A DNA stretch of 64,000 nt from Alteraurantiacibacter aquimixticola (GTDB lineage Bacteria > Pseudomonadota > Alphaproteobacteria > Sphingomonadales > Sphingomonadaceae): NCBI RefSeq assembly GCF_004965515.1, contig NZ_SSHH01000001.1, positions 561,280 through 625,279 on the forward strand. The letters are read 5' to 3'. Made by a program: the position numbers and the translations under genes. Shown here piece after piece: positions 1 through 64,000 of the stretch. Under the pieces are notes generated by a model that had not been told where the DNA came from, did not search any database, and saw nothing but the letters and a program-made list of their open reading frames with translations. The stretch's first letter is position 1; each line of letters starts with the position of its first letter.

Positions 1-1
1 C

Positions 2-442
2 GACGCGCAGATGGATTTCGACTTCGCCAAGGTGGTGGAGACGTCGAAGGACAATCCTGTTTTCTATGTCCAGTATGCCCATGCGCGGATCTGTTCGACC
101 CTGCGCAAGGGTGCGGCGGAGGGGCTGGAACCCTCCGATGCGGACCTGTCGGGCCTTGGTGCGGACGAGATGGCCCTGATCGCGCAGGCTGCGCAATTCC
201 CGCGTGAGGTTGAGGCCGCCGCCAAGGCGCGCGAACCGCACCGCATCGCCTTCTATCTCTATGATTTGGCCTCCGCTTTTCACAGCTACTACAATCTGGG
301 CAATGACGATGCGCAGAAGCGGATCATCCTGGCACAGGACCCGGCGCTTTCTGCGGCAAGGCTTTTCCTCTCCGTCCAGATCGGGCAAGTATTGCGCAAT
401 GGGCTCGCCCTTTTGGGCGTGGACGCTGTCGAGGAGCTGTAG
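2..442 (+). CDS. argS: Arginyl-tRNA synthetase, C-terminal part (cut by window edge)
   Basis: This is the 3' end of arginyl-tRNA synthetase, the cytoplasmic enzyme that charges tRNA-Arg. The frame is open to the left window edge, so only about 146 C-terminal residues are present and the catalytic core lies outside. The visible part is the helical DALR-type anticodon-binding domain. The segment FYLYDLASAFHSYYN, near residues 84-98 of the fragment, is the recognisable ArgS signature there. The stop is followed after three bases by the SPOR-domain gene, so the two are probably cotranscribed, an order common in alphaproteobacteria. The call rests on the C-terminal domain only. Confidence 0.93.
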   Translation, partial: DAQMDFDFAKVVETSKDNPVFYVQYAHARICSTLRKGAAEGLEPSDADLSGLGADEMALIAQAAQFPREVEAAAKAREPHRIAFYLYDLASAFHSYYNLGNDDAQKRIILAQDPALSAARLFLSVQIGQVLRNGLALLGVDAVEEL

Positions 443-445
443 TGG

Positions 446-1189
446 ATGAGCTGGCCGAACGGGGATGAGGGCAAGGACGATGCCGCCGATCTCGGGGCGG
501 ATAGCACCTATGAGGCTGATGAGCAGCTTGCGCTCAGCGATGACGACGATGCTCTTCCATGGCTCGAATCGGATGAGGATTACGAGGAAGAGGGCGGCGA
601 TTACCGCATCCTGATCTTCGGCGCGGTCGCTGTGCTGATGCTGGCCGGCATCCTGTTCGGTGTGAGCCAGTTCCTTGGCAGTAGTGCGACGCAGGGCGAG
701 ATCGTCGCCGATGGCAGCACGATCGAGGCGCCGGACGAACCCTACAAGATGCGCCCGGAAGATCCCGGTGGCACCGAGGTGGCGGGCACCGGCGACGTCA
801 GCTTCCAGGTTGGTGAGGGCCAGGAAACCGTGGGCCAACTGGCCGCGGGCGAAGTGCCGAGCCCGTCTATCGATGTGGACCAGCAGCGCAGCGGCGATGA
901 AACGCCTGCTCCCGCTCCCGCGCCGAGCCCGTCCCCGACGCAGGCTGCGCTGAGCGGTGTGGGCGTGCAGGTGGGCGCCTTTTCCACCCGCCAGTCCGCC
1001 GAAAGCGGCTGGAGCCAGCTGAGCAACCGCTATTCCGTACTGCAGGGCCACAATCACCGCATCATCGAAGGGCGGGCCGATAGCGGTGTGATCTATCGCC
1101 TGCAGGCCGTCACGGCCAATGCCGATGCGGCGGATGCCTTGTGCCGTTCGATCCGCAATGCGGGTGGCGATTGCCAGGTCAAGCGCTGA
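446..1189 (+). CDS. SPOR-domain inner-membrane protein
   Basis: The product is 247 residues long. The first 50 residues are very acidic and cytoplasmic. One membrane segment follows at about 54-78, then a periplasmic linker rich in Pro, Ala and Ser, and a C-terminal SPOR domain from about 170 that begins GVGVQVGAFSTRQSAE. SPOR domains bind denuded glycan strands of septal peptidoglycan, so a division-site or cell-wall role is likely. The partner is unknown. It sits three bases after argS and upstream of nagZ. The nagZ-scpAB neighbourhood agrees with a link to wall turnover and the cell cycle. A specific name such as DedD or FtsN cannot be justified. Confidence 0.85.
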   Translation: MSWPNGDEGKDDAADLGADSTYEADEQLALSDDDDALPWLESDEDYEEEGGDYRILIFGAVAVLMLAGILFGVSQFLGSSATQGEIVADGSTIEAPDEPYKMRPEDPGGTEVAGTGDVSFQVGEGQETVGQLAAGEVPSPSIDVDQQRSGDETPAPAPAPSPSPTQAALSGVGVQVGAFSTRQSAESGWSQLSNRYSVLQGHNHRIIEGRADSGVIYRLQAVTANADAADALCRSIRNAGGDCQVKR

Positions 1190-1203
1190 CACGGGGCTGC
1201 AAT

Positions 1204-1241
1204 CCACAATATTGTGGTGTCGGGGGCGATCTTGCGCCCCC
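1204..1241 (+). other. Palindrome plus GC hairpin before nagZ
   Basis: In the 115-base gap before nagZ there is a perfect 14-base palindrome, CCACAATATTGTGG, at 1204-1217. A hairpin follows with arms GGGGGCG (1222-1228) and CGCCCCC (1235-1241) and a six-base loop. No T-run follows, so it is not a standard intrinsic terminator. It could be an operator plus attenuating hairpin, or an mRNA processing or stability element. Function is unknown. Confidence 0.4.
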
Positions 1242-1304
1242 TGTCCACATCATCTGGTGGTTAAGCGCTTGCGGGGGTGCGTCTTTCCTGCGAATTTCAC
1301 CTGC

Positions 1305-2315
1305 ATGACGCCTGCCATTTTCGGTATCGCCGGTCTCTCGCTGAGCGAGGAGGAACGCGCCTTCTTCAAGGAGGCGGACCCGGCGGGCTACATATTGTTC
1401 GGCCGGAACGTCGAAAACCGCGAGCAGCTGCGCGCGCTGACCGATGAATTGCGCAGCATCCACGGGCGCGAGCGCCTGCTTATCTCGATCGACCAGGAAG
1501 GCGGCCGCGTGGCGCGGATGAAGCCGCCTGTCTGGGATGCCTATCCGCCCGGCTGGGCCTTTGCCGAATTGTGGCAGCAAGCCCCCGCCAGCGCGATCGA
1601 GGCGGTGCGGGCTAATTCGCAATTGCTCGGCATGGACCTTGCCGAAGTGGGCATCTCGGTCGATTACACCCCCCTGCTCGATGTGCGCGAGGCAGGCGCG
1701 CATGACGTGATCGGCGACCGCGCCCTGGGTGACGAGCCGAAGCAGGTGGCGGCGCTGGGCCGCGCCGTGTTGGATGGTCTTTCCCGCGCAGGCGTCACCG
1801 GCTGCATCAAGCACATGCCGGGCCATGGCCGCGCCTCGGCCGATAGCCACAAGGAGCTGCCCGTCGTCAGCGCCAGCGCGGAGGAGCTGGAGCGCGATAT
1901 CGCCCCCTTCCGCACGCTGAACGATGCACCCATCGCGATGAGTGCGCATATCCTCTTCAAGGCCTGGGACAAGGACAATCCGGCCACGCTGTCCAAGCGC
2001 ATCGTCAAGGATATCATCCGCGGCGAAATCGGCTTTTCCGGCCTGCTGCTGACCGACGATATCGACATGGAAGCGCTCGACGGGACCATCCCCGAACGCG
2101 CCGAGGCGGCGATTGCGGCGGGCTGCGACGTGGTGCTCAATTGCTGGGCCAAGATGGACGACCAGGTCGGCATTGCCGAGCGCCTGCCCGCGATGGGCGT
2201 CGAGGTTGCTAAGCGCCTCGAAGCGGCGCTTGCTTACCCGAAGCCGCAACCGGCCGACCGTGCGGAACTGCTCGCCACCCGCGACGGCCTGCTCAAGATT
2301 GCGAGCGCGGCATGA
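1305..2315 (+). CDS. nagZ: Beta-N-acetylhexosaminidase NagZ (GH3)
   Basis: NagZ removes N-acetylglucosamine from GlcNAc-anhydroMurNAc peptides during cytoplasmic peptidoglycan recycling. The predicted 336 residues match the usual length of about 340. The GH3 barrel shows IDQEGGRV early, the loop KHMPGHG at residues 169-175 followed by D180-S-H182 (the mobile His/Asp acid-base loop of NagZ), and LTDDIDM with the nucleophile in the Asp pair 251-252. The frame is open further upstream, but the ATG at 1305 begins MTPAIFGIAGLSL, where homologous enzymes begin. The stop overlaps the scpA start by four bases, so the two are translationally coupled. Confidence 0.93.
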   Translation: MTPAIFGIAGLSLSEEERAFFKEADPAGYILFGRNVENREQLRALTDELRSIHGRERLLISIDQEGGRVARMKPPVWDAYPPGWAFAELWQQAPASAIEAVRANSQLLGMDLAEVGISVDYTPLLDVREAGAHDVIGDRALGDEPKQVAALGRAVLDGLSRAGVTGCIKHMPGHGRASADSHKELPVVSASAEELERDIAPFRTLNDAPIAMSAHILFKAWDKDNPATLSKRIVKDIIRGEIGFSGLLLTDDIDMEALDGTIPERAEAAIAAGCDVVLNCWAKMDDQVGIAERLPAMGVEVAKRLEAALAYPKPQPADRAELLATRDGLLKIASAA

Positions 2316-3124
2316 ACGAGGACGGCCTGATGTTCGGCGCCGAAGAGGCGGAGGCCGAGGGCGCCGATGAGTGGGGCGGCCCCGCCGCGCCCACGGAAAA
2401 CACCGCTGCGCTCTATCTCGAACTCGATGGCTGGGAAGGGCCGCTGGACCTGCTGCTCGACCTCGCACGGCGGCAGAAGGTCGACCTGAAGTCGATTTCT
2501 ATCCTCGCGCTGGTGGATCAGTATATCGTCTATATCGAGCGGGCCGAGGCGCTGAAGCTGGAGATTGCCGCCGATTACCTGGTGATGGCGGCCTGGCTCG
2601 CTTACCTCAAGAGCTCGATGCTGCTCCCGAAGGAGGAGCAGGAGGATCCCTCTCCCGAAGAACTGGCCCTGCGCCTGCAATTGCGGCTGGAACGCCTCGG
2701 CGCGATGCGCGATGCCGCCGCCCGGCTGATGGCGCGCGACCGCGTGGGCCGTGACGTCTTCGTTCGCGGTGCGCCGGAGGGGCTGAAGGTCCTGAGGAAG
2801 AACCAGTGGCAGTGCGATTGGTATCAGCTCGTGCGTGCCTATGGGCAGGTCAAGCTGCGGACGGAGCCGGTGGTGCACATGGTCGCCAACCGCCCGGTGA
2901 TGACGCTCGATTCGGCGATCGACCGCGTCTCCGCCATGCTCGGCGTAACGCTGGACTGGATGGAATTGCGCAGCTTCCTGCCCGGTGATGCAGAGCCTCG
3001 GCTGAAGAAATCCGCGCTTGCTTCCAGCTTCGTCGCCGCGCTGGAGCTGGCGAAGATGGGCAAGGCGGAACTTCGCCAGGAGGAGATTTTCGGACCGCTG
3101 CATCTGAGGCGCGTGAAGGCATGA
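2312..3124 (+). CDS. scpA: Segregation and condensation protein A
   Basis: ScpA is the kleisin subunit of the Smc-ScpAB condensin complex that compacts and segregates the chromosome. The 270-residue product has an acidic N-terminal extension of about 35 residues, then the family block ELDGWEGPLDLLLDLARRQK and the conserved helix around DYLVMAAWLAYLKSSMLLP. A C-terminal winged-helix part ends in EIFGPLHLRR. An internal ATG at 2330 is an alternative start. The ATG at 2312 gives an ATGA overlap with nagZ, and the gene overlaps scpB the same way, so the three form one coupled unit. Confidence 0.93.
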   Translation: MNEDGLMFGAEEAEAEGADEWGGPAAPTENTAALYLELDGWEGPLDLLLDLARRQKVDLKSISILALVDQYIVYIERAEALKLEIAADYLVMAAWLAYLKSSMLLPKEEQEDPSPEELALRLQLRLERLGAMRDAAARLMARDRVGRDVFVRGAPEGLKVLRKNQWQCDWYQLVRAYGQVKLRTEPVVHMVANRPVMTLDSAIDRVSAMLGVTLDWMELRSFLPGDAEPRLKKSALASSFVAALELAKMGKAELRQEEIFGPLHLRRVKA

Positions 3125-3783
3125 GCGATACACCCTCCGATCTCGCCCGCGCGGTGGAAGCGACCTTGTTCGCGGCGGAAGAGCCGATGTCGGCGGACCA
3201 GATTTCCGCCCATCTCGAAGGTGCCGACGTGCGCGAGGTCCTGCGCGAACTGGCCGAACATTACGAGGGCCGCGGCATTGCGCTGGTCGAGCGTGGGCGG
3301 CGCTGGCAATTCCAGACCGCGTCCGACCTCGCCCACCTGCTGCGGCGCGAGAAGGAACAGCTCCGCCGCCTTTCGCGCGCGGCCACCGAAGTGCTTGCCA
3401 TCGTCGCCTATCACGAACCGGTCAGCCGCGCGGAGATCGAGGCGATTCGCGGCGTGCAGACCTCCTCCGGCACGCTCGATGTGCTGATGGAGGCAGGCTG
3501 GGTGCGCGCGGCAGGACGGCGCGAAGTACCCGGACGGCCGGTAATTTATGCGACGACCCCTGAATTTCTGTCACATTTCGGGCTCAAGACGCGCCGTGAC
3601 CTGCCGGGAATCGATGAGCTGAAGGCTGCCGGCCTGCTCGACCCGGTCGACGACGCCTTTGATGACATGATGGAGCAGCAAGCCGCGGAAACCGAAGCGC
3701 CCGAAGCGGATGATGACAGCGGCCAGAGCGACGAAACGCCCGATTTCGTCGACGATACAGAGACGCTGGAAAACCCCGAATAA
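3121..3783 (+). CDS. scpB: Segregation and condensation protein B
   Basis: ScpB is the dimeric winged-helix (KITE) partner that binds ScpA in the Smc complex. The 220-residue product has two tandem winged-helix units over about residues 1-165. The family signature AIVAYHEPVSRAEIEAIRGV lies in the second, followed by GRPVIYATTPEFLSHFGL. The last 50 residues are an acidic, disordered tail, common in alphaproteobacterial homologues. The start overlaps scpA by four bases. Forty-two bases separate it from tatA on the same strand. Confidence 0.93.
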   Translation: MSDTPSDLARAVEATLFAAEEPMSADQISAHLEGADVREVLRELAEHYEGRGIALVERGRRWQFQTASDLAHLLRREKEQLRRLSRAATEVLAIVAYHEPVSRAEIEAIRGVQTSSGTLDVLMEAGWVRAAGRREVPGRPVIYATTPEFLSHFGLKTRRDLPGIDELKAAGLLDPVDDAFDDMMEQQAAETEAPEADDDSGQSDETPDFVDDTETLENPE

Positions 3784-3825
3784 AGCGCCTAGACTCTGGC
3801 TTCTGACGATTTCGGAGAGTTTCTA

Positions 3826-4059
3826 GTGAATATCGGACCAGTCCAGATCCTGATCATCGCGCTGGTGATCCTCATCCTGTTCGGCCGCGGCCGGATTTCG
3901 GAGATGATGGGCGATTTCGGCAAGGGCGTGAAAAGCTTCCGCAAGGGCCTCTCGGAGGAGGATGAAGCGGGCAAGGCTGAAGCGGCCAAGATCGTGCACG
4001 ACGCGAAGCCCGCTTCCGAAACGGTCGAGAGCGCTCCGGCGGACAAGACCTCGAACTAA
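3826..4059 (+). CDS. tatA: Sec-independent translocase subunit TatA
   Basis: TatA oligomerises to form the conduit of the twin-arginine translocase, which exports folded proteins across the inner membrane. The 77-residue product has the expected plan: one membrane helix at about 5-20 (VQILIIALVILILF), the FGRGRI hinge, an amphipathic helix with Phe-Gly (MMGDFGKGVKSF), and a charged disordered tail. Translation starts at GTG 3826. No in-frame ATG precedes the membrane helix. TatB follows after 23 bases and TatC after a palindromic repeat, giving a complete tatABC set. Confidence 0.93.
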   Translation: MNIGPVQILIIALVILILFGRGRISEMMGDFGKGVKSFRKGLSEEDEAGKAEAAKIVHDAKPASETVESAPADKTSN

Positions 4060-4082
4060 GCTTCTGACGGGCGCCGCCTGAC

Positions 4083-4496
4083 ATGTTTGATATCGGCGCA
4101 CAGGAAATCCTGCTGATCGTGGTCGTGGCGATTCTCGTCATCGGCCCGAAGGATATGCCTGCTGCATTGCGCGTCGCGGGCCGCTGGATCGGCAAGATGC
4201 GGCGCATGTCGGCGCATTTCCGCACCGGCCTCGATTCCATGATTCGCGAGGCGGAGATGGAGGAGATGGAAAAGAAGTGGAAGGCGCAGAACGAGAAGAT
4301 CATGCGCCAGCACCCCAATGGCGGCCCGGCCGAGATGGAGCAGACGGGGGCCTATCCGCCCCCTAAGAAGGGCGACGCCCAGCCTGAGGCGCCCAAGCCG
4401 GACGCAGAGCCCGACCCAGCGGCAGGCGCCAGCGCGGAAAGCGCGGCACAAGTCGAACCTGCGCCTGATGTCGATGAAGGATCGCCCAAGGCATGA
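4083..4496 (+). CDS. tatB: Sec-independent translocase subunit TatB
   Basis: TatB joins TatC to form the receptor for twin-arginine signal peptides. The 137-residue product starts MFDIGAQEILLIVVVAILVIGPKDMP. That is a single membrane helix followed by the Gly-Pro hinge typical of TatB, a long charged amphipathic helix to about residue 75, and a Pro/Ala/Glu-rich tail. Its place between tatA and tatC and its longer helix distinguish it from TatA. A dispersed palindromic repeat lies just after its stop. Confidence 0.93.
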   Translation: MFDIGAQEILLIVVVAILVIGPKDMPAALRVAGRWIGKMRRMSAHFRTGLDSMIREAEMEEMEKKWKAQNEKIMRQHPNGGPAEMEQTGAYPPPKKGDAQPEAPKPDAEPDPAAGASAESAAQVEPAPDVDEGSPKA

Positions 4497-4506
4497 GCAT
4501 CCCGGT

Positions 4507-4610
4507 CCGTCATTGCGAGCGAAGCGAAGCAATCCAGTCCCAAGCGATATTCTTTCTCGCGACGTCTGTAACTGGATTGCCACGTCGCCTTGCGGCTCCT
4601 CGCAATGACG
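4507..4610 (+). repeat. Dispersed palindromic repeat family A, copy 1
   Basis: This 104-base inverted repeat lies between tatB and tatC. The outer arms read GTCATTGCGAG and CTCGCAATGAC, and inner arms CAATCCAG and CTGGATTGCC are nested inside. The same nested arms occur at 7104-7199 and 30550-30641, so it is a repeat family. As RNA it would fold into a long imperfect hairpin between two cotranscribed genes. Similar elements are widespread in alphaproteobacteria. Confidence 0.9.
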
Positions 4611-4629
4611 AAGCAGCTGAGGCTAATCC

Positions 4630-5463
4630 ATGGCCATGAAGCTCAAGGATCTCGACGAAACGCAGGCCCCGCTGCTCGACCATCTGATCGAGCTGAGGAA
4701 GCGGCTGGTGCGCGCCGTGATGGCACTCGCCGTTGCCTTTGCCGTCTGCCTCTATTTCGCCGACGACATCTTCGGCATCCTCGTGCGCCCGCTGGTCCAG
4801 GCCTTTCCCGCGGGCGAGGGGCGGCTGATCTTCACCCGCCTCTACGAAGCCTTTTTCGTCGAGATCAAGGTGGCGCTGTTCGCCGCTTTCTTCCTCAGTT
4901 TCCCGATCATCGCCAACCAGCTCTGGGCCTTTATCGCGCCTGGTCTCTATGCGCGCGAGAAGAAGGCTTTCCTGCCTTTCCTGCTGGCCACGCCGGTGCT
5001 GTTCGCCATGGGCGCGAGCCTTGCCTATTTCGTGGTCATGCCCACCGCCTTCACCTGGTTCCTCGGCTTCCAGGGCGAGGCCGGCGGGCTGGAGAGCGAA
5101 GCGCTGCCGACCATGGGCGAATATCTCGACCTGGTGATGCGCTTCATCCTCGCCTTCGGGGCAAGCTTCCTGCTGCCGGTGCTGCTGCTGCTGTTGAACC
5201 GCGCGGGCATTGTCAGCCGCGCGCAGCTGGCGGGCGCGCGCCGCTATGTGCTGGTGGCGATCCTGATCATCTCCGCCATCATCACCCCGCCCGATGCGGT
5301 CAGCCTGCTGATCCTGGCCGCGCCGCTCTACCTGCTGTTCGAAGGCTCGCTGCTGGTGATGTATTTCAGCGAGAAGAAGGACGCGGAGATGGCCGGGGAC
5401 GAGGACGCCGACGACGAGAGCGAGAACGAAGCCGAGGCGATCGAGGCACCGAAGGAAGGCTAA
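4630..5463 (+). CDS. tatC: Sec-independent translocase subunit TatC
   Basis: TatC is the polytopic core of the Tat receptor and binds the twin-arginine motif. The 277-residue product has six predicted membrane segments between about residues 22 and 245. It has the N-terminal family motif LLDHLIELRKRLVRA, the block FPIIANQLWAFIAPGLYAREK, and AIITPPDAVSLLILAAPLYL near the C terminus. An acidic tail of about 30 residues follows. ATG 4630 is taken as the start; the ATG at 4636 is equally possible. The gene ends three bases before the stop of the convergent amidohydrolase. Confidence 0.94.
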   Translation: MAMKLKDLDETQAPLLDHLIELRKRLVRAVMALAVAFAVCLYFADDIFGILVRPLVQAFPAGEGRLIFTRLYEAFFVEIKVALFAAFFLSFPIIANQLWAFIAPGLYAREKKAFLPFLLATPVLFAMGASLAYFVVMPTAFTWFLGFQGEAGGLESEALPTMGEYLDLVMRFILAFGASFLLPVLLLLLNRAGIVSRAQLAGARRYVLVAILIISAIITPPDAVSLLILAAPLYLLFEGSLLVMYFSEKKDAEMAGDEDADDESENEAEAIEAPKEG

Positions 5464-5466
5464 GGC

Positions 5467-7215
5467 CTACTCCGCTTCCTCCGCCTGCCACACACGGCGC
5501 CCGGCGATCCAGGTCTGCAGGATGTTCACATCACGCAGCATGTCCGCATTGAGGATCAGCGGATCGTCATCGAGCACCAGGAAATCGGCCCTTTCGCCCA
5601 CGGCCAGCGATCCGAAACGCCCCTCGGCAAAACCCGCATAGGCCCCGCCTGCCGTATAGGCGGCGAGCGCCGTCTCGCGGCTTACCGCCTCTTCCGGACG
5701 CCAGCCGCCCAGCGGCTCGCCATTCGCATCGGTGCGGCTGATCGCGACCGCCAGTCCCTCCAGCGCATCGGCTGCCTCGACCGGCGCATCCGATCCGAAA
5801 GCGAGCGGCGCGCCCGTCGCTGCGATTGAGCGCCATGCATAGGCGCCCGCCAGCCGGTCCGGCCCCAGCCGCGCCTCCGCCATCAGCCGGTCGGAGGTCT
5901 GATGGACGGGTTGCATGCTGGCGATGATGCCGTGTTGCGAGAACAGCGGGATGTCCACGGGATCGACGATCTGCGCATGCTCGATGCGCCAGCGCCGGTC
6001 GCCGGTGAAATCGGCGGAGAGTTGGTCGATCGCGGCGAGAGCCTCCGCATTGGCACCATCGCCGATCGCGTGGATCGCCACCTGGAAGCCGTCCATCGCA
6101 GCGCGGCTCATCAAATTGCGCAGCTGCGTGCCGTTGATGACCTGCAGCCCGCGATTGCCCACATCGTCGTGGTAATCCTCTTTGAGCACCGCCCCGCGCG
6201 ATCCCAGCGCGCCGTCGAGCCACAGCTTCACGCCGTTCAGGCGCAGCCGGTCCTCATAAAGCCACGTCGTCGGGCCGGTGCCGCCGATCAGCAGCATCTC
6301 CGGAACGCTGGCGGCATAGGACATGACGCGCAATTGCAGCCGCCCGGTATCGCCCGCGCGGCGGAAGGTCATCCAGTCCTCGATAGCGGTGCCCATATCG
6401 GCGACCGCGGTCACGCCGTGGGAAAAGAATTCCTGCTGCGCCTCGTGGAAGGCGAGGTCGCGATCCTCGGGGCGGGGAGGGGGCACCTGCGCGTTGACCA
6501 GCGCCATCGCATTGTCGACCAGCACGCCGGAGGGTTCGCGCGATCCGGCCAGCCGCACGATCCGGCCGCCTTCGGGATCTGGCGTCCGCGCGGTGATCCC
6601 GGCGGCGCGCAGGGCGGCGGAGTTGGCCCATACCGCATGGCCGTCCACCCGTTCGAGCACGATGGGCCGGTCCGTCACCGCGTCGAGCTCGGCGGCGGTG
6701 GGAAAGCGCCCCAAGCCCCAGATCTCCTGGTTCCAGCCGCGCCCGACCAGCCAGGGCCGGTTGGGGAAACGGGCGGAATATTCGGCCACCAGCGCCTGCG
6801 CCTCTTCCAGGCTCTTTGTCTGGCTCAAATCGAGCGTCAGCTTGGACAGGCCCAGCGACATCACATGCGCGTGGCTGTCGATCAGGCCGGGAATGACCAC
6901 GCGGCCCTGCATGTCCTCGTAATAGTCGACCTCGCCTTCGGGCCGGTCGCCGAAATCGAGCAGCTGGACGATCCGCCCCTCTTCATCGACCACCATGCCG
7001 GCGAAACGATCCACGCTGCCGTCGCGGTGGATGGAGATGCCCTCGACATTGTCGAAATGCGTGTCGGCGAGCGCGGGGGTGGGAAGGGCGAACAAAGCAA
7101 TCGCCGTCATTGCGAGGAGCGAAGCGACGCGGCAATCCAGGGCCGTTGCGCGCTGCCGCTCTGGATTGCCGCGGGGCCGTTGGCCCCTCGCAATGACGGT
7201 CCTGAAGCCAATCAT
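5467..7215 (-). CDS. Exported amidohydrolase (YtcJ-like) with a repeat inserted in its signal peptide
   Basis: This is a metal-dependent hydrolase of the amidohydrolase_3/YtcJ type, 582 residues from the chosen start. It shows the metal-binding DSHAH (His115, His117), HAIGDGAN (His382, Asp386) and the late GSDAPVE Asp476. The substrate is unknown; relatives hydrolyse N-substituted amides. The start at 7215 forms an ATGA overlap with the upstream dehydrogenase stop and has GGAGG seven bases before it. Codons about 6-37 come from palindromic repeat A. Without that insert the N terminus would read MIGFRTIALFALPTPALA-D, a classic short signal peptide. The ATG at 7110, inside the repeat edge, is a weaker alternative start. 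Confidence 0.85.
   Translation of the reverse strand: MIGFRTVIARGQRPRGNPERQRATALDCRVASLLAMTAIALFALPTPALADTHFDNVEGISIHRDGSVDRFAGMVVDEEGRIVQLLDFGDRPEGEVDYYEDMQGRVVIPGLIDSHAHVMSLGLSKLTLDLSQTKSLEEAQALVAEYSARFPNRPWLVGRGWNQEIWGLGRFPTAAELDAVTDRPIVLERVDGHAVWANSAALRAAGITARTPDPEGGRIVRLAGSREPSGVLVDNAMALVNAQVPPPRPEDRDLAFHEAQQEFFSHGVTAVADMGTAIEDWMTFRRAGDTGRLQLRVMSYAASVPEMLLIGGTGPTTWLYEDRLRLNGVKLWLDGALGSRGAVLKEDYHDDVGNRGLQVINGTQLRNLMSRAAMDGFQVAIHAIGDGANAEALAAIDQLSADFTGDRRWRIEHAQIVDPVDIPLFSQHGIIASMQPVHQTSDRLMAEARLGPDRLAGAYAWRSIAATGAPLAFGSDAPVEAADALEGLAVAISRTDANGEPLGGWRPEEAVSRETALAAYTAGGAYAGFAEGRFGSLAVGERADFLVLDDDPLILNADMLRDVNILQTWIAGRRVWQAEEAE
7104..7199 (-). repeat. Dispersed palindromic repeat family A, copy 2 (inside a coding region)
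   Basis: This 96-base copy has the same nested arms as the copies at 4507 and 30550, running from CCGTCATTGCGAG to CTCGCAATGACGG. Its length is a multiple of three and it contains no in-frame stop, so it adds exactly 32 codons to the amidohydrolase gene. It lies between the ribosome binding site/start codon and the hydrophobic part of the signal peptide. Its distal end encodes VASLLAM, which would lengthen the hydrophobic core. Confidence 0.9.
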
Positions 7216-8111
7216 GCCGCGGCCTCCGGAAGGTGACGGATCAGGGCGGAGGTATCCTGACGACTGCCGCCCATGGCCTGCACCTGCGCATAGAACTGGT
7301 CGACCAAGGCGGTGACGGGGAGCGAGAGGCCAGTATCCTTCGCCTCTGCCAAGACGATGGCGAGGTCCTTGCGCATCCAGTCGACCGCAAAGCCGAAGTC
7401 GAATTCGCCCTTCGCCATCGTGTCCCAGCGATTGTCCATCTGCCAGCTCTGCGCCGCGCCGCCGCTGATCGCTTCGAACACCTTGCCCATGTCGAGCCCG
7501 CTCGCCTGTGCCAGCCGCACGCCTTCGGAAAGGCCCGCCAGCAGTCCGGCGATGCAGACCTGGTTCACCGCCTTCGCACCCTGTCCCGCGCCCGCTGCGC
7601 CGATATGGACGATGCGCGCGGCATAGGCCTGCATGACCGGCTGCGCCTTGGCCATGGCAGCGTCCGATCCGCCGCACATGATGGAAAGCTTGCCGTTCTC
7701 CGCACCCGCCTGTCCGCCGGAAACGGGCGCATCGACCGTCATCAGGCCCAGCCGCTCCGCCTCTGCCGCGATGCGCCGCGCGATGGCGGGGCTGACGGTC
7801 GTGTGATCGACGAACAAAGCGCCCGGTTTCATTGCCGCCAGCGCGCCGCTGTCTCCCAGCATGACCGAGGCGAGATCGTCGTCATTGCCGAGGCAGGCGA
7901 GCACCATATCCGCATCTCGCACGGCCTCGCTTGCGGAAGCGGCCAGCGTCACTTCCAAACCCTGCGCCTTGCAGCCCGCCAGCCAAGCCTCGCCCCGGCT
8001 TGCAGTGCGGTTCCATCCGGTGACCTTGAGCCCGGCGGCGGCGAGGTGGCGCGCCATGGGGCCGCCCATCACGCCAAGCCCCAGAAATGCGACATTTGTT
8101 CGTGCGTTCAT
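7212..8111 (-). CDS. NAD(P)-dependent beta-hydroxyacid dehydrogenase
   Basis: The 299-residue product belongs to the 3-hydroxyisobutyrate/tartronate semialdehyde dehydrogenase family. The Rossmann motif FLGLGVMGGPMA (residues 9-20) starts the coenzyme domain. DAPVSGG (127-133) is the substrate-binding stretch, and GAKAVNQ carries the catalytic Lys180. The exact substrate cannot be read from the sequence. The frame is open further upstream, but ATG 8111 places the Rossmann strand at the usual position. The stop overlaps the amidohydrolase start (ATGA), so the two are probably one operon. The promoter must lie in the 101-base divergent gap shared with ilvA. Confidence 0.87.
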   Translation of the reverse strand: MNARTNVAFLGLGVMGGPMARHLAAAGLKVTGWNRTASRGEAWLAGCKAQGLEVTLAASASEAVRDADMVLACLGNDDDLASVMLGDSGALAAMKPGALFVDHTTVSPAIARRIAAEAERLGLMTVDAPVSGGQAGAENGKLSIMCGGSDAAMAKAQPVMQAYAARIVHIGAAGAGQGAKAVNQVCIAGLLAGLSEGVRLAQASGLDMGKVFEAISGGAAQSWQMDNRWDTMAKGEFDFGFAVDWMRKDLAIVLAEAKDTGLSLPVTALVDQFYAQVQAMGGSRQDTSALIRHLPEAAA

Positions 8112-8212
8112 GGGTGACGCTCTGCCTGCTTGACGCCAGCAAGGCAATCTTTGCTGACGGAAAGACACCAGCAGGGTTTCCCTTGCGCGAAAATCTGCGA
8201 TAGGCCGCTGCC

Positions 8213-9460
8213 ATGGACACGAGTACGACACTGGAAGCCAGGCTCGATATTGCCGATATCCGCGCCGCTGCGGATCGGATCGGCGATGCCGTCGTGCGTA
8301 CGCCGACGCTGTACAGCAGGACGCTGTCGAAAATTACCGGCGCCGAAATCTGGCTGAAGTTCGAGAATTTGCAGTTCACCGCGGCCTATAAGGAACGCGG
8401 TGCTCTGAATGCCTTGCTGCTGCTGACCGAGGAGCAGCGCAAGAAGGGCGTGATCGCCGCCTCGGCCGGCAACCACTCGCAAGGCCTTTCCTATCACGGC
8501 AGGCGTCTGGGCGTTCCGGTCACCATCGTCATGCCGCGCACCACGCCCACGGTTAAGGTGATGCAGACGCAGGCCGTCGGCGGCAAGGTGGTGCTGGAAG
8601 GCGAGAATTTCGACGAGGCATATGCCCATGCGCGCAAGCTGGAAGGCGAGCTGGGGCTGACCTTCGTCCATCCCTTCGACGATCCCGATGTCGCGGCGGG
8701 GCAGGGCACGGTCGCGCTCGAATTGCTGGAAGACGCGCCCGAGATCGAGACGCTGGTGGTGCCCATCGGCGGCGGCGGCCTCATCTCCGGCATGGGCACG
8801 GTGGCGAAGGCCATGGCCGAAGAGCTGGGCCATCCGATCGAGGTGATCGGCGTTCAGGCGCGCCTATACCCCTCCATGTATGGCCACATAAAGGGCGAGG
8901 ACCTGCCCTGTGGCGGCGACACTCTGGCCGAGGGTATCGCGGTGAAGGAGCCGGGCACTTATACGCGCCAGATCATCCGCAATGTCGTCGACGATATCGT
9001 GCTGGTGGAAGAGCCGCATCTGGAAGAGGCGGTCTCGCTGCTGCTGCAGATCGAAAAGACCGTGGTCGAAGGCGCGGGCGCGGCGGGGCTTGCCGCGGTG
9101 CTGGCACATAAGGAGCGGTTTGCCGGCAAGAAGGTCGGGCTCGTCCTGTGTGGAGGCAATATCGATACGCGCCTGCTCGCCAATGTGCTGCTGCGCGACC
9201 TTGCCCGTTCGGGCCGCCTCGCGCGCTTGCAGATCACCTTGCAGGACCGGCCCGGCGCGCTGTTCAAGGTGATGCGCCTGTTCGACGTGCACAATGTGAA
9301 CATCCTGGAAATCTACCACCAGCGCATTTTCACCAACCTGCCGGCCAAGGGCCTTGTCACCGATATCGAGTGCGAGGCGCGCGACCGCGAGCAGCTGGAA
9401 GCGCTGATTTCCGACCTTCGCGGACAAGGATACTCGGTCAGCCACGTTGAACTGAACTGA
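8213..9460 (+). CDS. ilvA: Threonine ammonia-lyase with C-terminal ACT domain
   Basis: This enzyme deaminates threonine to 2-oxobutanoate, the first step toward isoleucine. The 415-residue product is a fold-type II PLP enzyme. Lys60 in FTAAYKERGA binds PLP, SAGNHSQG follows, and GGGGLISG binds the PLP phosphate. From about residue 330 a single ACT domain (LQITLQDRPGALFKVM...) suggests allosteric control by an amino acid. The length and single ACT domain resemble the short, TdcB-like enzymes rather than the 514-residue E. coli IlvA, so a purely catabolic role cannot be excluded. It diverges from the dehydrogenase gene. Confidence 0.88.
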   Translation: MDTSTTLEARLDIADIRAAADRIGDAVVRTPTLYSRTLSKITGAEIWLKFENLQFTAAYKERGALNALLLLTEEQRKKGVIAASAGNHSQGLSYHGRRLGVPVTIVMPRTTPTVKVMQTQAVGGKVVLEGENFDEAYAHARKLEGELGLTFVHPFDDPDVAAGQGTVALELLEDAPEIETLVVPIGGGGLISGMGTVAKAMAEELGHPIEVIGVQARLYPSMYGHIKGEDLPCGGDTLAEGIAVKEPGTYTRQIIRNVVDDIVLVEEPHLEEAVSLLLQIEKTVVEGAGAAGLAAVLAHKERFAGKKVGLVLCGGNIDTRLLANVLLRDLARSGRLARLQITLQDRPGALFKVMRLFDVHNVNILEIYHQRIFTNLPAKGLVTDIECEARDREQLEALISDLRGQGYSVSHVELN

Positions 9461-9508
9461 CAAAATTGACCCGATTCGGGGCGCATCGTGCTGTTCGCGT
9501 GGCTGCCT

Positions 9509-9559
9509 GTTGAAATTAACCCTGCATTTGCTGCTTTTTATGGTTAATGTGATTTCAAC
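9509..9559 (+). other. Bulged inverted repeat in the ilvA/bpt gap
   Basis: GTTGAAAT and TAACC at 9509-9521 pair with GGTTA (9542-9546) and ATTTCAAC (9552-9559). This gives 13 base pairs with a five-base one-sided bulge and a 20-base loop. The element is AT-rich compared with its surroundings and lies in the untranslated gap after ilvA, ahead of the transferase. It has no T-run. It may be a leader hairpin or a protein-binding site. Confidence 0.4.
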
Positions 9560-9636
9560 CAGCGAATCCGGTGTACAACATAGCACCACTTCGCTCGTTT
9601 GGATCAGACCGCAGGCAGCAAGGACCGCCAAGACCC

Positions 9637-10479
9637 GTGACGGCTCCAGTTCGATTTCCCCGCTTCTTCGTGACGAGCCCTGCGCCGTGCCCATATCTGC
9701 CGGGCAAGACGGAGCGGAAGGTATTTACCGAGCTGAAGGGCGGTCATGCCGAACAGCTGCATGATGCGCTGAGCCGCATCGGCTTCCGCCGCAGCCAGAC
9801 GGTCGCCTATCGGCCCTCCTGCGTCGATTGCCGCGCCTGTGTTTCGGTCCGCGTGGTGGCGGAAGAATTCCAGCCCTCGGCCAGCCAGCGCAAGACGCTG
9901 CGCCGTAACGAAGACCTGGTCGTCACCGAGTGCCGCCCCTGGGCGACGTCCGAGCAATACCAGCTGCTGCAGAAGTACCTCGGCAGCCGCCATCCCGGCG
10001 GCGGCATGGCCGCCATGGACGAGGTGGATTATGCCGACATGGTGGAACACACTTCGGTTTCCAGCTTTATCATTGAATACAGGGAGCCTTCTGCCGATGG
10101 CCGGCCCGGTCGACTGATCGCGGCCTGCCTGACCGACCGGCAGGGGGACGGGCTGTCAATGATCTACAGCTTTTACGATCCGGATATCGAGGGACGCAGC
10201 GGGCTTGGAAATTTTGTCATCCTTGACCACATCCGCCGCGCGGCAGAGGCGGGGCTGCCCTATGTCTATCTCGGATACTGGGTCGAGGGATCGCCGCGCA
10301 TGCAGTACAAGGTGCGTTATCGGCCGCTCGAGCAACTCGGCCCCGATGGCTGGCGCCGCATGTCGCAGGACGAGCAGTCCGGCCTTATCTCCTCGCTCGG
10401 CGAAAAAGGCGGCAAGCCTCCCGAAGGCGGTTCGAAAGATGGCGCTCCCGGGGAGCAGAAGCAGTACAAGCTCGCCTGA
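9637..10479 (+). CDS. bpt: Aminoacyl-tRNA--protein transferase (ATE/Bpt family)
   Basis: The enzyme transfers an amino acid, leucine in the bacterial Bpt type, from tRNA to the N terminus of proteins and marks them for N-degron turnover. The 280-residue product shows [17 protein letters not shown], the Cys-rich [16 protein letters not shown] block of the ATE N-terminal domain, and the GNAT-like half with [14 protein letters not shown]. The start is uncertain. GTG 9637 (V-T-A-P-V-R-F) matches the family start and has AAGGA 12 bases upstream. GTG 9571 would add 22 residues without a recognisable ribosome site. The C-terminal 25 residues are low complexity. Confidence 0.87.
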
Positions 10480-10504
10480 GCGAGACAGCGCCGCCACTAT
10501 TTCC

Positions 10505-12634
10505 ATGACCCGCTGCGCAACCGCGCTTGCCCTGTGCCTTGGCCTGCTTTCTCAGCAGCTGGCGGCGCAGGACATGTCTGCTCCCGCCTCACTCGAAGAG
10601 CTTATCCCCGATTCCGCGGTGGAGGACCCCGAAGGCTGGGCGCAGCAGGGCGACCAGCCGGACCTCCCTTCCCCCGACGATGGCCCCGTGCCTGAGCTGG
10701 AAGCGGATTCGCCGATGGAGGCCATGCCGCTCCTGACGATCGAAGCGCCCGAAGACCTCCAGCTGCCCGATCCCGACCCGGTCGAAGCGGACGAGCCGGT
10801 CGAATTCGCCACTTTTGAGGACGTCATCCCGCCGCTTCCTGAAGGCAGCGGGGAGAGGATTTCGGACGAACTGGTGCTGGTCTTCCCGACCGAACGCTCG
10901 CTTTTCCCCGAGCGCGACGAATTCCTCGACCGGTTCAAGGCGCTTTCCACCATCGAGGGCCTCGATGATGACGGTAGCCAGGCCCGCCTCTCCGCGCAGG
11001 CGCGTGCTGACGAGGAGCTGTTGCAGCGCATGTTGCGCACCTATGGCTATTTCGATGGCCAGGTGATCCGCAGCGTCGTCTCTCCCGAGGATCGCCCCGA
11101 CGCCGATTATGAAAGCTCCATCGCCCGCTTCGACATCATTCCCGGCAACCGCTTCACCATCGGCACCGTGGATCTCGGCAACCTCTCGCAGACGGGCACG
11201 GATTACGACGATTTGCGCGCCGCCTATGAGGTCTTCCCCGGCGATCCCCTCTCGCTCGATGCGATAACCGATGAACGCTATGATCTCGACACGGCGCTGG
11301 GCGAAAGCGGCTATCCCTTCGCCGCCATCGACGATCCCGAACTGCTGGTCGACCATGCGCGGGCCGAAGGCGATGTGACCATGCCGGTGACGCCGGGCGG
11401 CAAATATGTTTTCGGCAATGTCACCAGCAATCTCGATGATTTCCTCTCCGGCCGCCACCTGGCGCGGATCGCCCGCTTCGATCCGGGCGACACCTATAAG
11501 CGCAGTGACGAGATGGATTTGCGCCGCGCGATCCTTGCCACCGGCCTCGTCGGCTCGGTCTCGCTAACCCCGGTCGAGGTCGAAGCACCCAGCGAAGGCC
11601 AGCCGGGCACGGTGGACATGGAAGTCGAGATGACCAAGGCGCCCCTGCGCACCGTTGCCGGCTCGATCGGTTACGGTACGGAAGAAGGCATTCGCATTGC
11701 TGGCAGCTGGGAGCATCGCAACCTCTTCCCGCCAGAGGGCCTGTTCCGCGTGCGCGGCATTGCGGGCACGCGCGAGCAGCTGCTGGGCGCGACTTTCCGC
11801 AAGAACAATTTCCGCGGCCGCGACCGGATCCTGACGCTGGATGCCTTTGCCAGCACGCTCGATTACGAGGCTTACGACGCGCGCACCGCATCGCTTGTCG
11901 GCACTTATGAGCGCGTCAGCACGCTGCTGTTCCAGAAGCCGTTGAGCTGGTCGGTAGGCCTTGAGCTGGTGGCGACGGGAGAACGTGAAGCCGATGCCGA
12001 TGGCGTGTTCGGCCCGCGCCAGACCTATCTCATCGCCGCCCTGCCGCTTTACGCGCAGATCGACACCAGCGACGATCTGCTCGATCCCACCAGGGGCTTC
12101 CGCGTTTCGGGCCGGGTCTCGCCGGAGATTTCGCGCAGCGACAGCAGCGAGACCGTCTATGTCCGCAACCAGGCGGACTTCTCCTATTACCAGCAGATGA
12201 GCGACAGCTTGGTGCTGGCCGGGCGCGCGCGGTTCTCGTCCATCCCCGGCGCATCGGTCGAGGATATCGCCCCTTCCCGCCGCATCTATGCCGGCGGCGG
12301 CGGATCGGTGCGTGGCTATGGCTATCGCGAGATCGGTCCGCGCAATAGCGAGGGCGATCCGACGGGTGGCCTGTCCGCAGTCGAATTCTCATTGGAAGCG
12401 CGCATCCGCACCGGCATGCTGGACGGTACGCTGGGCGTGGTGCCTTTCGTCGATGCGGGCAGCGTGGGTGACGATGCCTTGCCCGACTTCCGCAGCATCA
12501 AGTTCGGTGCGGGCATTGGCCTGCGCTATCATTCGGGTTTCGGGCCGATCCGGCTCGACGTCGCCTTCCCGCTCAATCCCGGCCCCAATGACGCGGCGGT
12601 CGCGGTCTATGTCGCGCTGGGGCAGGCCTTCTGA
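10505..12634 (+). CDS. tamA: Translocation and assembly module TamA (Omp85 family)
   Basis: TamA is an outer-membrane Omp85 protein that works with TamB in inserting outer-membrane proteins and/or moving lipids across the periplasm. The 709-residue product has a signal peptide (1-22, ending LAAQ). An unusual acidic, Pro-rich segment covers about 23-120, POTRA-like domains run to roughly 400, and a 16-strand barrel ends in GQAF; the terminal Phe is the usual outer-membrane signal. The barrel contains GGGGSVRGYGYREIGPRN, the Omp85 loop-6 (V/I)RG(Y/F) motif. The frame is open upstream, but ATG 10505 starts the signal peptide. The stop overlaps the tamB start by one base. Confidence 0.9.
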   Translation: MTRCATALALCLGLLSQQLAAQDMSAPASLEELIPDSAVEDPEGWAQQGDQPDLPSPDDGPVPELEADSPMEAMPLLTIEAPEDLQLPDPDPVEADEPVEFATFEDVIPPLPEGSGERISDELVLVFPTERSLFPERDEFLDRFKALSTIEGLDDDGSQARLSAQARADEELLQRMLRTYGYFDGQVIRSVVSPEDRPDADYESSIARFDIIPGNRFTIGTVDLGNLSQTGTDYDDLRAAYEVFPGDPLSLDAITDERYDLDTALGESGYPFAAIDDPELLVDHARAEGDVTMPVTPGGKYVFGNVTSNLDDFLSGRHLARIARFDPGDTYKRSDEMDLRRAILATGLVGSVSLTPVEVEAPSEGQPGTVDMEVEMTKAPLRTVAGSIGYGTEEGIRIAGSWEHRNLFPPEGLFRVRGIAGTREQLLGATFRKNNFRGRDRILTLDAFASTLDYEAYDARTASLVGTYERVSTLLFQKPLSWSVGLELVATGEREADADGVFGPRQTYLIAALPLYAQIDTSDDLLDPTRGFRVSGRVSPEISRSDSSETVYVRNQADFSYYQQMSDSLVLAGRARFSSIPGASVEDIAPSRRIYAGGGGSVRGYGYREIGPRNSEGDPTGGLSAVEFSLEARIRTGMLDGTLGVVPFVDAGSVGDDALPDFRSIKFGAGIGLRYHSGFGPIRLDVAFPLNPGPNDAAVAVYVALGQAF

Positions 12635-15600
12635 TGGCGGACCAGCCGGTTATCGAGGATGAAAGCGTGGAGCGCCGGGCCTCCCGCTGGCCGCGTCCGT
12701 TGCGCTGGCTGGGCTACGGCTCGCTCGGCATCTTCCTGCTGCTGCTGGCCCTCATCGCCTTCCTCCACACGCCGCCGGGGCGCCAGTTGATTGTCGACCA
12801 GATCGCCAAGGTTTCGCCTGCATCGGGCCTGTCGGTTGAGGTGGAATCGATCGAGGGATCGGTTTTGTGGAGCGCGACTTTCAACGATGTGAAGCTGCGC
12901 GATGCCAATGACACGCTGTTTCTCGAAGTGCCGCGCGTCGATCTCAACTGGCGGCCGTGGAAGTGGTTCTTCACCGGGCTCGATGTCCGCCACCTCGTCC
13001 TCAGCGACGGCACGCTTTACGCTGCGCCCGAACTGATCCCCGGCGATCCCGACGCGCCGCTCCTGCCCGATTTCGATATTCGCGTGGACCGGCTGGTGAT
13101 CGAGGATCTCACCGTGGCCGAGGGCTTGCTGGGTGAGGAGCGGGTGATCCAGTTCCGCACCGAGGCGGACATTCGCAGTGGCCGTGTCTTCCTCGATGCC
13201 GATGGCGAATTCGGCGGTGGCGACGTCTTCGGCTTCCTGGTGGAGGCGGAACCCGATGGGGACGTCTTCGATCTCGATCTCGACTGGCGTGCACCCGTGG
13301 GCGGGTTCCTCGCCACCATGGTCGGGGCGGAGGAAGAGCTTGTCGTCAGCATCAAGGGGGATGGCAGCTGGACATCGTGGAAGGGGGACCTGCTGGCGGT
13401 GCAGGGCGGCGACGACCTGCTCGATTTCGATATTTACAATGAGACGGGCCAGTACCGCCTCGTCGGCCAGGCTTTCCCTGGCGATTACGTCTCCGGCCTT
13501 CCGGCCAGGGCGCTGGGCAGCGAAGTGGCCTTCACCGCATCGGGCACGCTGGAGGACAGCACGCTGGACGGCAGCTTTGCCCTGCGCGGCAAGGGCATCG
13601 ACCTCGACGGCAGCGGCGGCATCGACCTGGCGGATAATCGGTTCGAGGACATGACGCTCGAAGCTGCCCTGCTCGATCCCGAGCTGCTCGACGGCGTCGT
13701 GCTGGACGATGCAACAATGCGCGCGGACCTCAATGGCGCCTTCAGCGAACTGGAAGTGCCGCATGAACTGCGCATCGGGACGATCACCGCCGGTACGATC
13801 GTCTTTGCCGATATCGTGCAGGAAGGCACGATCAGCTTCGAGGGTGAGCGCATGATCCTGCCGCTCGACATGCAGGTGGGGCGGGTCACCAGCGGGATCG
13901 ATCTGTTCGATCCGCGCCTCGTCGGCGGCAATATCTCCGGCACGCTTGCCTATGCTGGCAGCACGCTCAATTCCGATGACCTTTCGATCAGCTTCCCCGG
14001 CATGGATGCGCGGCTGGGCATGCGGGGCAATTTCGACAATGGGTCATTCCGCTTCTCCGGCCCGGTGACGGCGGACGACCTTGCCTTTTTCGACATGGGG
14101 CTGGTCGATGCCGCCTCGCGGATCGACTTCGCCATCGGCGGCGGCGTGCCATGGACGCTCGATGCGACGGTGCAGGGCCGCATGCCGCGCGTTGACAACA
14201 GCACGATCGAGACGATCGCGGGCGAGAATATCCGTTTCGCGGGCGCGCTGGCGGTCAGCGAGACGCGGCCGCTCACCTTCTCCGACATGCGGATCGAGGG
14301 CAGCAAGCTCGACGCGCTGGTCGATGGGCGGCTGGAAGGCGGCGAGACGCTGATGACCGTCTCCGGCACCCATGCCGATTACGGCACCTTCGCAGGCGAG
14401 GCGCGGCTGGCCGGCGATGGGCCCTATGCCGACCTCGTCTTCGACAGCCCGCTGCCCGCCGCCGATCTCAGCAATGTCCGCGTGGCGCTGGCGCCGAGCG
14501 AGGACGGCTTTGCGATCGAAACCTCCGGCAATTCGCTGCTGGGCCCCTTCGACGGGCTGATCGATCTTGTCCTGCCCGAAGCGGGCGAAGCGCAGATCGG
14601 CGTGCGGCGCCTCGACGTGGCGGAAACGCGGGTCAGCGGCAACCTCCGCCTCGTCGAAGGCGGGGTGGCCGGTCGGCTCGCGCTCACACGCGGCGGCGTG
14701 GATGGCGTGATCGGCCTTGCCGCACGTCCCGGCGGGCAGGCCTTCGATGTCGAGCTGACCGCACGAAATGCGCGCTTCGGCACGGCGGACAGGCCGCTCA
14801 CGCTGGCGCGGGCGGATATGGACATGCGCGGCTTCATCGGCGGGGAGGCGACGACGCTGGAAGGCGAGATGACCGCGCAGGGTATCAGCTGGGGCAATTT
14901 CTTCCTCGGCCGTATGGCTGTCGATGCGCAGCTCACCAACGGGGTCGGCACTTTCGATGCGGCGCTGGCCGGCCGTCGTGGCAGCCGGTTCGAGCTGCTT
15001 CTGAATGGCCAGGCGACTGGCGAGCGGATCGCCCTTGCCGCCGACGGTTCCTATGCCGGGGTGGACATCACCATGCCGCGCCGCGCGGTGCTGCTGCGGA
15101 CCGATGATGGCGGCTGGCAGCTGCAGCGCACCCAGCTGGGCTATGGCGATGGCTATGCCGTCGTCGAAGGCCGCTTCGGCGGGGAAGCGCCTCCTGAAGG
15201 CCGTCTCAACCTGCTCGACATGCCGGTGGCGCTAGCCGATGTGGTGGCGGGCGATCTCGGCCTCGGCGGTACGCTTTCGGGCGTCGTCGAACTGGCCGCC
15301 GATGAGGATGGCATGCCGATTGGCGAGGCGCGGGTGGTGGTCAACGACTTCACCCGCTCGGGCCTGCTCCTGACCTCGCGGCCCATCGACCTCGCGCTGG
15401 TCGCCGATCTCTCCGCCGACCTGCTGCAGGCGCGCGCGGTGATGGAAAATGGCAGCGGTATCGACGGCCGCGTGAACGCCCGCATCTCGAACCTGCCGCG
15501 CGAGGGCGGGCTGATGGCGCGGCTCTATGGCGGGGACCTGCTCGCGCAGCTGCGCTATGACGGGCCGGCAGAGGCGCTGTGGCGGCTCGCCGCGATCGAC

Positions 15601-16830
15601 CTGCTTGATGTGACTGGTCCTCTCGAAGTCGCGGCCAATGCGCGCGGCACGCTCGCCAATCCGCAGGTGCGCGGATCGCTGCAGGGCGACAACCTCCATC
15701 TGCAGAGCGCGCTGACCGGCACCGACATCTCCGGCGTATCCGCGCGCGGCCGTTTCGACGGATCGCGGCTGCAGCTCACCTCTTTCTCCGGCGAGGCGCC
15801 CAATGGCGGACGCGTGAGCGGCAGCGGCTTTGTCGACCTTTCCAACATGACGCGCGAGCGTGGGCCGCAGATCGACATTCGCCTTGCCGCCAGCAATGCC
15901 CGCATCCTGCAATTGCCCGGCATGGGCGCGACGGTGACCGGGCCAATGCGCATCGTGTCCAGCGGGGTGGGCGGCACCATCGCCGGGCGCCTGACCGTGC
16001 GCGAGGCCGAGTGGCGGCTGGCGAGCGCGGATGAGGCGGTGGAGCTGCCCGATATTGCGATTACCGAGATCAACACGCCCGTCGATATCGCGCCGCCCGG
16101 CCGCGCCGGACAGCCCTGGCACTATCTGATCGATGCGCGCGCCACGCGCGGGATCAAGGTGGACGGGATGGGCCTCGACAGCGAATGGAGCGGCGACATC
16201 CGCCTGCGCGGCACAACCGCCGATCCGCGCATCGGTGGCGAGGTGCGGATCGTCCCGCGCCAGGGCTTCTACAGCTTTGCCGGGACGCGCTTCGAGATCA
16301 CACGTGGGCGGATCGACTTCGACGAGGCAGCGCCGCCCGATCCTCGGCTGGACCTGCTGGCGGAATCGGGCGTCAACGGCATCGACGTCGATGTCACCGT
16401 GCGCGGCAGCGCCAGCCAGCCGGAGATCGCCTTCTCCTCCGTCCCCGCCTTGCCAGAGGAGGAGCTGCTCGCCCGCATGCTGTTCGGCGGCTCGGTTACC
16501 GACCTGTCCGCCACCGATGCACTGCAGCTGGGCGCGGCGCTGGCCAGCCTGCGCGGCGGTGGCGGGGTAGATCCGATCAACCGGCTGCGCAGCGCTATCG
16601 GGCTCGACCGGCTGCGCATCATGCCGGCCGATCCGGCGCTCAATCGCGGTACATCGGTTGCCCTTGGCAAGAACATCACCCGCCGCCTTTATGCCGAACT
16701 GGTCACTGACGGGCAGGGCTACAACGCCACCGAGCTGGAGTTCCGCGTGACCGGCTGGCTCTCGCTGCTCGGATCGATCAGCACGCTGGGCCGGGGCGAG
16801 GCTGCGGTCGAGATCAGCCGGGACTACTAG
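12634..16830 (+). CDS. tamB: Translocation and assembly module TamB (DUF490)
   Basis: TamB is a very long periplasm-spanning protein anchored in the inner membrane, forming a hydrophobic beta-taco groove that probably carries phospholipids or assists outer-membrane proteins. The 1398-residue product has one membrane anchor at about 27-45, then roughly 1,300 residues of repetitive beta-strand sequence. The conserved C-terminal TamB domain begins near 1,080 and ends AAVEISRDY. The length is normal for alphaproteobacteria. The start lies in the TGATG overlap with tamA, which supports partnership. Nothing in the sequence distinguishes the lipid-transport and protein-assembly roles. Confidence 0.92.
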   Translation: MADQPVIEDESVERRASRWPRPLRWLGYGSLGIFLLLLALIAFLHTPPGRQLIVDQIAKVSPASGLSVEVESIEGSVLWSATFNDVKLRDANDTLFLEVPRVDLNWRPWKWFFTGLDVRHLVLSDGTLYAAPELIPGDPDAPLLPDFDIRVDRLVIEDLTVAEGLLGEERVIQFRTEADIRSGRVFLDADGEFGGGDVFGFLVEAEPDGDVFDLDLDWRAPVGGFLATMVGAEEELVVSIKGDGSWTSWKGDLLAVQGGDDLLDFDIYNETGQYRLVGQAFPGDYVSGLPARALGSEVAFTASGTLEDSTLDGSFALRGKGIDLDGSGGIDLADNRFEDMTLEAALLDPELLDGVVLDDATMRADLNGAFSELEVPHELRIGTITAGTIVFADIVQEGTISFEGERMILPLDMQVGRVTSGIDLFDPRLVGGNISGTLAYAGSTLNSDDLSISFPGMDARLGMRGNFDNGSFRFSGPVTADDLAFFDMGLVDAASRIDFAIGGGVPWTLDATVQGRMPRVDNSTIETIAGENIRFAGALAVSETRPLTFSDMRIEGSKLDALVDGRLEGGETLMTVSGTHADYGTFAGEARLAGDGPYADLVFDSPLPAADLSNVRVALAPSEDGFAIETSGNSLLGPFDGLIDLVLPEAGEAQIGVRRLDVAETRVSGNLRLVEGGVAGRLALTRGGVDGVIGLAARPGGQAFDVELTARNARFGTADRPLTLARADMDMRGFIGGEATTLEGEMTAQGISWGNFFLGRMAVDAQLTNGVGTFDAALAGRRGSRFELLLNGQATGERIALAADGSYAGVDITMPRRAVLLRTDDGGWQLQRTQLGYGDGYAVVEGRFGGEAPPEGRLNLLDMPVALADVVAGDLGLGGTLSGVVELAADEDGMPIGEARVVVNDFTRSGLLLTSRPIDLALVADLSADLLQARAVMENGSGIDGRVNARISNLPREGGLMARLYGGDLLAQLRYDGPAEALWRLAAIDLLDVTGPLEVAANARGTLANPQVRGSLQGDNLHLQSALTGTDISGVSARGRFDGSRLQLTSFSGEAPNGGRVSGSGFVDLSNMTRERGPQIDIRLAASNARILQLPGMGATVTGPMRIVSSGVGGTIAGRLTVREAEWRLASADEAVELPDIAITEINTPVDIAPPGRAGQPWHYLIDARATRGIKVDGMGLDSEWSGDIRLRGTTADPRIGGEVRIVPRQGFYSFAGTRFEITRGRIDFDEAAPPDPRLDLLAESGVNGIDVDVTVRGSASQPEIAFSSVPALPEEELLARMLFGGSVTDLSATDALQLGAALASLRGGGGVDPINRLRSAIGLDRLRIMPADPALNRGTSVALGKNITRRLYAELVTDGQGYNATELEFRVTGWLSLLGSISTLGRGEAAVEISRDY

Positions 16831-16839
16831 GCGCGAAGG

Positions 16840-17442
16840 CTAGCCTTTGCGGTAGAGCGCCGCCTCGGCCACGCGCCGGCGCACCAGCCCCTTCATCACC
16901 CGCCCGCCGGCATTGACCCAACGATCGAACTCGCGCGCGGCGCCCGCATGGTCGCCCGCCACATGTTTCCGTGTCAGCGTCGCCTTGCCGATCGCACCGG
17001 TATTGTAGTGGAAGCTGACCATGGCATCGAATTGCGCCTGCGACGTCGGCGCATCGCCGATCGCGCGCACGACGTCGCCCGCATAGCGGGCAAGGTCTGC
17101 CTCCAACCGCGCGTCGCATTGCGCCTGGGTCCACATTGTGCCGGGTCCAATACCCTTGCCCGTCGCGCCCCAGCCGATCGTCCAGGGATCGCCGCCTGTG
17201 CCGGGATCGGGATAGGCTTCCACCATCCCGTCCTGGCGGCGCTTCGCACAGCCTTCGAACTGGCGGATCAGCGCAATCCCGTCCGGCCCGACTACGCGCG
17301 GGGCAGGGGAGGACGATGGAACAGATGGCACACTGTCCTCGCGTAAATCGTCCACCGCGTGATCGATGGCATCGACCTCGCTCTGGCGAAAGCCGCGGCC
17401 AAGCATTGTGCGGACCGTATCGAACAGGGGCTTGCGGTTCAT
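16840..17442 (-). CDS. Phage-type lysozyme (glycoside hydrolase 24)
   Basis: The product, 200 residues from ATG 17442, is a GH24 muramidase of the endolysin type. The catalytic triad of T4 lysozyme is recognisable: Glu63 in RQFEGC, Asp79 in AYPDPGTGG and Thr88 in PWTIGWG. The C terminus YNTGAIGKATLTRK...RRRVAEAALYRKG is also typical. It has no signal peptide; the first 50 residues are an unrecognised helical segment (MLGRGFRQSEVDAIDHAVDD) followed by a Ser/Pro linker. No holin, spanin or other phage gene is nearby, so it is a stand-alone gene. How it reaches peptidoglycan is unclear. Confidence 0.88.
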   Translation of the reverse strand: MNRKPLFDTVRTMLGRGFRQSEVDAIDHAVDDLREDSVPSVPSSSPAPRVVGPDGIALIRQFEGCAKRRQDGMVEAYPDPGTGGDPWTIGWGATGKGIGPGTMWTQAQCDARLEADLARYAGDVVRAIGDAPTSQAQFDAMVSFHYNTGAIGKATLTRKHVAGDHAGAAREFDRWVNAGGRVMKGLVRRRVAEAALYRKG

Positions 17443-17573
17443 GTCATTCAGTCTCCGGCAATTGGTATAAGCCGGCTGCGCTAGGTATAGCCCCGCGCTG
17501 TAGGAAAGCGGAATCGCAAAGGATGGTGCCAGAGCTTGGCAATGCCTTGCCCGTTGTGGCAAGCCTGCCGCCG

Positions 17574-19046
17574 ATGAAACTGCTTTCACCGCTCTACCGG
17601 CACCCACAGGATCGTCCGGCTGTCCGGGTTGCGGACGATGTCTTCGATTACGGTCGCCTGACCCGCGATATCGATGCGATGGCGCGCTGGCTGCGCTTGC
17701 ACGGGCTGGAGCAGGGCGACCATGTCGGCCTCAACCACTACCGCAAGCATGTCACCACCTATTGGGAATGGATCATGCAGCTGGGCTGCCTGCGGGCTGG
17801 GCTGGCCAGCTCGATCGAGCTGGGAGCGCGCGCGGCTCAGGATCGCAAGGCGGTGCTGGGCTGGGAGGGAGACTTTGCCAATGCCGATCCCGGGGAGCAG
17901 CAGCTGGTGTTCGCGCCACAAGGGTCTGCGCCACTCGACGAACAGCTGGACATCCCCGATGCGGTCCTTCCCGATGATCTGGAGGAGCGCGCCCAGCGGA
18001 TCTTCCAGACCTCCGGATCGACCGGGCTGCCCAAGTTGGTGCGGCTGGGGCGGGACGTGCTGCACTACCGCGTAGAGCAGGTCTGGCGCAGCGGTTATTT
18101 TGGTGCCGATGTCTGCATGCATGCGGCCTTCCGGCTGCTGGTCACGGCCGGCTTTCGCTACCCCCTGGCAGCGTGGCAGGCGGGCGGTGTGGTTGTGCTG
18201 AGGGCCCTCGCGCGCGAAGCGGCATCACCGGGGCCCTCTATCGCGGCGGCGAGTTTCATTGCGACTTCGCCTTTCCTCATGAACCAGCTGGCGCAGGCGC
18301 TGCCGGGCACCTTGCCCGGGCGGGAGCGCAGGACCATCCAGCTGGTCGGCGGGCGCACGCCGATCGACTTGCGAAACCGGCTGCTGGGGCAGATCGCCGG
18401 GCGGGTGCTGGTCGGCTACGGCACGACCGAGACCGGGCTGATCGCACAGGGTCGCAGCGCCGTGCTGGCGCGGCATCCGGGGGCTACCGGCTTCCTGGTC
18501 GACGGCGTGGAATTCGAGGTGGTGGACGCGGCGGGATTGCCGCTGCCCATTGGCGAGGAAGGCGATGTCCGTGTCCGCTCGCCCGGCATGATCGAGACGG
18601 AGTTGCGCAGCGCGGATGCTGCCGAGGGCCCCGGCTGGCGTGACGGCTGGTTCTATCCCGGCGATCGCGCGATCCTGTTCGAAGATGGCATGGTCGCGGT
18701 TACGGGCCGCAGTGCGGAAACGGCCAATCTTGGCGGCCTCACCATCCACCTGCCGCAGATCGAGGAGGCTGTCGCCAGCGTGCCGGGAGTTGCGGGCGTA
18801 GGCGCGGTGACGATCAATTCCGCTGCCGAGGACATATTGGTGGTGGGCGTGGAGGCCAAGGCCTCGCTGGACGAGACCGAGCTGCGCGCATCGCTCGCCC
18901 GCTTCTTTCCCGCCGAACAGCGCGTGTGGTTCGTGCAGCTGCCGCAGATACCGCGCAGCTCCATGGGCAAGGTTACGCGCGGGGCACTGCGCGATATGCT
19001 GAAGCGGGAGCTGGAGGCTTTTCGGAAGGCTGGGCAGACCGCCTGA
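17574..19046 (+). CDS. AMP-forming acyl-CoA synthetase/ligase family protein
   Basis: The product belongs to the adenylate-forming ANL superfamily, which activates carboxylates as acyl-AMP. The P-loop QTSGSTGLPK lies at about 145-154, and YGTTETG at 282-288 is the A5 motif. GWFYPGDRAILFEDG with a C-terminal SSMGKVTRG supplies the hinge and catalytic Lys region. At 490 residues it is short, and the N-terminal third is divergent. The substrate is not predictable; no acyl-carrier or thioesterase partner is adjacent. ATG 17574 is chosen; ATG 17523 in the same frame would add 17 residues. A bidirectional terminator follows. Confidence 0.78.
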   Translation: MKLLSPLYRHPQDRPAVRVADDVFDYGRLTRDIDAMARWLRLHGLEQGDHVGLNHYRKHVTTYWEWIMQLGCLRAGLASSIELGARAAQDRKAVLGWEGDFANADPGEQQLVFAPQGSAPLDEQLDIPDAVLPDDLEERAQRIFQTSGSTGLPKLVRLGRDVLHYRVEQVWRSGYFGADVCMHAAFRLLVTAGFRYPLAAWQAGGVVVLRALAREAASPGPSIAAASFIATSPFLMNQLAQALPGTLPGRERRTIQLVGGRTPIDLRNRLLGQIAGRVLVGYGTTETGLIAQGRSAVLARHPGATGFLVDGVEFEVVDAAGLPLPIGEEGDVRVRSPGMIETELRSADAAEGPGWRDGWFYPGDRAILFEDGMVAVTGRSAETANLGGLTIHLPQIEEAVASVPGVAGVGAVTINSAAEDILVVGVEAKASLDETELRASLARFFPAEQRVWFVQLPQIPRSSMGKVTRGALRDMLKRELEAFRKAGQTA

Positions 19047-19069
19047 GCGCAACTCTGTGTTGCACACGA

Positions 19070-19104
19070 AAAAGGGGCGCCCGGTTTCCCGGACGCCCCT
19101 TTTC
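19070..19104. terminator. Bidirectional intrinsic terminator between the ligase gene and glnA
   Basis: Arms GGGGCG-CCGG and CCGG-CGCCCC (19074-19099) form a 10-pair stem with one mismatch and a four-base loop. The stem is flanked by four A on the left and four T on the right. It therefore works as an intrinsic terminator for the plus-strand ligase gene and the minus-strand glnA, whose stops lie 24 and 23 bases away. Confidence 0.88.
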
Positions 19105-19126
19105 GTTGGCGAACTGACCGCTGGGA

Positions 19127-20536
19127 TCAGCTGCTGTAATACATGTCGTATTCGACCGGGCTCGGCGTCTGCTCGAAGCGATAGACGTCTTCCCACTTCA
19201 GTTCGATATAGGCTTCGATCTGGTCCTTGGTGAACACGTCGCCCTTCAGCAGGAACTCGTTGTCGGCTTCCAGCGATTCCAGGGCCTCGCGCAGCGAGCC
19301 GCAGACGGTCGGCACTTCGGCCAGCTCTTCCGGCGGCAGGTCGTAGAGGTTCTTGTCCATCGCCTCGCCCGGGTGGATCTTGTTCTCGATCCCGTCGATG
19401 CCGGCCATCAGCAGGGCCGAGAAGGCGAGGTAGGGGTTCGCCAGCGGATCGGGGAAGCGGAATTCGACGCGCTTGGCCTTCTCACCCGAACCGTAGGGAA
19501 TACGGCAGGAAGCGGAGCGGTTGCGGGCCGAATAGGCCAGCAGCACGGGAGCCTCGAAGCCCGGCACCAGGCGCTTGTAGCTATTGGTGGTCGGGTTGGT
19601 GAAGGCGTTGATCGCCTTGGCGTGCTTCACCACGCCGCCGATGTAATGGAGGCAGGTTTCTGACAGGCCAGCATAGCCATTGCCTGCGAAGGTGGGCTTG
19701 CCGTCCTTCCAGATCGACATGTGGGTGTGCATGCCGGAGCCGTTGTCCATGCGGATCGGCTTGGGCATGAAAGTCGCCGTCTTGCCATAGGCCTGCGCGA
19801 CCTGCTGCACGACATACTTGTAGATCTGCACGTGGTCGGCAGTCTGCACCAGCGTGCCGAAAGTGATGCCCAGCTCATGCTGCGCGGCGGCCACTTCGTG
19901 GTGATGCTTGTCCATGGGCAGGCCCATTTCGGCCATCGTGGAGACCATTTCCGCGCGGATATCCATGCAGCTGTCGACCGGAGCGACGGGGAAATAGCCA
20001 CCCTTGGCGCGCGGGCGGTGAGCCAGGTTGCCGGCTTCGTATTCCTTGCCGGTATTGGTCGGCAGCTCGATATCGTCGATGGCGAAGCCCGAGCCGGCAT
20101 AGCCGTCCTCGAAGCGGACATCGTCGAACATGAAGAATTCGGGTTCCGGGCCGACATAGACGGTGTCGCCGATGCCGGTGGACTTCAGGTAAGCTTCGGC
20201 GCGCTTGGCGGTCGAACGCGGGTCACGCGCGTAGAATTCGCCGTTGGACGGTTCCACGATGTCGCAGTTGATGACCATCATCGGCGTGGCGCTGAAGGGG
20301 TCGATCCACACGGCATCGAGGTCCGGCTTCAGGATCATGTCGGACTCGTTGATGGCTTTCCAGCCCTCGATCGAGGAGCCGTCGAACATCATGCCTTCTT
20401 CCAGCATGTCCTCGTCCACCACGCTGGCGCACATCGACAGGTGCTGCCACTTGCCCTTGGGATCGGTGAAGCGGACATCGACCCATTCGATCTCCTCGTC
20501 CTTGATCCGCTTAACGATCTTGGATGCACTCGACAT
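19127..20536 (-). CDS. glnA: Glutamine synthetase, type I
   Basis: GlnA makes glutamine from glutamate, ammonia and ATP. The 469-residue length matches GSI-beta dodecameric enzymes. [42 protein letters not shown] and the [14 protein letters not shown] loop are all present. Tyr398 in NLYDLPPEE is the site adenylylated by GlnE in this subtype. ATG 20536 has GGAAGG upstream and gives the usual [20 protein letters not shown] start. It lies 83 bases after glnB on the same strand, the standard alphaproteobacterial glnB-glnA pair, so nitrogen control through PII is expected. Confidence 0.96.
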
Positions 20537-20619
20537 GACTTTTCCTTCCTTGATCACTTGATCTGTGTCGGTTGGTATTGCGGCCGGCTGGTCCCGGCTC
20601 GATCTGGTAATGTTGCGGT

Positions 20620-21060
<441 letters not shown>

Positions 21061-21184
21061 TCATGCCAAGGTCCGGCGCAAGGGGGTAGACAATCGCGCA
21101 GCGTTCCGAAAGGGCGGATTCGCAAGAATGGAATCATTTTTGCAAATGTGCCGAAACAAAACTACGGCACGACTAGCTGAAAGT

Positions 21185-21224
21185 TGCCCAAAATTTTGGC
21201 AGAGACCTGCCCAATATTTAGGCA
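21185..21224. promoter_or_regulatory. Tandem 17-bp near-palindromes upstream of glnB
   Basis: Two copies of TGCCCAAWATTTWGGCA lie at 21185-21201 and 21208-21224, with starts 23 bp apart, in the otherwise empty 276-base gap between the glnB start and the argC stop. They are AT-rich, palindromic and about 230 bp upstream of glnB, the geometry of an enhancer or repressor pair. They resemble NtrC sites (TGC-N11-GCA) only loosely. No convincing sigma-54 promoter was seen below them. Confidence 0.4.
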
Positions 21225-21234
21225 ACAACCAACT

Positions 21235-22161
21235 TTAGAGCCGCAATCCTGCAGTTTCCTCGCAGCCCGCCATCAAGTTGAGCGATTGCACTGCCGCGCC
21301 ACTCGCACCCTTGCCGAGATTGTCGAGTACGGCCACCAGCCGTGCCTGGTCGCCCGCCTCGTCGGAAAAGACATAGAGCGTCAGCTTGTCGCTGGGTTCG
21401 GCGGATTGCCGCAGCAGCAGTTCGGACGGGTTCTCCTCCGCCACTTCGACCACCGGGCTGTCGGCATAATATGCCTTCAGCGTTTCATGCAGCTGCGAGG
21501 GCTTGGCGGCCGCGCGCATGGCTTCGAGCGCCACCGGCACTTCCACCACCATGCCGCGATGGGCAGGGATCACGGCGGGCGAGAAGACCGGCGGATGGGC
21601 GAGGCCCACCCGCTGCTGCATTTCCGGAATATGCTTGTGGCCCAGCGTCAGCGCATAGCTGCGAAAGGCGATGTCGCGATCCTCCTCAAACCGTTCGATC
21701 AGCGACTTTCCGCCGCCTGAATAGCCGGAGACCGCATGGACCGAATAGGCCCATTCGCGCGGCAGCAACCGTTCGCGGATCAGCGGGGTCATCAGGGCGA
21801 TGAAGCCAGTGGAATAGCAACCCGGATTGCTCACCCGGTCGGCACCTGCGACCACCGGGCGGCCGACGATCTCGGGAAAGCCGTAGATCCAGCCCGAGGC
21901 GGTACGATGCGCGGTGCTGGCGTCGATTACCCGGGTCTTGCTGCCCTCATCGATCATCGCCACCGCTTCGCGCGCGGCATCGTCGGGCAGGCAAAGGATG
22001 GCGAAATCGGCGAAGTTCAGCGCCTGACGCCGGCATTCGGCATCCTTGCGCTCATCGTTGCTCAGCTTGACGAGGTCGAATTCGGGCCGCCCTGCCAGCC
22101 GGTCGGCGATCTCCAGCCCGGTGGTGCCCGCACCGCCGTCTATGAAGACGTTGAAGGCCAT
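21235..22161 (-). CDS. argC: N-acetyl-gamma-glutamyl-phosphate reductase
   Basis: ArgC reduces N-acetylglutamyl phosphate to the semialdehyde, the third step of arginine synthesis. The 308-residue product is the shorter (type 2) form. It has a Rossmann start FIDGGAGTTGLEIADRL, the catalytic Cys115 in SNPGCYSTG, SGYSGGGKS, and the conserved GHKHIPEM with its substrate-binding His. The start overlaps the SH3-protein stop by one base, so it is the last gene of a three-gene minus-strand operon with an M17 aminopeptidase. Confidence 0.94.
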   Translation of the reverse strand: MAFNVFIDGGAGTTGLEIADRLAGRPEFDLVKLSNDERKDAECRRQALNFADFAILCLPDDAAREAVAMIDEGSKTRVIDASTAHRTASGWIYGFPEIVGRPVVAGADRVSNPGCYSTGFIALMTPLIRERLLPREWAYSVHAVSGYSGGGKSLIERFEEDRDIAFRSYALTLGHKHIPEMQQRVGLAHPPVFSPAVIPAHRGMVVEVPVALEAMRAAAKPSQLHETLKAYYADSPVVEVAEENPSELLLRQSAEPSDKLTLYVFSDEAGDQARLVAVLDNLGKGASGAAVQSLNLMAGCEETAGLRL

Positions 22162-22538
22162 CAGCTGACCGGTTCCAGCCGGTCGACATGGACATAACCC
22201 ACCGGCCCTTCAAGCGAGAGGCAGCCCCAGGCCCATTGGCCGGTAATATCGAGCAGTTCGAAACTGTCGCCTTCCATCAGCGTACAAAGTTCCTTCGCAT
22301 CTTCCTGCGGGGCGCCCAGCAGCGGCGCGCCGCCGGGCATCACGGTGCGCGGCTGGGGCACGGCGTAATGTGGCACGAAATATTTTCCGGCGAGGCCGAT
22401 ATGCGCAAGGTCCCCGCGCAGCGGCAGGCGTGAGGGATCGGGCCGCACAACCGGCCCGTTGAGCACGAAAGGGCCCTGCGCATGCGTCGGTTTCTGGCTG
22501 TCTGCGCCCTGTGTCACCGTATCTACGTCCAAATTCAT
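22161..22538 (-). CDS. SH3-like domain protein, possibly a truncated NlpC/P60 peptidase
   Basis: The 125-residue product contains LPLRGDLAHIGLAGKYFVPHY and a single bacterial SH3-like fold ending GQWAWGCLSLEGPVGYVHVD, then stops. In sphingomonads this kind of N-terminal half normally precedes an NlpC/P60 (C40) catalytic domain, and none follows here. It has no signal peptide. Argc starts inside its stop codon, and an M17 aminopeptidase lies upstream. It may be a functional wall-peptide-binding remnant or a decaying gene; the intact coupling to argC argues for continued translation. Confidence 0.7.
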   Translation of the reverse strand: MNLDVDTVTQGADSQKPTHAQGPFVLNGPVVRPDPSRLPLRGDLAHIGLAGKYFVPHYAVPQPRTVMPGGAPLLGAPQEDAKELCTLMEGDSFELLDITGQWAWGCLSLEGPVGYVHVDRLEPVS

Positions 22539-22606
22539 CCGGCGGCGATTAGACGCGCGCGCGCGTCGCGGCAAGTTCGCTGGCCCCGGGGCTGTTAATG
22601 ATGTTC

Positions 22607-23989
22607 TCAGCCGTAGCGCTGCTTCAACACATGAAAGGCCGCGCGCAGGCCCAATGCTGCACCGCCCTTGGGCCTGCCGGGCTTGGCGACGGGCCGCCAG
22701 GCGAATGTGTCGAAATGCGCCCATTCGATCCCTTCGCCGACGAACTTGTCGAGGAAGCTGGCTGCAACGCTCGCACCCGCAAAGCCGTTCTTGTGCGTGT
22801 TGTTGGTGTCGGCAATGTCGGATTTCAGCCACTCGGCGTAAGCGTCGTGCAGCGGCAGCCGCCAGGGCGCATCATCATGCGCGCGGCCTGCCGCGAGCAA
22901 TTCGTCTGCGGTCTCGTCGCGGCGGGTAAACAGGGCGGGGAGGTCCGGCCCCACCGCCACGCGCGCTGCACCCGTCAGGGTGGCGAAATCGATCACAAGC
23001 TCCGGATCGCTCTCGCTGGCATAGGTCAGCGCATCGCCCAGGATCAGCCGTCCCTCGGCATCGGTATTGCCGATCTCCACAGTGAGGCCCTTGCGGCTGG
23101 AGAGCACGTCACCAGGGCGGAAGGAATTGCCCGCAATGGCATTCTCCACCGCCGGGACCAGGCAGTGCAACCGGACCTTCAGGCCGGCCTGCATGACCAG
23201 TTTGGCCAACGCCAGCGCATGCGCCGCACCGCCCATATCCTTCTTCATCAGCAGCATTCCGGCGGCCGACTTGATGTCGAGCCCGCCCGAATCGAAGGCC
23301 ACGCCCTTGCCGACGATGGCGATACGCGGATGGGCATCATCGCCCCAGTTAAGTTCGATCAGTCGCGGCGCATGCTCGCGCGCGGCGGCGCGGCCTACCG
23401 CATGGACCATGGGGAAACCTGTCGCCAGGGCATCGCCGCGAACGACGTTGAAACGCGCGCCATGGGCATCGGCGATCGCCTTGGCCTCGGCCTCGATCGC
23501 TTCGGGGCCCATGTCTTCGGCCGGGGTATTGACCATGTCCTGCACCAGCGCGGTCGCCTGCACTTCGGCCGCGATGCTGTCGATCTTCCCGACTTCGCCG
23601 GTCAGCAATACGCGCGGCCCTTCGGCGTCCTCGTCCTTCATATAACGGTCGAAGACATATTGCCCGCTTTGCCAGCCGAACATGGCAGCGCCCGGTTCGC
23701 CCTTGGCGAGGCGATAGGTTCCGGCGGGCAGCCTTTCGGCGAGCTGGGCGAGGCACCAGCTCGAAAGCTGGTCCGGATTGGCGACGCCGCCCACGGCGAA
23801 CCAGCCCTCGCCATCGGGCACGATGCCGACCTGGTTTCCGCCACCGGTAAACTTCTGCGCCGCCAGCGCCGCGCGCTGGGGGCCGCTCAGCTCCTTGGCG
23901 AAGCTGTCGAACCCGTCCTTGTTGACGAGGTGGATCGCGACGGCATCCTGCCCGCGATCCGGCTGGATCAAATCGGTTTTTACGCTCAT
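22607..23989 (-). CDS. Leucyl aminopeptidase family protein (M17)
   Basis: This is a dizinc exopeptidase that removes N-terminal residues from peptides in the cytoplasm. The 460-residue product carries the catalytic KGVAFDSGGLDIK segment and the M17 signature NTDAEGRLILGDAL. The N-terminal 150 residues are less conserved, as usual for the PepB/PepA-like group. The start at ATG 23989 is chosen because it begins just before the recognisable N-terminal domain. It is the first gene of the minus-strand set with the SH3 protein and argC. It diverges from the lipoprotein gene at 24027. Confidence 0.9.
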   Translation of the reverse strand: MSVKTDLIQPDRGQDAVAIHLVNKDGFDSFAKELSGPQRAALAAQKFTGGGNQVGIVPDGEGWFAVGGVANPDQLSSWCLAQLAERLPAGTYRLAKGEPGAAMFGWQSGQYVFDRYMKDEDAEGPRVLLTGEVGKIDSIAAEVQATALVQDMVNTPAEDMGPEAIEAEAKAIADAHGARFNVVRGDALATGFPMVHAVGRAAAREHAPRLIELNWGDDAHPRIAIVGKGVAFDSGGLDIKSAAGMLLMKKDMGGAAHALALAKLVMQAGLKVRLHCLVPAVENAIAGNSFRPGDVLSSRKGLTVEIGNTDAEGRLILGDALTYASESDPELVIDFATLTGAARVAVGPDLPALFTRRDETADELLAAGRAHDDAPWRLPLHDAYAEWLKSDIADTNNTHKNGFAGASVAASFLDKFVGEGIEWAHFDTFAWRPVAKPGRPKGGAALGLRAAFHVLKQRYG

Positions 23990-24026
23990 AAGCGCTCTCT
24001 GCCCGCACCGGGCGATTTTGGGAAGC

Positions 24027-24842
24027 ATGAGGATTCGCATGGGGAAAGTTTATTGGGCGCTGGCATCGGGCCTGCTGCTCATGTCCTGCCGCGAGGAGGC
24101 ACCAGAGCCCCTGCCCAGCGAAAGTGCCGCCGCCACGCCTGTCCCGCCCGAAACGCCCGCCATCGTCAGTGGCGCGCGCGACGTGCGGGAGGAAACGGAT
24201 GATTTCCTGTTCGAATATTCCTACCCGGTCGAAGCGGGCCGCATTCCCGCGCTCGCCGCCATGCTCGACGCGCGGCTGGAGCGCGAGCGCACATCGCTGG
24301 CGCGCCAGAGTGCAGAGGCGCGCGAGGATGCAGGCGATGACGGCTTTCCGTTCAACAAATACTCCACCGGAGTGGAATGGCAGGTGGTCGCCGATACGCC
24401 GCGCTTCCTGAGTCTTTCCGCATCGCTCAGCTCCTATTCTGGCGGTGCGCATGGCAATTACGGCTTCGATTCGCTGGTCTGGGACCGGGAGGCCGATGCA
24501 GCGCTGGAGCCGGTCGCCATGTTCACCAGCCTCGCCGCTCTGGAAGAGGTGCTGGGCGAAGACCTGTGCGACATGCTGAATGTGGAGCGGGCAACGCGTC
24601 GTGGCGAGCCAATAGAGCCGGGCAGCGACGACATGTTCGACCAGTGCGTGCCGCTGTCCGACACGACCATCCTGCTAGGCTCCACCAATGGCCGCGCCTT
24701 CAACCGGATCGGCGTGCAGATGGGCCCCTATGTCGCCGGGCCTTATGCCGAGAGTGCGTATGAATTCACCCTGCCGGTAACGCGCGCGGTGATGGATACG
24801 GTCAAGGAAGACTATCGCAGCGCCTTCGCCCCTCGCAATTAG
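24027..24842 (+). CDS. Lipoprotein with DUF4163/DUF3298-like domain
   Basis: The 271-residue product begins with a lipoprotein signal peptide ending LLLMSC; Cys21 would be lipidated. After a Pro/Glu-rich spacer come two segments typical of the DUF4163-DUF3298 (RsiV-like) fold: LSASLSSYSGGAHGNYGFDS and a C-terminal MGPYVAGPYAESAYEFTLP. Family members are envelope proteins; some bind lysozyme, but no binding partner is evident here. TTTTGGGAAGC precedes ATG 24027. The stop is 16 bases upstream of map. Confidence 0.75.
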   Translation: MRIRMGKVYWALASGLLLMSCREEAPEPLPSESAAATPVPPETPAIVSGARDVREETDDFLFEYSYPVEAGRIPALAAMLDARLERERTSLARQSAEAREDAGDDGFPFNKYSTGVEWQVVADTPRFLSLSASLSSYSGGAHGNYGFDSLVWDREADAALEPVAMFTSLAALEEVLGEDLCDMLNVERATRRGEPIEPGSDDMFDQCVPLSDTTILLGSTNGRAFNRIGVQMGPYVAGPYAESAYEFTLPVTRAVMDTVKEDYRSAFAPRN

Positions 24843-24858
24843 CGCGCACAATCGCTAC

Positions 24859-25692
24859 ATGGGCCGCATGGTCGAATATCAGAACGTAACTGCAGACACC
24901 TCCGTCTATCGCGACGGAACTATCAAGCTGCACGGGCCGGAAGGCTTCGAAGGCATGCGCAAGGCCGGCAAGCTGGCGGCCGAGATTCTCGATGCGCTGG
25001 CCGATAAGGTCGTGCCCGGCGTAACCACGGGTGAACTCGACGATTTCGTGCGCGGCATGATGCTGGATGGCGGCGCGGTGCCCGCGACGCTGGGCTATCG
25101 CGGCTTCACGCATAGCTGCTGCACCTCGATCAACCATGTGATCTGCCACGGCATTCCGGGCGACAAGGTGCTGAAATCGGGCGATATCATCAATATCGAC
25201 GTGACCCCGCTGCTCGACGGCTGGCACGGCGATACCAGCCGCATGTTCCTGGTCGGCGATGTCTCCATCAAGGCGCGCCGCCTGGTCGATATCACCTATG
25301 AGTGCCTGATGATCGGGATCGAGAAGGCGAAGCCCGGCGCGCGGCTGGGCGATATCGGCGCGGCGATCCAGAGCCATGCCGAACAGCATCGCTATGGCGT
25401 GGTGCGCGAATTCTGCGGCCACGGCCTTGGCCGCCTGTTCCACGATGCGCCCGAAGTGGTCCACGCCGCGCGCGCAGGGACGGGGCCGGAGCTGAAGCCG
25501 GGCATGTTCATGACTATCGAACCGATGATCAATTCGGGCCGCCCGCATGCCAAGATGCTGAGCGACGGCTGGACCGCGGTGACCCGTGACCGCAGCCTGT
25601 CCGCCCAGTTCGAGCACTCGATCGGCATTACCGAGGATGGCTGCGAGATCTTCACTGCAAGCCCCAAGGGACAGCACCAGCCGCCTTATTGA
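24859..25692 (+). CDS. map: Methionine aminopeptidase, type I
   Basis: MetAP removes the initiator Met from nascent proteins. The 277-residue product has all five metal ligands of the pita-bread fold: Asp114 (INIDV), Asp125 (HGDTS), His188 (CGHGL), Glu221 (TIEPM) and Glu252 (FEHSI). His97 is the substrate-binding His. The first 25 residues are an extra N-terminal stretch without a zinc-finger domain. ATG 24868 is an alternative start. The gene follows the lipoprotein gene closely on the same strand. Confidence 0.95.
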   Translation: MGRMVEYQNVTADTSVYRDGTIKLHGPEGFEGMRKAGKLAAEILDALADKVVPGVTTGELDDFVRGMMLDGGAVPATLGYRGFTHSCCTSINHVICHGIPGDKVLKSGDIINIDVTPLLDGWHGDTSRMFLVGDVSIKARRLVDITYECLMIGIEKAKPGARLGDIGAAIQSHAEQHRYGVVREFCGHGLGRLFHDAPEVVHAARAGTGPELKPGMFMTIEPMINSGRPHAKMLSDGWTAVTRDRSLSAQFEHSIGITEDGCEIFTASPKGQHQPPY

Positions 25693-25761
25693 TCGGCATC
25701 AATGCGGCAAATCGCCGATCCTTCAATCCTGCGTTTGTCAGGATCAAAAAGGAGGATCAGC

Positions 25762-26205
25762 ATGACACGTCGCTTCGTCACCGCCGCCATCGCCCTTGCC
25801 ACTGCCGCAATGGCATTACCCGCCGCCGCGCAGCAATCGCCTGCCGAGGTGCAGGAACTCGCCAACCGCTGGACCGCCGCCTATAACAGCGTGGACGTTC
25901 CCGCCCTGTCGGATCTCTATTCCGACGATGCGGAACTCTACATCCATCGCGAGGGGCGCTTTATCGGCCGGGCGTCGATCGGCGATTACTGGGCTGCGGA
26001 CATGGACCGCGCCAATCCCATTACCGTTCTCAACGTCACCGATAGCGTTGTCGACAACGAGATGATGCTGGTACACGGCAACTATCAGGTGCTCGATCGC
26101 AATACCGGCGTCCCTCTGGGCGGCGGTCGCTTCGCGCATATCTGGGTGCTGGAGGAAGACGGATGGGAACTGGATCGGGACGTGTGGGTGGACCTGCAAT
26201 GGTAA
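25762..26205 (+). CDS. Exported SnoaL/NTF2-like protein
   Basis: The 147-residue product has a signal peptide (about 1-23, ending PAAAQ) and one NTF2-like (SnoaL/DUF4440) domain: VQELANRWTAAYNSVDVPALSDLYSDDAELYIHREG and a Trp-rich end. This cone fold binds small hydrophobic ligands or acts as an isomerase; no specific reaction can be assigned. GGAGGA lies just before ATG 25762, a strong ribosome site. Its stop overlaps the next gene's start by seven bases, pairing it with the cytochrome. Confidence 0.78.
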   Translation: MTRRFVTAAIALATAAMALPAAAQQSPAEVQELANRWTAAYNSVDVPALSDLYSDDAELYIHREGRFIGRASIGDYWAADMDRANPITVLNVTDSVVDNEMMLVHGNYQVLDRNTGVPLGGGRFAHIWVLEEDGWELDRDVWVDLQW

Positions 26206-26570
26206 GGATGGCGGCTGCGGCAGGGGCGGCTGCGCTCCTGCTGGCGGCCTGCCAGACTTATGGCGGGGAGGACGCTGTGCAGGCGACCCCGGCCAAACCT
26301 GTCGGCGGTGATACCCATGCTCTGGCGCAGGCGGCCTGCGGCGGGTGCCATTCGATCGAGCGGTTCGGCCTCTCCGCCAATCCGGAGGCGCCCGAATTTC
26401 CCACCATCGCCAACCGGCCGGGCCTGACCATTGCCACGCTCACCAACTGGCTGCGCGATGCGCATAATTATCCCGAGGAAATGGACTTCTACCTCGATGA
26501 CGATGAGGTGGCCGCGCTGGCGAATTACATCCTCACGCTGGAAGACGAGGACTACCAGCCGCCTATCTGA
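26199..26570 (+). CDS. Lipoprotein c-type cytochrome
   Basis: The 123-residue product has a lipobox (LLLAAC, Cys18) and one heme-binding motif CGGCH at residues 47-51, with Met95 as a likely sixth ligand in EEMDFYL. It is therefore a small monoheme cytochrome c tethered to the envelope, probably an electron carrier in the periplasm. The start ATG 26199 sits inside the preceding gene and puts the signal peptide at the N terminus. Heme must be attached by the Ccm system, two of whose genes (ccmA, ccmB) lie just downstream on the other strand. Confidence 0.85.
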   Translation: MVRMAAAAGAAALLLAACQTYGGEDAVQATPAKPVGGDTHALAQAACGGCHSIERFGLSANPEAPEFPTIANRPGLTIATLTNWLRDAHNYPEEMDFYLDDDEVAALANYILTLEDEDYQPPI

Positions 26571-26955
26571 GGTGGAGCAGGTGCGCTTCGCACCGCCTGC
26601 AATCCGAACTGCCGAAGCCTGGCAGCGGGAGATGGGCGCCCGCTGCCAGCAGGCGTTCGACCAGCGCGCATTCGCTGCCGCCGGGAAAGGCGAGGGCGGT
26701 GATGTCGCTCGCCGCCACGGTCAGCTGGTCGACATGCCAATGCGCCGACTTGTCGTGCCGCATATGCCGGCCCACGCGGGCGGCGATCCCGCCCGGCCCA
26801 TTGGCGCTGCCGCAATAGGCATAGCGGCCAGCGGGCAGGGTGAAGTCTCTCCTGCCGAAACGGCCGCTGGTCTCGCCTTCAAGATATAGCAGGAGGACAT
26901 AGGCGCCCTTGGCGGACGAAACCGGTGCCGCGTCGGAAAGCAGCGAGGCGATCAT
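26563..26955 (-). CDS. DUF123 / GIY-YIG-like nuclease family protein
   Basis: The 130-residue product resembles DUF123, a GIY-YIG-related domain best known fused to endonuclease III in archaea. It shows GAYVLLLYLEG, LPAGRYAYCGSANGPGGIAARV and HWHVDQL. The GIY-YIG core Tyr and Arg positions are present. The function is probably nucleic-acid related but unproven. Its stop overlaps the convergent cytochrome gene by eight bases, and its start overlaps the ccmB stop (ATGA), so it is cotranscribed with ccmAB. Confidence 0.75.
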   Translation of the reverse strand: MIASLLSDAAPVSSAKGAYVLLLYLEGETSGRFGRRDFTLPAGRYAYCGSANGPGGIAARVGRHMRHDKSAHWHVDQLTVAASDITALAFPGGSECALVERLLAAGAHLPLPGFGSSDCRRCEAHLLHLR

Positions 26956-27614
26956 CCTTCGCGCGCAGCCCTGATGGCAGCGCCGCCAGCGAACGGGGCA
27001 ATGGCGACCAACGCCAGGCTGATCGCCGCCGTCAGCGCCAGTCCGCCTTCTCCTCCGGTCGAGAGCGAACCCGCGCCGAAGATCAGCAGCGGCACGGCGA
27101 GCGGGATCACCAGCAGGCCGGACAATGCCGCGCCGCCGCTCCTGAGACCCACGGTCACCGACGCGATGATGACGCCGATTGCGGCAAGGCCGGGCGTGCC
27201 CGCCAGCAGGCCGATCTCGACGATCCGCAAGGTCTCGCCATCAATGCCCACGAGCGCGGAAGCAGGGATCGCCGCGAGCATCAGAAAGGGGCCGAAGCTG
27301 AGCCAATGGGCGAGCAGGCGGATCGCCACCACCATTTCCTCGGCAATGCCGCGCAGGGCCCATTGGTCGAAGAAGCCTGCCTCCACATCGCTCGCCAGCA
27401 GGCGGTCGAGCGGCAGGATCGCGGCGAGCAGGGCGGCAACCCAGATCACCCCGCCGCCGGTCTGCGCCAGCAGCGTGGGATTGGGGCCGATGGCAAAGGG
27501 ATAGAGCATGGCGACGGCCATGAAGAAAAGCAGCGGCAGTAATGTGCCCCCGCTCGCCGTGCCGGGCAGGAAGCGGGCGAGGTCGCGCTTCAGCAGGGTG
27601 GCGAGCGCACTCAC
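26952..27614 (-). CDS. ccmB: Heme exporter membrane subunit CcmB
   Basis: CcmB is the membrane part of the CcmABCD complex, which releases holo-CcmE during c-type cytochrome maturation. The 220-residue product is very hydrophobic, with six predicted helices, and contains the family region LLPLLFFMAVAMLYPFAIGP and PLDRLLASDVEAGFFDQW. It overlaps ccmA by four bases. Only ccmA and ccmB are here; ccmC and later genes must be elsewhere. Confidence 0.9.
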   Translation of the reverse strand: MSALATLLKRDLARFLPGTASGGTLLPLLFFMAVAMLYPFAIGPNPTLLAQTGGGVIWVAALLAAILPLDRLLASDVEAGFFDQWALRGIAEEMVVAIRLLAHWLSFGPFLMLAAIPASALVGIDGETLRIVEIGLLAGTPGLAAIGVIIASVTVGLRSGGAALSGLLVIPLAVPLLIFGAGSLSTGGEGGLALTAAISLALVAIAPFAGGAAIRAAREG

Positions 27615-28186
27615 GTCGCGAACTCCGCCAGTTCCAGCCGCGCCATTCCCTTGAGCTCGAAACGCTGGTGGCTGGCGATCAGCGCAATGCCGCCCGCCGC
27701 GCAGTGATCTTCGACCAGCTTCTCGGTCAGCGCCACAGCGTCGGTGTCGAGACCATTGAGCGGCTCATCAAGCAGCCAGACCTGTGCCTCCTGCCCCATC
27801 AGCCGTGCGATCGCCGCGCGTTTGCGCTGGCCGGTGGAGAGATAACGCACCGGCACGTCGAGCAGCGGCGCGAGGCCGAGGCGGTCGAGCGGCGCGCTGC
27901 CGGTGTCTAGCGCCGACCAGAAGGCCAGCGCCTCGCCCAGCGGCTGGTGTTCGTCGAGCGCGGGCTTCTCGTCCAGCAGGCCGATACTGCCTTGCCGCTC
28001 CACCTCTCCCGAAAAGGGCCGCAGCAGTCCGGCAAGGATGCGGATCAGGCTGGACTTGCCCATGCCATTGGCGCCCGCCACCTGCAGCGCCTGGCCGCTT
28101 TCGAGCGCGAGCGAGAGTCCCGCAAACAGAATGCGGTCGCCCCGGCGGCAGGCAATATCCGTCGCTGTAAGGCGGCACGCTTCCAT
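27611..28186 (-). CDS. ccmA: Heme exporter ATP-binding subunit CcmA
   Basis: CcmA is the ATPase of the CcmAB complex in cytochrome c maturation. The 191-residue product has Walker A GANGMGKSS (38-46), the ABC signature LSTGQ (116-120) and Walker B VWLLDEP (136-142), with a switch His in SHQRFE. The length is normal for CcmA. The frame is open upstream; ATG 28186 gives the usual N terminus MEACRLTATDIACRRG. It is the first gene of the ccmA-ccmB-DUF123 unit and diverges from phhB. Confidence 0.92.
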   Translation of the reverse strand: MEACRLTATDIACRRGDRILFAGLSLALESGQALQVAGANGMGKSSLIRILAGLLRPFSGEVERQGSIGLLDEKPALDEHQPLGEALAFWSALDTGSAPLDRLGLAPLLDVPVRYLSTGQRKRAAIARLMGQEAQVWLLDEPLNGLDTDAVALTEKLVEDHCAAGGIALIASHQRFELKGMARLELAEFAT

Positions 28187-28237
28187 GCGGGGCAGCGTTA
28201 GGGCAGAGTCCCGGCGGCGACAAGCAAGGTGGACCAC

Positions 28238-28528
28238 ATGGCAGTTGAACAGCTAACCGCAGACGAACGCGAAAAGGCGCTGGCCGCGCTGCCGGAGTGG
28301 ACCTTGCGCGAGGATGGACTTGCGATCATCCGTGCCTTCAAGTTCCGCGATTTCAACGCCGCTTGGGGCTTCATGAGCCGCGTCGCGCTGCTGGCGGAGA
28401 CGCATGACCACCACCCCGAATGGTCGAATGTCTACAACCGGGTGGAGATCACGCTCACCACGCATGAGGCCGGCGGGCTTTCGCTAAGGGATGTGGCCAT
28501 GGCCAAGGCGATCGACGCTCTGGCCTAG
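28238..28528 (+). CDS. phhB: Pterin-4a-carbinolamine dehydratase
   Basis: PhhB dehydrates 4a-hydroxytetrahydropterin, regenerating the pterin cofactor of aromatic amino acid hydroxylases. The 96-residue product contains the active-site stretch [23 protein letters not shown], the PCD signature. ATG 28238 is chosen; a GTG nine bases upstream is in frame. No phenylalanine hydroxylase gene is nearby, as is common, so the physiological pterin pathway is not shown. It converges on the S9 peptidase gene with a four-base stop overlap. Confidence 0.92.
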
Positions 28529-30489
28529 CCCAGCCCCTTCACCAATTCCTCGCCGGTGCGGATATCGGCGGTGGACTTGCCCAGCACATCGCCGATCTTC
28601 TCCGCGCGCCCGCCAAGGCAGGTGGCAAGGAATCCCTCGACGATCGCATTGAAGGCGATGTTGTTTTCCGGGCGGTGGAAACCGTGGCCCTCGTCCGGGA
28701 AGACGACATAGGTGACGGGAATGCCGTGCCCTTCCATCGCGCCCACGATCTGGTCGCTTTCGGAAATCTTCACGCGCGGATCGTTGGCGCCCTGGCCGAT
28801 CAACAGCGGCTTCACGATATCCTTTGCGCGGTAAAGCGGGCTGCAATCCTTCAGCAGCTGCTTGCCTTCCTCGGTGGTCGGATTGCCCATCCGTTCATGG
28901 AACTGCTTCACCATCGGTTCCCAATAGGGCGGGATGGTCTCCAGCAATGTCTCCAGGTTGGACGGTCCGACGATATCGACGCCGCAGGCAAAGACCTCGG
29001 GCGTGTAGGTGAGGCCGACCAGCGTGGCGTAGCCGCCATAGGAGCCGCCCATGATGGCGACCTTGTCCTTGTCGGCAATCCCGGCATGGACCGCCCAGTT
29101 TACCGCGTCGACCAAATCGTCATGCATGGTCTTCGACCATTGCAGATTGGCCGCATTGATGAAGTCCTTGCCGAAACCGGTCGAGCCGCGGAAATTGACC
29201 GACAGCACCGCATAGCCGCGATTGGCGAGCCATTGATGCGTGCGGTTGAAGCCGTAACCGTCGCGCGCCCACGGGCCGCCATGCACCAGCAGCACCATGG
29301 GCAACGGGGCGTCGGGCACGCCGTCGCCATTGTCGTCGCTCGCGGCCGGCAGGGTGAGGTAGGAGGGCAGGGTCAGCCCGTCGCGCGCGGGGATCTCGCG
29401 CGGATGCATCGGCTGCAGCGGCGTGCCTTCCAGTTCCGGCTTGGTGACATAGAAAGGCGTCAGCCTGTCTGCCGCGCGGTCATAGATGTAGCTGCGGATG
29501 GGAGCGGTCAGCGGGTCGTTCCAGACGAGCCACTTCGTGTCGTCATCGGTACGGCTCTGCACGCCGAAATCGCCGTCCAGCTGCTCACGCAGCCAGTCGA
29601 GCGAGGACTTGATGCCCTTGTCGATGCAATGCCACTCGGTGCGCAGGTAAGTGACCGCATAGGCCTGCAACTCGCCCGTCACCGGATGGCTCAGGCTACC
29701 GCCGATATCGGCGCGATCATCCTCTGCAATCAGTGTGCGCTCGCCCGTCTCGGTATCCTGCGCGAAGAGCGCGCCGGTATTCCGCCCGCGGCTGTCACGC
29801 CAGTAGAGCGTCTTGCCGTCGGTGGTGTAGCCGCCCATGCCCGAGGTGAGGGAATCGTCCATCGGGATCACCTCGTCCGGCTCGGCCGAGATGTCCCCGT
29901 CGGTAATCATGTGCAGGTCCAGCCCGCCTGCGGCATTCTGCCGCTCCGCCCAGCGCAGGGTCAGGCTGTCATCGGCGGTGAAACCGGCCCACTCATTGTT
30001 CTCGAACACCAGCTCCAGCGCGCCGGTGGTGAGGTTGAGTATGTGGACGTCATGGAAGCGCGGGTCGCGATTGTTGAGGCCGACCAGGATGCGGTCCTTG
30101 ATCGTCTCCGACGCGCCGACGATCTGGATGCGGGTATTCTCGAACGGGGTCAGGCAGCTTTCCTCGCCGCTGGCCACATCGACCTTGTAGAGCAGGTAAT
30201 TCTCGTCCCCCTCCTTGTCCTGCACATAGAGCAGGGCGGAGCTGTCCGGGGACCAGAAATATTGCGGGATCGGGCGATCCTTCGCATGTGTCATCAGCCT
30301 TGCATTGTCGGGATCGTCAAAAGGCGCGCACCAGACATTCATCACCCCTTCGTGCGGGGCCATCCAGCTGAGGAACTTGCCATCGGGGCTGAGCTTGCCG
30401 CCCGAACGGACGGGATTGCCGAACAGCGCATCGCGCGAAATGAGGTCGATATCGGCGACACGGTCTGCGGCGGTCGTGGGGGTGGTCAT
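28525..30489 (-). CDS. S9 family prolyl oligopeptidase
   Basis: This is a serine peptidase of the S9C (acylaminoacyl peptidase/DAP) type, 654 residues, with an N-terminal beta-propeller and a C-terminal alpha/beta hydrolase. The catalytic triad can be placed at Ser483 (GGSYGG), Asp570 (ANDPRV) and His602 (EGHGFH). There is no signal peptide, so it appears cytoplasmic. A short insert, [10 protein letters not shown] (385-394), resembling a calcium-binding DxDGDG loop, interrupts the hydrolase domain. The reverse strand also carries a 654-codon open frame, which is a shadow. Confidence 0.9.
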
Positions 30490-30549
30490 GCTCTCTCCCG
30501 GTATTGGACGTCCCGGCCCCAGTTAGGGCCATGCGCCAGAATTACAATT

Positions 30550-30641
30550 CGTCATCGCGAGGGGCGGAGCCTCGCGGCGATCCAGGGCGGCACCAGGAAA
30601 CCCTGGATTGCCGCGTCGCCTTGCGGCTCCTCGCAATGACG
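30550..30641 (+). repeat. Dispersed palindromic repeat family A, copy 3
   Basis: This 92-base copy lies between the alkA-like gene and the S9 peptidase start. Outer arms are GTCATCGCGAG and CTCGCAATGAC, and inner arms are CGATCCAGGG and CCCTGGATTG. It is the most symmetric of the three copies in the inner stem. It lies in the leader of the minus-strand S9 gene, about 60 bases upstream of its start codon. Confidence 0.9.
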
Positions 30642-30654
30642 ATTGTGGAGTGCG

Positions 30655-31272
30655 TTAGAGCGCCGGATTGTCGTAGCAATGCCAGGTGAAGATCGCGAGC
30701 GCGCCGCGATGTGGGCGCCAGGGTTCGGACATGGCGCGCGTGGCCTTTTCGTCGGGGCGCTCTTCCAGGCCGAGGATCTTGCCGATACCGGCCATCACCG
30801 CGAGGTCCCCGGCGGGCCAGATATCGGGGCGCCCTTCCGCAAACAGCAGGTAGATTTCCGCCGACCAGCGGCCGATGCCCTTGATGCGGGTGAGGTCGGC
30901 AATCGCCTCCTCGTCATCCGTAGGCAGGTTCTCGAGGTCGAGTTCGCCCGCGCCGACCAGCTCGCACAGACTGCGGGCATAGCCCTGCTTCTGTCGCGAC
31001 AACCCGCAAGCGCGCAATGTGTCGAAATCGCGCCCGAGAAGCTCGTGCGGGTCCATCGCCTCGCCCAGCTCGGCTTCCAGCTTGCGCCACACACTGCTTG
31101 CCGCCGCGACCGAGACCTGCTGGCCGACAATGGTGCGCAGGAGCGTGCGATAGCCGCGCTCGCGGATGCGCGGTTCGGGAAGGCCGGCCAGATCCAGCGC
31201 GCGCGCCACGGCAGGTTCTACCGACGCCACATGCTCCAGCCCCTGTTTGATCTGGTCCGCCTGCAATCCCAT
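30655..31272 (-). CDS. DNA-3-methyladenine glycosylase (AlkA-like HhH-GPD)
   Basis: The enzyme excises alkylated bases in base-excision repair. The 205-residue product is a single HhH-GPD domain: RTIVGQQVSVAAASSVWRKL, then the helix-hairpin-helix LTRIKGIGRWSAEIYLLF, and the catalytic Asp in WPAGDLAV. It lacks the N-terminal domain of E. coli AlkA, like many alphaproteobacterial short forms. The frame is open upstream; ATG 31272 is the preferred start. It diverges from the ferredoxin gene with 86 bases between them. Confidence 0.9.
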   Translation of the reverse strand: MGLQADQIKQGLEHVASVEPAVARALDLAGLPEPRIRERGYRTLLRTIVGQQVSVAAASSVWRKLEAELGEAMDPHELLGRDFDTLRACGLSRQKQGYARSLCELVGAGELDLENLPTDDEEAIADLTRIKGIGRWSAEIYLLFAEGRPDIWPAGDLAVMAGIGKILGLEERPDEKATRAMSEPWRPHRGALAIFTWHCYDNPAL

Positions 31273-31358
31273 ATCCGCTCCGCCAAAACCGCTTGCTTGC
31301 CAATATTGCCGCGATTGCCTAGCAGCCGCGCAGACAAGAGATAGGGACAATTATCGCC

Positions 31359-31676
31359 ATGCCAAAGCTGATCGTCGTGAACCGTGCGGGTGAGGAATCC
31401 ACCGTCGATGCCGCCAGCGGCCTGACCGTGATGGAAGCCATTCGCGACAACGGCTTCGACGAATTGCTGGCGCTGTGCGGCGGCTGCTGCTCCTGCGCGA
31501 CCTGCCATGTCCATGTCGACCCGGCCTTCAAGGACAAGCTGCCCGCGATGAGCGAGGACGAGAACGACCTGCTCGATTCCAGCGACGACCGGGACGAGAA
31601 TTCGCGCCTGTCCTGCCAGATTCCCTTCACCGACGATCTCGACGGGCTGAAGGTGCGCATCGCCGAGGAAGACTGA
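31359..31676 (+). CDS. [2Fe-2S] ferredoxin, adrenodoxin/putidaredoxin type
   Basis: The 105-residue product is a plant/vertebrate-type [2Fe-2S] ferredoxin. Cluster ligands fit Cys40-x5-Cys46-x2-Cys49-x36-Cys86 ([11 protein letters not shown] ... RLSCQ). Cys43 and Cys44 are extra. The family supplies electrons to cytochromes P450, dioxygenases or iron-sulphur assembly. No such partner lies in the window. It is 62 bases upstream of the cysteine synthase gene on the same strand. Confidence 0.93.
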
Positions 31677-31738
31677 CTTCACGGGGGCCAAGCGCAAGTC
31701 CGGTTGCGTCACGCGGCTCCACGTCTTACCTCCCAGCC

Positions 31739-32746
31739 ATGAACCAGCTTCCGCCCCGCGAAAAGACACTCGATCTGATCGGCAATACGCCCCTCGTCCT
31801 GCTCAAGGGACCGAGCGAGGCGGCTGGCTGCGAGATCTGGGGCAAGTGCGAATTCGCCAATCCGGGCGCCAGCGTGAAGGATCGCGCGGCGCTGTGGATC
31901 GTCAATGATGCGGAGGCACGTGGCGAGCTGGGGCCGGGCGGCACCGTTGTCGAAGGCACGGCCGGTAACACCGGCATCGGCATCGCGCTGGTCGCCAATG
32001 CCAAGGGCTACAAGACGATCATCGTCATGCCCGACAACCAGTCGAAGGAGAAGATGGACACGCTGCGCGCTCTGGGCGCGGAGCTGGTCCTCGTCCCGCC
32101 GACCAAGTTCGCGGATCCCAACCATTTCGTGCACACCTCGCGCCGGCTGGCGGAGGAGACCGAGGGCGCCGTCTGGGCCAACCAGTTCGACAATGTCGCC
32201 AACCGCCGCGCGCATATCGAAGGCACGGCGCCTGAAATCTGGGAGCAGCTGGAAGGCCGCGTGGACGGCTTCACCTGCGCTGTAGGCACTGGCGGCACGC
32301 TGGCGGGCACCGGCATGGGCCTCAAGGCTTTCGACGAGAAGATCCAGATCGCGCTGACCGATCCGCATGGCGCGGCGCTCTATAATTACTATGCTAATGG
32401 CGAGTTGAAGGCCGAGGGCTCCTCGGTCGCAGAGGGGATCGGGCAGGGCCGCATTACCGCCAACCTGGAAGGCGCGCCGATCGATACGCAGTTCCGCATC
32501 TCGGACGAGGAAGGCATGGAATGGGTCGCCCGCCTGCTGCGCGAGGAAGGGCTGTGCCTGGGCCTGTCCAGCGGCATCAATGTCGCGGGCGCGGTGGCGC
32601 TGGGTAAAGAGCTCGGCCAGAACGGTGGTGGGGGCAAGCGCGTCGTCACGATCCTGTGCGATACGGGCTTCCGTTATCTTTCCAGCCTCTACAATGCCGA
32701 GTGGCTGCAATCGAAGAAGCTGCCGGTTTTCGACTGGCTGCGTTAA
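31739..32746 (+). CDS. cysK: Cysteine synthase (O-acetylserine sulfhydrylase)
   Basis: The enzyme makes cysteine from O-acetylserine and sulfide using PLP. The 335-residue product has IGNTPLVLL, the PLP Lys47 in NPGASVKDRAA, EGTAGNTGIGIA and the GTGGTLAGTG phosphate loop, all typical of fold-type II OAS sulfhydrylases. The C-terminal part is slightly longer than CysK of E. coli. ATG 31739 fits the family start although the frame is open upstream. A CysK/CysM or cystathionine-synthase-like distinction cannot be settled; CysK is the default. Confidence 0.88.
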   Translation: MNQLPPREKTLDLIGNTPLVLLKGPSEAAGCEIWGKCEFANPGASVKDRAALWIVNDAEARGELGPGGTVVEGTAGNTGIGIALVANAKGYKTIIVMPDNQSKEKMDTLRALGAELVLVPPTKFADPNHFVHTSRRLAEETEGAVWANQFDNVANRRAHIEGTAPEIWEQLEGRVDGFTCAVGTGGTLAGTGMGLKAFDEKIQIALTDPHGAALYNYYANGELKAEGSSVAEGIGQGRITANLEGAPIDTQFRISDEEGMEWVARLLREEGLCLGLSSGINVAGAVALGKELGQNGGGGKRVVTILCDTGFRYLSSLYNAEWLQSKKLPVFDWLR

Positions 32747-32770
32747 TGTTGGATCGTTAGGGTAGGGCGC

Positions 32771-33142
32771 ATGGCACTCGACCCCAGAGAAATCCTCAGA
32801 GGCTCGCGAGAGGGCATAGACACTGCGCCTGCACCGCTGTCGGGTACGCGCGCACAGCGTATCCAGCGCCTGCAGGTGGGCATTGCCGGGCTGACCGTCA
32901 TGGTCTTGATGGTCGGACTGGCCGATATCATCATTTCAAGCGCGCAGCAGAACCAGGTGGCAGTCCCCGAAGACCTGCCGCCGGTGACGACACAGGATGT
33001 GCCCCCGCCGCCCTCGCGCGATCCGCTGGCCGATGCGGGCGTGGTGCCTAATTTGCCTGCCGAGCCGGAGGCAACCGCAAGTCCGGTTCTCGCACCGCCG
33101 GATACGGGCGACGTACCGCCTCCGCCTGCCAGCGATGATTAG
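32771..33142 (+). CDS. Small single-pass membrane protein, proline-rich tail
   Basis: The 123-residue product is not recognised. A cytoplasmic, basic N terminus of about 34 residues precedes one membrane helix (about 35-57, VGIAGLTVMVLMVGLADIII). A periplasmic tail follows that is very rich in Pro and acidic residues. Its stop overlaps the next gene's start by eight bases, so the two are probably coupled and may work together in the envelope. No catalytic motif is visible. Confidence 0.7.
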   Translation: MALDPREILRGSREGIDTAPAPLSGTRAQRIQRLQVGIAGLTVMVLMVGLADIIISSAQQNQVAVPEDLPPVTTQDVPPPPSRDPLADAGVVPNLPAEPEATASPVLAPPDTGDVPPPPASDD

Positions 33143-33995
33143 GCCTTTCGCCGGACTGGCCGCTATTGCCGTGCTGGCGGGTCCGACGCCCCTGTCCGCA
33201 GAGGAAGCGCCAGAGCGCGCCGTGCTGGCCGCGCCTGCGCAGCGGCCGGTGCTGGCGCTGATGGGGACGGTGCCGATCTATTGGGGCGAGGCGGACGGGC
33301 TTTCCGAAGTCATCAATGGCGATGCGCCGAAGCATTGGGCGCGTGCCTTCCTTGAGCAGGATTTCCAGCTCGCCCCGCTCGATTTCCTGACCGCGGAAGC
33401 GCTCTCGTCGCACAAATACCTGCTGATGGCGCAGCCGCGCGCGCTGGCGGCGGAGGAGAATGTCGCGGTCGATCGATGGGTGCGCGATGGCGGCAAGCTG
33501 CTGCTCTTCGCGGATCCGATGATGACCGGGGAATCGCGCTTCTCCATCGGTGATCGCCGAAGGGCGCAGGATGTCGCGCTGCTTTCCCCCATCCTCGCGC
33601 GCTGGGGGCTGGAACTGACTTTCGCGGAGGGCCAGTCCCTCGGCCTCACCACAATCGCCCATGGCGAGGCGCAGCTGCCGGTGAACCTGCCCGGACGCTT
33701 CGTGCCGCATGAGGACCGCTTCGAATGCGTCGTTTCGGCAGGCGGGTTGATTGCCCATTGCGCCATCGAAACGGGCGAGGTGATGCTGGTGGCCGATGCC
33801 GCCATGCTTGACGTCGCAGGCCCCTGGCCCGGGGCGGAAGCGGGGCTGGCGCACCTCTATTCCCACATCTTCGGCCCTTTGCGGGAAAATGCGGGACACG
33901 GTGCCCACGAAGCCACCCATACGCTGCAACAAGGCGGGAATTCGCGCGATTCTGCGCATAGGCACGAACACAGGGGAGTGCGGAGTCCGCCTTAA
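33135..33995 (+). CDS. Exported protein of unknown function, DUF4350/GldG-like
   Basis: The 286-residue product has a signal peptide (about 1-22, ending PLSAEE). A mixed alpha/beta domain follows with MGTVPIYWGEADGLSEV, LSSHKYLLMAQPRALAAEENVAVDRWVRDGGKLLLFADP and LLSPILARWGLEL. The pattern of a strand-rich core with DGGKLLLFADP resembles the GldG/DUF4350-type periplasmic domain, a tentative match. The last 30 residues are His-rich (HGAHEATHTL, AHRHEH). It overlaps the small membrane-protein gene and precedes the dcw cluster. Confidence 0.65.
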   Translation: MIRPFAGLAAIAVLAGPTPLSAEEAPERAVLAAPAQRPVLALMGTVPIYWGEADGLSEVINGDAPKHWARAFLEQDFQLAPLDFLTAEALSSHKYLLMAQPRALAAEENVAVDRWVRDGGKLLLFADPMMTGESRFSIGDRRRAQDVALLSPILARWGLELTFAEGQSLGLTTIAHGEAQLPVNLPGRFVPHEDRFECVVSAGGLIAHCAIETGEVMLVADAAMLDVAGPWPGAEAGLAHLYSHIFGPLRENAGHGAHEATHTLQQGGNSRDSAHRHEHRGVRSPP

Positions 33996-34028
33996 AACTG
34001 GCGTAAAAACAGGAAATTATCAGCATTT

Positions 34029-34071
34029 CCCCATAATTCCCGTGATTTCCCCTTTCCTCCCGCATTGACCC
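34029..34071. promoter_or_regulatory. Candidate MraZ operator: five CCC/GGG triplets at 10-bp spacing
   Basis: CCC occurs at 34029, 34039, 34049, 34059 and 34069, exactly one helical turn apart. On the minus strand this reads as five GGGNN units with five-base spacers. MraZ is known to bind direct TGGGN repeats with five-base spacers in front of its own operon, so this 43-base stretch, about 140-180 bases before mraZ, is the likely operator. The GGG units are on the strand opposite mraZ. Confidence 0.6.
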
Positions 34072-34211
34072 GCGTTACACAGGGTTAATCGGAAGGCCGC
34101 CCGCGTTGCATCCTGATTCTGTGATGGATGGACGGGCCGCGCAGCTGCGCGGCGCGGACGCTGGCGCTTTGCCCGATTTGGTGTGGACCCATCGATCAGG
34201 GACTGGGGGAA

Positions 34212-34712
34212 GTGGCGCAGAAGGCGACGGTATATAGCGGTCAGGGCTTTTCGCTTCGCGGCGAAAAGGATCGCTTCGTCCTGCCTGCCAAACTCCGCAA
34301 TCCTCTGGCCGAAGCAAGCGGCGAACGCACGCTCTGCGTTTCCAAGCATGATCGCTGGCCCTGCCTGACCGGCTTCGGCAAGGACCGCGTCGACACGTTC
34401 GAGGATTTGCTGGACGAGCTGGAGGACAAGGCCATCGCGCGCGGCGACATGGCTTTCGATCGCGAGCTGAAGTCTGCCGCGCTCTACACCTTCACCCCGA
34501 CCAATTTCGACGCCAGCGGGCGCTTCAACCTCAGTTCCACGCTGTTCGAGCTGGGGGACATCGGCGATGCGCTCTATTTCCACGGCATCGGCCAGATTAT
34601 CACCATCTGGAATCCCGAAGTGCTGCTGGCGCAGGGCCCCGAATTCGCGCAGATGCAGGCCTATTGCCGGCAGGAAATGGCTGCGGCCAATGCCAAGGGG
34701 AAGGGCAAGTGA
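34212..34712 (+). CDS. mraZ: Transcriptional regulator MraZ
   Basis: MraZ is an AbrB-like DNA-binding protein that represses the dcw cluster. The 166-residue product has two SpoVT/AbrB-type repeats: [21 protein letters not shown] near the start and [18 protein letters not shown] at about 97-114. It ends in a basic tail, NAKGKGK. GTG 34212 is chosen because it begins just before the first repeat. The purine run GGGGGAA is only two bases away, so the start is not fully certain. An ATG at 34128 would add 28 unlikely residues. The stop overlaps rsmH (GTGA). Confidence 0.88.
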
Positions 34713-35668
34713 CCGCCGCTTCCCCGCATATTCCCGTCCTGCTGGACGAAGTGGTGCGCGAGCTGCGCATCCAGCCCGGCGACGTGGTGATCGACGCCAC
34801 TTTCGGCGCCGGCGGCTATACGCGTGCCTTTCTTGAGGCGGGCGCGACCGTCCACGCCTTCGACCGCGATCCCGATGCGATCGCTGCTGGCCGCCAGTGG
34901 CCCGAAACGCAGGAGGACCCGCCGCGCCTCGTCCTCCATCCGCGCCGCTTTTCCGAGATGGTCGAGGCAATGACCGAGGCTGGCGTCGCGCAGGTGGACG
35001 GGATCGCCATGGATATCGGCGTCTCCTCCATGCAGCTCGACCAGGCCGAGCGCGGCTTTGCGTTCTCCGCCGACGGCCCGCTCGACATGCGCATGGATCG
35101 CCAGCGTCCCAATGCCGCCGATTTCGTCAATGAGGCGGATGAGAAGACGATTGCCGACGTGCTCTACAAATATGGCGAGGAGCGCCAGTCGCGCCGCGTC
35201 GCCCGCGCCATCGTTGCTGCACGCCCGCTGACCACCACCGGGGAGCTCGCTGCCGTGGTGCGCAAGGCGCTCGGCTATCATGCCGGTGCGCCCAAGGATC
35301 CTGCCACGCGCAGCTTCCAGGCCATCCGCATCCATGTGAATGCGGAGCTGGACGAGCTGGAGCAGGGCCTCTCCGGTGCCGAGCAGCTGCTGAGGGAAGG
35401 CGGCCGCCTTGCCGTGGTCAGCTTCCACAGCCTGGAAGATCGCATAGTCAAACAGTTCCTGCGTGATGCCGCCAACGCTAACCCGCGCGGCTCACGTCAC
35501 CTCCCCGAAGCGCACCCTGTCTCTCCACCGCGCTTCGGGGAATTGTCCAAGGCGATCCGCCCCTCGGCGGCGGAAATCGCCCGCAATCCGCGTGCCCGGT
35601 CCTCCACCCTGCGCGCGGCCACTCGCACAGCCGCCCCCGCCCAATCGCAGAAGGAGCACGCCGCATGA
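34709..35668 (+). CDS. rsmH: 16S rRNA (cytosine-1402-N4)-methyltransferase
   Basis: RsmH methylates N4 of C1402 in the decoding centre of 16S rRNA. The 319-residue product has [10 protein letters not shown] at the start, the SAM motif [14 protein letters not shown], and later [25 protein letters not shown] and [13 protein letters not shown], all family landmarks. GTG 34709 overlaps the mraZ stop by four bases and starts just before the HIPVL block. The C-terminal 30 residues are basic and low complexity. It is the second gene of the dcw cluster. Confidence 0.94.
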
Positions 35669-36225
35669 CCCCCCAGGCTCGCATCCGTCGCATCGGCTGG
35701 CTGGCCCTGCTGGCAATCTGCACCGCGCTTTATGGCGTGCTGCATTTCCAGGTCTGGTCGGTGCAGAGCGAAGTCACCCGCGCCGAGCGCCGGATCGTGG
35801 CGCTGGAAGAACAGAACCTGCTGCTGGAGACCGAATTTCTGACCCGTTCCAGCCAGATGCAGCTGGCGGCGTGGAACCGCGTCGATTTCGGCTACAGCGC
35901 CCCTGCGGCAGACCAGTTCATCGAGAATGAACGCCAGCTCTCCCGCTTCGCGAGCGCGCGTCCGGCCGATGCGGTGGAGCCGGTGCTGCTTGCCAGCCAG
36001 GCGCTGGAAGAAGACAATATGAGCTTTGCCGAGCTGGTCTCGCCGATCACCGGCGAGCGCCTCGATCCGGAATTGGTGCGCCCCCGGCGCGATGACGATG
36101 GCGAGGGAACGACGCTGATCGCCGCAATTGCCGAACGCAGCGCGCGCGTGCCGCTCAGCGCTGCCGCATCGGCCCCGACAACCGGCGCCGCCGTGCGCAT
36201 CGCTTTGGGAGGCGGCGGGAAGTGA
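35665..36225 (+). CDS. ftsL: Cell division protein FtsL-like
   Basis: FtsL is a small bitopic divisome protein that bridges FtsB/FtsQ and activates FtsWI. This gene is in the canonical place between rsmH and ftsI. The product has one membrane helix at about 9-27 and a coiled coil with heptad leucines at about 31-64. It is 186 residues, roughly 70-90 longer than typical FtsL, with a disordered tail after about residue 95. Sequence identity is inherently low, so the name rests on position and architecture. Both ends overlap neighbours by four bases. Confidence 0.8.
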
Positions 36226-37979
36226 ATTCGCTCGTCGCCCCGCGGCCGCTGGCCACCGGGCGCATCCGCCTCGTCGATTACCGCCGCCGCTCGCTGTTGA
36301 TGGCGCGCTTTCGCGTGCTGATCATCGCGCTGGCCTTCCTCTTCCTCGCGCTCACCGCCGTCTCACGCATTGCCTGGCTGGGAGTGATCCAGCCCGCCGC
36401 CGCGCAGACCACCATGGCCGATGCCCTGCTGCCGCCGCGCGGGGAGATCACTGACCGCAATGGCGTGCCTCTCGCACGCGCCTTTCCCGCCTATGCGCTG
36501 TGGTTCAATCCGCACGCGATGGACGATGGCGGACCCCCGCTGGTAAGTTCGCCTGAAGAAGTGGCGCGTGAACTCCACGCGATTTTCCCTGATCTCGACG
36601 TGGTGGACACGGCGGAGAAACTGCGCGCCGGTCGCGGCGCCTATTTGCGCCGCCGCGTGCTGCCGGAAGATGCCAACCGCGTGATGGAAATCGGTGAGCT
36701 GGCGCTGGAAATGCCGCGCGAGGCCGATCGCCACTATCCGCAAGGATCGCTGGCCGCACATGTGCTGGGCTATGTCCAGGACGGGCAGGGCCATATCGGC
36801 ATGGAGCAGGTGCTGCAGGATCGCCTTGTCGATCCGGCTTTCCGTGGCGAGCCGGCGGCGCTTTCCATCGATATCCGCGTGCAGGGCGCGCTGGAGGATG
36901 AGCTGAAGCGCGGCATGCTGTCGGTCAATGCGATCGGTGCGGCAGGCATCGTGCTCGACGTCGATACTGGCGAGGTGCTGGCCATGGCCTCCTTCCCCGA
37001 ATTCGACCCCAACAATGTCACCACCGAAGACCTGATCCGCACGCAGGAAATGGTCGATCGCGGGATCATGCCGCCAGCCTTCAACCGCGTGACCAACCAG
37101 GTTTACGAGCTCGGCTCGATCTTCAAGCCGCTGACCGTGGCGGCCGCGATCGATGCCGGGTCGATCACCAACCTTGCGCGCCGCTACCAGGCCAACCGCC
37201 CGCTGCGCATCGGCAAGCAGACGATCAATGACAGCCACGTGATCGGCGACACGCTGAACGCGCCGCAATCGCTGATCCATTCCTCAAACATCGTCACCGG
37301 CCAGATCGCCGACGAACTTGGCTCCGACGTGCTGAAGAAATACATGACCGATCTCGGCATGGGCGAGGCGCCCTATATCGAGCTTCCGGGTCGCGGCGCA
37401 CCGCTCAGCTTCGGCGGTGAGTGGTCGCGGCTGAAGGGCATGACGGTGGGCTTCGGCCACGGCATTTCGGTAACCCCGCTCCACCTTGCCAGCGCCTATG
37501 CCGCGATGGTCAATGGCGGCATGTGGCGTCCGGCCACGATGCGGCGGATCGAGCCGGGCAATGCCCCGCGCGGCCGCCGCGTGTTCAAGGCCAGCACCAG
37601 CGCGCGCATGAACCAGCTGCTGCGCATGATCGCTGTCTATGGCACCGGCCGTAACGCCAATGCGCCGGGCTTCCGCGTGGGCGGCAAGACGGGCTCGGCC
37701 GAAAAGCCCAAGAACGGCTCCTATTCGCGCACCACGCTGGTCTCCACCTTTGCCGCGGCCTTCCCCATGGATCGGCCGCGCTATGTCGTGATCGCCATGC
37801 TGGATGAGCCGCAGGGCACCGTTGCCAGCTCCTACCAGCGCACCGCCGCGTGGAACGCGGCGCCGGTCGTTGGCCGGCTGATCCCGCGCATCGGCCCGCA
37901 GCTGGGTGTGCTGCCCGACGAGGGACGCGATATCGACCTGACCGAGCTCCAGTACCTCGTCGGCAGCGGAGTGCATTGA
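36222..37979 (+). CDS. ftsI: Peptidoglycan transpeptidase FtsI (PBP3)
   Basis: FtsI is the septum-specific class B penicillin-binding protein that crosslinks glycan strands made by FtsW. The 585-residue product has an N-terminal membrane anchor (about 30-55) and a PBP dimerisation domain containing PPRGEITDRNGVPLA. The transpeptidase domain carries Ser299-x-x-Lys302 (GSIFKP), Ser354-Ser-Asn356 and Lys489-Thr-Gly491 (GGKTGSAEK). The start is a GTG overlapping the ftsL stop (GTGA). The stop overlaps the murE start by one base. Confidence 0.95.
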   Translation: MNSLVAPRPLATGRIRLVDYRRRSLLMARFRVLIIALAFLFLALTAVSRIAWLGVIQPAAAQTTMADALLPPRGEITDRNGVPLARAFPAYALWFNPHAMDDGGPPLVSSPEEVARELHAIFPDLDVVDTAEKLRAGRGAYLRRRVLPEDANRVMEIGELALEMPREADRHYPQGSLAAHVLGYVQDGQGHIGMEQVLQDRLVDPAFRGEPAALSIDIRVQGALEDELKRGMLSVNAIGAAGIVLDVDTGEVLAMASFPEFDPNNVTTEDLIRTQEMVDRGIMPPAFNRVTNQVYELGSIFKPLTVAAAIDAGSITNLARRYQANRPLRIGKQTINDSHVIGDTLNAPQSLIHSSNIVTGQIADELGSDVLKKYMTDLGMGEAPYIELPGRGAPLSFGGEWSRLKGMTVGFGHGISVTPLHLASAYAAMVNGGMWRPATMRRIEPGNAPRGRRVFKASTSARMNQLLRMIAVYGTGRNANAPGFRVGGKTGSAEKPKNGSYSRTTLVSTFAAAFPMDRPRYVVIAMLDEPQGTVASSYQRTAAWNAAPVVGRLIPRIGPQLGVLPDEGRDIDLTELQYLVGSGVH

Positions 37980-39445
37980 TGAAACTGGGGGCGCTGGCAC
38001 AGGCAATCGGGCAGGATGCGGGCGCTGCTGCGGAAGAGCATGTCACCGGCTTTGCCATCGATCATCGCAAGGTCGCGCCCGGTAATATCTTCGGCGCGTT
38101 CCAGGGCGCGGTGGTGAATGGGGAGGACTTCATTCCCGCCGCCATCGCATCGGGTGCTGTCGCCGTGGTGGCGCGTCCCGAAGCCAAGGTCGAAGGCGCG
38201 CTGCATCTCGCCTCTGCCGAACCACGCCGTGCCTTTGCCGAGATCGCCGCGAAGTTCTTCACCCCCGTGCCCGATCACGTGGTCGCGGTGACCGGCACCA
38301 ACGGCAAGACTTCCACGGTCGAGATGACGCGGCAGATCTGGCGCATGTGCGGTCATTCGGCTGCTTCCATCGGCACGCTGGGTGTCACCACGCCGGATGA
38401 GAGCGTCTCCACCGGCCTCACCACGCCCGATATCGTCACTTTCCTTTCCAACATGACCGGCCTTGCGCGCGAGGGCGTGACGCATGTCGCCTATGAAGCC
38501 TCCAGTCACGGCCTCTCGCAATTCCGCAACGAGGGACTGCCGGTGATGGCGGGGGCCTTCACCAATCTTTCGCGTGACCACCTCGATTACCATGCTGACA
38601 TGGAGGACTATTTCGCCGCCAAGATGCGCCTGTTCACCGAAGTGGTGGATGATGGCGGGACGGCGGTGATCTGGGCCGATGACGAATGGTCCGCACGCGC
38701 CGCCGAAGTGGCCAAGGCGCGCGGCCTCAAGCTGCTGACCGTGGGTGAGAAGGGCAAGGGCATCCAGCTCATTTCCCGCAAACCCGGTGCCTTGGGCCAG
38801 GAATTGAAGTTCGTGTGCGAGGGCAAGGCCTATGCCATCCGCCTGCCGCTGATCGGTGCATATCAGGTCGCCAATGCGCTGGTATCCGCCGGGCTGGCAC
38901 TGGCGAGCGGCGATGCGCCCGCCGCCGTCTTCGATGCGCTCGCCCGCCTGCAACCCGTGCGCGGGCGGCTGGAGCGTGCGGTGATCGCGAAGAGCGGCGC
39001 GCCGGTATATGTGGATTACGCGCATACGCCTGATGCATTGGCCGCGGCAATTGCTGCATTGCGCCCGCATGTCACGGGCCGCCTGATTTCCGTCTTCGGT
39101 GCAGGCGGCGATCGTGATACGGGCAAAAGAGAGCCTATGGGCCGGGTCGCTGTCGAAGGATCGGATGTGGTCTTCGTGACCGATGATAATCCGCGCGGGG
39201 AAGACCCCGCCGCCATTCGCGCTGCCGTGATGCAGGGCGCCAAGGGCGCGCGCGAAGTGGGCGACCGGCGCGAAGCGATCCGCGCCGCCATTGCCGAAGC
39301 GGGCAGGGACGACATCGTCCTCGTCGCCGGCAAGGGGCACGAACAGGGACAGATTGTCGGCAGCGGTGACGCCAAGCGCGTGCTGCCATTTGATGACGTG
39401 ACGGTAGCGCGCGAATGCGCCGCCGAGATTTCAGGAGCAGGTTGA
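37979..39445 (+). CDS. murE: UDP-MurNAc-tripeptide synthetase MurE
   Basis: MurE adds the third residue to UDP-MurNAc-L-Ala-D-Glu. The 488-residue product has the Mur ligase P-loop TGTNGKT (105-111), the central YEASSHGL motif, and DNPR at 403-406. DNPR is the motif that marks meso-diaminopimelate (not lysine) as substrate and predicts Dap-type peptidoglycan. The frame is open upstream, but the ATG at 37979 in a TGATG overlap with ftsI is the natural start. murF follows after three bases. Confidence 0.95.
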   Translation: MKLGALAQAIGQDAGAAAEEHVTGFAIDHRKVAPGNIFGAFQGAVVNGEDFIPAAIASGAVAVVARPEAKVEGALHLASAEPRRAFAEIAAKFFTPVPDHVVAVTGTNGKTSTVEMTRQIWRMCGHSAASIGTLGVTTPDESVSTGLTTPDIVTFLSNMTGLAREGVTHVAYEASSHGLSQFRNEGLPVMAGAFTNLSRDHLDYHADMEDYFAAKMRLFTEVVDDGGTAVIWADDEWSARAAEVAKARGLKLLTVGEKGKGIQLISRKPGALGQELKFVCEGKAYAIRLPLIGAYQVANALVSAGLALASGDAPAAVFDALARLQPVRGRLERAVIAKSGAPVYVDYAHTPDALAAAIAALRPHVTGRLISVFGAGGDRDTGKREPMGRVAVEGSDVVFVTDDNPRGEDPAAIRAAVMQGAKGAREVGDRREAIRAAIAEAGRDDIVLVAGKGHEQGQIVGSGDAKRVLPFDDVTVARECAAEISGAG

Positions 39446-39448
39446 GCG

Positions 39449-40906
39449 ATGAATGCTGTTGCCCAAGTCCTTCGTTGGCCCGTCGAAGAGGCCGACCGCC
39501 TGCGCCTGGCGCTGTGGACTTCTGCCGAGATCGCACTTGCGACAGGCGGGACTGCTTATGGTGAATTTCAGGTTAGCGGCGTCGAAATGGACTCCCGCGA
39601 CGTGCGTTCGGGGGACCTGTTCGTTGCGCTGAAGGGCGAGGCGATGGACGGGCACAAGTTCGTCGACAAGGCCTTTGCCAATGGCGCCGTCGCGGCGTTG
39701 GTCGATCGTCCGGTGGACGGGCCGCATGTGCTGGTGGAAGACACCTCAAGGGCGCTTGAACTTCTTGCCAGGACGGCACGGAACCGGGCCTCGGCACGCA
39801 TCATCGGCGTGACCGGTTCGGTCGGGAAGACGGGCGTCAAGGAAGCGATCTTCGCAAGCCTTGAGCGCACCAGCCGGGGAACGTCGCACCGCTCCATCCG
39901 CTCCTACAACAACCATGTCGGCGTTCCGCTCAGCCTCTCGCGCATGGCTCCGCGCAGCCAGTATGGCGTGTTCGAGATGGGCATGAACCATGCCGGAGAG
40001 ATTGCCGGGCTGACCGCGCAGGTGCGTCCGCATGTTGCCGTCATCACAACCATCGCGCCCGCCCATATCGAGAACCTGGGCAGCATGGAGGCGATCGCGG
40101 CGGCCAAGGCGGAAATCTTCGCCGGCCTGGAAAAAGGCGGCACGGCGGTGATCCCGGCGGATAGCGAGCATTTCGAACAATTGCGCGACGCGGCGCAGGC
40201 CGTGGGCGCAAAGGTCATTTCCTTCGGCCGCGCCGACCATGCCGATATGCGCCTGCTCGATGCGCTGCCCGATGCGCATGGCGGTTCGCTGGTGACGGCT
40301 GCCATGGGCGGCCACCGCCTGTGCTACACCGTCGCCGAGCCGGGTGATCACTGGGTGAGCAATTCGCTTTGCGTCATGGCCGCTGTCCATGCCGCGGGCG
40401 GAGATCTTGGTGCCGCAGGGCTCGCTCTCGCCGGCATGGGCGGCCTCAAGGGTCGCGGCGCGCGGCTGCGCCTCACTGTGCCGGGCGGCCACGCGTTGAT
40501 GGTCGACGAGAGCTACAACGCCAATCCCGCTTCCATGCGCGCCACGCTGGCGCAGCTGGGGCAGACGCCTGCCACCCGCCGCATCGCCGTGCTGGGCGCG
40601 ATGAAGGAACTGGGCGATTTCGCGCCGTCTTTCCACGCGCAGCTGTCAGAGCCGCTGTTCGATGCCAATGTCGATTATGCGGTGCTGGTGGGCGACGAGA
40701 TGACCCCGCTCGCGCGTGAATTGGGGAAAGGCCTTGCCAATACGCTTGGCAAGCCCTTGCACTTTGCCCATTGCGAGAATGCGGGTGAAGCGATCGCCGC
40801 GCTGGAGGAATTTGGCCTCGCCGGAGGGGATGCGGTGCTGGTCAAGGGGTCCAACTCCGTCGGGCTGTCGCGCCTGGTGGCGCATTTTGGCGCCAGGGAA
40901 GGCTGA
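39449..40906 (+). CDS. murF: UDP-MurNAc-tripeptide--D-Ala-D-Ala ligase MurF
   Basis: MurF attaches D-Ala-D-Ala to complete the UDP-MurNAc-pentapeptide. The 485-residue product has the P-loop TGSVGKT (122-128), the EMGMNHAGEIAGL segment, the conserved DESYNANPASM that binds substrate and metal, and the GDAVLVKGSNS end, a MurF hallmark. The length is normal. It starts three bases after murE and ends 12 bases before mraY, one of the few junctions in this cluster without overlap. Confidence 0.95.
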   Translation: MNAVAQVLRWPVEEADRLRLALWTSAEIALATGGTAYGEFQVSGVEMDSRDVRSGDLFVALKGEAMDGHKFVDKAFANGAVAALVDRPVDGPHVLVEDTSRALELLARTARNRASARIIGVTGSVGKTGVKEAIFASLERTSRGTSHRSIRSYNNHVGVPLSLSRMAPRSQYGVFEMGMNHAGEIAGLTAQVRPHVAVITTIAPAHIENLGSMEAIAAAKAEIFAGLEKGGTAVIPADSEHFEQLRDAAQAVGAKVISFGRADHADMRLLDALPDAHGGSLVTAAMGGHRLCYTVAEPGDHWVSNSLCVMAAVHAAGGDLGAAGLALAGMGGLKGRGARLRLTVPGGHALMVDESYNANPASMRATLAQLGQTPATRRIAVLGAMKELGDFAPSFHAQLSEPLFDANVDYAVLVGDEMTPLARELGKGLANTLGKPLHFAHCENAGEAIAALEEFGLAGGDAVLVKGSNSVGLSRLVAHFGAREG

Positions 40907-40918
40907 CGACGTTGAACG

Positions 40919-41989
40919 ATGTTCTATTTTATTGCCCAACTGCTTGAATTCGAAGGTATCCTGAACCTAGTCCGTTACCAGACCTTCCGGTCCGGCGCGG
41001 CCATGATGACGGCGCTGGTGATCGGCCTGATCATCGGCCCCCGCTTCATCGCCATGTTGCGCGTGCGGCAGGGCAAGGGCCAGCCGATCCGCGAGGACGG
41101 GCCGCAGACGCACCAGGCCAAGGTCGGCACGCCGACCATGGGCGGGCTGATGATCCTCACCTCGCTGGTGATTTCCATGCTGCTATGGATGGACCTGTCC
41201 AGCCCGTTTGTCTGGGCCTGCCTTGCCGTATGCCTCGGCTTCGGCGTGATCGGCTTCCTCGACGATTACGACAAGGTTTCCAAGGCCAGTCACAAGGGCG
41301 TGTCGGGCAAGGTGCGCCTGCTGGCCGAATTCATCGTGGCGGGCATCGCTTCGTGGCTGATTGTCGGTGAGATCAACACCAATCTCTACGTCCCCTTCCT
41401 CAGCGACCGGTCGATCCCGCTGGGTCCGTTCTACTACCTCTTCGCTGCAACGGTGATCGTCGGCATGGGCAATGCGGTGAATTTGACTGACGGGCTGGAC
41501 GGACTTGCCACCATGCCGGTGGTGATCGCGGCGGGCGCCTTCATGATCATCTGCTACCTTGTCGGCCGCGTCGACTATTCGGAATATCTCGGCATCCCGC
41601 ACGTGCCGCTGGCGGGTGAGCTGGCGCTGTTCTGCGCGGCAATCATGGGGTCGGGCCTCGCCTTCCTGTGGTTCAACGCGCCGCCAGCCGCCGTCTTCAT
41701 GGGTGACACGGGCAGCCTTGCCTTGGGCGGGGCGCTGGGCGCTGTGGCCGTGGCGAGCCATCACGAAGTCGTGCTGCTGATCATCGGCGGCCTGTTCGTG
41801 ATGGAGACCGCATCGGTCATCATCCAGGTATTCTGGTTCAAGCGCACGGGCAGGCGGGTCTTCCGCATGGCGCCGATCCACCATCATTTCGAACAGCTGG
41901 GCTGGAAGGAGTCGACCGTGGTGATCCGCTTCTGGATCATCGCCATCGTCCTTGCGGTCATCGGCTTGGCTACGTTGAAGGTCAGGTGA
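40919..41989 (+). CDS. mraY: Phospho-MurNAc-pentapeptide transferase MraY
   Basis: MraY transfers phospho-MurNAc-pentapeptide to undecaprenyl phosphate, giving lipid I in the inner membrane. The 356-residue, roughly ten-helix product carries Asp115-Asp116 (GFLDDYDK), NLTDGLDGL (188-196) with the catalytic Asp, the [17 protein letters not shown] loop, and the HHH triad at 321-323 ([11 protein letters not shown]), all active-site elements of the family. The stop overlaps murD (GTGA). Confidence 0.96.
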
Positions 41990-43344
41990 TCACGGCACGC
42001 GTCTTCGCAGGCAGGAAGTACGCCGTCCTCGGCCTCGCCCGATCGGGCATGGCGGTGGTCGAATGCCTGCTGGCGAGCGGCGCGGAAGTAACGGCCTGGG
42101 ACCGGCAGGAAACGCCGCGCCGCAAGCTGGAGGGTCGCTGCACCATTGCCGATCCGATGGAGATCGATCTTTCCGGGTTCGACGGCATCGTCGTCTCCCC
42201 CGGCGTGCCGCTCAACACCCATCCGCTGGCGGCCAAGGCGCGCGAAGCGGGCGTGCCGGTGATCGGCGATATCGAGCTTTTCGCGCAAGCCCGCGCCGAT
42301 CTGCCCCCGCACAAGGTGGTCGGCATTACCGGCACCAATGGCAAGTCGACCACCACCGCGCTGGTCCACCATCTGCTGGAGCAGGCGGGCGTACCGACCC
42401 GCATGGGCGGCAATATCGGCCTGCCGATCCTGGGGCAGGAGCCTTTGCCCGAAGGCGGTGTCTATGTGCTCGAACTCTCAAGCTACCAGATCGACCTCAC
42501 CTTCTCGCTCGATTGCGAGGTGGCGGCGCTGATCAATATCACGCCCGATCACCTGGACCGCTATGACGGCTTTGCCGCCTATGCAGCCTCCAAGGCGCGG
42601 CTGCTGGCGATGCAGGAGGCTGGGCATTTCGCGGCCTTCGGTTGCGAGGATGCGGAAACCAGCCAGGTGCAGGCGCATGAGGCAGCGCGCCGCGCTCCCG
42701 GTCGAGCGACCTGCGTGCTGGTGGACGAATTGGCGGGCAGGCAGGGTGAATGGCCCAGCCTGCAGGGTCCGCACAACCTCCAGAACGCGGCCATCGCCGC
42801 CGCTCTGGTCGAGGAGCTGGGCCTCTCCCGCGAACAGGTGCTTACCGGCCTCGCCACGTTCCGCGGCCTGCCGCACAGGATGGAAGTGCTCGGCACGTTC
42901 GATGGCGTGCTGGTGATCAACGATTCCAAGGCGACTAATCCCGCCTCCACCGCCCCGGCGCTCGCCGCCTGGCCCCCGCATGATGGCAGGCCGCGTGTTC
43001 ACTGGATCTGCGGCGGTCTCGCCAAAGCCGATAACCTCGACGACTGCGCTCCGTGGTTCGGCCATGTCGCATCCGCCTACACGATAGGCGAGGCCGGTCC
43101 GATGTTTGCCAAGCTGCTGACGGGACACATGCCGGTCGAGGATTGCGAGATGCTGTGCGAGGCGACTTCGCGCGCGCTCAAGGCAGCCCAGCCCGGCGAT
43201 GTGGTGCTTCTCAGCCCCGCTTGCGCCAGCTTCGACCAGTTTCGCGATTACGAGATACGCGGCGACACATTCCGCGAAATCGTGGGCGGGCTGACGAGCA
43301 GCGATCAGCCCACCAGCGGCTCCACCGGAAGGTCTGCCGCATGA
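41986..43344 (+). CDS. murD: UDP-MurNAc-L-Ala--D-Glu ligase MurD
   Basis: MurD adds D-glutamate to UDP-MurNAc-L-alanine. The 452-residue product has an N-terminal UDP-binding Rossmann start ([15 protein letters not shown]), the P-loop TGTNGKST at about 115-122, LELSSYQID and a C-terminal [12 protein letters not shown] motif, all characteristic of MurD. It begins at a GTG overlapping the mraY stop and overlaps ftsW at the other end (ATGA). Confidence 0.95.
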
Positions 43345-44588
43345 GCGCCGCGCGTCCCTATATCCCCCAGCCGGGCCGCCGCAGCGCGCCGACGGCCGCC
43401 TTTCCGCAGGACCGCAGGCGCCAATTGCTGGTCTGGTGGCGCGAAATCGACCGTGTGCTGCTGGGCCTGATCCTGCTGCTGATGTCACTGGGGACGATCG
43501 CGGTCATGGCCGCATCGCCTGCCAGCGCCAATCGCCTGTCGACATCGGATGTGACGCTATCCGACCTGCATTTCTTCTGGCTGCACATCCGCTGGCAGTT
43601 TCTCGGCCTCTGCGTGCTGATCGCGACCTCGCTGGTCCCGCATGAACTCGCGCGGCGCGGGGCGATCCTGCTGGGTGCGGCCATGCTGGTTGCATTGGTG
43701 CTGGTCCCGCTGATCGGTGTCGAGCGCAATGGCGCCACCCGCTGGCTCAACCTCGGCCTGCAATTCCAGCCGTCCGAATTCCTCAAGCCGGCCTTCGCGG
43801 TGATCCTGGCCTGGATTCTTTCCTGGAAAGTGCGTGATCCCGGCCTGCCTGTGATCGGCGTATCGGGCGGATTGCTGGGCTTCATCGTCATTATGCTGAT
43901 GGCGCAACCCAATTTCGGCGAGGCTATCCTGTTCGTCGGTTGCTGGTTCGTGGTGGTGATGCTGGCGGGCTTGCCGATAAAGCGGATACTGACACTGTGC
44001 GGCGTCGGACTGGGCGGGCTGGTCCTTGCCTATGTATTCTATGACAATGCCCGCAACCGCATCGACGCCTTCCTTGGCGGCGGTACCGCCTATGACCAGG
44101 TGGACCTTGCCAGCCGCACGCTGCTGGGCGGCGGGTGGACGGGCACCGGCCTCAATCTCGGCAACAACAAGATGCGCCTGCCCGAAGCGCATACCGACTA
44201 CATCTTCTCGGTGATCGGGGAGGAATTCGGCCTGCTCGCCTGCGGAGTGATCGTGGTGCTCTACCTCGCCATCATCCTGCGCGTGCTGGTGCGGCTGGTG
44301 GATGAGGACCGGCTGTTCATCATCCTTGCAGCCAGCGGTCTTATAGCGCTGTTCGGTGGACAGGCTTTCATCAACATTCTCATGAACCTGCAGCTTTTCC
44401 CCTCCAAAGGCATGACGCTGCCTTTGGTGAGTTACGGCGGATCGTCTACCATTGCGCAGTGCTTCTCCATCGGGTTGCTGCTGGCGATTACCCGGCGCAA
44501 TCCGTTTCTGAGCCGTGAGGCTTTCGATTTCGGCGGCGGGGCCGCAAAGGCGCGGAAAGCAGGGGCGCAGAAAGGCAAGCGGCGATGA
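43341..44588 (+). CDS. ftsW: Peptidoglycan glycosyltransferase FtsW (SEDS)
   Basis: FtsW polymerises lipid II into septal glycan strands, partnered with FtsI. The 415-residue product has about ten membrane helices and the SEDS family landmarks GATRWLNLGLQFQPSEFLKP, AHTDYIFSVIGEEFGL and a C-terminal PLVSYGGSS. The catalytic Asp region lies between the first two. The first 38 residues are a basic cytoplasmic extension and the C terminus is also basic ([13 protein letters not shown]). The start overlaps the murD stop and the end overlaps murG (both ATGA). Confidence 0.95.
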   Translation: MSAARPYIPQPGRRSAPTAAFPQDRRRQLLVWWREIDRVLLGLILLLMSLGTIAVMAASPASANRLSTSDVTLSDLHFFWLHIRWQFLGLCVLIATSLVPHELARRGAILLGAAMLVALVLVPLIGVERNGATRWLNLGLQFQPSEFLKPAFAVILAWILSWKVRDPGLPVIGVSGGLLGFIVIMLMAQPNFGEAILFVGCWFVVVMLAGLPIKRILTLCGVGLGGLVLAYVFYDNARNRIDAFLGGGTAYDQVDLASRTLLGGGWTGTGLNLGNNKMRLPEAHTDYIFSVIGEEFGLLACGVIVVLYLAIILRVLVRLVDEDRLFIILAASGLIALFGGQAFINILMNLQLFPSKGMTLPLVSYGGSSTIAQCFSIGLLLAITRRNPFLSREAFDFGGGAAKARKAGAQKGKRR

Positions 44589-45769
44589 CTTCTGTTGCAC
44601 GACATTACGTGCTGGCGGCAGGCGGAACCGGCGGGCATCTGACGCCCGCCTTTGCGCTTGCTTCCGAGCTGGAGCGGCGCGGCCATCATGTCGCCCTGAT
44701 CACCGATGATCGCGGCGCGGCGATCCCCGGCAAGCCTGATTTCCTGACTGCCCATGTCCTGCCCGCCGGCCGTTTCGGGAAGAACCCGATGCGCTGGCTG
44801 GGCGGTATCCGTGCCGTCATGCAGGGCCGCGCCATGGCGCGCCGCGTTTACGAGACCTTCCAGCCCAGCGCCGTTATCGGCTTTGGCGGCTATCCCGCGC
44901 TGCCCGCCCTGCTCGGCGCGCAGGCGGATGATATCGCCACCGTGATCCACGAACAGAACGCCGTGCTGGGCCGCGTCAATCGCCTGCTGGCGGGAAGGGT
45001 CGATGCCATCGCCACCGCCTATCCCGATGTCGAGCGGCTTAAGGCGGATCACCGGGCGAAGACGCACCTCGTCGGCAATCCCGTGCGGCCCGAAGTGCTC
45101 AGCCTGCGCGACGAGGAATTCCCCGCCTTTACCGCCGACGGACTGTTCCGCGTGCTGGTGACCGGCGGCAGCCAGGGCGCGCGTGTCCTGTCTGAAGTCG
45201 TGCCCGATGGCCTTGCCATGCTCCCGCCCGCCTTGCGCAGCCGGTTGCAGGTGACGCAGCAATGCCGCCCGGAGGATCTCGACGCGGTGCGGGCGCGTTA
45301 TGCCAGCCACGAGATTCCCGCCGAACTCGGCACCTATTTCGAAGACATGCAGGCGCGGCTGGCCGATGCGCATCTCTTTATTGGACGTGCCGGCGCCTCC
45401 ACCATTGCCGAGTTGACCGCCGTGGGCCGCCCCGCGATCCTCGTCCCGCTGCCCATCGCCACCGATGACCACCAGGCTGCCAATGTGCGCGAAGTGGTGA
45501 AGGCGGGCGGCGCACGCTCGATCCGCCAGCACAAGTTTACCGCCAGCGAGCTCGCCAAGCAGATCCAGGCCATGGCCCAGCATCCCGAAACGCTCGCCAA
45601 TGCGGCCCATGCCAGCTGGAATTGCGGACGCCCCAAGGCTGCGCGCGACCTGGCCGACCTTGTCGAAAGCTTCGGCGGCGCACCGATCCAGGATGTGATC
45701 CGCGTGGGCGCAAGCGAGCGCAGGAACGCCGAGGGCGCACCGGCTGCCGCGACGAGGGACAGCGTATGA
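44585..45769 (+). CDS. murG: UDP-GlcNAc--lipid I transferase MurG
   Basis: MurG adds GlcNAc to lipid I on the inner face of the membrane to give lipid II. The 394-residue product is a GT-B glycosyltransferase with the Gly-rich loop [10 protein letters not shown] (13-22), [25 protein letters not shown] and the UDP-GlcNAc site [24 protein letters not shown]. The C-terminal 30 residues are a variable tail. It overlaps ftsW and murC by four bases each. Confidence 0.95.
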
Positions 45770-47181
45770 AGGGCGTCCCCACGGATATCGGCACGATCCA
45801 TTTCGTCGGCATTGGCGGTATCGGCATGTCCGGCATTGCCGAGGTGATGAAGAATCTCGGCTATAGCGTGCAGGGCTCCGACATTGCCGAGAGCGCGAGC
45901 GTGGAGCGGCTGCGTGCGCGCGGCATTCCCGTTTCCATCGGGCATGACGCGGCAAACCTCGGCGATGCGTCCGTTGTCGTCACCTCCACCGCGGTAAAGC
46001 GCGACAATCCCGAAGTCGCTGCAGCTATCGAGAACCGCATCCCTGTGGTTCGCCGCGCGGAAATGCTGGCAGAGCTGATGCGGCTGAAAAGCACCGTCGC
46101 CGTCGCCGGCACGCACGGCAAGACGACGACGACCAGCATGGTCGCCACGCTGCTCGATGCGGGCGGGGTGGATCCGACCGTGATCAATGGCGGGATCATC
46201 GAAAGTTACGGCTCCAACGCGCGGCTGGGTGACAGCGAGTGGATGGTGGTCGAGGCGGATGAGAGCGACGGCAGCTTCCTGCGGCTCGATGGCACGATCG
46301 CGGTCGTGACTAATATCGATCCCGAACATCTCGACCATTACGGCAGTTTCGATGCGGTGAAGGATGCCTTCCTGCAATTCATCGAGAACGTGCCCTTCTA
46401 TGGCGCTGCAGTGCTGTGCATCGATCATGACGAAGTGCAGAACGTGATCGCCCGTGTGCGCGACCGGCGCGTGATCACCTATGGCTTCTCGCCCCATGCC
46501 GACGTGCGGGCGGAGAATATCTCCAGCGAAGGCGGATCAACCCGCTTCGATGCCGTCAGCCGCGACCGCGACGGGCGGGAAAGCCGCATAGAGAACATCG
46601 TCCTGCCCATGCCCGGTCGCCACAATGTCCAGAATGCGCTCGCCGCAACGGCCGTGGCGCTGGAAATGGGCTGCACCGCCGACACGATCCGCGCCGGTTT
46701 CGCCCGCTTCGGCGGGGTACGCCGTCGCTTTACGCTGGCGGGCGAGGTCGATGGTGTGCGGGTGATCGACGATTATGCGCATCACCCGGTGGAAATCCGC
46801 GCGGTGCTCTCCGCAGCGCGCGAGGCCGCGAAAGGCCGTGTCATCGCGGTGGCGCAGCCGCATCGCTACACGCGGTTGCGCGACCTGATGGAGGAATTCC
46901 AGTCCTGCTTCGCCGATGCGGACATCGTCTATGCCGCGCCGGTCTATCCGGCGGGCGAGCAGCCGATTGCGGGCATCGACAGCGCGGCGCTGGTCGCCGG
47001 GATCAAGGCGCGCGGGCACCGGCAGGCGGCGGAAATCGCCGGGCCGGATGCGCTGGCGCAGGAGCTGGCCGGATTGGTCGAGCCGGGCGACATGGTCGTC
47101 TGCCTCGGCGCGGGCGACATCACCAAATGGGCTGCGGGTCTCGCGTCCTCGATCGAACGGGCGAGGGCGGAAGCGGCATGA
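45766..47181 (+). CDS. murC: UDP-MurNAc--L-alanine ligase MurC
   Basis: MurC starts the peptide stem by adding L-Ala to UDP-MurNAc. The 471-residue product begins [15 protein letters not shown], the MurC N-terminal motif, and has the P-loop GTHGKTTT (115-122), [10 protein letters not shown] and [12 protein letters not shown], the latter specific to MurC. The frame is open upstream, but the ATG at 45766 in an ATGA overlap with murG is the natural start. It overlaps murB the same way. Confidence 0.96.
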
Positions 47182-48143
47182 CACGGCACATGCAATATGG
47201 CGAGGAGCCCAAGGGCCAGAACGCCCCCGGTGCGGGCGAGGAGAAGGGGGCAGCCGACGTGACACCCTCTCCCGTGCGCGGCAAGCTGACCAAGGACGCC
47301 CCGCTCGACAAGCTGGTCTGGTTCAAGAGCGGCGGTCCGGCGGACTGGCTGTTCGAACCGGCCGACCTCGAAGACCTCACCAGCTTCCTGCAGGGGCTGG
47401 AGGAAGGCACGCCAGTGATGGCGATCGGCCTCGGGTCAAACCTCATCATCCGCGATGGCGGCGTACCCGGCGTGGTCGTGCGCCTCGGCAAGCCCTTTGC
47501 CTCGGTCGAGGTGCGGCGCGACAATATCCTCGAATGCGGCGGCGGCGCGCCGGGTATCCTCGTCTCCTCCACCGCGCGCGATGCGGGGATTGCGGGGATG
47601 GAATTCCTGCGCGGCATTCCCGGCACAGTGGGCGGTTTCGTGCGCATGAATGGCGGGGCCTATGGTCGTGAAGTGGCCGATATCCTCGTCGATTGCGACG
47701 TGGTCTTCCCCAATGGCGATTGCGTGAACATCCCGGCGGAAGACCTCGATTATACCTATCGCCATTCGCGCCTGCCCGAAGGTGCCATCGTGGTCGCCGC
47801 GCGCTTCCAGGGCGATCCCGGCGATCCCGAGGAGATTGGCAGAGAAATGGACCGCATCGCCGCCGAGCGCGAGGCATCGCAGCCTTTGCGGACCAAGACG
47901 GGCGGCTCCACCTTCAAGAACCCGGACGGGAAGAAGGCGTGGCAGCTGGTCGATGAAGCGGGCTGCCGCGGCCTCAAGATGGGCGGCGCGCAGGTGAGCG
48001 AGAAGCACGCCAACTTCCTCATCAACACCGGCGATGCGACCAGCAGCGATATCGAGGGGCTTGGGGAAGAAGTACGCCGCCGCGTGTCGGAAAAGACCGG
48101 CGTGGCGCTGGAATGGGAAATCAAGCGAGTGGGACGACCGTGA
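47178..48143 (+). CDS. murB: UDP-N-acetylenolpyruvoylglucosamine reductase MurB
   Basis: MurB is the FAD enzyme that reduces UDP-GlcNAc-enolpyruvate to UDP-MurNAc. The 321-residue product has an FAD-binding domain with [25 protein letters not shown] and [18 protein letters not shown], then YRHSRLPE and GGSTFKNP, which carries the catalytic Ser. [10 protein letters not shown] completes the type I family pattern. About 25 extra residues at the N terminus are not conserved. The start overlaps murC (ATGA) and the end overlaps ddl (GTGA). Confidence 0.95.
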
Positions 48144-49120
48144 GCCGACTGCCGAAACTCCATATCGCCGTCCTGATGGGCGGCTGGGCCAATGAGCGCG
48201 AAGTATCGCTCATGTCTGGCAAAGGCGTGGCGGATGCGCTGGAAAGCCTGGGCCACCGCGTGACGCGGATCGACATGGACCGCGACGTTGCGGCCCGCAT
48301 TGCCGAAGTGAAACCCGATATCGTTTTCAACGCGCTGCACGGCGCGCCGGGGGAAGACGGCACGGTGCAGGGCATGCTGGACCTGATGGGCGTACCCTAT
48401 ACGCATTCGGGCCTGGCCACCTCGGTTGTCGCCATCGACAAGGAACTGACCAAGCAGGCGCTGGTCCCGCACGGTATCCCCATGCCCGGCGGGCGGGTTG
48501 TGCCCAGCACCGAGCTGTTCGATGGCGATCCGATCGCGCGGCCCTATGTGCTGAAGCCGGTGAATGAGGGATCGTCCGTCGGCGTCGCCATCATCACGGA
48601 TGAGAGCAATTGCGGCAACCCGATCGCGCGTGACGCCAAGGGTCCGTGGCAGCAGTTCGAAACCTTGCTGGCGGAGCCCTATATTCGCGGCCGCGAGCTG
48701 ACGACGGCGGTCATCGACACGGGCGAGGGCGCGAAGGCCCTCGGCGTTACCGAGCTGATCGTTGCAAGCGGCTTCTACGATTTCGAGAACAAATATACGG
48801 ACGGAAAGACGACCCACGTCTTCCCCGCCGATATCCCGGACAATATCGCCGCCCTGTGCCTGCGCTATGCCGCGCGGGCGCATAAGGTCCTCGGCTGCCG
48901 CGGAACCAGCCGCACCGATTTCCGCTGGGACGATGAGCGCGGGGAAGATGGTCTGTTCGTACTGGAGACCAACACCCAGCCGGGCATGACCCCGCTCAGC
49001 CTGGTGCCGGAGCAGGCCCGCTATTGCGGCATCGAATATCCGCAATTGTGTGAAATGATCGTGGCTGACGCGCTGCGGCATTTCGGCAAGCTGCCAGCCG
49101 GTGAGGCCGGGACCGACTGA
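48140..49120 (+). CDS. ddl: D-alanine--D-alanine ligase
   Basis: Ddl makes D-Ala-D-Ala, the substrate of MurF. The 326-residue ATP-grasp enzyme has the start LMGGWANEREVSLMSG, FNALHGAPGEDG, KPVNEGSSVGV, and the ATP/metal-binding SRTDFRWDD and LETNTQPGMTPLSLVPEQA. Translation begins at GTG 48140, overlapping the murB stop; the nearest upstream ATG would extend the protein by nine residues into murB. The stop overlaps the ftsQ ATG by one base. Confidence 0.95.
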   Translation: MSRLPKLHIAVLMGGWANEREVSLMSGKGVADALESLGHRVTRIDMDRDVAARIAEVKPDIVFNALHGAPGEDGTVQGMLDLMGVPYTHSGLATSVVAIDKELTKQALVPHGIPMPGGRVVPSTELFDGDPIARPYVLKPVNEGSSVGVAIITDESNCGNPIARDAKGPWQQFETLLAEPYIRGRELTTAVIDTGEGAKALGVTELIVASGFYDFENKYTDGKTTHVFPADIPDNIAALCLRYAARAHKVLGCRGTSRTDFRWDDERGEDGLFVLETNTQPGMTPLSLVPEQARYCGIEYPQLCEMIVADALRHFGKLPAGEAGTD

Positions 49121-50061
49121 TGGCGCAGACGATCCGCCGCAAGGCCACCGGGGTCCGCCGCCAGGCCAAGAGCCAGGGCCGCGCGGGGCAGGTGCGCAAG
49201 GCGCGCGCAAAGACCAATTCGCTGTTCGACAGGATGATGGATGCGCTGCCCTTTACCGAGGACCAGTGGCACGCCTTCTTCACCGTGCTGATCCTCGCCG
49301 TGCTGCTCGCCATTGCGATAGTGGTGGCGCGCGTTTCCGGCCTCACCACCGTTGCAGAAACCGAATTCGCCAAGGCCGCCGCCAATGCCGGGTACAAGGT
49401 CGGCAATGTGCAGGTGCGCGGGACGGACCGGCTGAACGAGGCGCGCGTTTATGAGCGCGCTCTTGGGCGCGAAGACCTGTCGATGCCGCTGGTGGACCTC
49501 GAAGAGCTGCGCACCGAGCTGCTGGCGCTCAACTGGGTGGCTGATGCGCGTGTCTCCCGCCTGCTACCAGATACGCTGGTGATCGATATTGTCGAGCGTG
49601 AGCCGCATGCCGTTCTGCGCCGGGGCGAGCGCTTGCTGCTTATTGATCCGACGGGCGCGGAGCTGGAGCCGATTTCGCGCTCCGCCGCTTCGGAATATCT
49701 CGTCATTTCCGGCGAAGGCGCGCAGTCGCAGGTGGAGGCGCTGACCGACCTGCTCGACGCCGCGCCTGCGCTGCAGCCGCAGGTCAAAGCTGCCGAATGG
49801 ATCGGCAATCGCCGCTGGGACCTCACTTTCGCTACCGACCAGAGCCTGTCGCTGCCCGAAGGCGCGGAGCGCGCTGCCGCTGCGCTGATCAGCTTCGCCC
49901 GCGCCGATGGTGTGCACCGCCTGATTGGCGGCGAAGTCGTGCGCTTCGACATGCGCAACCCGCCGCGCATGTATATGCAGGTGCCCGGAAGGGCTGACCG
50001 CGAGCTCGCCATGGAACAAGCCGCGGAGCAGGCTGCGGCACAGGAAGAAGAGGACAATTGA
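49120..50061 (+). CDS. ftsQ: Cell division protein FtsQ
   Basis: FtsQ is a bitopic divisome protein that recruits FtsB/FtsL. The 313-residue product has a strongly basic cytoplasmic N terminus (about 1-35, eleven or more Arg/Lys), one membrane helix at about 52-71, and a POTRA domain from about 93 (VGNVQVRGTDRLNE). The FtsQ beta domain includes NWVADARVSRLLPDTLVIDIVEREPHAVL (split here by position, about 137-165). The C terminus is acidic and Gln-rich. It overlaps ddl and ftsA by one base each. Confidence 0.93.
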   Translation: MAQTIRRKATGVRRQAKSQGRAGQVRKARAKTNSLFDRMMDALPFTEDQWHAFFTVLILAVLLAIAIVVARVSGLTTVAETEFAKAAANAGYKVGNVQVRGTDRLNEARVYERALGREDLSMPLVDLEELRTELLALNWVADARVSRLLPDTLVIDIVEREPHAVLRRGERLLLIDPTGAELEPISRSAASEYLVISGEGAQSQVEALTDLLDAAPALQPQVKAAEWIGNRRWDLTFATDQSLSLPEGAERAAAALISFARADGVHRLIGGEVVRFDMRNPPRMYMQVPGRADRELAMEQAAEQAAAQEEEDN

Positions 50062-51350
50062 TGGCTAGCCAGCCGCGCATCACCAATGTCATCGCTGCCG
50101 TCAATATCGGCTCCTTCCGCATTTCCGCGATGATCGCGGGCGTGACCGAGAATGGCGAGATGCATGTGCTGGGCAGCGGCCACCGCGCCGCAAATGGCAT
50201 CAAGCGCGGCTATGTCACCGATATGGCCGCCGCGACCTATGCCGTGCGCGATGCGATCGAGAAGGCCGAAAAGCTCGCCGGGACGCAGGTGACCAGCGTG
50301 TGGATCGGCTGTTCGGGCGCGGGCCTCGCCAGCACGATCAACCCGGTCGAGATCGATATTGGCGGGCGCCGGATCGAGGAAGAGGATATCGAGCACCTGC
50401 TCGTTTCCGCGCGCGAAGGGATCGAGCCCGATGGCCGGATGGTGCTGCATGCGCAGCCCGCCTGCTATTTCCTCGATGGCGCGGATGGCGTCGCCAATCC
50501 CAAGGGCCTGCATGCAGAGCGGCTGGGCGTGGACGTGCATGTGATGCTTGCCGATGGCGCGCCCATGCGCAATGTCACCGAAGCGGTGCAGAACGCGCAT
50601 CTGGAAGTCGAGGGTATCGTCGCCTCGCCGCTCGCCTGCGGTTATGCCTGCCTGACGCCCGAGGAGCGCGACTTGGGTGTCGCCCTAGTCGAATTTGGCG
50701 GGCAGGTGACCAATGTTGCGGTATATGCCGGCGGCATGCTGGTGGGCCTCGCCACCATCCCGCGCGGCTCTGCCGATATCACCGATGCGGTCGCCTCCGC
50801 CTTCGGGATCAAGCGCTTCATGGCCGAGCGGCTCAAATGCGTGAACGGTTCCGCCATCGCCAGCCCGCATGACCATCGCGAGATGATCGCGGTCGCCGGG
50901 CCCGATGACGAGAGCTCCGCCACCGTCGCCAACGGGGCGGATGATCGCGGCCATATCCCGCGTGCGGAGCTTATCTCGGTCATCACCGGAGAGCTCGACG
51001 GGTTGATGCGTGATGTCGGCAGGGCTTTGGAAAAAATGGGTTTCTCGGGAAGCCAGGCGAGTGCGCGGCAAGTCGTGCTGACCGGCGGCGGGGCCGAGCT
51101 GGCGGGTCTTGCGGATTATGCCCAAAGCGTGCTGGGCATGCCCGTGCGCATCGGCCGTCCGCCTGCTTTGCGCGGCCTGCCCGAAGCGCACAGCGTGCCC
51201 GGTTTTGCCACGCTGGCCGGACTGATCCTCTATGCGGCAGAGGATCCGGTCGATATACGCAGTGTGGGCTCGCGCTTTACCGAGACGACGCGGATCGGCG
51301 GCCTCGCCATGATCCGCCACGTCTGGAGCGCGATGAAAGAGTATTTCTGA
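50061..51350 (+). CDS. ftsA: Cell division protein FtsA
   Basis: FtsA is an actin-like ATPase that tethers FtsZ to the membrane. The 429-residue product shows the actin-fold phosphate motifs (AAVNIGSFRISAMIAG, VALVEFGGQVTNVAVY, VVLTGGGAELAGL) and the SHS2/1C insertion. It ends in a short amphipathic helix (MIRHVWSAMKEYF) that would bind the membrane. A TTG is in frame one codon earlier, but ATG 50061 overlaps the ftsQ stop (TGATG). A 121-base gap follows, the largest in the cluster, so ftsZ probably has its own promoter. Confidence 0.95.
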   Translation: MASQPRITNVIAAVNIGSFRISAMIAGVTENGEMHVLGSGHRAANGIKRGYVTDMAAATYAVRDAIEKAEKLAGTQVTSVWIGCSGAGLASTINPVEIDIGGRRIEEEDIEHLLVSAREGIEPDGRMVLHAQPACYFLDGADGVANPKGLHAERLGVDVHVMLADGAPMRNVTEAVQNAHLEVEGIVASPLACGYACLTPEERDLGVALVEFGGQVTNVAVYAGGMLVGLATIPRGSADITDAVASAFGIKRFMAERLKCVNGSAIASPHDHREMIAVAGPDDESSATVANGADDRGHIPRAELISVITGELDGLMRDVGRALEKMGFSGSQASARQVVLTGGGAELAGLADYAQSVLGMPVRIGRPPALRGLPEAHSVPGFATLAGLILYAAEDPVDIRSVGSRFTETTRIGGLAMIRHVWSAMKEYF

Positions 51351-51410
51351 CCTGCGAAAAGCGACGCGCAGGACTGTGGATACATGAAAATACCACTTAC
51401 GCGGCGGAAT

Positions 51411-51428
51411 CGCTTTGTGGCACAAGCG
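51411..51428. promoter_or_regulatory. Inverted repeat and GANTC site in the ftsA-ftsZ gap
   Basis: In the 121-base ftsA-ftsZ gap, CGCTT-GTG and CAC-AAGCG form an interrupted palindrome at 51411-51428. A GAATC sequence (GANTC, the CcrM methylation target in alphaproteobacteria) overlaps its left end at 51407-51411. In Caulobacter, GANTC methylation activates ftsZ. Whether that applies here is inference; no -35/-10 pair was confidently placed. A good ribosome site (AGGAGAG) lies before the ftsZ ATG. Confidence 0.3.
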
Positions 51429-51471
51429 TTACCAACCCGTTTACTAGACCGCTCCGCAGGAGAGCACTGAC

Positions 51472-53208
51472 ATGAGCATCAATATCGGCCCGCCTTCCGT
51501 TGAAGAACTGCGTCCCCGCATCACCGTGATCGGCGTGGGCGGTGCTGGCGGCAACGCCATCGCCAACATGATCCAAAGCGAGATCGAAGGCGTCGATTTC
51601 ATCGTGGCCAACACCGACGCGCAGGCGCTGAACAACGCCGTGGCCGAGCATCGCATCCAGCTGGGCCCCGATATCACGCAGGGCCTGGGTGCCGGTTCGC
51701 GCCCCGAAGTGGGCCGCGCCGCTGCCGAGGAGACGGTGGAGGATATTGAACGCGCGCTTGAAGGCGTGAACATGGTCTTCATCGCTGCCGGTATGGGTGG
51801 TGGCACGGGTACGGGTGCCGCGCCGGTGATTGCCGAGACTGCGCGCAAGAAGGGCATCCTCACCGTGGGTGTGGTGACCAAGCCCTTCCTGTTCGAAGGC
51901 ACGCGCCGCATGCGCGCCGCCGAAGCGGGCATCGATGAGTTGCAGAAGCATGTCGATACGCTGATCGTCATTCCCAACCAGAACCTGTTCCTGGTGGCCA
52001 AGGCCGAAACCACCTTCAAGGAAGCTTTCCAGCTTGCTGACGAAGTGCTGCAGCAGGGCGTCCGCTCGATCACCGACCTGATGGTGATGCCGGGCCTCAT
52101 CAATCTCGACTTCGCCGATATCCGTTCGGTGATGAACGAGATGGGCAAGGCGATGATGGGCACAGGCGAAGGCGAGGGCGAAAATCGCGCGCTGGAAGCG
52201 GCCGAACGCGCCATCGCCAACCCGCTGCTCGACGGCGTGTCGATGCAGGGCGCCAAGGGCGTAATCATCTCCATCATTGGCGGCGAGGACATGAAGCTGC
52301 TCGAGGTGGACGAGGCTGCGAACCATATTCGCGAACTGGTCGATCCCGAAGCGAACATTATCTGGGGTTCGGCCTTCAATCCCGATCTCGACGGGCGCAT
52401 TCGCGTTTCCGTGGTCGCCACCGGCATCGAACAGAGTGCCGAGCAGGCGCATTCCGCCAGCCAGCCGCTCAACCTGGGTGCCTCGCGCGGCCCGAAGAAG
52501 CCGGTACTGCCGATGCAGTCGCTGGAAGAGGATGATGCGGCGGAGGACGCGCTGGACGAAGCGACTACGCTTGGTGGCCCGGACGTGAATGCAAATCGGG
52601 TAAATACCGAATTCTCGCGCCCGTTTTCTGCCCCCAAGGCTGTGGAAGAGGAAGAAGAGCCGCTGGATCTGGGGCATCCCGAGATCGCGGCCGAAGCACC
52701 TGAAGTCGATTTCTCGCGCCCGTCGAGCGATGCGCCGACTCCCGCGCCGGCAGAGGATGATGAATTCGGCCCCGGCAAGGAAGAGGGCTTTGCCTCGCTG
52801 TCCAGCATGGGACGTGCGGCCGCCAAACCTCAGGATGATGGGCATACTTCGGGCGAAATGTTCGAGCTGACCGAGGAAGTCGCGGAAGGGTCTGATACTG
52901 CGGATGCCGAGGAGGAGGAAGAGCTGCTGCTCGATGCTAGCCGCCTTGCCGGAGACGGTGAACCGGAAGCTGCCGAAAGCGCGCCCCGCAAGCGCCGGTT
53001 CTTCGGTGGCGGATCGGACGACGCCGAGGAAGTCCCGGCGGAAGCGCCACAGCCTGCCTCAGCTGCAGGCGGCAGTACGCTGTTCGAACGCATGGCCAAT
53101 CTCTCCCGTCATGGCGAGGAAGGCGAGGCTGAAGGCGAAGGCGAGGATGGCGACGATGCGCCCGCGATGCGCATTCCGCGCTTCCTGGGGCGTCAGAACA
53201 ACCAGTAG
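51472..53208 (+). CDS. ftsZ: Cell division GTPase FtsZ (long acidic linker)
   Basis: FtsZ polymerises into the division ring. The 578-residue product has the tubulin GTP signature GGGTGTG at 109-115 and the T7 catalytic loop NLDFAD at 211-216. The folded core ends near residue 320. A disordered linker of about 230 residues follows, very rich in Glu, Asp, Ala and Ser, and then the C-terminal grappling peptide [11 protein letters not shown], which binds FtsA. Such long linkers are typical of alphaproteobacteria. ATG 51472 has AGGAGAG upstream. It is the last gene of the dcw cluster. Confidence 0.96.
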
Positions 53209-53265
53209 TCGCATTGCCGGCGGTGTTGTCTTGCGGTTCACATGGGCTGGCCTAAGTAGGCCGGA

Positions 53266-54726
53266 ATGACATCAAGTTCCGGAATTGCACGGCGTTTTGG
53301 CGCCTCGCTTGCTGCGGGTGCAATCGCTGCCACAAGCCTTGCGACGCTGCCTCTTGCCCTGCAGGCGCAAGAGGTGGTGCAGCCCACCGCCAACCCGGCA
53401 GCGGAGCGGCTGGCCGATGCGTTGCGCCGCCTGTCACGCAACCCGGAATCGCTGCCCGCGCTGATCACTGCCGGGCGCGCCTCGCTGGAACTGAACGATA
53501 TGGACGCGGCCGAGGGCTTTTTCGCCCGCGCGCAGGCTGTCGATGGCGGAAACGGGGCGGTGCTGGCAGGTAAGGCACTGGTGGCGCTGCGCCAGTACGA
53601 CCCGGTATCCGCGCTGCAATTGTTCGAGCGGGCGGGCGCAGCGGGCGAGGATCTCGCCGGATATGCCGCCGATCACGGCCTCGCATTCGACCTTGTGGGT
53701 GACAATGCACGTGCGCAGCAGCTCTATTCGCAAGCCCTGTCGCGCAGCCGGAATGACGAGGTGCTCCGCCGCCTCGCGCTGAGCCAGGCGATTAGCGGGG
53801 ACCAGGCGGCATCGGAGGCGACCCTGCTGCCGCTTCTCCAGCGCCGTGACCTTGCCGCCTACCGCACGCGCGCTTTTGCGCTTGCCATCCTCGGACGCGA
53901 GGAGGAGGCGGTCTCGATTGCCGAGGCTATGCTGCCCGCGCGGCTGGCGCGGCGCATCGGGCCATATCTTCGGTTCATGCCCGAACTCACTCCTGCACAG
54001 CAGGCTGCGGCAGCCAATCTTGGCCGTTTCCCGGAGCGTGCGGAAATCGGGCGCGACGACCCGCAGCTGGCTCGGCGCATGCAATTGCCCGCCAATCCGG
54101 CGCCCACAGGCGGTGCGGACGAGCGCCTGATTCCGGGCGGTGAGCCGCTTGGTCCAGTAAGCGGGAGCACCGAATTGCCCGCCCTCGCCGAAGTCGAGGT
54201 GGAAACGGCGCCTCCGGCTTCCGGGGTCGTGCCGCAGGAAGAAGCGCCCGGTCCGTCCTTCTCGCTCTCCGAACCCCAGCCCACGGTGGATCTTTCGCCA
54301 GAACCAGTCGAAGAACCGGGCCTCAGCCTGACCGACGCCTTCGCGGACTTCTCGCTCGAGGATTCCGCCCCAGCATCCATGTCCGGCGCGGTGGACATCA
54401 CCAGCATCGATATCCCGCGTGAGGAACGCGAACCCGAACCGCCCCCGCCGCCCGCTCATCCCAGCCGGCATTGGGTGCAGGTCGCGACCGGGCAGGATAC
54501 GTCCGCCTTCCGTTTCGACTGGCGCCGGATCGTGCGCAATGCCGATGGGCTGCTCGACGATGCGGAGCCCTATCGCGCACGCTGGAATCAGACCAGCCGT
54601 CTGCTGACCGGTCCCTTCGAAACGGCGCAGGAAGCGCAGGAACTTGTCACCGAGCTGGCGGCCACCGGCATCAATGCCTTCCGCTTCACCAGCGATGAGG
54701 GCGAGGAAGTCACCGCGCTCGACTGA
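53266..54726 (+). CDS. Exported TPR and SPOR-domain protein
   Basis: The 486-residue product has a signal peptide (about 1-34, ending ALQAQ). A helical tetratricopeptide-like solenoid over about 45-230 has repeated A-A-E-G-F-F-A-R-A type helices. A long Pro/Glu-rich linker follows, and a C-terminal SPOR domain from about 405 (HWVQVATGQDTSAF ... GPFETAQEAQELV). SPOR domains bind septal peptidoglycan, and the position right after ftsZ fits a division-site role. The perfect palindrome GGCCTAAGTAGGCC at 53249-53262 occupies the place of the ribosome binding site, so translation may be weak or regulated. Confidence 0.82.
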   Translation: MTSSSGIARRFGASLAAGAIAATSLATLPLALQAQEVVQPTANPAAERLADALRRLSRNPESLPALITAGRASLELNDMDAAEGFFARAQAVDGGNGAVLAGKALVALRQYDPVSALQLFERAGAAGEDLAGYAADHGLAFDLVGDNARAQQLYSQALSRSRNDEVLRRLALSQAISGDQAASEATLLPLLQRRDLAAYRTRAFALAILGREEEAVSIAEAMLPARLARRIGPYLRFMPELTPAQQAAAANLGRFPERAEIGRDDPQLARRMQLPANPAPTGGADERLIPGGEPLGPVSGSTELPALAEVEVETAPPASGVVPQEEAPGPSFSLSEPQPTVDLSPEPVEEPGLSLTDAFADFSLEDSAPASMSGAVDITSIDIPREEREPEPPPPPAHPSRHWVQVATGQDTSAFRFDWRRIVRNADGLLDDAEPYRARWNQTSRLLTGPFETAQEAQELVTELAATGINAFRFTSDEGEEVTALD

Positions 54727-54941
54727 CGGGGGCGGAGGGGCGCTATCCCCCGGTTTTCCCCAGTTTCTGCGCATAATTCCCCAGCTATTTGTGCACATAT
54801 TGCCAACAGGCTTGTGGCACTTCTCCCCGGCCATCGCGGCATGGTGGATTGCGTATTAACCCATCGCCAGCGCATTGATGACGCAGCACGAAGGCGCCCG
54901 TATCGGGTAAGGCGGAGAGCGCAATTGGGGTCGAACGAGTG

Positions 54942-55448
54942 ATGGACATCGGGCGCGAGCCGATTGAGGATGCTGAGGGGGCGGCACCGGTGGAAATGCT
55001 GGCGGCGCTGTTCGAAGCCCATGGCTGGCCCTGCGAATTCGTCAATGATGACGAGGTTTGCGGCGAAGTCCCCGGCAGCTGGACCACCTACCAGTTGCGC
55101 GGAATCTGGCGGCGCGAGGACCGCGTGCTGCAACTGCTCTGCCTGCCCGAAGTGCGCGTTCCCGATGGGAAGAAGCGCGCGGCCTATGAACTGCTGGCGC
55201 TGATCAACGAGCAGCTGTGGCTGGGCCATTTCGATATCTGGTCGCAGGGCGGCGTGCTGCTCTACCGTCACGGGCTGATGGTCGGCGATGATGGGATGCT
55301 GAGCCTGTCCGCCGCGCAAATGGCGGTCGAAAGCGCGGTGGCCGAATGCGACCGTTTCTATCCTGCATTCCAGTTCGTGCTGTGGGGCGACAAGAACCCG
55401 CGCGATGCGCTGGATGCAGCTTTGGTGGATGCTGTGGGCGAAGCCTGA
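54942..55448 (+). CDS. YbjN domain-containing protein
   Basis: The 168-residue product matches the YbjN family: EMLAALFEAHGWPCEFVNDDE, LLALINEQLWLGHFDIW and a C-terminal DRFYPAFQFVLWG. YbjN is a cytoplasmic chaperone-like fold related to type III secretion chaperones. In E. coli it affects motility and stress, but no reaction is known. GTG 54939 and ATG 54942 are adjacent possible starts; ATG is taken. It is preceded by a 215-base gap that holds no gene and only a weak hairpin (CGGGGG/CCCCCG with GTTTT). proC follows after 13 bases. Confidence 0.8.
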   Translation: MDIGREPIEDAEGAAPVEMLAALFEAHGWPCEFVNDDEVCGEVPGSWTTYQLRGIWRREDRVLQLLCLPEVRVPDGKKRAAYELLALINEQLWLGHFDIWSQGGVLLYRHGLMVGDDGMLSLSAAQMAVESAVAECDRFYPAFQFVLWGDKNPRDALDAALVDAVGEA

Positions 55449-55461
55449 TATCGGCTTTGCG

Positions 55462-56259
55462 ATGATCGAATCCATGCTCCTTGTCGGTTGCGGCAATATG
55501 GCCGGTGCCATGCTGGACGGCTGGCTGGCTGCCGGTGTTCCAGCGTCCCGTTTCGCCGTTGTCGATCCGGTGCGCGAGGATGCGCCCGGCGGCATTCCGG
55601 TGCTTCGCGAGCTTCCGCAGGCTGGCCGCTTCGATGCGATCCTGCTGGGCGTTAAGCCGCAGAACCTTGCCGAGGTTGGACCGCAGGTTGCGCCCTTGGC
55701 GGGAGAGGGGGCGCTGGTGCTTTCCCTGCTCGCCGGTGTGGAACTGGAGGTTCTCAAGGAGCATTTCCCCGCCGCCGCAGGTCATGTGCGGGTGATGCCC
55801 AATCTTGCCGTGTCGCTGGGCAAGGCGCCCATCGCGCTCGCAGCGCAGGGGCTGGATGACGCGGCCCGTGGTGCGGTCACCGACCTGCTGGCGCCGCTCG
55901 GCACGCCCGAATGGATCGGGGAGGATCGCTTCGACCTCGTCACCGCGCTCGCCGGTAGCGGCCCCGCTTTCGTCTATCGCTTCATCGATGCATTGGGCGC
56001 CGCATCGATCCGGCTGGGCTTGCCCGAAGAGCAGGCGCGGCGGCTGGCGCTGGCGATGGTGGAAGGCGCCTCGGCGCTGGCTGCGCAGTCGGAACATGAT
56101 CCGGGGAAGCTGGCGGACATGGTCGCCAGCAAGGGCGGGGTGACCCGCGCCGGGCTCGACGTGCTGGACGATGGAGAGGCACTCGGCCGCCTTGTCACCG
56201 AAACGCTGCGCGCGGCGCGTGATCGCAGCGCGGAGATGGCCCGCGAAGCGCGCAAATAG
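55462..56259 (+). CDS. proC: Pyrroline-5-carboxylate reductase
   Basis: ProC reduces pyrroline-5-carboxylate to proline with NAD(P)H. The 265-residue product starts with the Rossmann motif LLVGCGNMAGAMLDGW and has GVKPQNL and VRVMPNLAVSLGKAP. The C-terminal dimerisation domain carries ALAGSGPAFVYRF and ASKGGVTRAGLDVL, the family signature. The frame is open upstream; ATG 55462 is the fitting start. ProB, another proline enzyme, is 3.5 kb downstream, but proA is not in the window. Confidence 0.94.
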   Translation: MIESMLLVGCGNMAGAMLDGWLAAGVPASRFAVVDPVREDAPGGIPVLRELPQAGRFDAILLGVKPQNLAEVGPQVAPLAGEGALVLSLLAGVELEVLKEHFPAAAGHVRVMPNLAVSLGKAPIALAAQGLDDAARGAVTDLLAPLGTPEWIGEDRFDLVTALAGSGPAFVYRFIDALGAASIRLGLPEEQARRLALAMVEGASALAAQSEHDPGKLADMVASKGGVTRAGLDVLDDGEALGRLVTETLRAARDRSAEMAREARK

Positions 56260-56310
56260 GGGGCAGGGCTGCCTTCAACGCGCGTTAACCCTGCACCTAC
56301 CGGTTTTGCT

Positions 56311-56369
56311 TGAATTTCGGGGACGGAATCCCGATATTCAGGTCAATCCGGCCCATTTTGTGAGGCCGG
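56311..56369 (+). promoter_or_regulatory. Two hairpins in the leader of the YbhL/BI-1 gene
   Basis: Hairpin 1 pairs TGAAT (56311-56315) with ATTCA (56336-56340) and TCGGG (56317-56321) with CCCGA (56330-56334) around one T-T mismatch, with an eight-base loop. Hairpin 2 pairs CCGGCC (56348-56353) with GGCCGG (56364-56369). Both sit in the leader just before the AGGAGA ribosome site of the BI-1/YbhL gene. A ybhL leader RNA motif is known from rhizobia; relation to it is a guess. Confidence 0.45.
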
Positions 56370-56389
56370 GCAGAGGAGAATTGGATCTC

Positions 56390-57172
56390 ATGGCAAATTG
56401 GAACGACGACCAGCAGACCCGTCAGGGTTTCGGGGTGTCGCCGAGCCAGGCGGGTGATATCGCTGGCCGCACGACTTTCGACGCCGGCCTGCGCAAGCAC
56501 ATGCTGTCGATCTACAACTATATGGCATCGGGCGTGCTGCTGACCGGCATCGTCTCGCTGCTGTTCGTGAATTCGCCGCTGTTTTCGGCGGCCTTCAACG
56601 TGATCCAGACGCCTTATGGCATGTCGCTGCAGGCGACCGGCCTTGGCTGGATCATCAAGCTTTCGCCGCTCGCCTTCATGCTGTTCTGGTGGTTTGGAGC
56701 CAAGAACGCCAACAAGACGATGTTGCAAGCGATGTTCTGGGGCTTCTGCGTCAGCTTCGGCCTGTCGCTGTCGACCATCTTCGTCATCTATACCGGACAG
56801 TCGGTGGCGATGGCCTTCTTCAGCACGGCGGCGGCTTTCGCCGGCTTGAGCCTGTTCGGCTATACCACGCAGAAGGACCTGTCCGGCTGGGGCAGCTTCC
56901 TGATCATGGGTGTGGTCGGCCTGCTGGTGGCGATGGTGCTGAACATGTTCATCTTCCAGTCGGGCATGTTCCAGCTGGCGATCTCGGCGATCGGTGTGCT
57001 GATCTTCGCCGGCCTCACCGCCTATGACACGCAGCGGCTGAAGAACGAGTATTTCGTGGTTCGCGGCACCGAATGGGCAGCCAAGGCGGTTATCTACGGC
57101 GCGCTGAACCTCTATCTCGACTTCATCAACATGTTCATTTTCCTGCTGCAGATGTTCGGCAGCCGCGAATAG
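56390..57172 (+). CDS. Bax inhibitor-1/YccA family membrane protein (YbhL-like)
   Basis: The 260-residue product belongs to the BI-1/UPF0005 family of inner-membrane proteins, some of which are pH-sensitive calcium leak channels. Seven membrane segments can be drawn. The family landmarks are RTTFDAGLRKHMLSIYNYMASG near the start, the FAGLTAYDTQRLK loop, and a C-terminal GALNLYLDFINMFIFLLQ, which contains the usual Asp. ATG 56390 follows AGGAGA at 56374-56379. Two strong leader hairpins precede it and an intrinsic terminator follows, so it is a single-gene transcription unit. Confidence 0.9.
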   Translation: MANWNDDQQTRQGFGVSPSQAGDIAGRTTFDAGLRKHMLSIYNYMASGVLLTGIVSLLFVNSPLFSAAFNVIQTPYGMSLQATGLGWIIKLSPLAFMLFWWFGAKNANKTMLQAMFWGFCVSFGLSLSTIFVIYTGQSVAMAFFSTAAAFAGLSLFGYTTQKDLSGWGSFLIMGVVGLLVAMVLNMFIFQSGMFQLAISAIGVLIFAGLTAYDTQRLKNEYFVVRGTEWAAKAVIYGALNLYLDFINMFIFLLQMFGSRE

Positions 57173-57209
57173 CGGAATCAGCCGGTCGCAGCTGCGATTC
57201 GCTTCATCG

Positions 57210-57248
57210 TGCCCGGGGTGCATAAGCTGCATCCCGGGCATTTCTTTT
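57210..57248 (+). terminator. Intrinsic terminator after the BI-1/YbhL gene
   Basis: A 13-pair stem runs from TGCCCGGGGTGCA (57210-57222) to TGCATCCCGGGCA (57228-57240), with one G-T pair and a five-base loop. TTTCTTTT follows. This is a textbook rho-independent terminator 37 bases after the BI-1/YbhL stop. Confidence 0.92.
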
Positions 57249-57335
57249 GGTGAATCATGGCGCTAATCAGTCAGCAAGATCGTGTTCAGACGCATTGTGT
57301 AAAATAATACGCAAATGCGCGGTGAGAGGACTTTG

Positions 57336-58232
57336 ATGGGAATGCCCGATATTTGTTTGAAAACGCTGGCCGTGGCTGCGGGTGTCGCCGCCCTGGCGGC
57401 TTGTACGCCGCCGCCTCCTCCTCCCCCACCTCCGCCTCCGCCTCCGCCCCCTCCCGTGGCTGCGCCGGAGCCCATTCCCTACCGTCCGATCCCGCCGCGC
57501 GGTGCTGCCTACCAGATGGAAGTCCCGCCGGTTGACGCTTTCGGCCAGCGGCTGACGGTCAACACCGCGATCGACGAATCCGAAACCGTCTGGCACTTCC
57601 GCTCCGGCTGGAATGTCGCCGCGCTCAACTGCCTGGCCCCGGGAGACGAGATCATCACCAGCGCCTATGGCGAATTCCTGCGCGGCTTCCCCAACGGCTT
57701 GCGCTCGGCCAATCAGGCGATAGATCGCAAGTTCCGCGAAGACTACTCCTCCAGCCGCGAAGCGCTGCTCGCGCGCGAGGAACATGCGACGCAAGTCTAT
57801 AATTACTTCGCCATGCCCGGCGCCCGGGCGGACTTCTGCGCTGCCGCGCGCGTCGTCGCGGGCCAGTTCGCCAACTACGAAGGCGACAATGTGAAGGAAT
57901 TCGCCGCGGCCAACCTCCCATTGCTCGAAAATGCGTTCCTGCGCTTTTTCGAAGAATATGAGGAATATGAGCGGCTCTCAGCCGATTGGGACAGCCAGTA
58001 TGGCACCCGCTATGGCCAGTCCCAGCCGGGTTACGTGGCCATCTATGGCAATGGCCTCACTACGGTTGGATCGACGCTGGCGAGCCAGCAAGAGCCTGCT
58101 GGTGCCGTGATCGACGTCGATACCGGCGCGGCCATCCCCGTGATTCCCGTGGATGACGGCAACACGGTGTCGACACCGGTCGTCCAGCCGCTGTCCAACG
58201 AGCCAGTCCAGGGCACATCCGTCGCCCAGTAA
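57336..58232 (+). CDS. Lipoprotein with a run of 16 prolines
   Basis: The 298-residue product is not recognised. It has a lipobox (ALAAC, Cys23), followed directly by Thr and then 16 consecutive Pro residues encoded by mixed CCN codons. A globular part (about 60-240) with [20 protein letters not shown] and a helical [16 protein letters not shown] region follows. The C-terminal 55 residues are low complexity. Sixteen prolines would stall ribosomes without elongation factor P. ATG 57336 has GAGAGGA before it. The role is unknown; an outer-membrane-tethered spacer is plausible. Confidence 0.75.
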
Positions 58233-58317
58233 TTTCTGCTTTGCATGGCCGGGTGCTGTTCGCTAATAGGCGCGCTCTTCGCGGCGGGCCTTGGCCTGCC
58301 TGCAAAATAACTGGAAC

Positions 58318-58390
<73 letters not shown>

Positions 58391-58393
<3 letters not shown>

Positions 58394-58420
58394 GTTTTCA
58401 CCTTCGGTGAAATCTGGTTT
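58391..58420 (+). terminator. Possible terminator hairpin after tRNA-Ala
   Basis: TTTCACC and GGTGAAA, with CCAG and CTGG outside a T-T mismatch, form a hairpin directly after the tRNA, followed by only TTT. Its base includes the tRNA CCA end. It could terminate or help define the 3' end, but the T-run is weak. Confidence 0.45.
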
Positions 58421-58431
58421 CCCCTTCGTTC

Positions 58432-58523
58432 CGCTCGCCCATCCGGGCGAGCGTCCTCGCGGCTATTCCCTCCGTTCCGGCTTCGCCGGCACTGCGGGGC
58501 CGCTGCGGGCGGGCGGTCGCCCT
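58432..58523 (+). repeat. Dispersed repeat family B, copy 1
   Basis: This 92-base GC-rich element, from CGCTCGCCCATCCGGGCGAG to GTCGCCCT, matches the reverse complement of 63800-63891. About 35 of the first 40 and 28 of the last 32 bases agree. The middle differs but forms a hairpin in both (here CCGGCTTCGCCGG). It follows the tRNA-Ala gene. The 450-base tRNA/obgE intergenic region otherwise has no coding frame that can be supported. Confidence 0.8.
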
Positions 58524-58574
58524 TGCGGACCCTGCGGGTCCGATCTATCGAGCTGAGCTGAAAATGGGCGCCGG

Positions 58575-58666
58575 AGACGGGCTGTGCTAACAGCCTGCAA
58601 GCGCGAATGCGCGTCGGCCGGTCAGGCCGGAAGCCAAGCGGCCCGGATGGGCCGCGCCCGGCGTCT
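58575..58666 (+). promoter_or_regulatory. Multi-hairpin leader upstream of obgE
   Basis: Within the 90 bases before the obgE ribosome site, AGACG (58575-58579) and CGTCT (58662-58666) can close a structure holding four hairpins. They are GGCTG/CAGCC (58580-58595), GCGC-GAAT-GCGC (58601-58612), GGCC/GGCC (58616-58628) and the perfect GCGGCCC-GGAT-GGGCCGC (58638-58655). The start codon follows after GAGGGACTAAACAAAA. It may be a structured leader RNA; high GC makes some pairing expected by chance. Confidence 0.35.
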
Positions 58667-58676
58667 GAGGGACTAA

Positions 58677-59750
<1,074 letters not shown>

Positions 59751-59799
59751 GAACAAGCTATTATTTGCGCGGCGCGCGGCTTTCGCTAAGCGGTCTGGC

Positions 59800-60933
59800 A
59801 TGACTATCGCGCGACTTGCCGATCTGGCCGATCCCCTGACAACGCCTCGCCTTGTGGTGAAGGTGGGCTCCGCCCTGCTCGTGGGGAAGGATGGCAAGCC
59901 GCGGCGCGAATGGCTCACCTCCCTGTGCGGCGAGATTGCCGAAGCGCGCAAGCGCGGGCAGCAGGTCGTGGTTGTGAGTTCGGGCGCTATCGCACTGGGC
60001 GCGGCGAAGCTGGGGCTTGCGAAAGGCGGGCGCGGGAGCCTGGCCGATGCGCAGGCCGCTGCCGCTGTGGGCCAGATCGCGCTGGCCGGATTGTGGTCCG
60101 AGCTGCTGGAACAGCAGGGCCTTACCGCCGCGCAATTGCTGGTGACGCTGGAAGACCTCGACGACCGCCGCCGCTATCTCAACGCCTCCGCCACGATCGG
60201 CCGCTTGCTGAAATCGGGCGCGGTGCCGGTGATTAATGAGAACGACTCAGTCGCCACGGAGGAAATCCGCTTTGGCGATAATGACCGGCTGGCCGCCCGC
60301 GCCGCGCAGGCCGCGCGCGCCGATGCCATCGCGCTGCTCTCCGATGTCGATGGTCTCTACGATCGCGATCCCGCCGATCCCGAGGCGCGCATGCTGCCCA
60401 GGGTGGAAGGCGTGACGGCGGAAATCCACGAAATGGCCAGCGGTTCCTCCTCCTCGGGCCTTGGCTCTGGCGGCATGACCTCGAAATTGCAGGCGGCGGA
60501 GATTGCCGAACGTGCGGGGATCACGCTTGCCATCATCAATGGCACACATGAGCGGCCCATCGCCCGCGCGCTGGAGCATGACACGGGAACGCTGTTCCTG
60601 CCGCGCCGCAATGACGGGGCGCTGAAGTCCTGGCTGGGCGGACGGCAGCGCATGGCGGGCGTGATCGTGGTCGATGCCGGTTGCGCCAAAGCCTTGGCAA
60701 AGGGCGGCAGCCTGCTGGCGACGGGCATCACCGCTATCGAGGGCGAGTTCCGCCGGGGCGATCCGGTGGGCATACGCGATGCTTCCGGGCGCCCGCTGGC
60801 GCAGGGGCTGGTCGAATATGACTCCGCCGAAGTCACCCGCATCCAGGGCCACCGCAGCGAGGAGCTGGAGCCGCTGCTCGGCTATGCACCGCGCTCCGCC
60901 GTGGTCCATCGGGACCAGCTGGTGCTGCTGTGA
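59800..60933 (+). CDS. proB: Glutamate 5-kinase
   Basis: ProB phosphorylates glutamate, the first step of proline synthesis. The 377-residue product has an amino-acid-kinase domain starting RLVVKVGSALLV with VVVSSGAIALGA, INENDSVATEEIRFGDND and GSGGMTSKLQAAEIA. A C-terminal PUA domain (about 285-370) is also present. It would be feedback-inhibited by proline in the usual way. The frame is open upstream; ATG 59800 fits the family start. It overlaps the SDR gene by four bases (GTGA). Confidence 0.94.
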   Translation: MTIARLADLADPLTTPRLVVKVGSALLVGKDGKPRREWLTSLCGEIAEARKRGQQVVVVSSGAIALGAAKLGLAKGGRGSLADAQAAAAVGQIALAGLWSELLEQQGLTAAQLLVTLEDLDDRRRYLNASATIGRLLKSGAVPVINENDSVATEEIRFGDNDRLAARAAQAARADAIALLSDVDGLYDRDPADPEARMLPRVEGVTAEIHEMASGSSSSGLGSGGMTSKLQAAEIAERAGITLAIINGTHERPIARALEHDTGTLFLPRRNDGALKSWLGGRQRMAGVIVVDAGCAKALAKGGSLLATGITAIEGEFRRGDPVGIRDASGRPLAQGLVEYDSAEVTRIQGHRSEELEPLLGYAPRSAVVHRDQLVLL

Positions 60934-61841
60934 CAATCGCCATTACCGGAGCCACGGGCTTCGTCGGCCAGGCGGTGCTGGACGAGGCGGGGCGCAGGGG
61001 GCTTGAAGTCAAGGCCCTGACCCGTCGCGAACAGAAGGCGCGCGAGGGGGTGGAGTGGGTCTCCGGCGACCTGCATGATAGCACCGCGCTCTCCACGCTC
61101 GCTTCCGGTTCCAAGGCGCTGCTGCACATCGCCGGCGTGGTCAATGCGCCGGACAGAGCGGGTTTCGAGCACGGCAATGTGACCGGCACCGCCAATGTCG
61201 TCTCCGCCGCGCGCACGGCCGAGACCGAGCGTTTTGTCTGCGTCTCCTCGCTCTCCGCACGCGAGCCGGGACTGTCCGATTACGGCCTATCCAAACGCAT
61301 GGCCGAGGAGAAGGTGGAGGTGAGCGGGCTCGACTGGACGATCATCCGCCCCCCGGCGATCTATGGCCCGCGCGATACCGAAATCCTCGAACTCTTCCGC
61401 GCCGCCAAATGGGGTGTGGTGCCGATGCCGCCCGAAGGCCGCGCCTCTCTGATCCATGTCGATGATCTGGCCCGCCTGCTGCTCGACAGCGCGCTGGGCA
61501 CGGGCCGCGACTGGTCGCAGCGCATCTTCGAGGTGGATGATGCGCGCAAAGGCGGCTGGGCGCATTCCGAGCTTGCCCGCGCCATCGGTGAGGCGATGGG
61601 GCGCAACGTGTTTGCCCCGGCCGTCCCCGCCGGGCTGCTGAAGGCGGCGGCGCAGCTGGACCGCATGCTGCGCGGAGAAAAGGCCAAGCTGACGCCCGAC
61701 CGGGCCAGCTACATGGTTCATCCCGACTGGGTCAGCGATCCGGAAAAGGCCGTGCCTGAAGCGCTGTGGTCCGCGCGCATCGACACGCGCGAGGGCCTGC
61801 GCGAAACGGCGCGCTGGTATGCAGAGCAAGGCTGGCTTTAG
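60930..61841 (+). CDS. Extended SDR, NAD(P)-dependent epimerase/dehydratase family
   Basis: The 303-residue product begins with the Rossmann motif ITGATGFVGQAVL and has the extended-SDR active site SSLSAREP ... YGLSKRMAEE, giving Ser/Tyr/Lys at about 108/122/126. IIRPPAIYGPRD is the substrate-domain start. The C-terminal third is variable. The reaction cannot be named; relatives act on nucleotide sugars, flavonoids or membrane quinone-complex factors. It starts at a GTG overlapping the proB stop, so it is cotranscribed with proB. Confidence 0.82.
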   Translation: MTIAITGATGFVGQAVLDEAGRRGLEVKALTRREQKAREGVEWVSGDLHDSTALSTLASGSKALLHIAGVVNAPDRAGFEHGNVTGTANVVSAARTAETERFVCVSSLSAREPGLSDYGLSKRMAEEKVEVSGLDWTIIRPPAIYGPRDTEILELFRAAKWGVVPMPPEGRASLIHVDDLARLLLDSALGTGRDWSQRIFEVDDARKGGWAHSELARAIGEAMGRNVFAPAVPAGLLKAAAQLDRMLRGEKAKLTPDRASYMVHPDWVSDPEKAVPEALWSARIDTREGLRETARWYAEQGWL

Positions 61842-61890
61842 GGCAACAGCTGCGCGCCCAAGGGCGAATCTCTCCGGAAATTTCATACAA

Positions 61891-61928
61891 ATTTCGCGAC
61901 GGGGGGCTAGTGTGCTAGCCCGCGAAAT
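61891..61928 (+). promoter_or_regulatory. Bulged hairpin in the leader of the Tat-exported repeat protein
   Basis: ATTTCGCG (61891-61898) pairs perfectly with CGCGAAAT (61921-61928), and GGCTAG (61905-61910) with CTAGCC (61915-61920) around a TGTG tetraloop. This makes a 14-pair stem with a six-base one-sided bulge (ACGGGG). It lies 57 bases before the start codon of the repeat protein. No T-run follows, so it is not a terminator. It may be a regulatory leader or a protein-binding site. Confidence 0.5.
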
Positions 61929-61984
61929 CGGATCGCAAGCGCCATTCGGACCGAGTTGCGCGAAGTGGAAATATGGGGGCAACC

Positions 61985-62542
61985 ATGTCTAGGAAAACGA
62001 GCCGGGTATCGCGGCGCTCTTTCGTTGCGCTGGTGACGGGCGCAGCAGCAACCACGATGATCGCATCGCCCGCCAAGGCGCAGCGCACCGGGCGGAGTGA
62101 CTCCGACCCGGATGACAGCGTGGGGTATGGGCGCACCGGCTTTACCGATTCCGATCCCAATGACAGTGCGGGTCATGGCCGCAGCAATATGACCGACTCC
62201 GACGCCAGCGACCGCGCTGATTACGGCCGTGGCAGTGGAGGCAGCTCGGGTGAGACCGATTCCGATCCGGACGATGCTGTCGGGAATGGCCGCGGGAGCG
62301 GTTCGGGCATTTCCGACAGCGACAGCGGTGCCAATGCCGACCCGTCCGGACGCGGTCGCGGCTCCGGCGTCACGGACTCCGATTCCAGCGATGCCTATAA
62401 CAATGGCCGCGGCACTCGTTCCGGCGTGACCGATTCCGATCCGGACGACTCCTTCGGAAATGGTCGCGGTGGCGGTACCGGGATGACGGATTCCGACACC
62501 GGTGCCAATGCGGACGCGGTAGGTCGCGGCCGCGGCAGCTAA
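61985..62542 (+). CDS. Tat-exported low-complexity protein of eight DSD repeats
   Basis: The 185-residue product is not recognised. It starts with a twin-arginine signal (SRRSFVALVTG, Arg10-Arg11) with predicted cleavage after about residue 32 (SPAKA-Q). All of the mature part is eight repeats of the type TDSDPDDSxGxGRG, 14-22 residues each, with Asp, Ser, Gly and Arg dominating. The DxDxDD pattern recalls thrombospondin type-3 or RTX-like calcium loops. Tat export suggests the protein folds, possibly around a metal, in the cytoplasm. ATG 61985 has GGGGG before it; ATG 61973 is possible. Confidence 0.78.
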   Translation: MSRKTSRVSRRSFVALVTGAAATTMIASPAKAQRTGRSDSDPDDSVGYGRTGFTDSDPNDSAGHGRSNMTDSDASDRADYGRGSGGSSGETDSDPDDAVGNGRGSGSGISDSDSGANADPSGRGRGSGVTDSDSSDAYNNGRGTRSGVTDSDPDDSFGNGRGGGTGMTDSDTGANADAVGRGRGS

Positions 62543-62587
62543 GGCAGGGGTTTTCCTCGAGCTGGCAGGCGGATAGGTCATTCTCTC

Positions 62588-63772
62588 ATGACTGCTGCCG
62601 CCAATGCCAAGCCCAGCCCGCTCGCCAGCCTGATCGCACCGCTATCGGCTGAGGAGTTCTTCGCGCGCTATTACGAGAAGGACTGGTTCTGTACGCCCCA
62701 ACCCGTGGCGGAGGTGGGCGATCTGCTCAGCATCGACCGGATCGACGAGATACTGTCCGATTCCGAGCTCCCGCCGACCTCGCTCACCATGGCGAAGTCC
62801 GGTGCCAGCCTGCCGCTTTCGGAATATACCCATGCCAATGGCGTGATCGATCGCGGCGCGGTACTCGACAATTTCCGTGACGGCGCGACCATCGTGCTGC
62901 CGCAGCTGCATTATGCCGATGGCAAGCTCTATGCCTTCTGCCTGGCGCTGGAGCGGGAATTCGGCGCGCGCATCCAGACCAATATCTACCTCACCCCCAG
63001 CAATGCGCATGGTTTCGGCGTCCATTATGACGGGCATGACGTCTTCGTGCTGCAGGTCTCCGGCCGCAAGAAGTGGGAGATCTACGGCCAGCGTGACGGG
63101 CTGCCCTTCCGCGGCGAGAAGTTCAGCAAACACCGCGACGATCCGGGCGAATTGCGCGAGACATTCGTGCTCGAGCCCGGCCAGTGCCTCTATGTCCCGC
63201 GCGGCCTTGCGCATCGCGCGCTGACCGAGGGGGACGAGGCGAGTCTGCACATTACCGTGGGCATCCTCGTCCAGACATGGGCCGAATTCATGCTGGAAGC
63301 GGTGGCGGAGGCGAGTTTACGCATCCCCCAAATGCGCCAGTCGCTGCCGCGCTCGCTCTATTTCGACGAGGGCAAGCGTAGTGAGCATGCGGCGATGTTC
63401 GCCGATCTGATGGCGCAGTTGGGCAGGGAGGCCAGCTTCGATGCCACGCTGGCGGCCTTTGGCAGCAATTTCGTGCAGGGACAGGGCCCGCGCATTCGTG
63501 GTGCGCTGAATGCCCTTGTGGAAGGGATTGGCGAGGATGACCGGCTGCGCGTGCGCGACAGCATCCTCTACACGATCGAGGAGGGCGAGGGCGGGCCGCA
63601 ACTGGCGATTGCCGGTTCGATGATCGACCTTGCCGCCGATCTCGCGCCGCAATTGCGCGAGCGGCTGGCGGCGGGCGATCTGTCCATGTCCGATTTCACG
63701 GTGACCGACCGGCAGGACCTGCGCGACACGGTGGAAACGCTGGTTGCTTACGGCCTGCTAGAACGGGCCTGA
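62588..63772 (+). CDS. JmjC-like cupin (ribosomal oxygenase type)
   Basis: The 394-residue product is a 2-oxoglutarate/Fe(II)-type cupin. The metal triad is His146-x-Asp148 (VHYDGHD) and His209 (PRGLAHRAL). The arrangement LSAEEFFARYYEKDWF ... HYDGHDVFVLQVSGRKKWEIY ... LEPGQCLYVPRG matches the NO66/YcfD-like JmjC ribosomal oxygenases, which hydroxylate ribosomal proteins. A helical C-terminal half (about 225-394) would carry the dimerisation and winged-helix parts. The substrate is not shown. It is separated from the DSD-repeat gene by 45 bases. Confidence 0.82.
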   Translation: MTAAANAKPSPLASLIAPLSAEEFFARYYEKDWFCTPQPVAEVGDLLSIDRIDEILSDSELPPTSLTMAKSGASLPLSEYTHANGVIDRGAVLDNFRDGATIVLPQLHYADGKLYAFCLALEREFGARIQTNIYLTPSNAHGFGVHYDGHDVFVLQVSGRKKWEIYGQRDGLPFRGEKFSKHRDDPGELRETFVLEPGQCLYVPRGLAHRALTEGDEASLHITVGILVQTWAEFMLEAVAEASLRIPQMRQSLPRSLYFDEGKRSEHAAMFADLMAQLGREASFDATLAAFGSNFVQGQGPRIRGALNALVEGIGEDDRLRVRDSILYTIEEGEGGPQLAIAGSMIDLAADLAPQLRERLAAGDLSMSDFTVTDRQDLRDTVETLVAYGLLERA

Positions 63773-63799
63773 CACCTTTCTCTTGGTCACGGCAGTCAT

Positions 63800-63891
63800 A
63801 GGGCGACTGCCCGCCCGCAGGTGCCCCGCACCCCGGACTTGATCCGGGGGAAGGGAATAGCACCGAGGATGCCCGCCCGGATGGGCGGGCG
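63800..63891 (-). repeat. Dispersed repeat family B, copy 2
   Basis: Read on the minus strand, this 92-base element matches 58432-58523 without gaps, with about 63 of 72 outer bases identical. The central hairpin differs in sequence (CCCCGGATCAAGTCCGGGG here) but is kept as a hairpin. It lies after the cupin gene and before a minus-strand terminator, in gene-free sequence. Confidence 0.8.
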
Positions 63892-63906
63892 TAACCCAAA
63901 CCACCC

Positions 63907-63941
63907 AAAGAAAAAGCCCGGTCGGACAAGCCGACCGGGCT
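63907..63941 (-). terminator. Intrinsic terminator for a minus-strand gene beyond the right edge
   Basis: A perfect 11-pair stem AGCCCGGTCGG/CCGACCGGGCT (63915-63941) with a five-base loop is followed, on the minus strand, by TTTTTCTTT. It therefore ends transcription coming from the right. A minus-strand frame entering at 64000 stops with TAA at 63982-63980, which would suit a gene end, but only six codons are visible. Confidence 0.82.
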
Positions 63942-64000
63942 GGAAAGTTTTGGGAGAGGATGCCTGAAAGGCCCGTTCCTTATGCGGATGGCTCCCGATT

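Follow-up and report, generated by a model that had tools for sequence, protein, structure and literature searches.

The dcw cluster of Erythrobacter-like Sphingomonadaceae probably has a composite head, made up of an MraZ operator of altered specificity and an undescribed 93-nt three-way-junction RNA, which is found only at mraZ in the genomes searched and would represent a new cis-regulatory family. The operator part, a 10-bp-phased array of CCC triplets (GGG on the minus strand) in Alteraurantiacibacter aquimixticola, is very likely the site through which MraZ controls the dcw cluster, arranged around the dcw promoter. That the mraZ leader is a real structured RNA is concluded with high confidence from the comparison of sequences. 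The window, the whole stretch of DNA analysed, is 64 kb (64,000 nucleotides) long, and its relevant features are collected in Table 1.

Table 1. Positions of the array, promoter, leader and gene features at the head of the dcw cluster in the window; slots are numbered from the leader start and counted in 112 aligned loci.
Feature	Position	Strand	Basis and remarks
GGG unit 1 (CCCC on +)	34029..34032	-	Sequence; 58 bases 5′ of leader start; slot -60 filled in 87/112 relatives
GGG unit 2	34039..34041	-	Sequence; slot -50 filled in 85/112 relatives
GGG unit 3 (CCCC on +)	34049..34052	-	Sequence; CCC one base later in most relatives (-39 in 100/112; -40 in 44/112)
Predicted -35, TTTCCT	34053..34058	+	16-bp spacing to -10, fixed among upstream regions by inspection
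GGG unit 4, just 3′ of predicted -35	34059..34061	-	Sequence; slot -30 filled in 91/112 relatives
GGG unit 5, poorly conserved	34069..34071	-	Sequence; slot -20 filled in 25/112 relatives
Predicted -10, TTACAC (GTTA-like)	34075..34080	+	At -13 of leader start here
Predicted transcription start (about +1)	34087..34088	+	Placed by -10 spacing; coincides with 5′ end of RNA structure
Structured mraZ leader, three-way junction, 93 nt	34087..34179	+	Model R1, 48.1 bits (window sequence part of seed); fold z -2.51; covariation
Leader helix P1, 5′ strand	34087..34092	+	Pairs with 34173-34178; z 8.2 against re-dealt partners
Leader helix P1b, 5′ strand	34093..34107	+	Pairs within 34157-34170; least supported helix
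Leader hairpin P2	34109..34130	+	34109-34113 with 34126-34130; fold and covariation
Leader hairpin P3	34133..34156	+	34133-34142 with 34147-34156; fold and covariation
Purine-rich, Shine-Dalgarno-like stretch	34198..34211	+	Sequence, before GTG start
mraZ (divergent), predicted GTG start	34212..34712	+	NCBIfam MraZ models, best E 1e-10; next to rsmH
rsmH (mraW), second gene of dcw	34709..35668	+	Pfam Methyltransf_5, E 1.5e-90

The phased array and the mraZ gene

On the plus strand CCC begins at 34029, 34039, 34049, 34059 and 34069, in exact 10-bp steps over 34029-34071 (region sequence TTCCCCATAATTCCCGTGATTTCCCCTTTCCTCCCGCATTGACCCGCG), and 140 bases separate the array end at 34071 from the GTG at 34212; a sequence-only reading of this DNA had given both the perfect phasing and a distance of about 140 bases, and both were confirmed. 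No second series of five CCC or GGG triplets occurs in the window at any period from 4 to 21, and 60 windows of 64 kb generated by a first-order Markov model contained no five-run and, at period 10, a mean of 0.017 four-runs. A looser four-triplet pattern matches the whole genome four times, two of the matches being the array itself, and so does its reversed control, so this pattern alone is not special. The narrower TYCCC triple, a pattern tailored to the window array, has a single match in the 3.4-Mb genome (reversed control: 0).

The array is regarded as more than chance because it is conserved. At least three of the five CCC slots at the 10-bp step are filled in 81 of 91 Sphingomonadaceae mraZ upstream regions, against 0/91 within the gene and 1/91 at -800 to -470; at other steps (6 to 15) as many CCC slots are filled in 0 to 8 of the 91. 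The 91 regions comprise 90 of the 113 places found by the protein search together with L005, the 21 weakest and two pieces of G111 having been left out. G-rich repeats on the coding strand are not absent, since GGG fills at least three of five slots there in 15/91 regions at a 10-bp step and in 16/91 at an 11-bp step.

Alignment on the leader start gave the slot counts of Table 1. Of the 112 loci, 49 came from the protein search and 63 from the model search; since the leader model selected them, they do not form a random sample. Second genome copies, L152 and L153 (which score the same as L151), the chance hits L167 and L175, and the leader matches at L032, L033, L046 and L061 lie outside the set. 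The window slots run from -58 to -18, 2 nt nearer the leader start than the commonest positions in relatives. The third unit usually departs from the 10-bp phase by one base, and the fifth appears dispensable because slot -20 is so seldom filled. Phylogenetic footprinting of the mraZ upstream region, proposed as a check by the sequence-only reading, upholds the phased triplets and not the fifth slot.

In 30 loci from 29 other alphaproteobacterial families, taken from the genomes with the highest scores among 101 matched, a coding-strand CCC array, mostly of TCCCAT units, precedes mraZ 23 times and is missing seven times; TTGAC or TTGAA lies in or beside the array in 16 of the 23 (15 TTGAC, one TTGAA). 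Judged from these loci, the CCC orientation seen here is the usual one for Alphaproteobacteria, so the opposite-strand placement of the GGG units, correctly described in the earlier reading, is not peculiar to this site. In a scan of 1000 bases at each of 20 loci, an array was found in one of 13 testable rsmH loci without an adjacent MraZ ORF (L224 left out), many of the loci without MraZ coming from small genomes, where base make-up alone may lower the triplet count. One alphaproteobacterial rsmH locus, L219, has a typical CCCATTGACGCCCA array with no MraZ ORF found adjacent and is perhaps an orphan operator. Six genomes have a divergent MraZ that was missed by the first searches and found by profile, and an array of at least three slots is present in only two of them; L206, which has MraZ, shows three slots in the 1000-base scan, apparently in coding G+C-rich sequence. 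A search for phage relatives of the upstream region returned none at E 1e-5.

The GGG units keep a fixed distance from a -10-like element and flank a predicted -35. A GTTA-like word stands at position -15 relative to the leader start, with 94 matches among 112 relatives, and forms a presumed -10 about 15 bases 3′ of unit 4; by inspection, a presumed -35 (TTYMAT) precedes unit 4 and lies 16 bp from that -10. A sigma-70 consensus scan found no promoter here, and the predicted -35 is weak. The gap between array and GTG is accounted for by the predicted promoter, which adjoins the array, and then by about 125 nt of mostly structured leader. MraZ is a ring-forming AbrB-like regulator. It would bind the GGG units in succession along one helix face, cover about -60 to -28 and exclude RNA polymerase, giving negative feedback over mraZ and the genes behind it; repression by exclusion suits an operator that flanks the predicted -35. 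When the promoter fires, transcription would begin near 34087, and the initial 93 nt of the RNA would fold into the conserved three-way junction.

The ORF at 34212 is best taken as a divergent MraZ because it touches six NCBIfam models, all of them MraZ, precedes rsmH, and has a protein match in 112 of 119 family genomes. Its scores are low: 41.8 bits against a cut-off of 162 for the best NCBIfam model, and 22.4 against 98.35 for TIGR00242, the lowest TIGR00242 score among the 101 matched genomes of a class-wide sample of 115. As none of the 115 sampled alphaproteobacterial genomes reaches the TIGR00242 cut-off, that cut-off is unfit for Alphaproteobacteria. The protein had no match in Pfam and nothing convincing among PDB sequences, and a single-protein search for related loci returned one locus. 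The GTG start was called from homology and the purine-rich stretch 5′ of it; script-picked starts in 49 leader-bearing relatives are GTG in 44, TTG in four and ATG in one. The leader contains an in-frame ATG (34128) from which a 194-aa frame runs into mraZ, and automatic annotation may choose this ATG as the mraZ start.

Behind rsmH, a short ORF without a Pfam match occupies the ftsL position, and a PBP transpeptidase and two Mur ligases (Pfam) follow it; the order mraZ, rsmH, PBP transpeptidase, Mur ligases identifies the dcw cluster. The gene 5′ of the array (33186-33995) gives a sub-threshold ABC_transp_aux match (Pfam) and a weak GldG match.

The mraZ leader RNA

The case for the leader rests on covariation, since single folds of 48 leaders, with a mean z of -1.65 (range -4.8 to +0.8), are weak alone. 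The element is 67% G+C; in relatives it is about 85-107 nt long and mostly has CAUCrGACA at the start and UGUCyG near the end. Alignment A1 (MAFFT, 42 of 46 trimmed leaders forming the seed, with L009, L020, L032 and L046 left out and the end markers picked by eye) has a covariation score of 0.369, compared with 0.210 for shuffled and at most 0.165 for slid alignments. It supports helices P1, P1b, P2 and P3: 77.4% of cells are paired (68.1 shuffled, at most 49.5 slid) and both sides change in 26 of 30 pairs (19.5 shuffled). Alignment A4 contains 64 rows, 63 of them from non-seed genomes, the exception being the reference row L099 from the same genome as L042; it scores 0.383 (0.205 shuffled, at most 0.165 slid), with 79.9% of cells paired (69.2 shuffled, 51.9 slid) and changes on both sides in 29 of 31 pairs (22.2 shuffled). 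Because the model found the A4 rows, their independence is not complete, although MAFFT aligned them without structure; the shuffles keep the relatedness among rows.

Pairing was also tested against re-dealt partners (106 rows, one genome being in twice). P1b, with 60.7% and 61.7% of cells paired in the two alignments, is not established by this test because its z of 3.0 compares with 3.1 for the negative control. A local alternative hairpin between rGACA and a nearby UGUCU, a switch-like rival of P1, reached z 3.8 and is likewise not established, because an impossible-pairing control gave z 3.1 (second control 0.9). Sequestration of the Shine-Dalgarno sequence by the leader was rejected (mean pairing 0.27 over 49 loci, in an inconsistent pattern). 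No terminator-like site, a feature of UpsM-type leaders, was found in 33900-34300, and a five-T run occurs in the downstream part of one of 48 leaders. Our best guess is that the leader acts in cis, in 5′-end protection or protein binding and not in termination or attenuation, because its stem closes on the first predicted nucleotides and there is neither a terminator nor steady Shine-Dalgarno pairing.

Matches to model R1 occur in 112 of 298 Sphingomonadaceae genomes and cover 38 of 91 genera. Across the class the model matches two of 192 genomes, both Sphingomonadaceae, under strict filters by which weak matches are lost. MraZ lies directly 3′ of the leader in 77 of 79 loci checked, the other two matches being inside other reading frames, and the 90 bases 5′ of the leader hold at least two phased CCC slots in all 77 mraZ loci and at least three in 68. 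Rfam release 15 gave no gathering-score match at the window leader or in 18 relatives, and the sub-threshold matches (best E 0.21) are chance-like. Among the open-licence literature matches listed (e.g. the best 6 of 772) there was no structured mraZ leader in Sphingomonadales. An alignment of 15 Sphingomonadaceae loci without an R1 leader (MAFFT and RNAalifold) had essentially no consensus fold (-0.15 kcal/mol).

Three further observations concern RNA in these genomes. In Sphingomonadaceae loci L058-L095, which have no clear R1 match, a GGGGCAC...GUGUCCC closing stem is often visible by eye in the mraZ leader. A second R1 match in the window (46923-47016, plus strand; 22.2 bits, E 0.054) is probably chance. 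At 63900-63979 on the minus strand there is an Rfam suhB/mmgR sRNA match (49.9 bits, above gathering).

On its own the array would be a variant of an established type of site; the leader is the more novel part. If the composite head is real, the leader RNA would give the MraZ feedback loop a further control that acts after initiation, and Rhodobacteraceae would not be the only family with a structured mraZ leader.

Operator bases, the MraZ motif and competing explanations

The operator unit differs between clades in the base that follows CCC. This base is A in 0.90 of 89 units from other Alphaproteobacteria and in 0.04 of 165 units from the leader-bearing clade, where G (0.56) and C (0.33) prevail, so that the clade unit is TCCC with, in most cases, G or C next; leaderless Sphingomonadaceae fall in between (A in 0.29 of 136 units). 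Two DXXXR motifs are the signature of the MraZ family. The Asp of the first is replaced by Gly in 45 of 49 MraZ proteins of the leader clade and kept in two; all 30 MraZ from other alphaproteobacterial families have it, as do 32 of 41 from the intermediate Sphingomonadaceae without a leader. In the window MraZ the second motif is intact (DASGR) and the first is GEKDR, with the Asp lost and the Arg kept. Operator site and MraZ protein thus look co-changed in the leader clade, on sequence comparison, and a causal link between the two is a mere suggestion because the base is already relaxed where the Asp is mostly kept. The clade-wide shift of operator base, paired with the DXXXR change, makes the clade a natural test case for how MraZ recognises DNA.

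Other readings of the array were weighed against an MraZ operator. The G-rich strand, with four or five GGG runs separated by seven bases, might fold into a G-quadruplex and block transcription, and the window does fit G3-N7-G3-N7-G3-N7-G3. Relatives, however, preserve the 10-bp phase and not the run count, four consecutive phased runs being present in only 35 of the 91 regions in which phase was scored; the bases flanking the triplet, which a quadruplex does not need, are also conserved, and seven-base loops are long for such a structure. Excerpts of PMC11796246 place a G-quadruplex 3′ of the mraZ promoter in S. aureus and claim conserved G4 motifs in other species, and these motifs may themselves be MraZ boxes; quadruplex formation as the role of the array is highly improbable. 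A different helix-phased regulator, to which the mraZ neighbourhood would be incidental, is very unlikely. In its favour the window units depart from TGGGN, and papers on NtrYX and CenKR in Alphaproteobacteria mention dcw and mraZ, but many alphaproteobacterial families have the array in front of mraZ, most often with a unit complementary to ATGGGA, and the array is found at just one of the 13 testable loci without an MraZ ORF. The sequence-only reading had gone further and envisaged an extended five-unit site holding more than one MraZ ring, which we consider unlikely: five perfect units do recur in some relatives (e.g. loci L005, L007, L016 and L038), but only 25 of 112 relatives fill the fifth slot and their third unit is usually shifted by one base, so a five-unit, multi-ring site is unsupported. 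Its broader claim, that the array is the probable MraZ operator of the dcw cluster, is supported by the conserved phase, orientation and position before mraZ.

For the leader, the competing proposal is that the sequence is an N-terminal coding extension of mraZ from the ATG at 34128, or that its fold is a chance product of high G+C. The open frame running from 34128 into mraZ speaks for the former, and the G+C content and modest mean fold z speak for the latter. Against a coding role, the distance from leader start to mraZ takes all remainders modulo 3 (26, 13 and 10 of 49 loci), and against a chance fold, the compensatory changes in 26/30 and 29/31 pairs exceed those of the shuffled and slid controls; neither proposal has more than a slim chance of being correct.

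Comparison with known MraZ sites and leaders

The nearest precedent for the leader is UpsM of Rhodobacteraceae, which also belongs to a long structured 5′ UTR before mraZ. As given in excerpts of PMC5089854, UpsM is a 206-nt, Hfq-bound sRNA that ends in a Rho-independent terminator inside a 268-nt mraZ 5′ UTR, the E. coli mraZ 5′ UTR is 38 nt, and the long mraZ leader is called exclusive to Rhodobacteraceae. The window leader, in contrast to UpsM as it is described there, is a 93-nt three-way junction from another family. Since its size and fold differ and no terminator was found, it is not filed as UpsM.

In the broad sense the array has the marks of an MraZ operator, namely 10-bp repeats with a GGG core that lie upstream of mraZ at the head of the dcw cluster and are conserved with mraZ. 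MraZ of E. coli binds direct TGGGN repeats upstream of mraZ, and in E. coli K-12 (L096) the repeats read TGGGA-aattg-TGGGG-caaag-TGGGA-ataag-GGGT. These share with the window the 10-bp-phased direct repeats, the GGG core and the location at mraZ. They are on the coding strand just before the ATG, whereas the window units occupy the other strand, some 140-183 bp ahead of the start and around the predicted -35. The base before GGG is T in the E. coli unit and G or C in four of the five window units, strict TGGG on the minus strand being present in unit 1 only. The identity with the E. coli unit that the sequence-only reading drew on is therefore not supported, and the array is not an E. coli-type MraZ box in the narrow sense, which would have TGGGN units on the coding strand, immediately ahead of the mraZ start codon.

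The site of Burkholderia cenocepacia, as described in extracts of PMC7761207, where MraZ is likewise cited as a ring-forming AbrB-like regulator, consists of four 7-nt repeats with 3-nt spacers on a fragment that was gel-shifted by MraZ. It has the same 10-bp period as the window array but, according to the same extracts, its repeats follow the -10 and overlap the transcription start, whereas those of the window lie around the predicted -35.

The general alphaproteobacterial array (TCCCATTGACnCCCAT...CCCATGCTATCCCA) agrees with the window in strand and phase, and its units are interleaved with promoter-like words. The window clade departs from it in that the A after CCC has mostly become G or C, no unit lies over the -10, and the units reach farther upstream. 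The probable wiring of MraZ in Alphaproteobacteria is one in which the operator units are interleaved with the promoter and not placed behind it.
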